Positions 1 through 51,166 of a DNA stretch of 51,166 nucleotides are shown here, piece by piece. The stretch's first letter is position 1, and every line of letters starts with the position of its first letter. The position numbers and the translations under genes were made by a program. The notes under the pieces are model-generated. The model made no database searches and was not told the origin of the DNA. It worked only from the letters and a program-made list of their open reading frames with translations. This DNA is from Candidatus Woesearchaeota archaeon. GTDB taxonomy: Archaea; Nanobdellota; Nanobdellia; Woesearchaeales; UBA119. Location of the stretch: the NCBI GenBank assembly GCA_030156615.1, contig JASGME010000006.1, positions 1 through 51,166 on the forward strand, written 5' to 3'.

Positions 1-37
1 GTTAAATTTATAAGGAGAGGTTAATATATGCTTAAAA

Positions 38-613
38 ATGCCTAGTCAAGAGGTTGTTTCGGCTTATAATGCAGTCAAGAAGTTGAAGTCAATGGGTTAT
101 TCAAACTATCAGATAATTGATGCTATGCAGGCTGAGGGTTTTAGTGCCAATGACATATATGAGGCAATAAATCTTGTTGAGAATGAGGGTTCTTCTGATG
201 TTACAACAGAATCTGTTCCTGCTGCGTCATCTGATGAGGAGAGGATTCAGGAGATTGCTGAGGAGATAATTGCTGAGAGATGGGAAGAGATTATTGCTAA
301 TATCAAAAAGGTTATTGACTGGAAGAACAGGAGCGAGGAGAGACTCAATAAGATGGAGGCTGATATTGAGGCATTGAAGGAGCAGATGTCTAATCTTAAC
401 GAGTCTGTTCTGAGAAAGATAAAGGAATACGATAATCATCTTGTAGAATTCTCTTCTAACTTCAGGGCTATGGAGAATGTTTTCAAGGATGTTCTTCCTG
501 AATTTACGCAGTCTGTTCAACTGCTTTCAAGCTATGTTGAGGAGCTGAAGCCGGAAAAGGGCAGGAAGAAGCCTAAGAAAGAGAAGGAAGATGATAATTT
601 TGTAGAGTTTTAG
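38..613 (+). CDS. Conserved hypothetical archaeal protein, UBA-like N-terminus plus coiled coil
   Basis: 191 aa ORF; N-terminal helical region (KLKSMGYSNYQIIDAMQAEGFSANDIYEAI) followed by long coiled coil and basic/acidic tail. Confidence 0.75.
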   Translation: MPSQEVVSAYNAVKKLKSMGYSNYQIIDAMQAEGFSANDIYEAINLVENEGSSDVTTESVPAASSDEERIQEIAEEIIAERWEEIIANIKKVIDWKNRSEERLNKMEADIEALKEQMSNLNESVLRKIKEYDNHLVEFSSNFRAMENVFKDVLPEFTQSVQLLSSYVEELKPEKGRKKPKKEKEDDNFVEF

Positions 614-1647
614 ACTGCTTTTGCCACTATTATATTGTCTTTTGTTCTTATGACTTTTGCTTTTATGCTTCCATTTTTTGAATTTATGACGCTTATTAGC
701 CTGTCGTTAAGCGTGCATATTATTTCATTCTTAAAGAATCCTTCTGAGATTTTCCTTGGTTTTATTATCTGGCCTTTCTTGAAGGGGTTTGAAAGCTCTA
801 CATCTTTTTCTATGTTTAGGAGTGGTTCAAATGTCTCTGGATTTGTTTTTTTCAAGCCTTTCAGCCATTCATAGAAATCGTGGAAGCTTTTTTCTTTGTA
901 TGATTTCTCGCCAAACTTATAGCGGAGATAGTTTTGTGGGGAAAGCTTAATGCCTTTTTTTGATGCTATTGCTGCTAATTCTTCAATGTCTTTATCATTT
1001 TCTCCGAAGATGACTACTGGTGTTATTGCTACTTGAATGCCTTTTGATTTTGCATATTCTGCCATCCTTATTGTTCTTTCAGGGAATGGATTTGTTCTTA
1101 GGGCAAGGGCTTTTTCCCTTGTTGTTGTATGCAATGAGATGAAAAGGGTGTTCAGGCCTGCTTTTTTTAATTCTTCTATGTTTGATTCGTTCAGCAATGT
1201 TCCGTTTGTTACCATTGCTATATTTTGTATTTCTTTTATTTTTTTAAGCATGGATATTAGCTCTGTTAGTGGGGAATAGAGCATTGGTTCTCCCTGACTA
1301 TTTATGAATATGCTTAATGGCTTGGTTTTTATTGCTATCAGCTTTGACAACTCTTTTATCATCAGCTCGGGCTCAACTACGAATTCTCTTTGTCTTTTCC
1401 ATGGCGAGACTGAGCAGAATCTGCATCTTAAGTTGCATCCTGTTATTGGTCTTATCTCAATTACATTCGTGCCTCTCTCTATTATGCCTATCTCCACAAG
1501 GCCTATTAAAGGCATATTGCCGTATAGAAGTGTTGCTGGCTTTCCTTCCAGAGTTTTTAACTGGTTTATGCCTGCAATCGCTTTAATATCTGCTGGATAG
1601 AAGAATCTTTCAAAGAGAAGAACTTTATTATCTTTAGTTGGCATCAT
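610..1647 (-). CDS. Radical SAM protein
   Basis: Cysteine motif in RPITGCNLRCRFCSVSPW (CxxxCxxC); Gly-rich NSQGEP; TIM-barrel-like length. Confidence 0.9.
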   Translation of the reverse strand: MMPTKDNKVLLFERFFYPADIKAIAGINQLKTLEGKPATLLYGNMPLIGLVEIGIIERGTNVIEIRPITGCNLRCRFCSVSPWKRQREFVVEPELMIKELSKLIAIKTKPLSIFINSQGEPMLYSPLTELISMLKKIKEIQNIAMVTNGTLLNESNIEELKKAGLNTLFISLHTTTREKALALRTNPFPERTIRMAEYAKSKGIQVAITPVVIFGENDKDIEELAAIASKKGIKLSPQNYLRYKFGEKSYKEKSFHDFYEWLKGLKKTNPETFEPLLNIEKDVELSNPFKKGQIIKPRKISEGFFKNEIICTLNDRLISVINSKNGSIKAKVIRTKDNIIVAKAV

Positions 1648-2303
1648 GATTTTGCTGTTTCGGGCTGCTTCTTTATGTACGGAGAAAGGTCAAAACTGCT
1701 ACCTGTTTCTATATTTGTCTTTGCCTTATCTTGTATTCTGAATTCTCTTATCTCTACAACCTTTAATGGGGTAATGCGATTGATGATGCTGAACAGCTCC
1801 TTATCTATTGCCTTTGTTATAACTGAATTAACGAACTCTTCATATGTCTGATTTGCAATGTGTTTTGCAAGGACTGCTCTTGTTGCTTTCCTTGCTAATG
1901 AATCCTTTGATTCTGACATCCTGTTCATTGTGATTAATAAAGGCTTTATTCTTATTACTATATTATCTTTTGTCTTGACTAGGAATGAATCCTCTATCTT
2001 GTCTTTTCCGGGTCTGACGAGTCTTTTGACTGATGCCGGCATCATTGAATATGCAATAAGGTTTGTTGATGCTCCATCCTTGTCTTTCAGTGCTGTGCAT
2101 TTTAACTTTATATTGTACTGCATTCTTCTTGAAGATGGAAGGACTGCATTTAGATTTATTGTAAGGGTTTTGTTTAAGAGGTCTTCCTGCTTCTCGGCTA
2201 ATATCTCGCCTATAAGGGCTTCGCCTAGATAGGGCGGGGAATGAACCTTAAACCATGACTTCTTAGTTGACTTGCTTATTGTTTTCTTCTTTGCCTTCGC
2301 CAT
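1644..2303 (-). CDS. rps3ae: 30S ribosomal protein eS1 (S3Ae)
   Basis: Basic N-terminus, KKSWFKVHSPPYLGEALIGEI and C-terminal PLKVVEIREFRIQ typical of archaeal S3Ae. Confidence 0.9.
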   Translation of the reverse strand: MAKAKKKTISKSTKKSWFKVHSPPYLGEALIGEILAEKQEDLLNKTLTINLNAVLPSSRRMQYNIKLKCTALKDKDGASTNLIAYSMMPASVKRLVRPGKDKIEDSFLVKTKDNIVIRIKPLLITMNRMSESKDSLARKATRAVLAKHIANQTYEEFVNSVITKAIDKELFSIINRITPLKVVEIREFRIQDKAKTNIETGSSFDLSPYIKKQPETAKS

Positions 2304-2375
2304 TTTTTATTGTGAAGAATTATCCTCTTTATAAATGTTTTCTTCTCTTTGGTGTGTGCGGAATAAGTAATCATC

Positions 2376-2435
2376 TTAATATTCTTTTCTGGACAAACCC
2401 TCTAATTCATCAGAAATCTCTAAATTATAAACCAT
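2376..2435 (-). pseudogene. Truncated RelE/ParE-like toxin N-terminus
   Basis: Hand translation MVYNLEISDELEGLSRKEY* resembles the N-terminal strand/helix of RelE/ParE-family toxins; starts 2 nt after the stop of the antitoxin-like ORF. Confidence 0.4.
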
Positions 2436-2436
2436 T

Positions 2437-2580
2437 TTATAATCCATACCTGTCCGCGAAGTTTTTCACTCGGATAAATTTTCCTTTTCTTATTCTATCT
2501 AATTTTTCTAAGTATTCTTGTTTAGCCTTAGGTTCTTCTTCAACCATAGATCTCATAAATATTTCTACTTGTTTACTCAT
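2437..2580 (-). CDS. Small antitoxin-like protein (47 aa), DUF2683/RelB-like C-terminus
   Basis: Hand translation MSKQVEIFMRSMVEEEPKAKQEYLEKLDRIRKGKFIRVKNFADRYGL*; C-terminal EYxEKLxRIxKxKxIRxK also present in the ORF at 8852..9082; below the ORF-track length cutoff. Confidence 0.6.
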   Translation of the reverse strand: MSKQVEIFMRSMVEEEPKAKQEYLEKLDRIRKGKFIRVKNFADRYGL

Positions 2581-2703
2581 ACTTATCCCATGTTCTTTCC
2601 AATAAGATTATTTAAATTTTTTGTTTTTCTTGACGCATTAGAAATTGCATTCAAAGATGAAACCGGCGATTAAATGAAAGGCAGATTAAGGCTAAGATAA
2701 AAG

Positions 2704-4164
2704 TTAATCTTCATTTGACTTCTGTTCTTCTCTTAAAAGCGGGAATGGTATTATATCCCGGATTGAGTCTTTTTCTGTTAAAAACATTATTAGTCTGTCT
2801 ATGCCTATGCCGAGGCCTCCTGTCGGGGGCATTCCGTGTTCTAATGCAATCAGGAAGTCTGCGTCTGAGGGAGGGGCTTCTTCGTCTCCTTTCTTCCTGT
2901 CTCGCTCCTGTGCTTCAAATCTTTCTCTCTGATCCGCTGGGTCGTTAAGCTCTGAATAGGCATTGGCAAATTCTTCGCCTGAGATGAATAGCTCAAATCT
3001 TTCTGTCAATGCAGGATTTTCACGATGCAGTTTTGTTAATGGGGATACCTCTTTTGGATAGTCTAGAACGAATGTTGGCTGGATTATCTTTTCCTGTGCT
3101 ATTTCTTCAAATATTGTGTTTATGAGAAGGCCTCTTGTAATCTCGCCTTTTAGTTCTATATTCAATGGCTCAATTATCTTTTTTAACTCTTCTGTGCTTA
3201 GTTCTTGAACATCATAGCCAGTGTATTCTTTTATTGCTTGATTCATGCTTAGTTTTCTGAATGGCTTTGTTAAATCTATATTGTTGCCCTTGAACATGAA
3301 TCTTTCTTTATGAAATATCTCTTTTGCAAGGAACTTTATCATGTTTTCTGTAAGTCTCATCATATCATTGTAGTCTGCATATGCCTGATATAGTTCAAGC
3401 ATTGTGAATTCAGGGTTGTGCATTGAGTCCATTCCTTCATTTCTGAAGTTTTTTCCTATTTCAAAGACTTTTTCGTAGCCTCCTATGATTAGTCTTTTTA
3501 GGTATAGTTCCAATGATATTCTTAGATATAGGTCTTGATTAAGCGTGTTATGATGTGTTATGAAGGGACGGGCGTTTGCTCCTCCATAGACTGGCTGCAG
3601 TATAGGTGTTTCAAGCTCAATGAAATCTTTTTTGTAGAGATAATTTCTTATGCCTTTTATGATTTCATGTCTCTTTTTGAATGTCTCTCTTGTCTCTAGA
3701 TTCATTATCAAATCTAGATAACGGAATCTCTGCTTTAATTCAGGGTCTGCAATCCCATGATACTTCTCAGGGAGCCCTCTTAATGTCTTTGCTAATATGG
3801 TTAATTCTGATGTAAAGATGCTTGGCTCTCCACTCTTTGTCTTTGAGAGCCTGCCTTTTGCTCCTACGAAATCTCCCAAATCTGTCTTTTCTATTATGCT
3901 GTAATTCTTTGTTATCTCTTTGCTTAAGAAGAGCTGGAAATCGCCTTCTTCGTCTCTTAGTTTTATGAATGCGATTTTTCCCAGAACTCTTCTTGCTATT
4001 ATCCTTCCTGCAAACTTAACTTCTTTATTATCTTCAAAATTCTCTTTTAACTGGGTGCTTGAATGTGTCTTTTTGAAAGAATATGGATATGGATTTATGC
4101 CTTCCTTTCTTAGCTGATCTATCTTCTCTAAAGAAGTCTTGATTAGATTATCACCTAATGCCAT
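2704..4164 (-). CDS. lysS: Lysyl-tRNA synthetase, class II
   Basis: Class II motifs: FRNEGMDSMHNPEFTMLELYQAYADY, GIGIDRL near C-terminus, N-terminal OB fold. Confidence 0.97.
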   Translation of the reverse strand: MALGDNLIKTSLEKIDQLRKEGINPYPYSFKKTHSSTQLKENFEDNKEVKFAGRIIARRVLGKIAFIKLRDEEGDFQLFLSKEITKNYSIIEKTDLGDFVGAKGRLSKTKSGEPSIFTSELTILAKTLRGLPEKYHGIADPELKQRFRYLDLIMNLETRETFKKRHEIIKGIRNYLYKKDFIELETPILQPVYGGANARPFITHHNTLNQDLYLRISLELYLKRLIIGGYEKVFEIGKNFRNEGMDSMHNPEFTMLELYQAYADYNDMMRLTENMIKFLAKEIFHKERFMFKGNNIDLTKPFRKLSMNQAIKEYTGYDVQELSTEELKKIIEPLNIELKGEITRGLLINTIFEEIAQEKIIQPTFVLDYPKEVSPLTKLHRENPALTERFELFISGEEFANAYSELNDPADQRERFEAQERDRKKGDEEAPPSDADFLIALEHGMPPTGGLGIGIDRLIMFLTEKDSIRDIIPFPLLREEQKSNED

Positions 4165-4199
4165 GGATTATAGCAAATAGAACATATTTTTAAATGTTA

Positions 4200-4230
4200 T
4201 CAAAAAAAAGAAAAAAAAAGAAAAAAAAGA
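4200..4230 (-). terminator. Triple oligo-T terminator of the S-layer gene
   Basis: On the minus strand, three T runs (8, 9 and 8 nt) separated by single C, a few nt after the S-layer stop codon; archaeal intrinsic terminators are T-rich. Confidence 0.7.
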
Positions 4231-4236
4231 TTGTTT

Positions 4237-6588
4237 TTAGTCTTCAATCTCTACATCAGCGAGGGCTGTTCCCTTGACTTTTACCTCGTTCTTGCCTTCA
4301 AATTCATCTTTGAATTTGTCATACGAGGCAAGGACTTCTGTGGCAAGCAGGGTATCTTCGCCGTTGTAACCTGCGACTAACAGCTGGAAGTTGCCATCAT
4401 CTTTATATAGCTTGATGACTGCTTCTCCTGCTGAGTATCCTTCATCTACGAAGGCTTGACTACAGGTTGTTGGGTCTTCAATACCCATCAAGGCGGCTGC
4501 AGCACTGTTGGCACAAGGTCCTCCAACTACTATGTAGTTGTCATCCTTGACTGCATCAGGGCTGGATAGTTCGCTGTCGAGTATTGCCAATCCTACTGGG
4601 AGTGGCTTAGCTCCGACTGCTACTACCTTGGCACCTGCTGGAACAGTATCTCCAACCTCAAGTTCCACTTCGTTGCCCTTTGATTCAACATTCTGTCCAG
4701 CATACACTAAGTATCTGATTGCATCGGATACAATGCTGATTGTAGCTTCCTGGTTATAGCTGTCATACATCACGAGTTCAGTTCCTAAATCTGTCTTCTG
4801 TCCTTTCTTGAGAGCTACATTACCAGTCTCATAAACATTGGTCTCCCAGTCATCATCTCCTAAGTTTCTGATTTCTATTGTATTTACTGAAGTTATCAAA
4901 CTGGTTGGTTCTGTAATCACTAAGATGTCGTTTGCAGAAAGTTTGGTATCAACACCAGCCTCAATACCTAAATCAACTGTTATCGTGTATTGGTTGTCTT
5001 TATCTAAGTAGAGAGAAATTGGTTCACCACCTTTCGCACCCCACATACCAGGCGCATCAGTAGTGTAGTTTGAATACGCTAGGTATACCTCCGCATCCAC
5101 AACCTTCTCGTCTTTCTCGCCTTCAAACTTCACAAGTTTCCAACCTTGCTTATCATCGTTCTGTAAACCATCATCTGGAGTACTATCTTCAATGTATTCA
5201 AAAGTCATCTTGGAACCTTTGCCGTCAAATCCGCCAATCTTTACTTCTACGCTGTCATCTGGGTCAATGATTAACTTGCCATCTTTGTCAACAAATATGT
5301 CAACTTCAGCAGTGTTCGGCTCGCTTAATCCTACAAAGCCTAATTCAAGGTAGCCAAGCAATGATAGCGTATTGCCTACATAGAGTTCATTGCCTTCTAA
5401 TTCACATTCAAGGTCATCATCTGGCTCATAGAACTTTACTTTTACAGTTACTTCTTCAGTGTCTGGATTAACAGTCAGGTCTTCTAATTTCCATTTCTCG
5501 TTTTCATCAAAGAAGTCTCCCTTTTTAAGATTTCCTGTCTCAAATCTTATCTCTGCATAGTATTCACTGTTTGATGCATCCCAAGAGACATCTGTTAAGG
5601 TAACCTTTACTTCAATATCTTCAGTATCATCTTTCAGTTTCTCTGTCTCTTCTTCACCTTGTTTTGGCTCGTCTATTGTTTCATAATCTACTTGAACACC
5701 ATCCTTCATCAAGGCAACATAAAGTTTTCCTGAATCAGCATCTGCACCTGAAGATTCCTCTACAATCCTAACAATCTTCAATGTGTAGTCGTCATAACCG
5801 TATGGAGTCAAGTCAATCTCGTCTCCTGCCTGAACTGTCTCATCAGCATAGGCAAGCTGTAGTCTTAAATCACCTGTGTTTATTTCATCGGAGTCTAGTT
5901 TTCCAACAGTTTCTGTAGAGGAAGCGTTATCTTTAATTTTGTCGTTAATGACATAGTATTCCTTACCAAACAATGTTATCTGATACTTAAACTCTGCATA
6001 TCCTTCGCTTGCAGAGTCAAAGTCATCGTCATCTTCAACATCATCAATCTCGTCCGCAACTCCATCACTTGCATCCGTGAAAGTGTAGACAAAATTATTG
6101 ATTGCGATTGTCTCGTCGTCTGGTTCACAGTCGTCATCCCCAACATCTGCAGTGATAACAATGTTCAAATCCTCTGTTATGTCATCATTTTCGTAGCCCT
6201 GCATAAATGCCCATTCTGCATCGTCTTCATCAAAGTCAAGCTTTCTGCCTTCTCCTTTCATTGGCATCTCGTCAACAGAAGTAGTTCCGTCTGCTGCATA
6301 TTTGTCAAATGCTACTGCATTCACTACTTTTCCTTTTGGGGTTTCAACTATAACACTGCCTGCTCCTTCAAGATTCGTGAAGGAAGACGCAATATTCACT
6401 GCCCCAACAATGTCAATCGCTGAAGCCTTCTCACCCACAATAATCTTACCATTGTAACCACTTCCAGTGGCAAATGGTGCAGGGTAGTCTCCCAAGTCTG
6501 TAGCCATTGCTCCACCGATTGTAGCCCCAATAAAGGCAAAGCCTAAACCAGCAGCTGCAATCTTCTTAATTGCTTTTAATGCTTTCAT
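4237..6588 (-). CDS. Acidic S-layer protein
   Basis: 783 aa; hydrophobic N-terminal signal (IKKIAAAGLGFAFIGATIGGAMA), very D/E-rich body, C-terminal VVGGPCANSAAAALMG...LLVAGYNGEDT resembling archaeal S-layer proteins. Confidence 0.85.
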   Translation of the reverse strand: MKALKAIKKIAAAGLGFAFIGATIGGAMATDLGDYPAPFATGSGYNGKIIVGEKASAIDIVGAVNIASSFTNLEGAGSVIVETPKGKVVNAVAFDKYAADGTTSVDEMPMKGEGRKLDFDEDDAEWAFMQGYENDDITEDLNIVITADVGDDDCEPDDETIAINNFVYTFTDASDGVADEIDDVEDDDDFDSASEGYAEFKYQITLFGKEYYVINDKIKDNASSTETVGKLDSDEINTGDLRLQLAYADETVQAGDEIDLTPYGYDDYTLKIVRIVEESSGADADSGKLYVALMKDGVQVDYETIDEPKQGEEETEKLKDDTEDIEVKVTLTDVSWDASNSEYYAEIRFETGNLKKGDFFDENEKWKLEDLTVNPDTEEVTVKVKFYEPDDDLECELEGNELYVGNTLSLLGYLELGFVGLSEPNTAEVDIFVDKDGKLIIDPDDSVEVKIGGFDGKGSKMTFEYIEDSTPDDGLQNDDKQGWKLVKFEGEKDEKVVDAEVYLAYSNYTTDAPGMWGAKGGEPISLYLDKDNQYTITVDLGIEAGVDTKLSANDILVITEPTSLITSVNTIEIRNLGDDDWETNVYETGNVALKKGQKTDLGTELVMYDSYNQEATISIVSDAIRYLVYAGQNVESKGNEVELEVGDTVPAGAKVVAVGAKPLPVGLAILDSELSSPDAVKDDNYIVVGGPCANSAAAALMGIEDPTTCSQAFVDEGYSAGEAVIKLYKDDGNFQLLVAGYNGEDTLLATEVLASYDKFKDEFEGKNEVKVKGTALADVEIED

Positions 6589-6601
6589 TTTTTCTAATAC
6601 A

Positions 6602-6712
6602 CCTCGTTTTATTTACTCTTTTGGCGTTTGGTTATTTAGAATTCCTCACATCTGCGGTTGCCCAGACCAGATGATATTGATATTATTAGATATAGCAAGT
6701 ATATAAATGTTT
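6602..6712 (-). promoter_or_regulatory. S-layer promoter and leader: TATA-like box, leader of roughly 85 nt, SD GAGGTG
   Basis: Minus-strand ACATTTATATACTT near 6700 and AACGAGGTGTATT just before ATG at 6588. Confidence 0.5.
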
Positions 6713-6717
6713 CTATT

Positions 6718-7071
6718 TTAACCAAGAATGAACTCAAGTGCATCCTTAAACTTAGTCTTATCAACAGAATATTTTTCACAAGGTTCAGAACAATCTAAGA
6801 AGTGATAAATACTCTCTTCAAGAGTCTTTTCAGGATTATACCCTAAGATTTTTTTTACTTGGCTATCATCAATAACTCTGTTTGTTTTATTATTATAAAT
6901 GACAAAACTAACACTCTCATCATCAGCTTCTCTAATAAGAATATATTTTTCTGAAGCAAAGAAAGTCTCTTCAATAGAAGAATCTTGCCTCTTATACTTA
7001 TCAGGATTAACAGAAATAAAATAGCAAAACTTATCAAAAAAATCATAAAGAGCTTTATCAGCTTCTTCCAT
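6718..7071 (-). CDS. Hypothetical protein (117 aa)
   Basis: ORF preceded by a promoter-like sequence identical to that of the 7621..8757 gene (32-bp repeat). Confidence 0.65.
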   Translation of the reverse strand: MEEADKALYDFFDKFCYFISVNPDKYKRQDSSIEETFFASEKYILIREADDESVSFVIYNNKTNRVIDDSQVKKILGYNPEKTLEESIYHFLDCSEPCEKYSVDKTKFKDALEFILG

Positions 7072-7095
7072 ATAAGCACTCTTTTGAATAAGAAG

Positions 7096-7127
7096 TATAA
7101 AAAGATTTCTCTTTATGATTCGGAAAC
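7096..7127. repeat. 32-bp perfect direct repeat, copy 1
   Basis: tataaaaagatttctctttatgattcggaaac identical to 8790..8821. Confidence 0.95.
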
Positions 7128-7132
7128 AAAAA

Positions 7133-7624
7133 TTAGAACTTCCATCCTTCTATCCTAAACATTGTGATTAAATCTATCGCTTCAATAGAAAGTTCTTTTG
7201 AAACGAATGGAATATTTTCCCTATTGCCCCTCAGTTTTTCCTCAGTAACAACAATTCTCTTAATAATAAATAATGTTTGCTGAGAACTATAGGCCATTTC
7301 TATTGCTAAAGCAATAACCCAAGGATCAGCATCAAATTGTCTATCAACATCAATCAAAGATGGATGGTTTTTTAGAATCTGTTGAACTATTTCAATCTGT
7401 TTTTTCGTTGGTTCCTTAAACATTTCCCTGTGTTTCTTAACCCATTCTGCTAATTGATCATCCTTTTTGGTTATCTCATTTAAAACTTCTTTTGGAGCAA
7501 TTAACCTCCCAGAAGCGATAAGTCCTTCCATTTTTTTCCAAACGCTAGGATAAACATCTATCGGATTCTCTCTATTCAATTTTATTAATGAAGAAGTATC
7601 TATTATGTAACAATTCGAGGTCAT
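7133..7624 (-). CDS. DUF4411 family PIN-like putative toxin
   Basis: 163 aa; CYIIDTSSLIKLNRENP PIN-like N-terminal acidic motif, DADPWVIALA, DLITMFRIEGWKF C-terminus; overlaps the ImmA/IrrE gene. Confidence 0.8.
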   Translation of the reverse strand: MTSNCYIIDTSSLIKLNRENPIDVYPSVWKKMEGLIASGRLIAPKEVLNEITKKDDQLAEWVKKHREMFKEPTKKQIEIVQQILKNHPSLIDVDRQFDADPWVIALAIEMAYSSQQTLFIIKRIVVTEEKLRGNRENIPFVSKELSIEAIDLITMFRIEGWKF

Positions 7625-8757
7625 TTTTTCGCCATTGCTAAAACTTTATCAAAATTTTTGGATGTTATAGATAGGTAATCTAAAGCATCAGTGTAGGTAA
7701 TAAATTCTTTATCAAAATTATTCGCAACCAAAGATACGAATTTGTTGCCCACTTCTGATATAGTTCTTTTATCAGATGGCATTCCACCCTTTTCTATTAT
7801 TTTTGCTTCTGCCTTGAACCTATTAACTATATTATCATAATCCTCTTGAGTGATAAAATTAAGTTTCTTCATTGAAACGAGAAGCATTGCTTTACTAACT
7901 TTGTATTTTCTTGATAAATAGTTTAGAGTTTCTTTCTTTGTCAGTTCTCTTTTTCTTTCTTTAAACAAAGTGTTTGCAAGAGATTTAGGGAGCAAGAATG
8001 AAGCTGAGAAATTGTTGCACCATCTTTCAATATCATTTTTTGCTGAAAGCGTCATATCCGGTAAATCAATCACAGACTCCTGTAGAAGAATATGTGCAAA
8101 TTCATGCATTAAAGAGAAGATTCTTGCTTCAATGCTATCTTTTTTGTTGACTACTATAACATTTGGTGTTTCATCTACAAAAACAAATCCTCTTGCGTCT
8201 TCTACAGGCATAGAGAATTGGAATACATATATGTTCATATCTTCTAAAATATCTCTCAGGTAATTGAAAAGTTCGTAAGTGGTCTTGAATTTCCTTTGTT
8301 TTTCTTCAGTTAAGCCAAATATTTCTCTATATTTTTCAGCAATTTCTTCCGGATCTTCTCGTATTCTTAGCTTTTCTAATTTTGTTTTAATATCATATTT
8401 TATATTTACTGATAACTCTTTGGCTAATTCTTGCAACCTTCTTGACTTTCTTAAAACCAAAATTGTTTTTTTATCAAATTTATCCTTCTTTTCTGGAAGC
8501 ATCCTATAGTCTTTTGGCTTTGGCTTCTCTTCTTTTGGTTTAGATAATAGAAAAGCAGCAACAGGTCTTTTGAATATTATTGATAATTCTCTTAATTGCC
8601 TGAAAGTTGGTCTTTTATCACCTGATTTTATTTTTTCAAAGTTTTCTGTAGTTATTTTTATTCTCTTTGCAATTTCCTCATCAGACCAACCAGAGCTTTC
8701 AATTAACCAGTTCAATACTTTTAAGTCAACATCCACAGTTGGTGTTTTTTTTGGCAT
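7621..8757 (-). CDS. XRE HTH plus ImmA/IrrE metallopeptidase-type antitoxin/regulator
   Basis: 378 aa; N-terminal XRE HTH, central LMHEFAHILL (HExxH) and FSASFLLPK typical of ImmA/IrrE; overlaps DUF4411 gene by 4 nt. Confidence 0.88.
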   Translation of the reverse strand: MPKKTPTVDVDLKVLNWLIESSGWSDEEIAKRIKITTENFEKIKSGDKRPTFRQLRELSIIFKRPVAAFLLSKPKEEKPKPKDYRMLPEKKDKFDKKTILVLRKSRRLQELAKELSVNIKYDIKTKLEKLRIREDPEEIAEKYREIFGLTEEKQRKFKTTYELFNYLRDILEDMNIYVFQFSMPVEDARGFVFVDETPNVIVVNKKDSIEARIFSLMHEFAHILLQESVIDLPDMTLSAKNDIERWCNNFSASFLLPKSLANTLFKERKRELTKKETLNYLSRKYKVSKAMLLVSMKKLNFITQEDYDNIVNRFKAEAKIIEKGGMPSDKRTISEVGNKFVSLVANNFDKEFITYTDALDYLSITSKNFDKVLAMAKK

Positions 8758-8789
8758 TTTAAACTCCTGACAAATAATCCATTCTTAGA

Positions 8790-8821
8790 TATAAAAAGAT
8801 TTCTCTTTATGATTCGGAAAC
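8790..8821. repeat. 32-bp perfect direct repeat, copy 2
   Basis: Identical to 7096..7127; brackets the XRE-ImmA/DUF4411 module. Confidence 0.95.
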
Positions 8822-8851
8822 TAAGAATATCAAAGAAAGTATACTATCATA

Positions 8852-9082
8852 TCAAAATTTCTTCAACTCATCAACGCTTTTGAAACGAATTCCTTTCTCT
8901 TTCTTAATTCTTTTAAGTTTTTCTCTATATTCTGGTCTAAGCTGAGGTTCTAGAATCGTTTGTTCATATTGCTTAGCCATAATATCTATTGCTTCACTTT
9001 TATCTTTAAGGTTGAATTTAGCTTTTACTATATTCAGGATTCTATTAGTTCCATCTTCAATATCTATTATTGCCTTTACAAT
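8852..9082 (-). CDS. DUF2683-like antitoxin (76 aa), apparent ATT start
   Basis: Hand translation (I/M)VKAIIDIEDGTNRILNIVKAKFNLKDKSEAIDIMAKQYEQTILEPQLRPEYREKLKRIKKEKGIRFKSVDELKKF*; SD GAGGTGG at 9087..9093 just upstream; no ATG/GTG/TTG at the conserved N-terminus. Confidence 0.75.
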   Translation of the reverse strand: MVKAIIDIEDGTNRILNIVKAKFNLKDKSEAIDIMAKQYEQTILEPQLRPEYREKLKRIKKEKGIRFKSVDELKKF

Positions 9083-9211
9083 AATGCCACCTCAATATTA
9101 TATTAATAGGACATTAATACATAAACCTTTGGTTTTCAGGTGTTTGCCCAGGTGACTGGGAGAGAAACAAAATATATCATAACCCGACAAACGCCTCAAA
9201 AGAGCAATGAT

Positions 9212-9294
9212 GCGGGAGAAGGGGTTCGAACCCTCGCAGGCACTAAGCCAACAGGTCCTAAGCCTGTCCCGTTTGACCACTCCGGCACTCCCGC
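9212..9294 (-). tRNA. tRNA-Leu (UAG)
   Basis: Minus-strand GCGGGAG...CTTAGGA anticodon loop...GGTTCGAACC...CTCCCGC; acceptor, T and anticodon stems pair. Confidence 0.92.
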
Positions 9295-9346
9295 ATCAAT
9301 AAGAATTTACGAATGATTTAAAAAACTTTTCCAATCTCCTTTTCAT

Positions 9347-9844
9347 ATGGAAATTGGAATAATATCGGATACGCATAATAATCGTGCTGATACAGAGAAG
9401 GCAATTGGGATATTCAGGAAGCACAGGATAAAAAAGGTGTTCCATTGTGGCGACATGACAGATGCATATATGCTTGAATACTTCAAAGGATTTGATTTCT
9501 ATTTTGTTAAGGGCAATATGGACAAAGATGAAAGGATGTTAGAGAAAAAAGCAGAGGAACTGGGATTCAATTTTTTTGGAGAATTAGGAGAGCTTCAGAT
9601 AGAAAACAAAAACATTGCCATCTGCCATGGAAATGATAATGAGAAGATGAAGCATTTAATTGAATCCAAGAAATATGACTACATATTTAGAGGACATACT
9701 CATAGCATAAGCGATGAAATGTTTAATAGAACCAGGGTTATAAATCCTGGAGGACATGCAATCCTGAGGACTACACCAAAGGACAGATGCATATGCATCC
9801 TAAACATTGAAAGCGGAGAAGCATCCTTCATTCGTGTTGATTAG
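9347..9844 (+). CDS. YfcE/MJ0936-type metallophosphoesterase
   Basis: MEIGIISDTHNNR, HCGDMTD, VKGNMD, CHGND, RGHTH motifs. Confidence 0.93.
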   Translation: MEIGIISDTHNNRADTEKAIGIFRKHRIKKVFHCGDMTDAYMLEYFKGFDFYFVKGNMDKDERMLEKKAEELGFNFFGELGELQIENKNIAICHGNDNEKMKHLIESKKYDYIFRGHTHSISDEMFNRTRVINPGGHAILRTTPKDRCICILNIESGEASFIRVD

Positions 9845-10556
9845 CAATAAATTTTTCATAATCATCGCGTAATTCTTCCAAATCCCTTAAATCATTCTCA
9901 GGCAGATGCTCTGAAATTCTCTCAGCGATTCTCATTGATTCAGAATAAGCAAGGCTTGCCTTCCTGAAATCCTTCCTGCTTAGATAGAGATAGAAAAGAT
10001 CGATGAAGCCCTGCATCCGTTTCCTGCTGTTTTCAATATTGAATTCTTCTTCCTGCTTCCTGAAGGAATGGGTGAAGATATAAAAGCTAAGAAAGAAAAG
10101 GGCTGCATATATGAATGAGATGATTAGCATGAAGTCAAAAGGATGATTATAGGCAAAGGCTTCTATAAAGCCCCTCTTCTCAGATTTTTCAACACATGTA
10201 AAGTTTACAAGATCACAGGCATTTGTCTCGCAGTCTTCATCAGATAAGCATGATTTTCCTTTAGGGCAAGGAGCACAGGAACCTCCACAATCAACATCTG
10301 TTTCATCCAAATCCCTGACGGAATTAAGGCAGTGAGTCTCAAATAGATAATTGCATTCTGTGTATTCAATGTCTATGTAATTGCCTGTGCAATTATTAAC
10401 ATCATAACAGAACCTATACTTCGTATTGTTTTCATTGCATATAGACCAGTTCATGCATACACGCTGATAATCGCAAGTCTGAGTCTGGCTATACGCTAGA
10501 GGAAGAAGACTAATTGCTATGAAAAAAAGAACCGAAAAAAATAGCCATAATTTCAT
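9828..10556 (-). CDS. Membrane-anchored cysteine-rich extracellular protein
   Basis: Signal peptide, DETDVDCGGSCAPCPKGKSCLSDEDCETNACD motif, single TM, cytoplasmic helical tail. Confidence 0.75.
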   Translation of the reverse strand: MKLWLFFSVLFFIAISLLPLAYSQTQTCDYQRVCMNWSICNENNTKYRFCYDVNNCTGNYIDIEYTECNYLFETHCLNSVRDLDETDVDCGGSCAPCPKGKSCLSDEDCETNACDLVNFTCVEKSEKRGFIEAFAYNHPFDFMLIISFIYAALFFLSFYIFTHSFRKQEEEFNIENSRKRMQGFIDLFYLYLSRKDFRKASLAYSESMRIAERISEHLPENDLRDLEELRDDYEKFIANQHE

Positions 10557-10594
10557 AGAAGAAAAAATGGAGATGCTATTTAAAAATCTTTTTA

Positions 10595-10762
10595 TCAGTC
10601 TGATTTGCTCCAGGCATATGATTTCAACTTTTTACTCTTGCCAAAGCCACATGAAGAACATACCTTCTTCTTTCTGTGATATGTGAAGTTACCGCATCTT
10701 CTACAGCGAATATGCGTAGACTTCTTATTCATCCTGCCATGCGCCGGCGTTCCTTTTGTCAT
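10595..10762 (-). CDS. rpl37e: 50S ribosomal protein eL37
   Basis: Hand translation [55 protein letters not shown]; two CxxC pairs; missed by track (55 aa). Confidence 0.93.
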
Positions 10763-10771
10763 TCAAAACAC

Positions 10772-11002
10772 CTATTCAGAGATTGCGATAGAGATAATCG
10801 TGTCCCCGCGCAAGAATAACTTGCCCATCTTCTTCTCGGTTTGTCCTTCAGACCTCAACTCTGCATCTTCAAGCACTAAATTGATGTGAATATCAAAAGC
10901 CTCTAACTCTCCTGTTATCTGCTTTCCATTCTTCAAATCAACTATAACACGCTTATGTCTTGCATTGTTCAAAGTATCCAATGGCCTAGATTGTGGTTCC
11001 AT
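10772..11002 (-). CDS. LSm / Sm-like RNA-binding protein
   Basis: RPLDTLNNARHKRVIVDLKNGKQITGELEAFDIHINLVLEDAE...LFLRGDTIISI; start likely MEPQSRP rather than MFF (track start 11011). Confidence 0.93.
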   Translation of the reverse strand: MEPQSRPLDTLNNARHKRVIVDLKNGKQITGELEAFDIHINLVLEDAELRSEGQTEKKMGKLFLRGDTIISIAISE

Positions 11003-11070
11003 AAAAAACACCTCAAAAACTAATAAATGTTGGGATTGGCTTCTGTTTATAAATTTATCGCAAAGAAATT

Positions 11071-12462
11071 TTAATGCTTATTAATCTCCCTCATAATCTC
11101 ATCGTATAACGCCCTGATTTCTTTAGCAAGCTGATCAGATGCTGTGTCAAGCGAATTTTCTCTTAATACATTAGAAATGAATTGCTTTGTTTCTTCGCCC
11201 ATTTTTTTCGTTAAATTCCAATCCTGTTCTTCTTTTTCTTTTAGGTTTGCCAAAATCAGAGAAACTTGATTATAGAAAGTAGAAATATGTTTTAGAGAGT
11301 TTTTCGCATTTGCTTTCTCAACAAAATCTTTAGTTAAATCCTTCATTACTTCAATGGACTTCAAAAATTCAGATACTGGAATTTCGTCCTTTATTTCAGC
11401 TTTCAATTGTGATTCCAATAATTTTAATTGCTGTTGATTATTAAAGTCGCGTTCCTTCTCCTTTTTTTCGAATTCATTAATTTTCTCTTTTAAAGTATTA
11501 ATCTTGCTTTCAAGCCCGGGATATTTTGAAGCATCAAGTTTTTTTATCTCATGAGATTTCCCCTGAAGAGGATCGTTCATAATTCTCTGTCCTCTGTTAA
11601 TTTCCTTAACGCCTTTTAGCAATTTTTCTTCAATCTTATCAAGGGCTATCTCTTCTTTATACAATTTCTCCAATCCATTTAGTTGAGAAATGAATTTTCT
11701 AATAAGATTACTAATCTCTTCCGGATTGAATTCGTTTGCGCTTGCTTTTTCTCTAAGTTCTTCTAAAGTTTGCTTTAAAGAATTAATCGTTGCTAATTCT
11801 TGTTGGTCAAGTTTTTCGTCTTTAGGATAAGTTATATTAAGTTGGCCGGTTTTTTTCTTTTCTTTCTGCCTTGATATTCCATCATACTTGTTGAAATTCT
11901 CAAATCCGGATATCCATTTGCTACCCCAGTCCGAGATTGCTTTGCTGCTCTTTGCTCCTTGTTTGATAAGAGGATGAGAGAAGATTTTGTAGAGGACAAA
12001 CCAGAACAAGACAAAGACTACAATCATTCCAATGATGAACCATGAGAAGCCTATGGCATTTGCAAAGGTCATTATCATTGGAACCGTCCTTGTTCCAAAG
12101 AACAAGAGGATTACAAAAGCGATACTGAAAACAAGCTTTGCCCTCTCGAAACCCTTAAAAAAGGGGAAAACAGAAGCAACACTAAAAACTATTGTAACGA
12201 GAATAACGCCTCCAGCTCCAAGGATGACCCATGGAACTTCAATGATGCTAACATCAAAATCTCCTGCAGGAGTCATTGTTACATAAGGAAAAGGAATTTC
12301 ATAGGCAAGAATATCTCCTACATTGACTGCCCATTCAGGATAACCTCTTGCTGTATTTACAGGAGTAAACTGAGCAAGAGATATAGGAGCAAGAGAAAAA
12401 AAGATAAACAAAGTTACTAAAGCAAGTGGTAATTTGGATTTCATTTTTAGAAATTTAATCAA
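11071..12462 (-). CDS. Membrane protein with C-terminal coiled coil, unknown function
   Basis: N-terminal signal/TM segments then long K/E-rich coiled coil. Confidence 0.7.
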   Translation of the reverse strand: MIKFLKMKSKLPLALVTLFIFFSLAPISLAQFTPVNTARGYPEWAVNVGDILAYEIPFPYVTMTPAGDFDVSIIEVPWVILGAGGVILVTIVFSVASVFPFFKGFERAKLVFSIAFVILLFFGTRTVPMIMTFANAIGFSWFIIGMIVVFVLFWFVLYKIFSHPLIKQGAKSSKAISDWGSKWISGFENFNKYDGISRQKEKKKTGQLNITYPKDEKLDQQELATINSLKQTLEELREKASANEFNPEEISNLIRKFISQLNGLEKLYKEEIALDKIEEKLLKGVKEINRGQRIMNDPLQGKSHEIKKLDASKYPGLESKINTLKEKINEFEKKEKERDFNNQQQLKLLESQLKAEIKDEIPVSEFLKSIEVMKDLTKDFVEKANAKNSLKHISTFYNQVSLILANLKEKEEQDWNLTKKMGEETKQFISNVLRENSLDTASDQLAKEIRALYDEIMREINKH

Positions 12463-12559
12463 CGAGATTTAAATATTTTTCTAAAAGAGAGAGCAGAATC
12501 GTGATTCTTTCAGATAAAATATGGCATTGCATATAAAAAAGGATTATCAAGTCTGAATA

Positions 12560-13762
12560 ATGCTGAATGAACTGTTAATGATTTTTCTTGGACTAATTGT
12601 TGGAAGTATAACAGGGCTTATACCGGGGCTGCACATAAACAATGTCTGCACGATTATTATAGGAGCAAGTAGCTTTCTTTTGCAGCATTTCTCAGGACTA
12701 GAATTGTCTATATTCATAACGAGCACTGCAATAACCCATACATTCTTAGATTCTATTCCTAGTATTTTTCTTGGGGCTCCTTCATCTGATTCTGATGCAC
12801 TGGTAGTGCTGCCGGGGCATAAGATGTTATTGCAGGGCAGGGGAAAGGAAGCAGTCATCCTAACTGTCATAGGAAGTTTATTTTCTTTGGTGCTTTCTGT
12901 TGCTCTGCTCCCTTTCCTAATTATCTTGTTCAGGACAATATACCCTTTTGTTAAGGACTGGACTGGATTAATATTGCTTGTTGCATCTATGCTGATTATT
13001 TTCAGGGGAAACAACAGAATGATGTCTCTGCTTTTCTTTTTATTTTCAGGTATTTTAGGAGTAGTTGGATTTGAAAAGCTTGACAGCGATGCTCTGATGC
13101 CAATGCTTTCCGGCCTTTTTGGTGTCAGCATTCTTCTGCTGAGCATAAATGGGAATGCTGCGATTCCTGAACAGAGGAATGGAACAAGAATAAGGATTTC
13201 AAAGAAGCATATGATGAAAGGGGTTGGAGGAGCAACATTCGCCTCGGCGATTGCTGCTTTTCTTCCGGGATTCGGTAATGCTCAGGCAGCCATACTAGCA
13301 CAGAGCGTCATTGGAAGGATGAGCACTGAAGGGACACTTATGCTTTTAGGAGGGATTAACACGGCAAACATGGCAATATCTGTTGCTACACTGCTTGCTA
13401 TAGACAAGGCAAGGAATGGAGCTATGACAACTATTAATGAGCTTGTAGGGATAAATGCAGATATTGCATTTAATATTATTGGGGCCGCTCTTGTAGCAGG
13501 AGGAATAGCTGTTTGGCTTGCCAAGAAATATTCAGAAAAGTTCTCTATGATAATAAGAAAGATAGATTATAAGAAGCTTATTACAAGCATAATCGTGCTT
13601 ATTATTGCAACAGCTTTATTTAGTTCTGGAGCAAAGGGACTGCTTCTCCTAATGACGGCAACAGCAATAGGGATAAGTGCTTCACTGCTTAATGTTGCCA
13701 AGAACAATCTTATGGGCTGCCTAATCCTTCCGGTTGTGCTTTACTTCTTTGGAATTGCTTAG
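12560..13762 (+). CDS. TctA-family-like integral membrane protein
   Basis: GLIVGSITGLIPGLHINN and GVGGATFASAIAAFLPGFGNAQAAI resemble duplicated TctA-family motifs; many TM segments. Confidence 0.75.
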   Translation: MLNELLMIFLGLIVGSITGLIPGLHINNVCTIIIGASSFLLQHFSGLELSIFITSTAITHTFLDSIPSIFLGAPSSDSDALVVLPGHKMLLQGRGKEAVILTVIGSLFSLVLSVALLPFLIILFRTIYPFVKDWTGLILLVASMLIIFRGNNRMMSLLFFLFSGILGVVGFEKLDSDALMPMLSGLFGVSILLLSINGNAAIPEQRNGTRIRISKKHMMKGVGGATFASAIAAFLPGFGNAQAAILAQSVIGRMSTEGTLMLLGGINTANMAISVATLLAIDKARNGAMTTINELVGINADIAFNIIGAALVAGGIAVWLAKKYSEKFSMIIRKIDYKKLITSIIVLIIATALFSSGAKGLLLLMTATAIGISASLLNVAKNNLMGCLILPVVLYFFGIA

Positions 13763-15021
13763 CCCCATTTCTCAAATGCCTGCCTTAACTCAGGCCTTTC
13801 CTCAGCAGCTTTCTTCAAAGGAATATTGTTTAATGCTGCATCAAGAGCTTGTCTCAGAGCCCTTGCCCCTGCTCTCGTTCCATTAGGATGACCATGACAA
13901 CCACCACCGAACTGAAATATAGCATCTTTGCCAAATATCTTAAGGAGCTGTGGCATTAACAAAGGATGAAGGCCACCTGAGCATACTGCCATAACTGGCT
14001 TTATATTGCCCCAGTCCTGTACCATCTCGTTTGAAACATAAGCAGGCAGTTCAATCTCGTTGAATATTGTTTTTACCTCTTTTTTAGGCCCCTGCATCTT
14101 CCCTATTGCGGTTCCTATGTGGAGCTGATCAACACCAATCAATCTGAGGAGCTGAGCAAGTGCAAGCATTGATATGCCATGCCCGGGATTCCTTGTAAGG
14201 GCAGCATGCATTGCCCGATGCGCATGGATTGCAAGGCCATTTGAATTATCACGAAGGGTTTGCAATGCACCAAATCCGGCAGTTAAAACATCTATCATGA
14301 CATATTCGCCGCCTAAACTTTTAACATATTCTACGCGCCTTAGCATCTCAAAGGTCTCTGCTGTAACATTCGGCAGATAAATCTTCTTTTCATTTGTAAG
14401 ATTTTCAATCATATCGCGCTTCTCAAATGTTTTCTTGACACGTCTCTTAAAATCATTGAAACTCATGCTTGTTAGATTTTCATCATCCTTAACGATATCA
14501 AGACCGCCGGCCCACGCCTCTCCTGCAACCTGAGCATGCTCTATTGGATCAAGGCCTACCTTTGGTTTAACTATGGTGCCTAAAAGAGGCCTCTCCTTTA
14601 CCTTTGTTATAGCCCTAACACCCTGAATACCATATAAAGGACCTTTGAATCCTTTCAGATATTCTTTAGGAAAGATGAATTGTTCAAGTCTTAATTCCTT
14701 AAGGATCTTCATCCCGAAGATGTTTCCTGCTAGGGCAGAAAGAAGTTGAGGGGCATTTCCTTTCTCAAACAAAGCAATGGGATAGGCAATTCTGATTAAG
14801 AAACGATTGTTTGTTTTCCTTTTTATGCTAAATACATGCGGGGAGAGCTCTTTTGCAATCCTTGGTTTCATTGTCTGGATTGTTGTCCAAGTGCCTATTG
14901 AGCTTTCAGCAGCGATCTGCGAAACTGCGAAATCTATTGTAACATGGGGAGCAGGTTTAACAAGATATTCAGCGATGAGCTCGCTCTTCTTCGGCTTGTA
15001 ATCTAAATTGATATAATCCAT
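13759..15021 (-). CDS. rbcL: Ribulose-bisphosphate carboxylase large chain, archaeal form III type
   Basis: IAAESSIGTWTT, GNIFGM, GTIVKPKVGL, GGLDIVKDDENLTS, HAHRAMHAA, LHIGTAIGKM, CSGGLHP, FQFGGGCHGHPNGTRAGARA. Confidence 0.95.
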   Translation of the reverse strand: MDYINLDYKPKKSELIAEYLVKPAPHVTIDFAVSQIAAESSIGTWTTIQTMKPRIAKELSPHVFSIKRKTNNRFLIRIAYPIALFEKGNAPQLLSALAGNIFGMKILKELRLEQFIFPKEYLKGFKGPLYGIQGVRAITKVKERPLLGTIVKPKVGLDPIEHAQVAGEAWAGGLDIVKDDENLTSMSFNDFKRRVKKTFEKRDMIENLTNEKKIYLPNVTAETFEMLRRVEYVKSLGGEYVMIDVLTAGFGALQTLRDNSNGLAIHAHRAMHAALTRNPGHGISMLALAQLLRLIGVDQLHIGTAIGKMQGPKKEVKTIFNEIELPAYVSNEMVQDWGNIKPVMAVCSGGLHPLLMPQLLKIFGKDAIFQFGGGCHGHPNGTRAGARALRQALDAALNNIPLKKAAEERPELRQAFEKWG

Positions 15022-15173
15022 TCAACCACCTCTTAAAAGACATTCAGAGAAAGAGTATTTAAACTTTTTTATCTTAATGAGAAAACATAATAAATGAAAG
15101 AAAGGCTAAAGAGGAAGGAATTGATATTGTTATAGGAGAAGGAAAAGTTATGAATCATCATCCAGCCACATAG

Positions 15174-16187
15174 CTATTTAACGATAATAGAAGCGGCCTT
15201 TCCCAACCGATTCATTAATGCAATTCCCAAGCCTGTTTCTTTTGTGCCTTCTACAATAATTATGTCATCGCCTTCCTTGTCTGCCTCTCTAAACTCCTTA
15301 AATATTGCATTTGACATCTCAGCAATTGTGCTTCCAATAACTACATTTTTTATATTTGGAGCGGAATCAGAGGGGATTTTTTCACGGGAAAGAACCAGAA
15401 TCTTGTTGCCCTTTTGATAATCAGCAATCAGCTCGCTTATCTTTTGTTTTTGATGCTTTGAATATTTAACTAGGATTACCTTTGCCTTTGGAGAATAATG
15501 CCTGTATTTCATGCCGGGAGAAGCTGGCTTTGAAGATGTTCCTTTAAAGAGGCTAACAAAACCTATCTGATTCTGAATCATTCTTGGCGTTATCTTGCCC
15601 GGCCTCAGTATTGTAGGGATTGACCTTGTCATATCTATTACTGTTGATTCAAGTCCTATATCCACGCTCCCTCCAAGGATAATGGCATCTATACGCCCTG
15701 ATAAATCATCAATAACATGAGAATGATTTGTTGGACTAGGTCTTCCTGAGAGATTTGCTGAAGGGGCTGCAATAGGCCTTCCTGATTTTTCAATTAAGGC
15801 AAGAGCAATATCATTTTTAGGCATTCTTATTGCAACAGAATCAAGACCTGCTGTAACTGATAAAGGAACTATGCTCTTTTTCTTTAGTATCATTGTAAGG
15901 GGGCCGGGCCAGAACCTTTCAGCAAGCTTCTTTGCCTTTTTGGGGATTTTTTCTGCCAGAAGGTCTAGCTGCTCTATGGAAGATATATGAACAATAAGAG
16001 GATTATCCATTGGCCTTTTCTTTGCCTTGAATATGCTTCTAACTGCATCATCATTCAGAGCATCTGCGCCCAGCCCATAAACTGTTTCAGTCGGAAAAGC
16101 AACGAGGCCTCCTCTTTTTATTATCTCAGCTGCAATATCAATCTGCGATGGATTCAGAAGCAATGTTTTCTTATTCATTTTAGGCAA
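15174..16187 (-). CDS. Threonylcarbamoyl-AMP synthase, Sua5-type (YrdC plus Sua5 domain)
   Basis: GGLVAFPTETVYGLGADA, KKRPMDNPLIVHIS, APSANLSGRPSPT plus C-terminal Sua5 domain. Confidence 0.92.
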   Translation of the reverse strand: MPKMNKKTLLLNPSQIDIAAEIIKRGGLVAFPTETVYGLGADALNDDAVRSIFKAKKRPMDNPLIVHISSIEQLDLLAEKIPKKAKKLAERFWPGPLTMILKKKSIVPLSVTAGLDSVAIRMPKNDIALALIEKSGRPIAAPSANLSGRPSPTNHSHVIDDLSGRIDAIILGGSVDIGLESTVIDMTRSIPTILRPGKITPRMIQNQIGFVSLFKGTSSKPASPGMKYRHYSPKAKVILVKYSKHQKQKISELIADYQKGNKILVLSREKIPSDSAPNIKNVVIGSTIAEMSNAIFKEFREADKEGDDIIIVEGTKETGLGIALMNRLGKAASIIVK

Positions 16188-16237
16188 GAAGATTATTTAT
16201 GGAAATGCTTATTAATAAAGATTTCTAAAAGTCTTAT

Positions 16238-16690
16238 ATGGAAATCAGATTTTTCTATTCAAAAGTTTATTTCAGGAATTTAAACAGATACAAGTCTACA
16301 AAAAGAACATGGGATGAGGTAAAAGAGATTGGCCAAAAATTTGAAAAAAGGTATAGGTCTGAGATAGAGCAGATTGTTGAAATTATTCCTAAAATTGTAG
16401 GAAGGCCTTGGAGAAGGGAAATTATTGAAGTTTATATTGTTGACTGGCCGGGTCCTAGTTTTTCTCATCCACTGACATTGAAAGTAAGAGAAGATTTAGT
16501 TCTCATGCTTGTGATTTTAACTCACGAGCTTTTGCATGATTTTTATTTTGATGAAAGAGATAGTGAAAAATTTGAGGAAACTATCAATAATTATGTTAGA
16601 GAAATTTTTGAAAAAATAAACATTGATGCTGATGAACAACTAAAGATTCTCAAAGGCTTTCATGAAGAAAGATTTGGAAAGAAGGAATAA
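16238..16690 (+). CDS. Hypothetical protein with HExxH metallopeptidase-like motif
   Basis: 150 aa; LVILTHELLHDFYFDERDSEKFEETIN. Confidence 0.65.
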   Translation: MEIRFFYSKVYFRNLNRYKSTKRTWDEVKEIGQKFEKRYRSEIEQIVEIIPKIVGRPWRREIIEVYIVDWPGPSFSHPLTLKVREDLVLMLVILTHELLHDFYFDERDSEKFEETINNYVREIFEKINIDADEQLKILKGFHEERFGKKE

Positions 16691-16767
16691 TATTTGTTTT
16701 TTTCTAATCTTTCTATAATTCTTAACAAAAAACTATTTAAACATAACTTATTAGCTGACTTAATCAT

Positions 16768-16840
16768 GGGCCTGTGGTCTAGTGGCTATGACATCGCCCT
16801 TACAAGGCGAAGGTCCCCAGTTCGAATCTGGGCGGGCCCA
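16768..16840 (+). tRNA. tRNA-Val (UAC)
   Basis: GGGCCTG...CGCCCTTACAAGGCG...CCCCAGTTCGAATCTGGG CGGGCCCA. Confidence 0.93.
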
Positions 16841-16885
16841 TTTTATTTCTAAAAAGATTTATAAAGAAAAGGGATAATAAATAAA

Positions 16886-17752
16886 TTGTGTTACAAAATG
16901 GAGATGCTCAAAAAAGAGATGCTCAAGTTAAACAAATGGGGGATTCTTAGTTTAATCTTTGGTATTGCAGGATTTATTTTGATTTTGTTTCCTTATGCAG
17001 GAGTTGTATTTGCAGCTGGTGCTTTAATATTCTATGCGATGCAAAGGAAAACAATAGTAACAGCTGTTGCAAACATAGGATTTGTTTTAGGGGTTGCCGG
17101 GCTTTTTATCAATGGATTATTGATTTTTGAGGGTATTATTGGACAAGATATAAACAATCAACCCGTTGATGATATGAGCGAAGTAATTAATGAAGAGAAT
17201 CTAGAAACAAACAATACTATTACAATGGATAACGGCAGAAGTCCTGAAACGCCATATCTTCCAAGCTTCAATGAGATAAAGGAAAGGGCAATGGCATTGT
17301 ATGAAGAGAATAAAGCCGAAGAGTTCTTTGCCAAGTATAGATTTACCAGTTCAATAGGTGATTCAAAGAAGGCTGAATTGATAATAGAAACGCCTTTAAC
17401 TAGAACGATGGAGCTTGCATTAGCAAAACTTGAGGCAAATGAAGAATTAAGTATTGAAGAATTTGAACAGGCATTGGAGCCTAGATTCGGCTTTTTTGGA
17501 CATGCAACAATTGAGACTCCTGAAGATATTGATACATCAACTATAAGTGTAGAGATTAGTTACGGAGCGAAAAATGAATGCAGTTCTACTATTCAAGAAG
17601 TTGAAAAGAGCAATCCTAATCAGAATTATGTTGTTTCTGTTGAAATCATAGCTGGCTGCTTCCCTGAGGCATATAAAGAAGATGTCATTATAACATTGAA
17701 AGCAGGCAATGATTCATATAGATTTGAAGTTCCGTTAAAGGATTTGAACTAG
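16886..17752 (+). CDS. Membrane-anchored hypothetical protein
   Basis: N-terminal tandem TM segments (DUF4190-like arrangement), soluble C-terminal domain. Confidence 0.6.
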   Translation: MCYKMEMLKKEMLKLNKWGILSLIFGIAGFILILFPYAGVVFAAGALIFYAMQRKTIVTAVANIGFVLGVAGLFINGLLIFEGIIGQDINNQPVDDMSEVINEENLETNNTITMDNGRSPETPYLPSFNEIKERAMALYEENKAEEFFAKYRFTSSIGDSKKAELIIETPLTRTMELALAKLEANEELSIEEFEQALEPRFGFFGHATIETPEDIDTSTISVEISYGAKNECSSTIQEVEKSNPNQNYVVSVEIIAGCFPEAYKEDVIITLKAGNDSYRFEVPLKDLN

Positions 17753-18096
17753 AGTTTGTCTATCTCTTTCATTGCTGAATTGTACCAGTGCTCAATTATC
17801 TCTTTTATTCTTCTTTTCATCTGCTCAGGATCCTCAACGAAGTAGTAATAGATATAGCCCCCTTTATCAAGGTTTATCTGTCTTCTCTGGATGAGATTTT
17901 TTTGAACAAGGTTCTTAACTGCCTTCTGGATTGTTGTTCTATTCTTTTTGAAAAGACTGCTCAACTGCTCAATAGAATACTTCTCTCTTGTATTCGTTAG
18001 TTCTTTGATTATTCTGTACTCTGTCTTAGAGATGGAAAAGCTACATCTGATTAATTCTTCAACATCTATGTTATTACAAGCGAAATAAATCATCAT
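17749..18096 (-). CDS. HTH transcriptional regulator (TrmB/MarR-like)
   Basis: SKTEYRIIKELTNTREKYSIEQLSSLFKKNRTTIQKAVKNLVQKNLIQRRQ winged HTH. Confidence 0.78.
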   Translation of the reverse strand: MMIYFACNNIDVEELIRCSFSISKTEYRIIKELTNTREKYSIEQLSSLFKKNRTTIQKAVKNLVQKNLIQRRQINLDKGGYIYYYFVEDPEQMKRRIKEIIEHWYNSAMKEIDKL

Positions 18097-19328
18097 TAAT
18101 TGGCATTGCCACGCATTTTCTCTGCTTCGTATATTCTTTTTAAAGCCAAGGCATAAGCAGCATTCTTATAACTTGTTCCTTTATCCTGCTTTATCTGTTC
18201 AACATCCTTAAATGCATCTGTCATTGATTTCTTCAGTTTTTCAGATATCTCTTCCTCAGACCAGATTTCTCCTGTTCTGTTTTGAACCCATTCAAAATAG
18301 CTCACAACAACTCCTCCTGCATTACATAATATGTCAGGCAGGCTGTCAATTCCTCTTTCATAGAGGATTGATGAGGCCTCTTCGGTAACCGGGCCGTTTG
18401 CCATTTCCAATATAAGCCTTGCTCTTATATCAGATACATTCTCCTTTGTTATTTGATTTTCCAAAGCAGATGGTGCAAGAACATCAACATCAAGCTGCAG
18501 TAATTCTTCATTTGTTATCTTTTTGCCGCCTTCAACATGGCCTGTTGACAGCTTCTTATTTAGAACATCTTCAATATTGAGACCTTTTGAATCGTAAACT
18601 CCTCCAGAAGAATCGCTTATTGCAACAACCTTATAGCCATGATCATATGCAATCTTTGCTAAGAATCCGCCGACATTGCCTGCTCCCTGAACTGCAATCG
18701 TTGTTTCTTCAGGCTTCATTCCTTTATTCTTTATGTATTCCTGAAGGATGTAAAAGCCTCCCATTGCTGTTGAATAATTCCTTCCAAGGCTACCTGAGAG
18801 TTCCAGAGGTTTGCCTGTTATAACTGCTGGCATATGCCTTGATTTTATTGTCTCAAGCTCATCCAATATCCATGACATCTCTCTGCTTGATGTATAAACA
18901 TCAGGGGCTGGAACATCAATGTCTGGATCAAACTCAAATGCTAATGCTCTTACATATCCTCTGCTAATTCTTTCTAATTCCAATGCAGAATGGTCCTTTG
19001 GATTAACAACAACACCGCCCTTGCCTCCTCCGAATGGAAGTTTTAGAAGAGAGGTTTTAAGTGCCATTCCAAGCGCTAATGCGCTAACTTCATCAACTGA
19101 AACGTTTGGATGAAAACGAACTCCTCCTTTGGCAGGCCCCCTTGAATCGTTGTAATTAACTCTATAGCCTTTAAAATACTTTATCTTTCCATCATCCATT
19201 CTTGCAGGGAAATTAACCTCTATGATTCGTTTTGGCTTCAAAATATAGCTTATATCAGACAGGCCAAGCAGTTTAGCTGCTTCATTTACTAATTTCAGAT
19301 TGCTCTCCAAAAAAGTTTCCATTTTCAT
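18096..19328 (-). CDS. gdhA: Glutamate dehydrogenase
   Basis: KGGVRFHPNVSVDEVSALALGMALKTSLLKLPFGGGKGGV, QGAGNVGG, ILEMANGPVT. Confidence 0.96.
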   Translation of the reverse strand: MKMETFLESNLKLVNEAAKLLGLSDISYILKPKRIIEVNFPARMDDGKIKYFKGYRVNYNDSRGPAKGGVRFHPNVSVDEVSALALGMALKTSLLKLPFGGGKGGVVVNPKDHSALELERISRGYVRALAFEFDPDIDVPAPDVYTSSREMSWILDELETIKSRHMPAVITGKPLELSGSLGRNYSTAMGGFYILQEYIKNKGMKPEETTIAVQGAGNVGGFLAKIAYDHGYKVVAISDSSGGVYDSKGLNIEDVLNKKLSTGHVEGGKKITNEELLQLDVDVLAPSALENQITKENVSDIRARLILEMANGPVTEEASSILYERGIDSLPDILCNAGGVVVSYFEWVQNRTGEIWSEEEISEKLKKSMTDAFKDVEQIKQDKGTSYKNAAYALALKRIYEAEKMRGNAN

Positions 19329-19336
19329 GCCTCCAT

Positions 19337-20317
19337 TTAATTGTTTTTAAAATTTCTTTGATGAAAATCATATGCTGAGGAAGCAGCAATAGCTCCTTCT
19401 GATGCCCCAACAATCAGTTGTTTTAGACCAGCCGAAGCTGTATTCACATCGCCAGCAGAATACACCCCTTGGACATTTGTTCTCATAGCTTCATCAACAA
19501 TTATGTAGCCGGAATCATCTGTCTTAACGCCTATTGATTTCGCTAAATCAGATGATGGCTCTGAACCTATCTCAACGAAAAGGCCATCTAAGTCTATGCT
19601 AGCTCCATTGTCAAGCCTGACGCCTTGAAGCATTTTGTCCCCGAGAAGTTCTACAACATTCGCATTATATATTATTTCAACTTTCTCGTCTTCTTCAAGA
19701 AGTTTTCTCCAGTATGGTTCGCATCTCAATGTATCTCTTCTATAGATGAGATAGACTTTTGAAGCATATTTTGAGAGCAGCATTGCAGAGAATGCTGCTG
19801 TATTCGAGCCTCCAATCACTCCAACAATTTTATCTTTGTAGAAAAAGGCATCACAGGTGGCACAATGAGATATTCCTTTCCCGAAGAATTCCTCTTCCTT
19901 TGGAAGACCTAGTCTCCTTCTATGAGTCCCTGTAGCAATAATAATCTGTCTTGATTTATACTCTTCGCTGGTTGTGCTTTTTAACAGGAAGAAATCTTCT
20001 TTTTTTTCTATGCTTTTGATTTCTGCATCAATGATTAATGCGCCATAATATGATGCTTGTTTAAGAACCCTTTGCATTAAATCATAGCCAGAGATTCTTA
20101 TAAAGCCCGGATAATTTTCAACCATTGTGCTATCTATTATCGCTCCTCCTCTTAATGCAGTAAAAACTGCCGTCTTCATCATATATCTGCCTGTATAAAT
20201 AGCTGCAGAGGCACCTGCTATTCCTCCACCAATTATTGAAACATCCAATAGTTCATCAGAAGAAGGATGCTTGATTGCAGGCTCTGAAAATTCATCTTTA
20301 TCTTTTTGATTATTCAT
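19337..20317 (-). CDS. trxB: Thioredoxin reductase
   Basis: GGGIAGASAAIYTGR, CATCDAFFY redox motif, GVIGGSNTAAFSA, YSAGDVNTASAGLKQLIVGASEGA. Confidence 0.95.
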   Translation of the reverse strand: MNNQKDKDEFSEPAIKHPSSDELLDVSIIGGGIAGASAAIYTGRYMMKTAVFTALRGGAIIDSTMVENYPGFIRISGYDLMQRVLKQASYYGALIIDAEIKSIEKKEDFFLLKSTTSEEYKSRQIIIATGTHRRRLGLPKEEEFFGKGISHCATCDAFFYKDKIVGVIGGSNTAAFSAMLLSKYASKVYLIYRRDTLRCEPYWRKLLEEDEKVEIIYNANVVELLGDKMLQGVRLDNGASIDLDGLFVEIGSEPSSDLAKSIGVKTDDSGYIIVDEAMRTNVQGVYSAGDVNTASAGLKQLIVGASEGAIAASSAYDFHQRNFKNN

Positions 20318-20332
20318 ATTATCACCTTTTAT

Positions 20333-20569
20333 TTAATCAAGTCCCAGGTATCTCTTTATTCTAGGGAGATCAAAGCCTATGACGATATTGCCATCTATGT
20401 CTATTACTGGCACACCTGTTTGACCTGACTTTTGTATCATTTCCATTGCTGCCTCTCTGTCCCTTGACACATCTATGTCTTCAAAGGGGATGTTATTCTG
20501 TGCTAAAAATTCCTTTGTCATTGCACAATATGGACAATTTGGTGTTGAATAAACCTTTACATCTGTCAT
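20333..20569 (-). CDS. Glutaredoxin-like protein (NrdH/YruB type)
   Basis: MTDVKVYSTPNCPYCAMTKEFL, TGVPVIDIDGNIVIGFD; start probably at MTDV rather than MRHR (track start 20590). Confidence 0.9.
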   Translation of the reverse strand: MTDVKVYSTPNCPYCAMTKEFLAQNNIPFEDIDVSRDREAAMEMIQKSGQTGVPVIDIDGNIVIGFDLPRIKRYLGLD

Positions 20570-20570
20570 T

Positions 20571-20915
20571 TTAAACCTCCGATGCCTCATTCTTTAAGGC
20601 ATCATTTATCTTTGTCTTTAACCTTTCTTCATCAAGGAACCCAACGGATTCTAAAAGTACTCCATTCTTTGGATGGATCAATAGCAATGTCGGGATTGCT
20701 CTTATATCATAACGGGATGCGAGCTCATCATTTGACTCAACATCTATTGAAACGAAATCAATCTTCTCCTTTAAATCTTTATCAAGAGAGAGCTTCTCCA
20801 AAATTGGCTTTATCATCTGACATGGAGCACACCATTCTGCCCAAAAATCAACCAACACTGGCTTTTCAGTTGTTTCAAGCATTTCATCAAATTCCTTCGC
20901 ATTCAATTCTTTCAT
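20571..20915 (-). CDS. trxA: Thioredoxin
   Basis: VLVDFWAEWCAPCQMIKPILE, IRAIPTLLL. Confidence 0.95.
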   Translation of the reverse strand: MKELNAKEFDEMLETTEKPVLVDFWAEWCAPCQMIKPILEKLSLDKDLKEKIDFVSIDVESNDELASRYDIRAIPTLLLIHPKNGVLLESVGFLDEERLKTKINDALKNEASEV

Positions 20916-21044
20916 ATTATCATCTCTTAGTTTTTTAGCTTTCTATTATGTGTTAAAAAGCAGATGTGAATTTGGACATCATAACTGGTTTATATATTTA
21001 ATTGTAGTGTGAAAAAAACAACCTAAGAAATCACATTTCTTTTT

Positions 21045-23489
21045 TCAGTATGAAAAGATTGTTGTTGCACCTTCATTCTTTGAAATCCTTATGATTTTAT
21101 CCACATAACTTTCCATCTTTGATTCATGACTTACTATGATTATCTGGCGCATCTCTAATGCATCCAAGATATCTCTTACCTTATCTAATTGTTCTGATGA
21201 GAAGCCGTCTGTTGGCTCATCAAGGATTAGCAAATCTTTTGTGTTTACATTATTTGCAACATCGTTAATTACTTTGTTGAGGGCAAGCCTGTATGCCAGG
21301 GCAACAGATGTCTTTTCCCCGCCGGAAAGTGATGTTATATCTGAATCATAATCATTAATTCTTATTCTCGGCGAGAATTCATCATCTATGGTGCATTGAA
21401 TATCTTCTGATTCAACAAGCTGGTCAAACCATTCTTCAAAGGCTTGGCTAAACTCAAAGAGAATCTTTGAAAGGACTGATGTTTCAATGGACTGGGCTAT
21501 TGAAGGCAATATATCTGAGAAAAAGTCTTCATATGCTTTTAATTTTTGAGCCTCTGCTTTTGACTTTTCTTTTTTATCTATTTCATCGTTTAGCTTGCTT
21601 AATGATTCTTTATGAAAGTTTATGAATGATGATGCCTGCGTTATCTTTTCCTTTATTGAATCTGCTTTATCTTTATATTCAGCAAGTTCATCCCGTTTAT
21701 GCTTCTTTTCTTCGTGCTGTTTTGCTAATGCCTCTTTCATTGAATTTAGCTCCTGAATCTCCTGATTGCTCTTTGAGAGCTCTTCAGAAAGCTTTGCTAT
21801 TTCTTCTTTGTTTTTCTTTATCAATTCTTGCTTAAAGGTTATTTTTTCTTCTATTGATTCCCTCAATAGTTCTTCTTCAACTAATTGCTTTAATCTTTCA
21901 AGTTCTTTTTTCCTTGATTCAAAATCATATGCTTTAACATCTGAAATCTCTTTTATCTGATTCTTGATTGAGTTGATTTGCTCATGAAGAATTGATGCCT
22001 TTTGCTCGTTTTCATTTGAATTTGATTTCAATAATGATAACTGCTCGTTGTATGATGATATTGAGGCTTCCTGTTTCTCTTGTTCTCTTATTTCTTCTTC
22101 TATCTGCTCTATTGCTGAATCTATTGATGTTAATGATTCGTTTAAACCTTTTATTTCCTGCTCTGCTTTTTCCTGTCTCTTTTCTTCATTCGTGATTAAT
22201 GAGCTTTTATGTTCAGTTGTTAATGGTTGCTTGCACAAGGGGCAGGTGCTATTGTCTTTTATTGCTTCAATGGATTCTTTTGACTGGGCTATTGTTTGCT
22301 TCAGCATTGAGAGCTTCCTAAACACATTATCTCTCTTTTGTTTGTAACTTAACAATTTTTTATTAAGTTCTTCTTTATCTTTTAATTTTGATTTCAATTC
22401 AGCAATCTTATCTTCAATGTCTTGTATTTTTTTGTCTATCTTTTGCTTATCAAGAGTTATTGACGAGAGCTGCTGCTCTGCATTATTCTCTGTTTCTTCA
22501 AGATGCTTCAGCCTCAGCCTCTTTTGTTCCATTGAATTGTATTCCTGCTCTAAATCAGATATCTTTTTCTTTAAATCATTCTTATCGTGTTTTTCTATCT
22601 TTGCCAATTGTTTCATTGCTTCATCAATCTCTTTATTCAGGGATTGGGAAAGAGTTTCCATCTCTTCCTTTTTCTTCTTGTTCTGCTCTATTGTTTTAAA
22701 TGCATATTCATACTTGGTATTCAACTCATAACTCCTTGATTCAATTGAGCTTAACTCTTTCTCTAATGCTTCAAACTCAAGCAGCTTTGGTTTTATGCTT
22801 TCAAGTTGTTTCTCAAGTTCTTCTTTTTGCCCTAACATTTCATTGAGTTTTTCATCAGTCTCATTCTTTTGTTTTTTCTTCTCTTCTAAATCAGAGGCAT
22901 AGCCCTCTAATTCTTTTCTTTTTTCTCTTAAATCCTTTCTTAGAATTTCTGAGTTTTCTATAACATGCTTGTATTTGTCAAGCTGGAACAGCTTTCTTAT
23001 GATGTCTTTTCTCTCTTCTGGATTCATATATATGATTTCACGCATCTGTTCCTGAGGTGTATAAACTGTATAACGAAAGAAGAGGGTTTTGTAGCTGCTC
23101 ACCAATGATTCTGAATAGCCAAGGATTTGCAGGATTTTTGACTTAAGCTCAATTGGGGAAAGTTCATACTTTATGCCATCTTCAATGATATAGCCATTTG
23201 ACTGGGAAACGCTGTTGCCATTCCTCTTAAGAGTTCTTTTTATTATGTATTCTTTATTCTGACACTCAAACTTCAGGGAGACTGAGCCTGAATTTGAACC
23301 ATTGCGGAGCAAGGATGCTCCATTTAAGGAGCCCCTTATTAAACCAAATAGGGCGAATTCTGCTGCAAGAAGAATGCTTGATTTGCCTGCTCCTATGTCC
23401 CCTGAAAGCAGAACCTTCCCTTCAGGAAAAGAGATATTTGCTTTGATATAGCTTCTTATATTCCTAATGGTGAGCTCTTTTATAATCAT
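21045..23489 (-). CDS. rad50: Rad50-like SMC ATPase
   Basis: GDIGAGKSSILLAAEFALFG, long coiled coil with zinc hook STCPLCKQPL, LSGGEKTSVALAYRLAL signature, LLILDEPTDGFS. Confidence 0.92.
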   Translation of the reverse strand: MIIKELTIRNIRSYIKANISFPEGKVLLSGDIGAGKSSILLAAEFALFGLIRGSLNGASLLRNGSNSGSVSLKFECQNKEYIIKRTLKRNGNSVSQSNGYIIEDGIKYELSPIELKSKILQILGYSESLVSSYKTLFFRYTVYTPQEQMREIIYMNPEERKDIIRKLFQLDKYKHVIENSEILRKDLREKRKELEGYASDLEEKKKQKNETDEKLNEMLGQKEELEKQLESIKPKLLEFEALEKELSSIESRSYELNTKYEYAFKTIEQNKKKKEEMETLSQSLNKEIDEAMKQLAKIEKHDKNDLKKKISDLEQEYNSMEQKRLRLKHLEETENNAEQQLSSITLDKQKIDKKIQDIEDKIAELKSKLKDKEELNKKLLSYKQKRDNVFRKLSMLKQTIAQSKESIEAIKDNSTCPLCKQPLTTEHKSSLITNEEKRQEKAEQEIKGLNESLTSIDSAIEQIEEEIREQEKQEASISSYNEQLSLLKSNSNENEQKASILHEQINSIKNQIKEISDVKAYDFESRKKELERLKQLVEEELLRESIEEKITFKQELIKKNKEEIAKLSEELSKSNQEIQELNSMKEALAKQHEEKKHKRDELAEYKDKADSIKEKITQASSFINFHKESLSKLNDEIDKKEKSKAEAQKLKAYEDFFSDILPSIAQSIETSVLSKILFEFSQAFEEWFDQLVESEDIQCTIDDEFSPRIRINDYDSDITSLSGGEKTSVALAYRLALNKVINDVANNVNTKDLLILDEPTDGFSSEQLDKVRDILDALEMRQIIIVSHESKMESYVDKIIRISKNEGATTIFSY

Positions 23490-23623
23490 ATGATTAGTAT
23501 TTTTTTAATCTATAAAAAGATTGTTGATGAAATTCAGAAGCTGGGATTTTTTGCTCTATTTCAGCTAAATTTCCGAAATCTTTATTAACTAATCTTTCAA
23601 TTTTAATAAGAGGTGGTTTAAAA

Positions 23624-23902
23624 ATGCAAAAATTGAATAAAATTGGAGTTTTGTCAGTAGCGAAGGTAAATGCAGTTATAGGTGCGATACTGGGGTTAAT
23701 TTGGGGAATTTTTGCTGCAATTACTGGGACGAGTTTTGCTGTTCTCGGAGGATTAGGATTTATGGCCGGATTGGGTCTTTGGTCGATCATAGTATTTCCA
23801 ATCATATATGCTCTTATAGGTTTTATTGGAGGAGTTATCGGCGCTTTCCTATACAATTTAGTCGCAGGATGGATTGGCGGAATTGAAATAGAACTTAAGT
23901 AA
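23624..23902 (+). CDS. Small hydrophobic Gly-rich membrane protein
   Basis: 92 aa with two TM segments; SD GAGGTGG upstream. Confidence 0.6.
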   Translation: MQKLNKIGVLSVAKVNAVIGAILGLIWGIFAAITGTSFAVLGGLGFMAGLGLWSIIVFPIIYALIGFIGGVIGAFLYNLVAGWIGGIEIELK

Positions 23903-23933
23903 GTCTATATATCTTCATATTTTTTATTGGTTT

Positions 23934-23961
23934 AAAATCCCGCCCTTTAGGGCGGATTTTT
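23934..23961. terminator. GC-rich hairpin terminator-like element
   Basis: AAAATCCCGCCCT-TT-AGGGCGGATTTT stem with one bulged C, followed by T-rich sequence. Confidence 0.65.
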
Positions 23962-24060
23962 ATTCTTTTTAAAAGATTGTTTATCTGTAACAGTTATACA
24001 AAGTTTCCAGCATTCTCTTTCATTATTTTATTTGCTTCTTCTAACAGAAATTGATGAAAT

Positions 24061-24134
24061 GGGGCCGCCGAGATTTGAACTCGGGTTGCCAACGCCCCAG
24101 GCTGGTATGATAGTCCAAGCTACACTACGGCCCC
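24061..24134 (-). tRNA. tRNA-Pro (GGG)
   Basis: Minus-strand GGGGCCG...CCAGC-CTGGGGC-GTTGG...CCGAGTTCAAATCTCGG-CGGCCCC. Confidence 0.92.
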
Positions 24135-24302
24135 TATATGTTTCATTCTAAGACTAAGATGTGAATATTGATAAGAATTATCTTATATTTATATTTGATG
24201 CTTAATCTAAACTAGAGCTAACTTTGTTGGCGTTATCAGCGGGAATTTCTTTACGGCTACACAACAGAAAAACTTATAAATAATGTAGACGTATATTTTT
24301 TA

Positions 24303-25202
24303 ATGGCATATACTGAAATTAAAGAAAAGGGCAGGAAGAAGTATTATTATAGAGTTAAATCCATAAGGGTTGATTCTAAAGTAAAGAAAAAAAGAGTTTA
24401 TCTTGGAGTCAATCTAAACAAGTGGGAACTTTCAGAAAAAGAAAAGCAAGCAGATAAAGAGCTAATGTTGCTAACTTCTCTTCTAACTGAAAAAGAGATA
24501 AAAGAACTTGAAGAAATAAAAAGGCATTATCTTAAAGAACCAAGAGAAAACTGGGAAAATCGCTATGAGGCTTTCTGCTCATTATTTACATATAACTCAA
24601 CAGCGATAGAGGGCAATACTTTAACACTGCAGGAAACGGCTATGCTTTTATTTGAAAAACAAGTTCCAAGAAAATCTTTAAGAGAGATCAATGAAGTTTT
24701 AAACCATAAAGAAGCCTTTGACTTTATACTAAAAACAAAAGAAGATATTTCTAAAAAACTTATATTGAAATTGCATGAAATTATTGTAAAAAATACTTTA
24801 AAACCGGAATTTGAGAAACAGATAGGCAAATATAGAGAAGTTCAGGTTTATATCAGGGGAGCAGAATGGATTCCTCCAAGACCAGAAGAAGTGCCAAAAG
24901 AAATGAAAGCTTTGCTTACATGGTACTCTAAAAACAAAAGAAAACTACATCCATTAGTCCTAGCAAGTTATTTTCATTCTGCATTTGAGGGGATACACCC
25001 CTTTGTTGATGGAAATGGCAGGGTCGGAAGGCTTTTAATGAATTTTATCTTGTATAAAAATAACTATCCTATGATAAACATTCCAAATGCAAAAAAACAT
25101 TTATATTATAAAGTGTTGGAAGAAGCGCAACTAAAAGGAAATTTAAGGCCTTTTCTGGATTTTCTTATGAAATTATTGAAAGAAGAAAAAATAAGATTTT
25201 AA
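24303..25202 (+). CDS. Fic family protein (putative AMPylator)
   Basis: HPFVDGNGRVGRLLMN Fic core motif; upstream TAIEGNTLT inhibitory-helix-like motif. Confidence 0.93.
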   Translation: MAYTEIKEKGRKKYYYRVKSIRVDSKVKKKRVYLGVNLNKWELSEKEKQADKELMLLTSLLTEKEIKELEEIKRHYLKEPRENWENRYEAFCSLFTYNSTAIEGNTLTLQETAMLLFEKQVPRKSLREINEVLNHKEAFDFILKTKEDISKKLILKLHEIIVKNTLKPEFEKQIGKYREVQVYIRGAEWIPPRPEEVPKEMKALLTWYSKNKRKLHPLVLASYFHSAFEGIHPFVDGNGRVGRLLMNFILYKNNYPMINIPNAKKHLYYKVLEEAQLKGNLRPFLDFLMKLLKEEKIRF

Positions 25203-25405
25203 TAAGTCCACATCTCTTATTGCCATTAAGATGTTGTAGACGTAAAATTATCTCCAATCATGCTATTGATTTTTGACTTGGCGATAACAGAGATTTCCTG
25301 CTTAGGTAGATCCTTCTAAAGGAGATTTAAAAAATCATGTGGTTTTTCTAAATGCAGAAAGATTCATACAAGCAGTCTTAAAAAATGGATAAAATCTTTA
25401 AAAAT

Positions 25406-25798
25406 CTAACCTTTTTTGGTTTTTTTAAGAGCTCTCTCAAGGCTTCTTTGAATGTCTACAAAGTATTTCCCTTCCTCAACTTTGTATATGACTGGCTCGC
25501 CCTTGAAAAGCCTGACTAAATCAATCTCGTATTCGCCCGGCTTGGGAATCCTTATTGCTTCTAAATCAAGAACAACTGAGTTGTCTTTAAGCCTTTCTTC
25601 TCCTATCAGCTCAGAGATATCCTTTTCAATCTGATTCTTTTCTTTCTGGCTTAGATTATTGTGGATTTCTTTTAGTTCTTCCAGCCTTTCTTTTTTTATG
25701 TAGAAAAAAAGGCGAGAACCGCATACATCGCAGCCTTTTAATATCTGCTCAGAACCATCTTCAAATATCTTACCGCAATGAACGCATTGGTGTGGCAT
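25406..25798 (-). CDS. OapC/ArvC family zinc-ribbon protein
   Basis: MPHQCVHCGKIFEDGSEQILKGCDVCGSRLFFYIKKE zinc ribbon; adjacency to OapB- and OapA-like ORFs. Confidence 0.82.
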   Translation of the reverse strand: MPHQCVHCGKIFEDGSEQILKGCDVCGSRLFFYIKKERLEELKEIHNNLSQKEKNQIEKDISELIGEERLKDNSVVLDLEAIRIPKPGEYEIDLVRLFKGEPVIYKVEEGKYFVDIQRSLERALKKTKKG

Positions 25799-26220
25799 TA
25801 TCTTTTTCTCCTGCTCTTTTTATTTGATGTGCTTTTACGAGAGGAATTCGAGGTATATATCTGAATCTTGTGCGGGTCTTTCTTTATTTCCTTTACAATA
25901 GAAGCAGGGCCGATTATTGTAAGGCCTTGGGAATCTCCAACGATTGCATTTATGAACTTTAGCTTTAATGCTGAAAACAGGTTTTTCTTTTCTTCAGAAT
26001 CGTTTGGATAGATTACTGCCAGCTCAATGCCTTTGAATTCCTTGTTTATCTCTTCCATCGTTGCCTTAATAAGCTCTGCCTCTTCTTCTTTCTTAAGCCT
26101 GCCCTGCAGGACTACAATCTTTTCTTCTTTTGCAAGATTGAGAAGCTTTCTTATCCTGCCAACTGACGAAAGGTTTGCTATTTCCGAATATGGAACGAAT
26201 TCTAGGGTTAACATTTTCAC
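25798..26220 (-). CDS. OapB/ArvB family protein (DUF2073)
   Basis: LSSVGRIRKLLNLAKEEKIVVLQGRLKKEEEAELIKATMEEI; basic tail; operon position. Confidence 0.8.
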   Translation of the reverse strand: MKMLTLEFVPYSEIANLSSVGRIRKLLNLAKEEKIVVLQGRLKKEEEAELIKATMEEINKEFKGIELAVIYPNDSEEKKNLFSALKLKFINAIVGDSQGLTIIGPASIVKEIKKDPHKIQIYTSNSSRKSTSNKKSRRKR

Positions 26221-26846
26221 ACTAGGTTGAATAGTTCTTCATAAAAATCTGCAATATTATCGCCGCGCTTTGCAGATATGCCTATTACTTTATATTGTGG
26301 AAAAGCAGATTCTATTTTACTAACATCTGCCTTTTTCAAATCAATCTTGTTGGCAACAATCAAGAGCGGGATTTTTCTTGCTTGAAGATTTCCAATGATT
26401 GTAAGATTTACTTGTGTATAAGGGTCTTTTGTAGCATCAAGAACAATTACTACTGCATCCATATTATCAAGCCATTTTATTGCTTCAATAACTCCTTTAG
26501 TGGCTTCCTTTGCTCTTTCTTTAGCATCATCTTCTTTAAGGCCATCCTTTAAGAAATCTTCATAATCTATTCTTGTGGCTATGCCCGGTGTATCTACGAG
26601 GTTGAAAGAGAGCTCTTTGTTCCCTGATTTTATATGAACCTCTTCTTTTATCTGAATTTCTCGGGTCTCATGAGGAACTTTTGAAACCGAGCCCATCTCC
26701 TCGCCGAGCCAGTCCTTACATATCCTGTTTGCCAGTGTTGTCTTTCCACCATTTGGAGGACCATAGAGACCGAGCTTGATATGCTTTTTCTTCTTGAACA
26801 GATTAGAGAATAATTTCCTCATCCATATTTTAAAACTAAAAGCCAT
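26217..26846 (-). CDS. Era/Ras-like small GTPase, OapA/ArvA family
   Basis: LGLYGPPNGGKTTLANRI P-loop, LVDTPGIA, VANKIDL, GISAKRGDNI. Confidence 0.88.
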   Translation of the reverse strand: MAFSFKIWMRKLFSNLFKKKKHIKLGLYGPPNGGKTTLANRICKDWLGEEMGSVSKVPHETREIQIKEEVHIKSGNKELSFNLVDTPGIATRIDYEDFLKDGLKEDDAKERAKEATKGVIEAIKWLDNMDAVVIVLDATKDPYTQVNLTIIGNLQARKIPLLIVANKIDLKKADVSKIESAFPQYKVIGISAKRGDNIADFYEELFNLV

Positions 26847-26893
26847 AGTTTTTGTTCTTTCTAATAGCTTTATAAATTTTTCTTTTCAGAGCA

Positions 26894-28063
26894 TTAAAGA
26901 AACATTATGCTTTTGAATAGTCTTATTGCTTCTTTTATATCTTCTTCAGAGACCGTTTTTGATAATCTCATTCTTGCAATTGCCTTTGCTATCCTAACGA
27001 CTCCTTTAACTTGTCTTAGCGATGGCTCAACTATCATATTGTCTCCATGCTCAAATAGTTCTCTTGCAAATTCCTTTACATAAGGGTCTAGTGAGCTTGG
27101 AAAATCTACATTTAATTCCCTTGCATATGCTATAAATTCCTTTATGAAATCTAAATCTTTTTGACTCAAAGGATTATCTTTTTCTCTTATTGAGGAGGCT
27201 GCGATCTCTGCAAACTTTTTTGCATCCGGCTTGAACATAACTGCAAGGATATGAAATCTTGAGAGAAGGGCAGAATCAAAAGGGATTTGTGTTTTGATTA
27301 GTCTTGGAGATTTGCCTAAAAGGACTTTGCCCTTTGGATTTGCTGTTGCTGCTAGGCATACATTTGCTGATAGTACTTTGTGCATATCTCCTTTGTCATA
27401 AGTGATAAAGCCTTTTTCCATTGCATTATAAAGCGCGCCTAAATCATCTTGTTTTATGAGGTTTAATTCATCTATTGCACATATGCCTCCGTTAGCCAAT
27501 GGGAGCAGGCCCTTTACTAGTTTTTTTCCTGAGAATGTCATTGATAGGCCTGCCTTGCTAATCCCTGAACCGAGTCCAAAACTTCCAATGGGGCTTAACT
27601 CGTAAGAGCTCCTGATTAATTCGGTTTTTCCTACTGCCGGGTCTCCTATAAGAAGGATATGTAGTCTTTCTGTTGAGAATAATTGAATCGCCAATATCTT
27701 TTTTATGTCCTCAAAGCCTATGATATTTGGTGCAATAAGAGAAGGAAACTTTTCTATTGCTTCTCTTGAAAATGCTTCAAAGGCTTTTCTTCTTGCAGCC
27801 CTCTCTATTTTTTGATTCAGGTATGAAATTCTTTCTTTTGTCTCTTCATCTTCTATCTTTTGCAATATTTGTGGGTATGAGAATTTAATAGATATAAATT
27901 GTGAAAGGCCGAGGTCTTGATGAAAAACAGATGCCTGATTCTTTTTAATGAGCTTTTTAACTTCATTAACTTCTTCCTCGGAAAGAAAAGGAATCAACGA
28001 CTGGAGCTCTTCCTTCTTCTTTGCTGATAAAGGAAGAATAGATTTTAATTTGCTTAGTTTCAT
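26894..28063 (-). CDS. MCM-like AAA+ ATPase lacking the N-terminal OB domain
   Basis: IAPNIIGFEDIKKILAIQLF, GDPAVGKTEL, GGICAIDELNLIKQDDLGALYNAMEKG, LAATANPKG, LLSRF. Confidence 0.8.
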   Translation of the reverse strand: MKLSKLKSILPLSAKKKEELQSLIPFLSEEEVNEVKKLIKKNQASVFHQDLGLSQFISIKFSYPQILQKIEDEETKERISYLNQKIERAARRKAFEAFSREAIEKFPSLIAPNIIGFEDIKKILAIQLFSTERLHILLIGDPAVGKTELIRSSYELSPIGSFGLGSGISKAGLSMTFSGKKLVKGLLPLANGGICAIDELNLIKQDDLGALYNAMEKGFITYDKGDMHKVLSANVCLAATANPKGKVLLGKSPRLIKTQIPFDSALLSRFHILAVMFKPDAKKFAEIAASSIREKDNPLSQKDLDFIKEFIAYARELNVDFPSSLDPYVKEFARELFEHGDNMIVEPSLRQVKGVVRIAKAIARMRLSKTVSEEDIKEAIRLFKSIMFL

Positions 28064-28108
28064 CTTGTTAAAGCATTATTTGTTATTTATTAAGTTTGGC
28101 TTTTGCTT

Positions 28109-29608
28109 TTATATTTCAATAGTGATTGCATAAAATGCATCTTCATTAGTTGTTTCCTCTGCATCAGGAATTTCATCAGCGTCTTGAACATAACCAACAA
28201 CTTCTCTTACATCTATTATCCATTCTTCTTTAACTTTATCAGTGCCGTCTGAAATCTCTGCATATACCTTTTTTTCTCCGGGATATGTGAAGGCAACTGT
28301 TATCGAGGTTTTATTTATTATCGGCTTGTCAAACCTGCTGAAATGCCATTCTATAGCTATTGCATCGTCATCAGGATCAGTGGCATTTATGAAGAATGTG
28401 ATTGGTTCATCAATATAGCTTTCGATGAGCTTTTTAGGAGATGCTTCAATTATTTCAGGAGGCCTGTTGTTATTTTCCAGCTTTATCCTCATTGAATGTG
28501 TTGCTTCGTATGAATTTTCTGCTTTAAATCTTAAATATGCAGTTTCAGTTATGCTCTCATTTTCAACTATGTAGCCTGGATTTATGATTAGGAAAGAGCC
28601 GACAAGCTCCGCATAATCAGGGCAATCACAGGTTAGCTCATACTCTTCATTTGCTGGTGTATCAATCTTGAACTCTTTTCTTTCTCCTTCCTTTATTTTT
28701 ATCTCATCAGGCATTGAGAAGAAAGGAGCATAGCTCTCTTTTACATTGAGCTGGATCAATTGAATTGAAGTTGATGCTCCATCAGATGCTATTAAAGAGA
28801 GAATCTGCCCATCGTGTTCTTTCTTGGCTTTGAAGCTCAATGGCATTATCTTCCCTTCTTCATTGAGCAGTTCATATTTGATGATACGGGAATCTGAATC
28901 TGTTACATTCAACGGAATAGTTATCTTTTCTCCTTCAAATGCAGTTATTTCTTTCAAGGGTTCATCAAACACAGGTGGGAGATTTGAGTTGATAACTTTT
29001 ATTTTTGTTCTTGTTGATGAGTTATTTAATGAAAATGTTATGTAATGGATTCTTGAACAGAGAGAAGGGAAAAATTTGCACCTCTTTTCATAGAAGTAGG
29101 GGGGCTGAACAAAATCATATGGAGGGGTCCAGATGAAGATTCCATCTTCAAATGATGCATTGTCAGGAAGATCTTTTGCTTCAATCTCAAAGTAGGAATT
29201 TGAATCTTTAAGAGAAACGCCAAACATAATCGTGCTTCCTTCAAAGGCAGATACTGATCTTGGGGCTTCTATGGATAAAGACTTTGGATTTTCTTCAATA
29301 ACGATGTTGATTGTTTTTACATATGATTGATTATCTGATGGATTTATTATTGTTACATTCGCGAGATAATTTCCTGCATCGCCTTCTGATGTTATCCAGA
29401 TGCCATCTGAATTAAAGGGCTCGGAAAAGATTATTTCATAGTCTTCTGAAGTGTTAATTCTTTTTTCAATGTTTAATGCAATGACTTCTCCTTCATATGC
29501 TTTGATGTAGTAATCGGCTTGGGCTGATTCTTCTGAACCTTGAAATAAGGTGTAAAAGATGCACAATATTGCTGCGATGACAATTATTGCGAAGATTGTT
29601 TTTTTCAT
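28109..29608 (-). CDS. Secreted/membrane-anchored protein with Ig/PKD-like repeats
   Basis: N-terminal TM, repeated beta-strand-like domains (FEGEKITIPLNVTDSDS, INATDPDDDAIAIEWHF). Confidence 0.7.
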   Translation of the reverse strand: MKKTIFAIIVIAAILCIFYTLFQGSEESAQADYYIKAYEGEVIALNIEKRINTSEDYEIIFSEPFNSDGIWITSEGDAGNYLANVTIINPSDNQSYVKTINIVIEENPKSLSIEAPRSVSAFEGSTIMFGVSLKDSNSYFEIEAKDLPDNASFEDGIFIWTPPYDFVQPPYFYEKRCKFFPSLCSRIHYITFSLNNSSTRTKIKVINSNLPPVFDEPLKEITAFEGEKITIPLNVTDSDSRIIKYELLNEEGKIMPLSFKAKKEHDGQILSLIASDGASTSIQLIQLNVKESYAPFFSMPDEIKIKEGERKEFKIDTPANEEYELTCDCPDYAELVGSFLIINPGYIVENESITETAYLRFKAENSYEATHSMRIKLENNNRPPEIIEASPKKLIESYIDEPITFFINATDPDDDAIAIEWHFSRFDKPIINKTSITVAFTYPGEKKVYAEISDGTDKVKEEWIIDVREVVGYVQDADEIPDAEETTNEDAFYAITIEI

Positions 29609-29617
29609 TCTTTCACC

Positions 29618-30361
29618 TCATACTTTAAATATGTTTAACTGAAAGATATTTGAAATATCATCGTTTATTATGTTGATTGTAACCTCCTTTTCTACATGGC
29701 TGTCTTCATCTTTTGCATGTATTACGAGTTTATGAGCTCCAACATCATCTGATGTTGAGATATAGCTCAGGTTTGTTTTCCATCCGTCAATCCAATAATT
29801 AACAAAGTTTGAATCGGAATCATAGATGTAAAAGGGAAATGATATAGGTTCTCCCACTACTTTTATTACTTCTTCAGGAGCATATATCTTTGGAGGATTA
29901 TTTTGACTCTCAACATTGATTATATAGTTATAAACTTCTGTTTTGTCTTGACATTCAACCTCTATTATGCTTTCAATCTGATGCTGAAATTCATCTATCC
30001 TCAATGTTCCATTTTCTGATACAGGGGGATAATACTTAATAGGAGTTTCAACGCCATTGCAGAAAGCTCTAAAAGGCATTTGAATTGTTTGATTTGGCTG
30101 AACAGAGATATTGCTAAAGTTAATTAGTACTATGCTTGAAGCGGTCTCATTTCCAAGTATGCCAAGCTGTTCTAATCTGTCGTATATAAAAGTGTTTGAG
30201 AGATTTGCCTTGTTTGAGATGTTATCTATTATCTCAGATACTATATTAAAAGGATCTGAATCTGTGGTGCAACTGGTTAAAAGAGGTAAAATCAGGAATA
30301 ATGATGCGATAAAGAGCCAATTTTGCAATTGAGGATTTGTTTTGTTTGGTTTTGTTACCAT
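29618..30361 (-). CDS. Putative lipoprotein with Ig-like domain
   Basis: LFLILPLLTSCTTDSD lipobox; IYDSDSNFVNYW, HAKDEDSHVEKEVTINI. Confidence 0.65.
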   Translation of the reverse strand: MVTKPNKTNPQLQNWLFIASLFLILPLLTSCTTDSDPFNIVSEIIDNISNKANLSNTFIYDRLEQLGILGNETASSIVLINFSNISVQPNQTIQMPFRAFCNGVETPIKYYPPVSENGTLRIDEFQHQIESIIEVECQDKTEVYNYIINVESQNNPPKIYAPEEVIKVVGEPISFPFYIYDSDSNFVNYWIDGWKTNLSYISTSDDVGAHKLVIHAKDEDSHVEKEVTINIINDDISNIFQLNIFKV

Positions 30362-30443
30362 TGATAGATAATAAAAGAACTAGATATATAAAGTTTTTTA
30401 TTGTTTCTTTTGTTGGGGATTAAAAAAGAGTTAAATTTATAAA

Positions 30444-30483
30444 TGTCATATTCTTTATATCATTTGATATATGATATATGACA
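30444..30483. promoter_or_regulatory. 40-nt imperfect palindrome over promoter/start of HTH-NTase gene 1
   Basis: TGTCATATTCTTTATATCA-TT-TGATATATGATATATGACA, 15 of 19 arm positions complementary; directly after TATA-like ttaaatttataaa. Confidence 0.75.
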
Positions 30484-31064
30484 ATACAGAATTGAGGATT
30501 TTAGAAAAGATCTGGCTAAAAGAGGGCATCCACAAGAGGGAACTATCAAAACAGCTTAAGCTTGGGATGCCTTCAATAGACTACGCTCTTAAAAAAATAG
30601 AAAGAATGTTGAAAAATAAAAGATCCGGGAATCAAATAAGATATTTTCTAGATTATTCAAAAGAGGATTTGACACCTTTAATTTATATGGTTGAGTATTC
30701 CAGAATGAACAAACTTCCTGCAAAAGTAAAACTTGCCATATACGATTTTTTAACAGAAATGAAAGAGAAACCAATAATTGTGGCTATTTTTGGTTCTTAT
30801 GCTAGAGGAGATTATACAAAAAACTCTGATATTGATGTTCTGCTTGTTTTTCAAAAATTAGAGAATGAAAAACAAATAGAAAATTGGGCAAATAGGGTAA
30901 GTATGAGAACCAACATTACTATAAATCCAGTTTACCTTAATTATGACACTTTCAGAGAATCTTTCCATGATTCAAGGAAAAAATTTTTTAAAAATCTCAA
31001 AAAAGATAAAATAATTATCGTGGGCATAGAATGGTGGAGACAACTAAAAAATGAGGAAGCCTGA
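30471..31064 (+). CDS. HTH plus nucleotidyltransferase (MNT-type) protein 1
   Basis: N-terminal winged HTH; IVAIFGSYARGDYTKNSDIDVLLVF active-site motif. Confidence 0.9.
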   Translation: MIYDNTELRILEKIWLKEGIHKRELSKQLKLGMPSIDYALKKIERMLKNKRSGNQIRYFLDYSKEDLTPLIYMVEYSRMNKLPAKVKLAIYDFLTEMKEKPIIVAIFGSYARGDYTKNSDIDVLLVFQKLENEKQIENWANRVSMRTNITINPVYLNYDTFRESFHDSRKKFFKNLKKDKIIIVGIEWWRQLKNEEA

Positions 31065-31161
31065 CTGGAAAATCTGGTTAAAAGATAAAAAAGAATGCAA
31101 GCATTGGTTAGACTATTATATAAAAAAAGAAATTCTTAGAAAAAGTTCAGAAGGAAGGTAA
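31051..31161 (+). pseudogene. Truncated/frameshifted putative HEPN-type partner
   Basis: Overlapping ORF MRKPDWKIWLKDKKECKHWLDYYIKKEILRKSSEGR*; removing one A from the aaaaa run near 31140 continues as EILRKVQKEGKSKFITIDTSKKRKINKLSSKGTQI* to 31237. Confidence 0.4.
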
Positions 31162-31233
31162 ATCAAAATTCATAACGATTGACACTTCTAAAAAAAGAAA
31201 AATAAATAAACTATCTTCTAAAGGAACGCAGAT

Positions 31234-32400
31234 ATGATAAATTTGTTCATTTTTTTAAGCATGATTTTCTTCTTTACCTTGCTAGTCGGCTGGCTTCTTG
31301 AGAAAGCAAGGATTCCTTGGGTTTTTGCATCTTTAATAATCGGACTCGGACTTGGCTTTTGGAATCCTTTTGTTGAGATTACTGAAACAGAGGGATTTGG
31401 ATTGCTTGCCGATTTAGGGATGTACTTTTTGCTGTTTATGATTGGTTATGAGGTTAGTCTCAAGAACATAAGGAAGAAGAGTGCTTTCTTATTTAAACTA
31501 ACATTCTTTGCAATTGTTTTTGAAGCAGTTTTTACAGGCATTTTTATTCATTTTTCTATGGGAACAACATGGATTATCTCTTTTGCTGTTTCCTTGTCTT
31601 TTGCTACAATAGGAGAAGAGGTAATCTTGCCAATTTTAGATGAATTTAAGCTGTCGAAGAAGAGAATAGGTCAAACAATGATAGATGTTGGGATCATTGA
31701 TGACATCTTTGATACTATTGTTTTAAGCATAGCTGTGATTCTTATAGGTATTCATTTTAATCAAGAGGTTGATTTGATAGGTATTGTTATTTCTTTTATT
31801 GGAATCTTTGCACTCACATCATTCTTGAATGAGATAAATAAAAAAGAGGGAAGATTCCAGCTTCACGATATTGAAAGGACATTCTTTCTTGCTATAGCAA
31901 TATTATTTTGTTTTATTGGCATAGGAAAGATTGGAGGCATAGAAGAACTTGGAGCTCTCTTTGCAGGGATAAGTGTGCATGCATTTATTCCAAAGAACAG
32001 GAGAAAGAACATTGAAGGCCAGTTAAAGGCTATTTCATACGGCTTCTTTATTCCAGTTTTCTTTGTTTCTATTTGTCTTGAATTAGACTTAGCATATGTT
32101 TCTAGTTCATGGATACTGGTACTTCTTTTGACATTAATAGCATTGGCTTCAAAGAGCTTTGGAAGTTGGCTTTCTGCAAGGAAGGAGCTCGGAAACAAAA
32201 ACAGCATACTCTTAGGGATAGGACTTTCCGCTAAGTTTAGCATGACTATTGTAATAACAAAGATGCTTTACGATAGTGCTTTGATAAGCTTAGAACTTTT
32301 TTCTTTGATTGTTGTGTCTGGTCTGATCTTCACAATAGGAATTTCACTTGTATTTCCTATATTAATAAAGAGATGGCTTCCTTTGAAAAGCAAAGAATAA
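31234..32400 (+). CDS. Cation:proton antiporter (CPA2-like)
   Basis: 388 aa polytopic; LIIGLGLGFWNPF, LLFMIGYEVSLKNIRK, GALFAGISVHAFIPKNRR. Confidence 0.88.
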   Translation: MINLFIFLSMIFFFTLLVGWLLEKARIPWVFASLIIGLGLGFWNPFVEITETEGFGLLADLGMYFLLFMIGYEVSLKNIRKKSAFLFKLTFFAIVFEAVFTGIFIHFSMGTTWIISFAVSLSFATIGEEVILPILDEFKLSKKRIGQTMIDVGIIDDIFDTIVLSIAVILIGIHFNQEVDLIGIVISFIGIFALTSFLNEINKKEGRFQLHDIERTFFLAIAILFCFIGIGKIGGIEELGALFAGISVHAFIPKNRRKNIEGQLKAISYGFFIPVFFVSICLELDLAYVSSSWILVLLLTLIALASKSFGSWLSARKELGNKNSILLGIGLSAKFSMTIVITKMLYDSALISLELFSLIVVSGLIFTIGISLVFPILIKRWLPLKSKE

Positions 32401-32428
32401 TAAGCAATGAGCAAGCAATAAGAAGAAT

Positions 32429-32776
32429 ATGAAACAGGCAATTGTTGTCAGGAAGGATTTGAAGATGAGCAAGGGGAAGTGCGCTGCTCAGGTAGCTCAT
32501 GGCGCTGTTGAGGCTAGTTTGGTGACTCTAAAAAGAGATAAAAGGCTTCTTGAGAGATGGAAGGAGGAAGGAATGAAAAAGGTTGTGCTTGGTGTTGCTG
32601 ATTTAAAAGAACTTCTTGAGCTAAAGAATCTTGCTGAAAAGTTAGGCATTGTACATTATCTTGTCAGGGATGCTGGAAAAACAGAGGTTCCTGCTGGAAC
32701 TGAAACTGCATTGGCAATAGGCCCTGATGAAGACGAGAAGATTGATTTGATTACTGGGAAGCTTAAAGCGCTATAA
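32429..32776 (+). CDS. pth2: Peptidyl-tRNA hydrolase 2
   Basis: MKQAIVVRKDLKMSKGKCAAQVAHGAVEA, DAGKTEVPAGTETALAIGP. Confidence 0.97.
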   Translation: MKQAIVVRKDLKMSKGKCAAQVAHGAVEASLVTLKRDKRLLERWKEEGMKKVVLGVADLKELLELKNLAEKLGIVHYLVRDAGKTEVPAGTETALAIGPDEDEKIDLITGKLKAL

Positions 32777-32803
32777 CCAGAATCAAAATATTTATATATT
32801 GCT

Positions 32804-32839
32804 GTTTACTTTTATACTCATATGATTACAAAAGTAAAC
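32804..32839. promoter_or_regulatory. Inverted repeat over start codon of HTH-NTase gene 2
   Basis: GTTTACTTTT-16 nt-AAAAGTAAAC perfect 10-bp arms; 3 nt after TATA-like tttatatatt (32791..32800). Confidence 0.82.
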
Positions 32840-33409
32840 GACGTGGATTTGAGAATCTTAAGCCTCTTCACAAAAAGCTACAACAAGGAGTATTACATCA
32901 GAGAGGTAGAGAAGCTTTTGGGGATTAGCTCCCGGACGGCTCTTGTAACACTTGCTAAGCTTGAAAAAAAGGGAATTTTGGAATCAAAGATCAGGGGCAA
33001 GATCAAAACCTATTCAATAAAGAAGTCTGGCTTATCAAGGGAATATTTTGTTTTGACTGAGCAATATAAGAAAATCCAGTTCTTAGAAAAGAATCAGCTT
33101 ATCAAGGAAGTTCTTGAAAAAGCAGAAGATAATATGCATGGTATAGTCATTGTATTTGGGAGCTATGCCAAAGGAATCCAAAAAAAGGATTCTGATCTTG
33201 ATATATTCATCGTAGGCAAGTATGACGAAGATAGAATTAAGGAAGTTGGCAAAAAGTACGGGATTGATATAAATATCAAATGGTATCCTATGAAAATTTT
33301 TGAAAAGGAAATAAATACAGATATATTATTAAAAGAAGTCATTGAAAATCACATAATAATAAAAGGTGTGGAAGGATTTGTAGGGAGGGTTGCAAAATGG
33401 ATCAAATAG
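32822..33409 (+). CDS. HTH plus nucleotidyltransferase (MNT-type) protein 2
   Basis: Winged HTH; GIVIVFGSYAKGIQKKDSDLDIFIV. Confidence 0.9.
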   Translation: MITKVNDVDLRILSLFTKSYNKEYYIREVEKLLGISSRTALVTLAKLEKKGILESKIRGKIKTYSIKKSGLSREYFVLTEQYKKIQFLEKNQLIKEVLEKAEDNMHGIVIVFGSYAKGIQKKDSDLDIFIVGKYDEDRIKEVGKKYGIDINIKWYPMKIFEKEINTDILLKEVIENHIIIKGVEGFVGRVAKWIK

Positions 33410-33486
33410 TTTGCTGCGGGATTTTGGATTTTTTGCTAATTCAGAAACAGATATTTGAGAGAATAACTATTCGAGAAGGGGAATAA
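33397..33486 (+). pseudogene. Micro-ORF overlapping HTH-NTase gene 2 (possible HEPN remnant)
   Basis: MDQIVCCGILDFLLIQKQIFERITIREGE*, starts 13 nt before the end of the upstream gene. Confidence 0.3.
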
Positions 33487-33753
33487 CAAATAGGATAAAA
33501 CAAAAATCTAGATAGATTTATTAGCTCCCTGACATTTAATAACACAAAGATACCAAAAATAGAGTTCAGATGGTCTTTCATCTATCAGGAAGAAAACCAT
33601 TTGCCTAAAAAAGAAGATTTGAAGAAGAAATAGAGGGTTACTCCTATTATACAGAATATAAGAAAGTATGAGATATTGTTCTTAAGGAAAGGCGTGAAAA
33701 GATTATTCAAGATTTGAGAAAGTTTTTTAAACCAGATGATTTTCCTCTTGGAT

Positions 33754-33948
33754 ATGGGAAGGATAAAAACAAAGTACATAAAGAGAAAAACAAAAGAGAT
33801 TATTGATAAGTACGGAGACAAATTTACAACAGATTACGAAGAGAATAAGAGAATCATCACAGAAAACTACAAATTTCTCTCAAAGAAGATAAGAAATATA
33901 GTTGCTGGTTATGCAACAAGATTAACAAAAAAATCTGAAAACTTCTAA
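33754..33948 (+). CDS. rps17e: 30S ribosomal protein eS17
   Basis: MGRIKTKYIKRKTKEIIDKYGDKFTTDYEENKRIITENYKFLSKKIRNIVAGYATRL; start at internal MGR rather than 33736. Confidence 0.92.
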   Translation: MGRIKTKYIKRKTKEIIDKYGDKFTTDYEENKRIITENYKFLSKKIRNIVAGYATRLTKKSENF

Positions 33949-33989
33949 AAATCCAAAAAGAATATTAAGCCTTTGAACATTCAAGAATT

Positions 33990-35006
33990 ATGAAAGGCTT
34001 TAATGATCTTCCAGAAATAAGTGATGCCAATACATATATCTCTATTGCTTTTGAAAGAGCAAAGAAGAAGATAAAGAATGCTGCCAATAAAGATAAGGCT
34101 AAAGAGAAATGGTTCAAGGTTTCCGAACTGATTCGTGTTGAGACTGCTGGCAATGTTCTAAGCAGCAGGTTAGGCGAGATTCTCGATAGTTTTCCCAAGA
34201 TAGATGAGTTGTCCGAGTTTAATAAAGAGTTACTGGGATGCTTCTTCAGTATAAGGGATTACAAGAGGAGTTTGGCAAGAATAGCAAACGCCAAGGCAAG
34301 AATAGGAAAGATTCAGAAAGAGATTCTGAGGAAGCTAAAGAAGACAGAGAAGCCTTTTGAAAGTATGAAATTAAGGAAAGAGGCATTTGGCAGATTTGCT
34401 TCAATCATGAGAAGTATAGATAATGCATTTTATAATCTTGAACAATACAGAAGAAGCTTGAAAGATTTTCCTCTCGTGAAAGAAGAACTATTTAGTGTTT
34501 GCATAGCCGGCTTTCCGAATGTTGGTAAATCTACGCTTATGAAAAGGCTTTCTGGAGCAAACATAGAAATCAACAATTATTCTTTTACTACAAAAAAACT
34601 CTTGATAAATTTCATAAAGTATAGGGAGCAGTTAATTCAGCTTATTGATACTCCGGGGAATTTAGACAGAAAAGATAAGATGAATTTGATTGAGAAGCAG
34701 GCAGATATAGCTGTTAAAAAGCTAGCTAATTTTATTGTTTTTGTTTATGATGCAACAGATGTTAGAAATCAGGAGGGACTGCTCATAAAAACAATTAAGA
34801 TTGGGAAACCTTTATGCGTTTATATAAGCAAGACTGATTTAATTGATGATGTTAAGGCAGGGGCATTGAAGGAAAAGATAAAGAAAATAGTTGGAAAAGA
34901 GAGCTTAGTTTTGACTAATCCAAAAGATGTTGAGGATGCAATAATTTCAGAGTTTAACAAATGGCTTGGAAAAGAGATTAAGAAAAATAAAGAGAGAAAA
35001 AGTTAA
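33990..35006 (+). CDS. NOG1-like GTPase
   Basis: N-terminal helical NOG1-type domain, CIAGFPNVGKSTLMKRLSGANIEINNYSFTTK, IDTPGNL, ISKTDL. Confidence 0.92.
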   Translation: MKGFNDLPEISDANTYISIAFERAKKKIKNAANKDKAKEKWFKVSELIRVETAGNVLSSRLGEILDSFPKIDELSEFNKELLGCFFSIRDYKRSLARIANAKARIGKIQKEILRKLKKTEKPFESMKLRKEAFGRFASIMRSIDNAFYNLEQYRRSLKDFPLVKEELFSVCIAGFPNVGKSTLMKRLSGANIEINNYSFTTKKLLINFIKYREQLIQLIDTPGNLDRKDKMNLIEKQADIAVKKLANFIVFVYDATDVRNQEGLLIKTIKIGKPLCVYISKTDLIDDVKAGALKEKIKKIVGKESLVLTNPKDVEDAIISEFNKWLGKEIKKNKERKS

Positions 35007-36091
35007 TTTGTTTTTTTCTTTTTGGTTGATTTACTTCCTTCTTCTTTTATGTATAAAACATGGGTTGGGAAAGGAATTGTTATATTGTTCTTATTTAGAG
35101 CTTCATAGATTAGTTTCCTTGCTTCTAGCCCTGCTTCATATCTAAGGCCTCTGTTTGGAACCCAAAATTTGGCATTAAAATTCAACGAGAAATCGCCAAA
35201 TGAATCAAATGTTACGCTTGGAGCAGGATCATCTAGGCAATTCTTAACCTTTTTTATTGAATCTAAGACAACCTTTTCAACTTTATCAACATCAGAGCCG
35301 TAGGCAACTGAAAAAGGAATGACTGCTCTAACAGGAGGGTTCGGTCCTTCAACATTGTGAATCTTTGAATTGGCAAGGATTGAATTCGGGAAGATGATAG
35401 ATTCATTATCCCATGTGCGAATCTTTGAACTCCTTAAAGACATATCATAAACAATGCCGGAAGTGCCGTCATCAAGCTGAATCATATCTCCAACCTTTAG
35501 TGTCTTGTCAAGGATTAATGAGATTCCTCCAAACAGATCTTTTAGACTATCCTGAACAGCAAGGCTGATTGCTAACCCAACAATGCCCAATGCTCCTAAG
35601 AAAGGACCTATCTTAACTCCCCAGATTGAGAGGATTATTAAAAAACCGATTATTGCTATGGCTGCCTTTGCCAAGTTTGTGAATAAAGGAAGCAATGGAT
35701 TCTTTACAGAGATGTCTTTTTTCTTAGAATAGAGTCTGTTAAATAATTCTATAAGCATTCTGGAGATATGAACGCTAAAGAATAGGATAAATACTGTCAG
35801 CACAGAGTAAAAAATCTTATCAACATATTCTGGTATTACAGAGAAGTCAAGGGTATAACCAATCGCAATCCTTGCTGCAATAAGGATAAATAACCACGAA
35901 ATCCAAGGCAATGCCTTCTCAATTAATACATCATCGGTCTTTATTTTGGTTTTGCTCGCAAGTTTCAGAAGTCTTTTCTTGAGGAATCTTTGAACAATAA
36001 GGCCAATTATAAGAACTCCTATAAAAATTATTATGCCTATTACAATATCAAAGGCAATACTGTTTTGTAAAAGTTCATTCATTAAAATCAC
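35003..36091 (-). CDS. MscS-type mechanosensitive channel
   Basis: ALGIVGLAISLAVQDSLKDLFGGISLILDKTLKVGDMIQLDDGTSGIV. Confidence 0.93.
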   Translation of the reverse strand: MILMNELLQNSIAFDIVIGIIIFIGVLIIGLIVQRFLKKRLLKLASKTKIKTDDVLIEKALPWISWLFILIAARIAIGYTLDFSVIPEYVDKIFYSVLTVFILFFSVHISRMLIELFNRLYSKKKDISVKNPLLPLFTNLAKAAIAIIGFLIILSIWGVKIGPFLGALGIVGLAISLAVQDSLKDLFGGISLILDKTLKVGDMIQLDDGTSGIVYDMSLRSSKIRTWDNESIIFPNSILANSKIHNVEGPNPPVRAVIPFSVAYGSDVDKVEKVVLDSIKKVKNCLDDPAPSVTFDSFGDFSLNFNAKFWVPNRGLRYEAGLEARKLIYEALNKNNITIPFPTHVLYIKEEGSKSTKKKKTN

Positions 36092-36155
36092 CTAAGATTA
36101 TATGCTTAAGCTAATTTTTTTGAGAATTTATAAAACTTTCTTAAATGTCAGAAGA

Positions 36156-36677
36156 TTATGCTTTTTCTTCAACAATAGAATATGAGAGAGGGAGTTTTGT
36201 ATATGCCAGCCTTAATGCTCTTCTCGCCTTTTCTATTCCATCTTCATTCACATAGACGCTCATTAATCTCTCGCCTTCACGAAGCTGCACTGCAATTCCG
36301 ATTACCTTTCCAAAGGAAAGCTTCATTCCTGTGCTTAATCTATCTGCACCTGCACCAGATGCAAGCGGATTTTCCCTTAAAACATGGTGCGGATATTTTA
36401 GGATTTTGAAATGATAAGAAGATCTTCCAAGTGTTTTCTCAAGGAGACGATTTGCACTCACCCTTGCTGATTCTATGCTCTCCTGTCTTATTTGAAGAGG
36501 TTGTTTTGACACTAAAGATACTCTGTATTTGAAAGAACCATTTAGATTTCCCATATCAAATCTTGTAATCTTTAGATGAGGTCTTGACTTTACATAAGAC
36601 TTGCTACGAAACTTTGAAACTCTTGTATAAGGTCTTTCTATGGTCCTATAAGCAACGAATTTTCTTAATCTTGCCAT
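36156..36677 (-). CDS. rpl10e: 50S ribosomal protein uL16 (archaeal L10e)
   Basis: IERPYTRVSKFRSKSYVKSRPHLKITRFDMGN, KYPHHVLRENPLASGAGADRLSTGM. Confidence 0.95.
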   Translation of the reverse strand: MARLRKFVAYRTIERPYTRVSKFRSKSYVKSRPHLKITRFDMGNLNGSFKYRVSLVSKQPLQIRQESIESARVSANRLLEKTLGRSSYHFKILKYPHHVLRENPLASGAGADRLSTGMKLSFGKVIGIAVQLREGERLMSVYVNEDGIEKARRALRLAYTKLPLSYSIVEEKA

Positions 36678-36706
36678 TCTGAATCAAGTGGATTAATAGA
36701 GGATTT

Positions 36707-37447
36707 TTAAAGCTTTTGTTTTGAATCTTTTTCCTGAGTGCTGATTTTATTTATGTTTTTCTCAAGCCAAGCCCTATGGCCTTCACCTGTTACAACCAAA
36801 ATCTTTTTATCAGGAAACTTTGAATGAAATTCTTCCAGTCTCTTTTTCATATAGCGGTTTCTTTCTTCTATAAGGACATTGTATAAAGAAGGGTATCTCT
36901 TTTTCATCTCCTGAATTATCTTTTCTACCTGTTTCTCATCGGGAACCTTTGAGATGTCTATCTGGACTCTTTCTTTTTTTGAGAAGGGAGCGAAGATTAT
37001 TTCTTTGAAGATTGTAAAGCCTTCTTTAATACCAAATGCCTTTGACAGATGCCTCATAGTGATTCTTATGTCCTGATCAATAAGTAATATAGGAAGAGAG
37101 TATTCTCTTGCCAATAGCACTGCCTGTTTCATCTCTGATCCTGGTTCTACTCCAACGATATTGCCAAGCCGTTTTTGGATTCTATGACCAATCTTGACAA
37201 AAAGAGCTCCTATAAGTCCTATTTGAGATATTAAAGAGAATAAAGAGGGCTGGCTCTTCTGCTTTGAAAACAAGCTGGATAATCTGCCCCTGTCCAACTC
37301 TATTGCTATCACATTAGGAGAGAACTCATCAAAGGCCTTTTTGATCTCATCAATGCTTTCCTTTGCAATATGAGATGTGCCTATGAAAAGAAAAGGACTA
37401 TTCCCATCTTTTGATGTTTTATTAAGCATTTTATCCATAAAAAACAC
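36707..37447 (-). CDS. TraB/PrgY family protein
   Basis: LFIGTSHIAKESIDEIKKAF, VIAIELDRGRLSSL, LLIDQDIRITMR, VTGEGHRAW. Confidence 0.88.
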   Translation of the reverse strand: MFFMDKMLNKTSKDGNSPFLFIGTSHIAKESIDEIKKAFDEFSPNVIAIELDRGRLSSLFSKQKSQPSLFSLISQIGLIGALFVKIGHRIQKRLGNIVGVEPGSEMKQAVLLAREYSLPILLIDQDIRITMRHLSKAFGIKEGFTIFKEIIFAPFSKKERVQIDISKVPDEKQVEKIIQEMKKRYPSLYNVLIEERNRYMKKRLEEFHSKFPDKKILVVTGEGHRAWLEKNINKISTQEKDSKQKL

Positions 37448-37511
37448 AAAATATAAAAGTTTAAATATTAATCGTTAATTAAAGAGATATATTAAGCGTG
37501 GAGGGATAATT

Positions 37512-37781
37512 ATGCTAAAGATGAAGAAGATTAGTACAACGTATGATATGAAGGTATTTACCGATGAAGGGGATTATTTTGGAGATGTTGAAGAATCAAT
37601 AATAAACGGAAACAAGATATATGGCTGGAGGATAAAGGCTACTAAGAGTTCTGTATTGAATAGGGTAATAAGCAATGCAAAGGGGGTCATAGTGCCTCAT
37701 CAGCTTGTTAAGGCAATAGGCGATATTATGCTTATATCAAAATCTGCCGTGCCATCTTATGAAGGCAAGGAAGAACAATAG
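37512..37781 (+). CDS. PRC-barrel-like small protein (CdpB-like)
   Basis: KISTTYDMKVFTDEGDYFGDVEESIINGNKIYGWRIKA...GVIVPHQLVKAIGDIMLIS. Confidence 0.75.
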   Translation: MLKMKKISTTYDMKVFTDEGDYFGDVEESIINGNKIYGWRIKATKSSVLNRVISNAKGVIVPHQLVKAIGDIMLISKSAVPSYEGKEEQ

Positions 37782-37841
37782 GGCTTTTTCTTTTTAAATT
37801 TCTTTATATTTAACTTGTTTATTAGACATCTGATAGAGAAT

Positions 37842-37912
37842 GCACCAGTAGTTTAAGGGCATGACTCCAGCTTCCCAAGCTGGCAATCCGGGTTCAAATC
37901 CCGGCTGGTGCA
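37842..37912 (+). tRNA. tRNA-Gly (CCC)
   Basis: GCACCAG...CCAGC-TTCCCAA-GCTGG...CCGGGTTCAAATCCCGG-CTGGTGCA. Confidence 0.93.
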
Positions 37913-37989
37913 TATCATGAATTTAGTTTAATGGCGGTTGAAGACTAAACAAGGTTTATATAGTTCTGTTATTCTTATCAATAAAAGAG

Positions 37990-38760
37990 GTGATTTTTAT
38001 GAGTGAAGTCATTAAGAAGAGGAAAGAAAATAAAACATGGATAGGCGCTATTGTTTTAGTTTTGCTATTTACTGCAGCCCTTTCTTTTATAACTTTTAAT
38101 CTTGAGGTTGAACTGCAGGAAGGAGAAAATGTTCTTGAGGTTTCAAAGAGGATTGAAAGAGAAGAGATGCCAGATAAGGCAACGATAAGATTTTCTATCG
38201 TAAGCTTGGATGGAGATATAAATAAGGCATTGCAGAAGAATAGCGAGATAAACAACAGGATAATGATGCATTATGAAGTGAGAGATGATTTAACGATTTC
38301 AACTACAGGATACAGTATTCAGGATAGAAAAGAATGGAATAAGAGCTCTGAAAAATATGATGTTCTTGGCTATGAAGTTTATAATACATTAAGCATTGAA
38401 ACAAAGAACCTTGATGATTTAGGAAATATTATCAATGAAGTCATAGGAATGGAAGCAAATCGAGTTGAAAGCGTAGCCTTTGAGATTTCAAACGAGAAGA
38501 AGGAAGAGCTATACAAAGAGATGTTAGAAGAAGGGGTTGAAAAGGCAAAGGAAGAAGCTGAGATGATTGCTGATATGATGGAAAAGGAGATTAAGGAGAT
38601 TGCAAATATATACAAGAATGAGGCTGGGACTTATCCAATTTATTTAAGGAACGAGGCCTTGCTTAAAGATCAAGCGATTGATGCCGAGGCTCCAATAATA
38701 TCTCCGGAGAAACAGACATTGGCACTTGATGTGATTGTAAGCTTTGAATTGAAAGACTAA
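37990..38760 (+). CDS. SIMPL (DUF541) domain protein
   Basis: N-terminal TM; EVSKRIEREEMPDKATIRFSIVS; IISPEKQTLALDVIVSFEL. Confidence 0.8.
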   Translation: MIFMSEVIKKRKENKTWIGAIVLVLLFTAALSFITFNLEVELQEGENVLEVSKRIEREEMPDKATIRFSIVSLDGDINKALQKNSEINNRIMMHYEVRDDLTISTTGYSIQDRKEWNKSSEKYDVLGYEVYNTLSIETKNLDDLGNIINEVIGMEANRVESVAFEISNEKKEELYKEMLEEGVEKAKEEAEMIADMMEKEIKEIANIYKNEAGTYPIYLRNEALLKDQAIDAEAPIISPEKQTLALDVIVSFELKD

Positions 38761-38778
38761 GCAAATTTTTTCTTTTTT

Positions 38779-40605
38779 CTATTTCTTTTTGTATTTTTCT
38801 TCATCAAGAAAAGAGATTAATTGCTCCAATTTCTTTTTTGGTTTTGAATCATACTTGCCCTTTAATTCGTTTAGATTGTATGATGCTCTATTCTTAAAAT
38901 AATTCCCTAATTCAAGATATGAATCGTCTGATTTGTTTTCATACCAAACTGAGGAACGAGCTGCCTGAAGCAAATCAACATAAGACGCAAACAAAGGATA
39001 ATTTTCCTTTATCTCCCTATTCTTAATTTTCTTACTCCTTTTTACTGAATCGTACGCAAAATCAACTCGGTCATCGATAGTTTCAGATATATCTGGTTGT
39101 TCTAGCAAATAGGCAATATCAAAGAGGTAGTTTGCCCATGCTAACCTTTCAAAATCAATTATCTTAGTTCCAAAATACTTTGAAAAGATAAAGTTTCCTG
39201 AGTGAGGATCGCCGTGAGATAAACTCCTTTCCATATTATCTAATTCTTTAAAGATGATTGAAAAAGCATCTATAATATCGTCTTTCATTGAGGAAAAATC
39301 AGATGATTTTTCTAATTTTCTCGTCAATTCATCTTCATAGTTGTATTCCGGAAGAGAATCAAAACCAAGAGCTGAGCTATTTTCAGTAATGAGATTCATC
39401 AAGCCAAAAAGAACTGATAAAGCCTCTGAAGAAGCATAATTTGACTTTGAAGGATTCTTTAGATAATCTCTAAGCAATTCTCCGTCAAAGAACCTCTCTG
39501 CAAGGTAATATTCATCTCCAATCTTTCCAAAATAAAAAGGCCTTGGCATTATTGATTTATCTTTTAGTAGTTCAGAGTAATATATCTTATTCAAGATATT
39601 AAACTCATTTTCTATGCTCGAAGGCTCTTTACTTTTCTTACCAACAAATAAGAGATTAGGAAGATAAGGGGCTTTCCCTATAAAGACATCGTTTGTTGAA
39701 TCAGGCTTAGAATAGACTGTGAAAAGACCTTGCTTCAGGAAGTTTTCAAACCATTCTTTATAGATTTCTTTTGCCTCTTCTTCTGCCTTCAATTTTAGAT
39801 GAGCATTCTTTTTAGAGTACAGTTCATTCTCAAGGATCATCCCTTGAATAAAATCCAAAGTCTCTTTTGATACCTCTTTTTCAAACAAAGGCAGTAATTC
39901 TCTGAATGCATTTATAGGCCGATTCTTTTCAGAATCAGCAGTTCCTCTTGCTATCAAAAAAGTAGCTCTCCTCATTTGATATTGATGCATCTTTCCAAAT
40001 TGCTTTGAAATAGCATTTCTTATTTTTGGAAATGAAACATAAAAAGAGCTTAAGGTGTTGTAGTCTATGAACCTTGCAACCGCTTCTCTTTCAATTAGAG
40101 AATTAGAGAAACTCACCATCATCACATAAAGTTCATTTAAATAATGTTCGACATCTAAATCATCTGCATAAATCAATGACTTTGAAAAATGAGAAATAGG
40201 CTCAAAAGGAGTCTCAGAAATCACCTCATCTGCTAATTTTAAAGAGCGTTTTTTAGACCTATAATAACTACTGCTTGCTTTAAATTCTCTATTAAGTGAT
40301 TTAAAGTAATTTTTTATCCCCGAAATAGTTTCGCTAAAAGAAGGATTATATTTTATTGATTTTTCAAGAATTTTCTTTGCTTCGTTGTAAGAATTAGGAG
40401 TGCTTCTTACTAGATGAGCAATTGGCTTTATTAAAACAGTAGGCACAAGAACATAAAAAAGACTTTCCATGGTTCCTAAAGAATCCATCATGTCTAAAAG
40501 TTTTGAATAGTAATAACCTAAGGCCAGAAAGATAGGCAAATCAGGAGCTACAGAAATTGATGCAGCAAAAGTATTTATCAGAAATTTCCTTAACTTTTCT
40601 TTCAT
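38779..40605 (-). CDS. Membrane-associated APH/protein-kinase-like phosphotransferase
   Basis: 608 aa; N-terminal hydrophobic segments; SLSHGDPHSGNFIFSKYFGTKIIDFERLAW catalytic motifs. Confidence 0.72.
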   Translation of the reverse strand: MKEKLRKFLINTFAASISVAPDLPIFLALGYYYSKLLDMMDSLGTMESLFYVLVPTVLIKPIAHLVRSTPNSYNEAKKILEKSIKYNPSFSETISGIKNYFKSLNREFKASSSYYRSKKRSLKLADEVISETPFEPISHFSKSLIYADDLDVEHYLNELYVMMVSFSNSLIEREAVARFIDYNTLSSFYVSFPKIRNAISKQFGKMHQYQMRRATFLIARGTADSEKNRPINAFRELLPLFEKEVSKETLDFIQGMILENELYSKKNAHLKLKAEEEAKEIYKEWFENFLKQGLFTVYSKPDSTNDVFIGKAPYLPNLLFVGKKSKEPSSIENEFNILNKIYYSELLKDKSIMPRPFYFGKIGDEYYLAERFFDGELLRDYLKNPSKSNYASSEALSVLFGLMNLITENSSALGFDSLPEYNYEDELTRKLEKSSDFSSMKDDIIDAFSIIFKELDNMERSLSHGDPHSGNFIFSKYFGTKIIDFERLAWANYLFDIAYLLEQPDISETIDDRVDFAYDSVKRSKKIKNREIKENYPLFASYVDLLQAARSSVWYENKSDDSYLELGNYFKNRASYNLNELKGKYDSKPKKKLEQLISFLDEEKYKKK

Positions 40606-40640
40606 TAAGTTATAATTTTTTAATCAATTTATATTTAAAA

Positions 40641-41213
40641 TTATCTCTTTATAAGCTTTGGTTCATCCTCTAAGAGGTTTACTATTGTAGAAGGGGTGCC
40701 TCTTAAATAACCATCATCAAAAGCATAATGAACACTAATCATGCATTTGTCTGAGGCTTCTTTTGGATGTTGAAGCAGTTGGTTCTCGTTTAATGTAGCT
40801 GCAGTACTAACAAAAGGAAGGCCAATCTCCTTAACGAAATCGGCAATCCAATGCATCGGTATCCTTACACCTATTGTGCCTAAGCCATTGTTTACATAAC
40901 GCGAAACAGCATTTTCATTCTTCAACTTAAGTATCAAGGTATATGGCCCGGGAAGTTTCTTTAACCATTCTTCATCTTTTTTTGTAATTGTGCAATTCTC
41001 TTTAATCCATTGCATAGAAGGAGCTAATATTGAGAAAGGACGCTGAAAATCGTTTTTTATCTCTCTTATTTTTTTCACGGCATCGTCATCCTTTGCATTG
41101 CAACCAAATCCATATATGGTATCTGTCGGATGAAGCACGATCTTACCTTTCTCAATCTGTTTAAATAGATGAACTTTGTTAATAAACACTTCTTCCTTTG
41201 TCAGGATTTCCAT
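40641..41213 (-). CDS. Divergent YrdC-domain protein
   Basis: KIVLHPTDTIYGFGCNA, QRPFSILAPS, GTIGVRIP; the SANxSG motif is replaced by STAATLNENQ. Confidence 0.85.
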   Translation of the reverse strand: MEILTKEEVFINKVHLFKQIEKGKIVLHPTDTIYGFGCNAKDDDAVKKIREIKNDFQRPFSILAPSMQWIKENCTITKKDEEWLKKLPGPYTLILKLKNENAVSRYVNNGLGTIGVRIPMHWIADFVKEIGLPFVSTAATLNENQLLQHPKEASDKCMISVHYAFDDGYLRGTPSTIVNLLEDEPKLIKR

Positions 41214-41260
41214 GATGGTTTAGGGAATTTAAGAATTTTTAAAAACCTTTCGTTATAATG

Positions 41261-41374
41261 CTAAATGTTCTTTATACTCATTCGATAGGCTTCCTGACTT
41301 AGAGCAAAGTTGTTTATTGCATTTATGAGCTCTTTGTATTCTTCCCAGTTCAAATAATTTTTAGTTCTGAACAT
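41261..41374 (-). CDS. Small hypothetical protein (37 aa)
   Basis: Hand translation MFRTKNYLNWEEYKELINAINNFALSQEAYRMSIKNI*; SD-like GGTGAT upstream. Confidence 0.45.
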   Translation of the reverse strand: MFRTKNYLNWEEYKELINAINNFALSQEAYRMSIKNI

Positions 41375-41402
41375 TTTTATCACCAAAAAAAGCAAAAAAA
41401 GA

Positions 41403-41552
41403 TTATGCGGACAGATGATAGCCCTTCAAAAAATTAAGTTCAGCGAAGTCAATCTCATCATCATCGTAAAGATAATCAAGGCCTTCTAAATCATATACAT
41501 CGTATTCAGCATTTTCTGGTTCATCAACAATTTTTATTTCCTCAAATTTCAT
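41403..41552 (-). CDS. Small acidic hypothetical protein (49 aa)
   Basis: Hand translation MKFEEIKIVDEPENAEYDVYDLEGLDYLYDDDEIDFAELNFLKGYHLSA*; strong SD GAGGTGG upstream. Confidence 0.6.
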   Translation of the reverse strand: MKFEEIKIVDEPENAEYDVYDLEGLDYLYDDDEIDFAELNFLKGYHLSA

Positions 41553-41718
41553 ATTCCACCTCTTAAAAAATATTATAAAGCTCTTTTATTGCTATCATTT
41601 ATTGCTATCATTCCGCCAAGATTAAACCATGTTTCATCACCTTTCTTCTTTAATTGACACCTCCGTTGCATTTTGCACTGCAACGATGCATTCTTATTCA
41701 AACAAAGTTGTTTCTGAC

Positions 41719-41850
41719 TCAGGGAAAGATCCATCTATCAGAAAACTGATAGTCGAAGCTCTCCTGATTTATTGTCTCCTGTGTCATCTTCCTAATCTGC
41801 GAATAAAACAAATTTTTTATTGTCTCTTGGCTAAGATCATTCATTTTCAT
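41719..41850 (-). CDS. Small hypothetical protein (43 aa)
   Basis: MKMNDLSQETIKNLFYSQIRKMTQETINQESFDYQFSDRWIFP*; SD-like GGTGATG upstream; shorter than the track ORF start. Confidence 0.45.
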   Translation of the reverse strand: MKMNDLSQETIKNLFYSQIRKMTQETINQESFDYQFSDRWIFP

Positions 41851-41944
41851 CACCGTAAAGAATTCTAGGATTGGAAGTTTAAATATCCTGTTCGCGCAGA
41901 TGTCCAATGACCAATGGAAGAATTATTAGTATAATGTTTTTTCT

Positions 41945-43801
41945 TTATTTTTTGTTCAATTCTTCTCTTAATATTTGATTTATTTCTTTTCCATCTGCTC
42001 CTTTTAGGGCTGCCATTGCCTTACCCATTAGAAAACCGAAGCTCTTATCTTTATTCTGCTTAATTATCTCCTTTATCTTCCTTCTTATCTCTTCTTCAGA
42101 GATTTTATTCATAGAAAGTTCTTCTAGATTTACATTTTTTCCTTTGCCAATATCAAAATAGGCATCTTCAAGTTGTTTCTTTGTAATAGTGCCTGAATCC
42201 AGAAGAGAAATAAGCTTCATTATATTTTCTTCGCTTATGTTTTTAGAATCAAATAGATTTTCCTTCTTTTTGAATTCCTTTGGCTTAGAGAATAATAATG
42301 TATAGATATAACTTGCTTTTTGTTTTGAATTATTCATTAGTTTAAAAAAGAAATCTGATTTTCCTGATTTTGCAACGATTGTTGCTTCTTCTCTTGGAAG
42401 GCCTAAAGCCGTGATTTTCTCAATTACATCTTTTATTGAAGGGGCTTTTTTAACGCTTAACTCTTCTAGAAATATTGAAGGCACATCTGTTTCAGGATAC
42501 ATTCTGGCCGGGCCGGGCATTGGTCTTAGAAAGGTTGTTGTTCCGTCTTGTTTTGCAGCCCTAACCTCGCTCGGAATCTTTTTCATTAGCATTTCCAGTC
42601 GCTCTAAAGCCTTTTTTATGAATATCCTGCATTCTTCTTCTTTTCCTGCAACAAGGATAAAAGAGTCTTCTTTTTTTATGTTCAGCATTTTCTCCAAAGA
42701 AGATAGCTCGGCTTTTGTTATGCCATAGTTTGGCAGTTCATCACGATGAAACAAGCCATTCAAAGAAGAATATGTCTTTGCATAATCAGAGATTTCTGTG
42801 CCAATTCTTCTTCCCTGAAGTATTTCAGTTCCTAATATGCCTGAAAATCCTTTTAATGGAACTGCGAATGACTTTCCTTGCTCGAGTTCTTTTTTCAATA
42901 TATTGCTTTTTGTTTCCTTGAATATTTGGCTAACATCAACTGGATTAGAGAAATTTGAATCTATTTTTCCTGATTTTTCTCTTTCTTTTAATTCATCTAT
43001 GACTTTCAAAAGGGAGAGTTGTCTAATTGCTTCGTTATATGCTAATTTGTCAAGTTCTTTCAGGTTTTGAGCTCCTTTTATCTCTATCCTTGCTCCTCCT
43101 TTTATTGAGAGATTAACATCCTGCCTTATTGTTCCTAATCCTCTTTTAACTTTCACACTTCTTAGAATTAATCCTATCTCTTTTGCACATTCTTTCAATT
43201 CTTCTGGTGATGCAAGCACAGGGGCTGTCGTAATCTCAACAAGAGGAATGCCAAGCCTAGATAAATGATATATATCCTTAGAAGAACTTCGTTTAATCAA
43301 CTTTGCAGAATCCTCTTCAAGACAGATTGTTTCTATAGGAACTTTTTTTGATTTTAGCTTCACAAAGCCATCAGTGGCAATAAGAGCTGTCCTTTGAAAG
43401 CCTGCTGTGTTTGAGCCATCTATTACTATCTTTCTCATGAATTCTATTGAATCCACAATTTTTGCATTGAAAAGATGTGAGACCTGAATAGAAATCTCTA
43501 ATGGCTCTTTTGAGATTTCATGCGGTGGCTCTTCGTCAAGCTCAACTAAGCATGAACTATTATTGCTTCCTCTATACACGAAGGATTTTGATTTTTCAAG
43601 TTCATGCAACGCAGCGGGGTCAATCTCGCCCATCTCGCTCTTAGATATGTTAAGTCTTCTTTCAATCTCAAAATCATATTTATCTTCATTATCGCCTTTG
43701 CAAGAGCAGAACAACTTTTGAGTGTCTAACTGCTGGTGTATCTCAAGACCTGCCTTAAATCCTATCTTGCTGAAATCATTAATCTGCATCAATGTAATCA
43801 T
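41945..43801 (-). CDS. gatE: Glu-tRNA(Gln) amidotransferase subunit E
   Basis: GLEIHQQLDTQKLFCSC, EEPPHEISKEPLE, RQDVNLSIKGGARIEIKGAQNL, TFLRPMPGPARMYPETDVP. Confidence 0.96.
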   Translation of the reverse strand: MITLMQINDFSKIGFKAGLEIHQQLDTQKLFCSCKGDNEDKYDFEIERRLNISKSEMGEIDPAALHELEKSKSFVYRGSNNSSCLVELDEEPPHEISKEPLEISIQVSHLFNAKIVDSIEFMRKIVIDGSNTAGFQRTALIATDGFVKLKSKKVPIETICLEEDSAKLIKRSSSKDIYHLSRLGIPLVEITTAPVLASPEELKECAKEIGLILRSVKVKRGLGTIRQDVNLSIKGGARIEIKGAQNLKELDKLAYNEAIRQLSLLKVIDELKEREKSGKIDSNFSNPVDVSQIFKETKSNILKKELEQGKSFAVPLKGFSGILGTEILQGRRIGTEISDYAKTYSSLNGLFHRDELPNYGITKAELSSLEKMLNIKKEDSFILVAGKEEECRIFIKKALERLEMLMKKIPSEVRAAKQDGTTTFLRPMPGPARMYPETDVPSIFLEELSVKKAPSIKDVIEKITALGLPREEATIVAKSGKSDFFFKLMNNSKQKASYIYTLLFSKPKEFKKKENLFDSKNISEENIMKLISLLDSGTITKKQLEDAYFDIGKGKNVNLEELSMNKISEEEIRRKIKEIIKQNKDKSFGFLMGKAMAALKGADGKEINQILREELNKK

Positions 43802-45068
43802 CCTCGTAAGGAGATTTCATTGAGAGCTCTCCTCTTAGATTTTTATTGTATAGCTCATAGATTTCTTCTTTCTTGAAATTAGACATAAGAAAAGCAAGTT
43901 TCATAAAGGCAGTTTCAGGAAGCATGTTTGATTCATGGCCAAGGACACCAAGTTCTTTTAGTTTCCTCCCTGTTGAATATACATTCAGGCTTATCCTGCC
44001 GAACAAAGTCTGGGGAGTTATTGCAATAATTACCCCTTTTGATATTGCTTCTTTTATTAACTTGAGAATGAATTCGTTTTCATCGTTTAATCCTATATGG
44101 CCGAGGCCTGTGCCTATGATTATTGCACCATCCATTTTCAATATTCCTCCTAATTCCTCTTTGCACATTGAAGGATGGACATAAAACATGCCTATCTTCA
44201 GGTTTGGATTCATAGTATAGAACTTAGGGGCTTTATTTTGATTTTCTTCTTTTGACAGCCATTCAATACTGTAATCCTTTAGAGAAATCCTTGCTAATGC
44301 CTCTGTATTTATTGGTTTAAATGCATCTCTTCGTGAGCTGTGCATCTTCCTGGCATTTGTTCCTCGAAGGATGAGGCAGCTATTATCTGAAGAGCTTTCA
44401 TGAATACATATAAAAACGCCTTTTGATTCTGATTTTAATATGAAATGGACGGCTGCCATCAGATTAGACTTAGAATCTGAGGAAGGTCTATCGGAGGAAC
44501 GCTGAGAGCCAACAAGGATTATTGGTAATGGAGGATTTTCTATAAGGAATGAAAGGGCTGCTGCTGTATAATGTAACATGTCTGTTCCATGCGTAATGAT
44601 AATGCCTTTTGGTTTTTTCTCTGCATTTAATGCATCTTTTATGGCTGACACGAGCTTGTTTAAATCAGAAAAACGGAGATTCTCTGAAAGCATTCTTGAG
44701 ACAAGCTTGCTTTCAATATAAACTAGGGTGCTCAGCTCTGGAAACAAAGAGATGATTTCTTCAGGCTCAAATAAAGGACTTACTCCTCCTAGCTCATAAT
44801 CAACCTTTGAAGCTATAGTGCCGCCCATATGAAGGATTGTTAACTTTGGTAATTTCTTATTTAGAAGAGGTTTCTTATTTTCATTTTTTACTACTGGTTT
44901 TTCCTTAATTGGCTTTGCATCTCGAACATTCTTTTTAAAAATTCCGACATTATAACCATTCTTTAGTTTTATGATAATTCTTTCTTCTTTTATTGAGATT
45001 ACCCTGCCTTCGTATTCTCTCCCGTCTTTAAGAGATAATTGAACCAGTTGCCCTGTTTTATAGTTCAT
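43779..45068 (-). CDS. gatD: Glu-tRNA(Gln) amidotransferase subunit D (asparaginase-like)
   Basis: LTILHMGGTIASKVDYELGGVSP, GIIITHGTDMLHYTAAALSF, ALARISLKDY; paired with gatE. Confidence 0.96.
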   Translation of the reverse strand: MNYKTGQLVQLSLKDGREYEGRVISIKEERIIIKLKNGYNVGIFKKNVRDAKPIKEKPVVKNENKKPLLNKKLPKLTILHMGGTIASKVDYELGGVSPLFEPEEIISLFPELSTLVYIESKLVSRMLSENLRFSDLNKLVSAIKDALNAEKKPKGIIITHGTDMLHYTAAALSFLIENPPLPIILVGSQRSSDRPSSDSKSNLMAAVHFILKSESKGVFICIHESSSDNSCLILRGTNARKMHSSRRDAFKPINTEALARISLKDYSIEWLSKEENQNKAPKFYTMNPNLKIGMFYVHPSMCKEELGGILKMDGAIIIGTGLGHIGLNDENEFILKLIKEAISKGVIIAITPQTLFGRISLNVYSTGRKLKELGVLGHESNMLPETAFMKLAFLMSNFKKEEIYELYNKNLRGELSMKSPYEDDYIDAD

Positions 45069-45113
45069 TCTTAAAAGTATTGTATGTCTGTTTTATAAAA
45101 TTATCTATACATC

Positions 45114-45413
45114 ATGATAATTAGGAAAGGAGATTTCAAACCTGTTCTCATTGATTTAATAAAATACGCTCCAAAAGAGGCTTCTGAAGTTGTAACAGAT
45201 TTTGCAAGGGCAACACTCCTGCTTGGCTTGGACAAGACTAAGGATATATTTGCAGACTTATGGAAGTTTATAGCAACAATATCATTTAAAGATTCATTAG
45301 AATTCTATTATGGAAAGAATATTGAATATTATTTATCTATTGAAGAGGAAAAGAAAGAAGCACAATTAGCTATCACAAATCTTGTCAGGGCTAGAGAAAC
45401 TCAGGCAATATGA
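45114..45413 (+). CDS. Hypothetical protein (99 aa)
   Basis: Continuous ORF, no recognised motif. Confidence 0.55.
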   Translation: MIIRKGDFKPVLIDLIKYAPKEASEVVTDFARATLLLGLDKTKDIFADLWKFIATISFKDSLEFYYGKNIEYYLSIEEEKKEAQLAITNLVRARETQAI

Positions 45414-45436
45414 TCTAAAAGCACAACCTTTAAATA

Positions 45437-45474
45437 TATGGGCATAACCCATAGTAATATGGTTAAAAACCATA
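45437..45474. promoter_or_regulatory. Two tandem palindromes over promoter/start of HTH-NTase gene 3
   Basis: TATGGG-CATAA-CCCATA (45437..45453) and TATGGTT-AAA-AACCATA (45458..45474), centres 21 bp apart; TATA-like tttaaatata at 45429..45438. Confidence 0.82.
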
Positions 45475-46082
45475 AAAATGAAAAAATAGAAATTCTGAGA
45501 CTATTGATTAAGAATGCTGATAAGGATTATAGCATAAGGCAACTTGCTATTCTGAGAAAGATAAATTATAAATCGGCATATGAGGCAGTAATGAAGCTTT
45601 ATGAAGAAGGAGTCATTAATATTAAGAAAGAAGGCAACAACTCTAGGATCAGTTTCAATTTCAGCTTCAATGAGAGTGTCTTTATAGCAGAGAAAGAAAT
45701 AAGAGAAGCTTTTCTTAAAAATAAAGACTTTAGCGTGCTTTACAAGAGAATTGATGAGATTGATAATCCTTTCTTTATTTGCCTTGTTTTTGGCTCTTAT
45801 GCTAAAGGCATTACCCATAAAGGTTCTGATCTTGATATCTGCACAATTACAAATGAGCGAGAGGTCATTAAAGAGATTAATAATATCTTTGACATTACAC
45901 CTTTTGAGATTCATTCGCTTGAATTCAGTTCTAAAGAATTCAATAAAATGTTAAAATCAAAAGATTACAATATTGGGAAGGAAATTGTTAAAAACAAAGT
46001 CATTCTAAAGAACATAGAAGCATTTTATGAGTTGATAAAGATAGATCGAAGGATATGGAATCATGGAAAAATGAATCTTTGA
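45459..46082 (+). CDS. HTH plus nucleotidyltransferase (MNT-type) protein 3
   Basis: Winged HTH; CLVFGSYAKGITHKGSDLDICTI; start likely MVKNHKNEK since the track start at 45438 overlaps the TATA-like box. Confidence 0.88.
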   Translation: MVKNHKNEKIEILRLLIKNADKDYSIRQLAILRKINYKSAYEAVMKLYEEGVINIKKEGNNSRISFNFSFNESVFIAEKEIREAFLKNKDFSVLYKRIDEIDNPFFICLVFGSYAKGITHKGSDLDICTITNEREVIKEINNIFDITPFEIHSLEFSSKEFNKMLKSKDYNIGKEIVKNKVILKNIEAFYELIKIDRRIWNHGKMNL

Positions 46083-46126
46083 GTATTGAAGAAATAATAA
46101 AAAAATTAAAAGCATCTGAAAATTGA
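46055..46126 (+). pseudogene. Micro-ORF overlapping HTH-NTase gene 3
   Basis: MESWKNESLSIEEIIKKLKASEN*, overlaps the upstream gene by 28 nt. Confidence 0.3.
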
Positions 46127-46181
46127 AAGAATCTTTTATTTCTATAAAAGAGGAAATTTTAAAAACTATTTAATTTATGTA

Positions 46182-46865
46182 ATGCTGATGATAAATAAAT
46201 TGAGATTTCCAATGATTTTGGTTAATTTCAAGGCCTATAGAGAGGCATTTGGAATCAGGGGTTTTGAGATTGCAAAGGCCTGCTTTGATGTAGCGAAGAA
46301 ACAAAAGATAACTATGGGGGTTGCAGTTCCTTTCACAGAACTAAACAAGATTTCCAAGATCAAGCTTCCTCTGTTTGCCGAGCATTTTGATCCGGGAAGT
46401 CTTGGAGCTAACACAGGATATGTTCCTATACAAGCTATTATAGAGAATGGTGCAATGGGCAGCCTGATAAATCACTCTGAACATCCAATGAGCTTAGATA
46501 AGATAAAAGAAGCTGTCGAGGAAACAAAAAAGAATAATATAATATCTATTGTATGCGTCCCGAACCAGCAAATCCTTGAAAAGGTAGTTATGTTTAAACC
46601 CGATATTGTTGCCCTAGAATCTCCAAAGTTAATAGGAAGCAGGAGTGCTATAAGCAAGGAGATGCCTGAAGCGATAAGAAAGGCTGTAAAAACTGCAAGA
46701 GAACATTCAATAGCTTTCCTTTGCGGTGCAGGAATACATTCTATGAGTGATGCCAAAAGGGCAATTGAAGAGGGAAGTGATGGCATACTTATTGCCTCTT
46801 CTGTAATGAAAGCGAAGAATCCTTCAAATGTTTTGACAAAGCTTTGTTCAGGCCTAAAAGGATAG
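46182..46865 (+). CDS. tpiA: Triosephosphate isomerase
   Basis: ILVNFKAYREAFG, GSLINHSEHP, VALESPKLIGSR, FLCGAGIHSMSDAKRAIEEGSDGILIASS (archaeal TIM). Confidence 0.95.
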   Translation: MLMINKLRFPMILVNFKAYREAFGIRGFEIAKACFDVAKKQKITMGVAVPFTELNKISKIKLPLFAEHFDPGSLGANTGYVPIQAIIENGAMGSLINHSEHPMSLDKIKEAVEETKKNNIISIVCVPNQQILEKVVMFKPDIVALESPKLIGSRSAISKEMPEAIRKAVKTAREHSIAFLCGAGIHSMSDAKRAIEEGSDGILIASSVMKAKNPSNVLTKLCSGLKG

Positions 46866-46915
46866 AAAAAGATTTAAATAACAAGCAATTTTAAGAGGAA
46901 ATAGCCTTAATTTTC

Positions 46916-47530
46916 ATGGATTCATCAGAAATAAAAGAAAGGGTAAGGAAGGAATATGACGAGTTTGCAGAAAGATATGCAATTGCAAACTTTGATAGCC
47001 CGCTTCAATACCAATTATCTGAGTTCTGCTCTCTTCTAAAGAAAGGAGCAAAGATCCTTGACGCAGGATGCGGCCCTGCAAGAGATGTTGAATACCTGAA
47101 TGAAGAAGGGTTTGATGCTTTTGGCATAGACTTTTCTAAAGAGATGGTTAGGATTGGAAAAAATCTGGTGCCTAAATGCAATATTGAAATTGCAGATTTT
47201 CTTGAGAAGGAATTCAAAGAAGAATCCTTTGGAGGGATATGGTGCAATGCCTCTTTAATTCATATACCAAAAGAAGAGGTAAAAGGAGCATTATTGAAGT
47301 TTTATAAATGGCTTGAACATGACGGAATTTTATTTTTAAGTATGATAGAAGGGAAAGGACATAAAGAGATAAGGATAAAAAGATTTTATCAAAATCCATT
47401 GCCTGTATTTTTCTACGAATTGGATGAATTGATGGGGCTTTTAGAGGAAGCAGGATTTGAGATTATCAAGCATCATAGAGAATACGATTTTGAGAATCAT
47501 TGGATTGATTTTTTCTGCAAAAAGCCTTAA
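46916..47530 (+). CDS. SAM-dependent methyltransferase
   Basis: AKILDAGCGPARDVEYLNEEGFDAFGIDFSKEMV. Confidence 0.92.
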   Translation: MDSSEIKERVRKEYDEFAERYAIANFDSPLQYQLSEFCSLLKKGAKILDAGCGPARDVEYLNEEGFDAFGIDFSKEMVRIGKNLVPKCNIEIADFLEKEFKEESFGGIWCNASLIHIPKEEVKGALLKFYKWLEHDGILFLSMIEGKGHKEIRIKRFYQNPLPVFFYELDELMGLLEEAGFEIIKHHREYDFENHWIDFFCKKP

Positions 47531-48030
47531 ATTCTTATGAAGAATGTTTCTGTTGCAACTTTTTCTCTTCCTGTTGTTATAACTTCAACTTTAAAAGAAC
47601 ATTTTGATTCTGAACTGAAAACTGGGAATACCTTTAAATCTTCTCCTACTGGAATATTATCAGGTATTATGAAATCATTTCCTTCTTCTTGAAACAATCC
47701 TTTTAAATTTTGACATTCTGTTGTGTTCTTTATAACGATCTTATCAATCTCTTCTCCAAAGATGTTTGAAACCCATATGAGATAAGAAGCTGTTTCTCCC
47801 TTATCAATCTCTCGAACCTGTGGATAAACACAGATGCCATTTCTTTGAAGGTCATTTGAACAACGGGCACTGGCAATCAATTCGTTTTTTTCCTTCTCTG
47901 AAGCCTCTATTAATTCGCTTCCTCCTTCGCCTATATTTGTAACTAAAGAGATAACTATACCGAGCATAGCTAATCCTAAGATTAGCATTACTATAGTATT
48001 GATTGCCAGCTCTATTCCTGTCTTGTTCAT
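47527..48030 (-). CDS. Pilin-like secreted/membrane protein, paralogue A
   Basis: MNKTGIELAINTIVMLILGLAMLGIVISL N-terminal hydrophobic helix; overlaps paralogue B. Confidence 0.65.
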   Translation of the reverse strand: MNKTGIELAINTIVMLILGLAMLGIVISLVTNIGEGGSELIEASEKEKNELIASARCSNDLQRNGICVYPQVREIDKGETASYLIWVSNIFGEEIDKIVIKNTTECQNLKGLFQEEGNDFIIPDNIPVGEDLKVFPVFSSESKCSFKVEVITTGREKVATETFFIRI

Positions 48031-48548
48031 TCTATTCTGAGATTGAAACGCTCCAAAGCATACGCCTGTCCATTTGAGGTTACATTAACTTTACAACTAT
48101 AGAAATCAGGGCTTGCACCTGAAGGATCAATTGTAAAGGGATGCACTATGTTCTCATTTGGATTTAGATTAACCTCTTCTATATAATAAAAATTAATATC
48201 GTCAGGATCACAACCATCTTTTATACAATATTCACAATCTATATCAACAGAAAATGTTTCTTGTTCTCCAAAGACATTCTTAATAGCATAATAATATTCT
48301 TCGCGATCTGTTGTTTTCATTGTTATCTCTTTTTTATCTAAAACAAGCTTTGCTCCAGAGCTTTCAAGTTTATCATACATCTGACTTTTTACTTCTTCTG
48401 TAACATCAAGGGCTTCTGCTCCTTCCCTGACCCTTTGTATAACAAATAAACCTACACCTAGCATAGCTAATGCCAATACTAAAACAACTATCGTGTTTAT
48501 TGACATTTCTATTGCAGCTTTTTTATTCATTTTTTTCATCATCGCCAC
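48027..48548 (-). CDS. Pilin-like secreted/membrane protein, paralogue B
   Basis: KMNKKAAIEMSINTIVVLVLALAMLGVGLFVIQRV; same architecture as 47527..48030. Confidence 0.65.
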   Translation of the reverse strand: MAMMKKMNKKAAIEMSINTIVVLVLALAMLGVGLFVIQRVREGAEALDVTEEVKSQMYDKLESSGAKLVLDKKEITMKTTDREEYYYAIKNVFGEQETFSVDIDCEYCIKDGCDPDDINFYYIEEVNLNPNENIVHPFTIDPSGASPDFYSCKVNVTSNGQAYALERFNLRIE

Positions 48549-48696
48549 CTCGAGATTAGATAAAGCTATATTGATGTAGTTTATTGTGATACTAATATTT
48601 ATAACTTTCGATTAATAGAAATTTACATGTTAAAACGAGCAAAGTTTTCAGATTTCTCTACAATTAAAAAATCGAAAATATTATAAATAAGCATAT

Positions 48697-48715
48697 CTTA
48701 CAATAAGAAAGTAAG
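48697..48715. promoter_or_regulatory. Inverted repeat at AbrB/PIN promoter
   Basis: CTTAC-9 nt-GTAAG, just 3' of TATA-like attataaataa. Confidence 0.4.
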
Positions 48716-48731
48716 AAAAAGGAGGGTAAAA

Positions 48732-49001
48732 ATGGCTGTTGAGATGATAAAAATGTCTTCAAAAGGACAGATAGTAATCCCTAAGGACATCAGGACTGAA
48801 ATATGTGCTTCAGAAGGGACTATGTTCGCTGTAGTTAGCGGAAGAGACAGCATAATTTTAAAAAAAGTAGCGATGCCTTCAAAAGAGGATTTAATCCGCG
48901 AACTTAAAGAAATAGCGAAAGAAGGCAGAAAAAGATTAGAAGCAAAAGGTATTAAAGAAGCAGACATACCAGATATTGTAAAGAAGTCAAGAAAAAGATG
49001 A
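48732..49001 (+). CDS. AbrB/MazE-type antitoxin
   Basis: EMIKMSSKGQIVIPKDIRTEICASEGTMFAV swapped-hairpin domain; SD AAGGAGG. Confidence 0.9.
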   Translation: MAVEMIKMSSKGQIVIPKDIRTEICASEGTMFAVVSGRDSIILKKVAMPSKEDLIRELKEIAKEGRKRLEAKGIKEADIPDIVKKSRKR

Positions 49002-49390
49002 TAAGCAAAGTTGTATTTGACACGAATGTGTTGATATCTGCTACTTTATGGGATAATAGTGTAGCACAGAAATTTTTATTTAGATGTATAATGGAGAATA
49101 TTCAAATATTTTCTTCTAAAAAAATAATTGAAGAATATGAAAAAGTCTTAGCAAGAGATTTTGATTATAAGGAAGAAGAAATAGGAGAAATAATTGGGAG
49201 AATTCTTCAAGTTGTTAAGATAGTAACTCCAAAGATAAAAGTTGATGCTGTCAAAGAAGATCCAGATGATAATAAAATAATTGAATGTGCTCTTGAATCA
49301 AATGCAGAATATATTATTTCTTATGACAAGCATCTTCTAAAGCTGAAAGAATACAAAAGAATAAAGATAGTCCGACCAGAAGAGCTTTAA
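48998..49390 (+). CDS. PIN-domain toxin (COG1569-like)
   Basis: KVVFDTNVLISATLWDNSVAQKFLF, EDPDDNKIIECALESNAEYIISYDKHLL; ATGA overlap with antitoxin. Confidence 0.92.
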   Translation: MISKVVFDTNVLISATLWDNSVAQKFLFRCIMENIQIFSSKKIIEEYEKVLARDFDYKEEEIGEIIGRILQVVKIVTPKIKVDAVKEDPDDNKIIECALESNAEYIISYDKHLLKLKEYKRIKIVRPEEL

Positions 49391-51166
49391 TCCATCTCGG
49401 CAGAGATTGTTACTATGCTCTCTTTTGTGCCAGGAGGCTCTGCTGATGGAACCTTCACGGCAAGGTCTATCTCGGCTTCATCTCTTGCATCATCAAAGTT
49501 TAGATGGCATATTGCATGTTTAGGCGTGAAATCAAGATAATTCCAGCTAACCATCGTACATCCGGAATCATAAGTAGCTGGTTCAAGGTATTCATCAACT
49601 TTATATTGATAGTATTCTGTGTTCATTGGAACAGTTGAAAACATTGGTGTTGCATTTATTGAGACATTTATGAAACAGTTGCCATTATTTCTTATTAAGA
49701 ATGGTCCGTTTGTATCTCCCGGATCGCTCAGAGATGTATTCTTTGCCTCTCCAAGTTGCATTGTGCCAAAATCTGTTGTTGAATAAACTAATTCTATATC
49801 AACATATGGCTGGATAGTGAAATTCCAAGCATCTGATGTGGAAGAAGCTAATTCGGAATCATAAGCTTCAACTTTCCATTCATATGGGGCAATGTCAAGA
49901 TAATCTGAAGGCGTAAAGCTTTCATCTGATAAAGAGCTAAACTGTAATGATGATGTTCCTGTGCAATAATCAGGATATGGGCAGCTTATTCTGTTTATGT
50001 AAAGATTATAATTGACTAAGTCTCCATCTGGATCTTCTGCAGTGTTCCATCTGAATTCTGGTTTTCTGTTGATAACTGAGTTGTTATTATTTGTTGGTTC
50101 AATCAATATTGGTTTTTCTGGAGGCGAGTTTTGTATTGTTATCTCTGTTGAGTTTTTAGTATCTGAATCAGCAATACCATCTGATACAGTAATGGAGCAT
50201 TTCCATCTTTCATCTTTTGCTGTTTCGTTGAAATGTATGACATCTGGCTTGTGAGCGTTTAATCCTGCGATGTAGTTTGAATAGATTTGCTCTGGAGAGA
50301 GAGCGTAGTTGTAGATTTGAACTTCATCGATGAGACCGTTGAAATAACCAGAAGTTACATCAGCAACTCCAATATATAAGTCTTGATTACTCACAGCCAT
50401 AGCTGATTGGGTATCCGTTCCATCTAGTTTACCATCAACATAAATGAACATATTGCCAGTTTCATGATCCCAAGTTCCTACTACATAATGCCACGCCCCG
50501 TCATTAAGTATTGTATTTCCATTTAGTTCAGAATATCCTGCTCCTAAATCTCCTCCATAGATGCCAAATTCAACAACATTGCCTTCAACACCAAGTCTAT
50601 ATCCTCTGGAAGGACCTACCTGTGTATCAATCATCCATCCGTTAGAAACTGTAGTTTTAATCCATGCCGAAAGAGTTAAAGATGTTGTAATTTTAAGGTT
50701 ATTACTACTCGGAACTCTTATGTAATCATTTCCGTCAAACTGATAACATCCACCAGAAATGCAATCGCTTCCGCTCTTGTATGTTGGAGCAGAACTTGAA
50801 CTGCCACCACCAAGGGTTCCATTATTCTGATAAGGAGAATAATCACGGATTGCTCCTGCTTCTATTGTTGAAATATTGTTATCAAAAGGCATGTTCAATA
50901 CCATAACCGAGCTGTCGTTCCTATACCAATTGTAGATATAATTCATATTATCTCCATCTTCATCGTATGGATTGTTTGGTGAGCATGCTAAATCATTCTG
51001 TGTATATGTCTTATAAGTCATATTGTATATTTTTTCTATTTCTTCTGCTGAGAGAGCACGATTGTAGATTACTACTTCATCGATAATGCCTTTGAAATAT
51101 GAATCTGCAACCCAGTTACTTCTACCTATATAATTATTAGTTCTAACTACAGTATTTAAACCAGCT
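49387..51166 (-). CDS. Surface protein with tandem LamG domains and Ig/FN-like region (5' end beyond the window)
   Basis: NGLIDEVQIYNYALSPEQIYSNY and, upstream in the same open frame to the window edge, FKGIIDEVVIYNRALSAEEIEKIYN; track start 51021 is internal. Confidence 0.82.
   Translation of the reverse strand, partial: AGLNTVVRTNNYIGRSNWVADSYFKGIIDEVVIYNRALSAEEIEKIYNMTYKTYTQNDLACSPNNPYDEDGDNMNYIYNWYRNDSSVMVLNMPFDNNISTIEAGAIRDYSPYQNNGTLGGGSSSSAPTYKSGSDCISGGCYQFDGNDYIRVPSSNNLKITTSLTLSAWIKTTVSNGWMIDTQVGPSRGYRLGVEGNVVEFGIYGGDLGAGYSELNGNTILNDGAWHYVVGTWDHETGNMFIYVDGKLDGTDTQSAMAVSNQDLYIGVADVTSGYFNGLIDEVQIYNYALSPEQIYSNYIAGLNAHKPDVIHFNETAKDERWKCSITVSDGIADSDTKNSTEITIQNSPPEKPILIEPTNNNNSVINRKPEFRWNTAEDPDGDLVNYNLYINRISCPYPDYCTGTSSLQFSSLSDESFTPSDYLDIAPYEWKVEAYDSELASSTSDAWNFTIQPYVDIELVYSTTDFGTMQLGEAKNTSLSDPGDTNGPFLIRNNGNCFINVSINATPMFSTVPMNTEYYQYKVDEYLEPATYDSGCTMVSWNYLDFTPKHAICHLNFDDARDEAEIDLAVKVPSAEPPGTKESIVTISAEMD

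Follow-up and report, generated by a model that had tools for sequence, protein, structure and literature searches.

HEPN-MNT modules are described as among the most abundant two-gene modules of archaea, and their MNT antitoxins as devoid of a DNA-binding domain, with the suggestion of a trans-encoded one (PMC2701414, PMC7641770). In the type VII pair HepT/MntA, the nucleotidyltransferase MntA blocks the RNase activity of HepT by attaching three AMPs to its Tyr104 (PMC7641770). In Shewanella oneidensis, the MNT antitoxin of the SO_3165/SO_3166 pair is reported to bind its own promoter, where two palindromes are found (PMC4621449). PDC-M05, in turn, is a PADLOC candidate defence system made of a nucleotidyltransferase (M05A) and a HEPN protein (M05B) (PMC12988326). 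PDC-M05 as a named candidate system and HEPN-MNT as a kind of toxin-antitoxin are, then, already known.

The window analysed here is one entire contig (C1) of 51,166 bases, belonging to a 0.86-Mb genome in 30 contigs with a completeness of ~96%. It contains three genes (Table 1) that a preliminary description, made from the DNA letters, had read as winged HTH (wHTH) domains fused to MNT-type nucleotidyltransferases with an intact motif, and Pfam, PADLOC profiles and structure modelling all agree with it. The three proteins pass the Pfam cut-off for NTP_transf_2, cover the 201-aa PADLOC model PDC-M05A almost end to end (E from 4e-16 to 4e-13) and carry GS-x10-DxD (3/3). The HTH half of the three proteins stays below threshold in Pfam; a family profile compared with structures matched MarR/ArsR/IclR-type folds for this half, and AlphaFold2 modelling of gene 2 (pTM 0.87) gave a canonical wHTH (H7-18, H26-33, H37-49 and wing E53-58/E61-66) followed by a nucleotidyltransferase fold. 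Foldseek searches with this model matched the two halves separately (HI0073, MntA, archaeal wHTH proteins, RbkR) and returned no solved chain combining wHTH and nucleotidyltransferase in one architecture. The three genes are members of the PDC-M05A family, i.e., the nucleotidyltransferase half of the archaeal candidate system PDC-M05. They had been called a paralogous set, which holds in the sense of diverged members of one family but not of a recent local duplication, because their mutual identity is 27–30% and the nearest relatives of each are found in other genomes. Elsewhere in the window, at 48732–49390, an AbrB-like gene precedes a PIN-domain-like one, by eye a likely second toxin-antitoxin module.

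Table 1. Features of the three wHTH-nucleotidyltransferase loci of the window; operators and TATA-like boxes are predicted.
Feature	Position	Strand	Description
Gene 1, TATA-like box	30436..30443	+	TTTATAAA
Gene 1, operator	30444..30483	+	Two 19-bp boxes, 2-bp spacer; score 24
Gene 1, wHTH-nucleotidyltransferase	30471..31064	+	197 aa; GS-x10-DxD intact; PDC-M05A E 5.5e-15; NTP_transf_2 above cut-off
Micro-ORF 1	31051-31161	+	Overlaps gene 1 3' end; HEPN N-terminus, 34 aa; remainder deleted
Gene 2, TATA-like box	32791..32798	+	TTTATATA
Gene 2, operator	32803..32840	+	Two 18-bp boxes, 2-bp spacer; score 23
Gene 2, wHTH-nucleotidyltransferase	32822..33409	+	195 aa; PDC-M05A E 3.6e-16; AlphaFold2 pLDDT 94.3
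Micro-ORF 2	33397-33486	+	Overlaps gene 2 3' end; HEPN start MDQI, then unrelated sequence
Gene 3, TATA-like box	45429..45436	+	TTTAAATA; kept in L026
Gene 3, operator	45437..45474	+	TATGGGCATAACCCATA, 4 bp, TATGGTTAAAAACCATA; period 21; score 25; kept in L026
Gene 3, wHTH-nucleotidyltransferase	45459..46082	+	207 aa; second in-frame ATG at 45438; PDC-M05A E 4e-13
Micro-ORF 3	46055-46126	+	Overlaps gene 3 3' end; 23 aa; weak likeness to HEPN N-termini

The likeness of these loci to PDC-M05 consists of the near-full-length M05A match of the three proteins, the enrichment in archaea and the presence, in relatives, of a HEPN gene directly downstream; the differences are that the adjacent HEPN (M05B) is absent or truncated in the window, and that the operator architecture reported below does not appear in the accessible part of the PDC-M05 description (PMC12988326). 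With HepT/MntA they share the GS-x10-DxD antitoxin motif and, in relatives, an antitoxin gene that comes first and adjoins or overlaps the HEPN gene, with a Tyr conserved near the HEPN Arg. By contrast, MntA has no DNA-binding domain (PMC7641770), whereas a wHTH is fused to the enzyme in the window family, and the adjacent HEPN with RX4HXY has no counterpart here, as the window has no HEPN and that of the relatives shows R-x4-Y. A palindrome pair at the promoter of the MNT antitoxin itself recalls SO_3165/SO_3166; the antitoxin of that pair has no recognisable DNA-binding domain (PMC4621449), and its palindromes are dissimilar and lie near −10/−35, instead of forming tandem boxes over the start codon. 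The best Foldseek E-value was obtained for RbkR (PDB 5trd, with CTP and cognate DNA), an archaeal fusion of wHTH and riboflavin kinase, but the enzyme is unrelated and the whole-chain TM-score is low (0.30), so that the relation is one of design and not of family. As in autoregulated antitoxins of type II style, a DNA-binding domain is present (the wHTH of model and profiles), together with what is predicted to be an operator at the own promoter.

The palindromes reported in the preliminary description are indeed at the sites claimed, each right after a TATA-like box, unlike one another in sequence and covering the ATG together with the predicted start of transcription. When they are scored as plain inverted repeats, that of gene 2 alone stands out from dinucleotide shuffles (0/500 shuffles, compared with 121/500 for gene 1 and 94/500 for gene 3); simple hairpin scoring was too weak for genes 1 and 3, and a two-box model was used instead. 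Scored as two-box operators, all three stand out (3/400, 6/400 and 0/400 shuffles for genes 1, 2 and 3, respectively). The half-sites of gene 1, TGTCATA/TGATATA/TGATATA/TGTCATA, span the predicted transcription start and the ATG, and in gene 2 (TGTTTAC/TGAGTAT/TGATTAC/CGTTTAC) box 2 begins at the T of the ATG.

To see the layout in the family we collected 150 non-redundant PDC-M05A-type genes, nearly all from the order of the window organism, and 371 control genes. The family layout has two palindromic boxes of 17–19 bp with a period of 20–21 bp and four similar half-sites, placed downstream of a TATA-like box and extending into the first codons; the most frequent arrangement has the beginning of box 1 at −19 and opens box 2 with the T of the ATG. 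In an unbiased scan of 72 geometries, the four period-20 layouts rank at the top. An operator score of at least 22 (of 28) is reached by 60% of the family genes vs 1.9% of the controls, and one of at least 23 by 50% vs 0.5%, while a TATA-like motif at −42..−27 occurs in 59% vs 17%. Since geometry and scoring had been picked after the pattern had been seen, the hold-out set was important: among 46 further family genes, mostly from other orders and unused in defining the layout, 57% score at least 22 (controls 5.4%) and 43% at least 23 (controls 1.3%), the control background being higher in this set. About 40% of the family genes lie below the operator threshold. The start-codon layout holds and generalises, being shared by about one half of the genes in this very large archaeal family. 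Within the literature covered, from which most subscription papers fell outside, we found no description of a tandem start-codon operator or of a self-contained antitoxin-repressor-operator unit. A different palindrome layout was observed at L189 (C25:40660), where a 430-aa gene is preceded by imperfect GTTTCC inverted repeats that lie upstream of its TATA box. Some loci (L163, L100, L114; G031:C93) harbour two HTH-nucleotidyltransferase genes a short distance apart, in some cases without an intervening HEPN.

Relatives were found in MAGs labelled Woesearchaeota, Aenigmatarchaeota and Nanohaloarchaea, which puts the genome of the window within the DPANN archaea. The nine relatives of gene 2 (L252–L260, 71–80% identity) sit in MAGs labelled as different DPANN phyla, which indicates horizontal transfer or mislabelled bins. 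All of those with upstream sequence keep TGTTTAC/CGTTTAC...GTAAAC (one has GTAAGC). Gene 3 and its orthologue L026, from a congener and at a different locus, have the same operator, and gene 1 and its closest relative L109 both show the half-sites TGTCATA and TGATATA, with a different order in box 1. Sequence conservation among the orthologues covers the operator and does not continue upstream of the TATA box. The comparison of upstream regions found the palindromic operators kept in orthologues and across the family. Within the operator of gene 2, at codons 2–6, comparisons between identical residues have identical codons in 95% of cases; the figure for the remainder of the gene is 56%, and 0 of 180 five-codon windows at other positions reach the identity of the operator codons. 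These codons are conserved at synonymous positions, and the DNA itself is under constraint.

The half-site letters vary from gene to gene (TGTTA, TGTTT, TGTCC, TGATA, TGAGT, TATGG...). In a set of 46 proteins whose HTH identity stays below 60%, which controls only in part for shared ancestry, they covary most strongly with alignment columns 26–33, where the predicted recognition helix begins (ranks 1–4 of 164 windows); these columns are still near the top at <45% identity (n = 31), and the signal fades at <35% (n = 17). Half-site similarity also correlates with that of the whole protein, which is not decisive alone because the HTH performs only slightly better than the nucleotidyltransferase. 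In the 0.86-Mb genome, the box pattern of gene 1 is confined to its own promoter, where it accounts for both boxes, and the exact (second) box of gene 3 is likewise confined to the promoter of gene 3; box-like sites of genes 2 and 3 elsewhere are few, none of them in a comparable promoter layout, and a regulon search of this genome with the three operators gave no promoter targets. The operators look private, without a regulon. Autoregulation through one private operator per gene, as proposed in the preliminary description, has good support at the sequence level from conservation in orthologues and family, covariation with the helix and the restriction of the gene 1 and gene 3 boxes to their own promoters.

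In the family, a HEPN-like gene lies directly downstream of 115 of the 150 genes (~77%), and is missing in 27 of the 142 having at least 350 nt of downstream sequence; these 27 include all three window genes or their stand-ins (L026 represents gene 3). The micro-ORFs noted earlier at the 3' ends of the window genes do exist. Over 34 aa, micro-ORF 1 matches the HEPN partner of L109 at 62% identity (E 2e-15). At the loci orthologous to gene 2 (L252, L254–L260) a HEPN starting with MDQ(I/M)KWC... or MDKIMWC... is found at the same overlap where the window reads ..CKMDQI. Micro-ORF 3 gave no convincing homologue (best E 0.16), no HEPN was found in the 1.4 kb downstream of L026, and a HEPN profile had no convincing match in the DNA downstream of the window genes. 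The claim that the HEPN partner was reduced or lost therefore stands for genes 1 and 2, because their relatives have an intact HEPN at the same position, while for gene 3 a loss is only presumed. Close relatives carry intact HEPN genes, and the pattern in the assembly as given points to deletion or replacement and not to a sequencing artefact of a single base.

In the HEPN partners of the family a Tyr is invariant (109/109), five residues after a conserved Arg (105/110), forming a motif R-x4-Y; the partners also carry a separate conserved His, and the motif is unlike the RX4HXY of HepT. Three partners were compared with the M05B models, with one match, which was weak. A search for an orphan HEPN partner elsewhere in the genome yielded only the intact gene of C25, the broken one of C3 and, on C7, a fragment at the contig end. 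Besides its intact HEPN, the C25 module shows a palindrome whose centre is the ATG. On C3 (L262, C3:27258–27605), a frame change together with an internal stop disrupts the HEPN following the HTH-nucleotidyltransferase; of the operator-bearing paralogues seen, C25 is therefore the only one with an intact module. The GS..DxD motif is intact in 149 of the 150 family genes, i.e., in 115/115 HEPN-paired and 34/35 unpaired ones. In G000, a paralogue on C15 (C15:28110–28553, L015) keeps the HTH and has lost the catalytic GS...DxD (VIYGEVKENKATLLF). Selection after HEPN loss was estimated for gene 3 alone: gene 3 and L026, both toxin-less, are 88% identical, with dN 0.05, dS 0.38–0.63 and dN/dS about 0.08–0.15, and by this comparison gene 3 is still under purifying selection.

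Other explanations can be considered for the palindromes. That they are chance products of A+T-rich promoters is extremely improbable: genes 1 and 3 are unremarkable as plain hairpins, but shuffles scored in the same way, control genes, the hold-out set, orthologue conservation and synonymous constraint led us to reject it. They might act instead as RNA hairpins at the start codon, controlling translation and not transcription, as the overlap of box 2 with the ATG and the first codons would allow; this is quite improbable, given that most of box 1 precedes the point at which, judging by the TATA box, the transcript should begin, that the 20–21 bp period corresponds to two turns of DNA, and that the half-site letters covary with the DNA-recognition helix.

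As for the proteins, an intact enzyme and DNA-binding domain retained without toxin could mean that the solo copies are now trans-acting regulators of other genes, which we regard as improbable in view of the genome searches with the three boxes. The window genes could also be decaying toxin-antitoxin remnants, in which repressor and operator persist because too little time has elapsed. The truncated or lost HEPN at three window loci, the broken one on C3 and the C15 paralogue without catalytic motif fit such a decay; nevertheless, gene 3 lacks a toxin in each of two species, where it occupies different loci, and it shows a low dN/dS and a conserved operator, and almost all unpaired genes keep the catalytic motif, so that we consider this explanation rather unlikely. 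The best reading is that of autoregulated type VII-like antitoxins with a built-in DNA-binding domain, the three of the window having lost the toxin: each protein is, with good probability, a one-chain antitoxin and repressor acting on a private tandem operator, the HEPN being truncated or lost in the three window copies.

The wHTH, presumably as a dimer on each of the two boxes, would bind the private tandem operator from the TATA box to codon 6 or 7, and binding would block initiation of its own near-leaderless transcript. In complete modules, the MntA-type nucleotidyltransferase domain would neutralise the HEPN RNase encoded downstream by adenylylation, with the invariant R-x4-Y tyrosine as a plausible target; the three window loci have a truncated HEPN gene or none, with repressor, operator and catalytic motif retained. 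The simplest reading is that one polypeptide may repress its operon through the tandem operator and neutralise the toxin by adenylylation; that the protein binds DNA, dimerises, represses and is enzymatically active, with HEPN as its substrate, is deduced from the features above, as would be any link between DNA binding and adenylylation. The persistence of toxin-less copies could perhaps be explained by anti-addiction protection from HEPN toxins of related kind, by a second substrate or by slow decay, the last being unlikely for gene 3. A wider and tentative proposal, possible but not favoured, is that of a large family of enzyme-repressors, often many per genome, whose private tandem operators double, in their downstream half, as the sequence encoding the N-terminus of the protein; DNA binding would be switched by nucleotidyl transfer or by binding of HEPN, and toxin-less copies would persist as self-regulating antidotes to HEPN toxins of related systems.

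Antitoxin enzyme, repressor and operator would form one unit, with many naturally distinct repressor-operator pairs per lineage; the operators of uncultured DPANN archaea would become predictable and the wHTH recognition code readable from sequence. The operator, by constraining the first codons of the protein, is a clear overlap of regulatory and coding information, and the family offers a direct test of why antitoxins outlive toxins.
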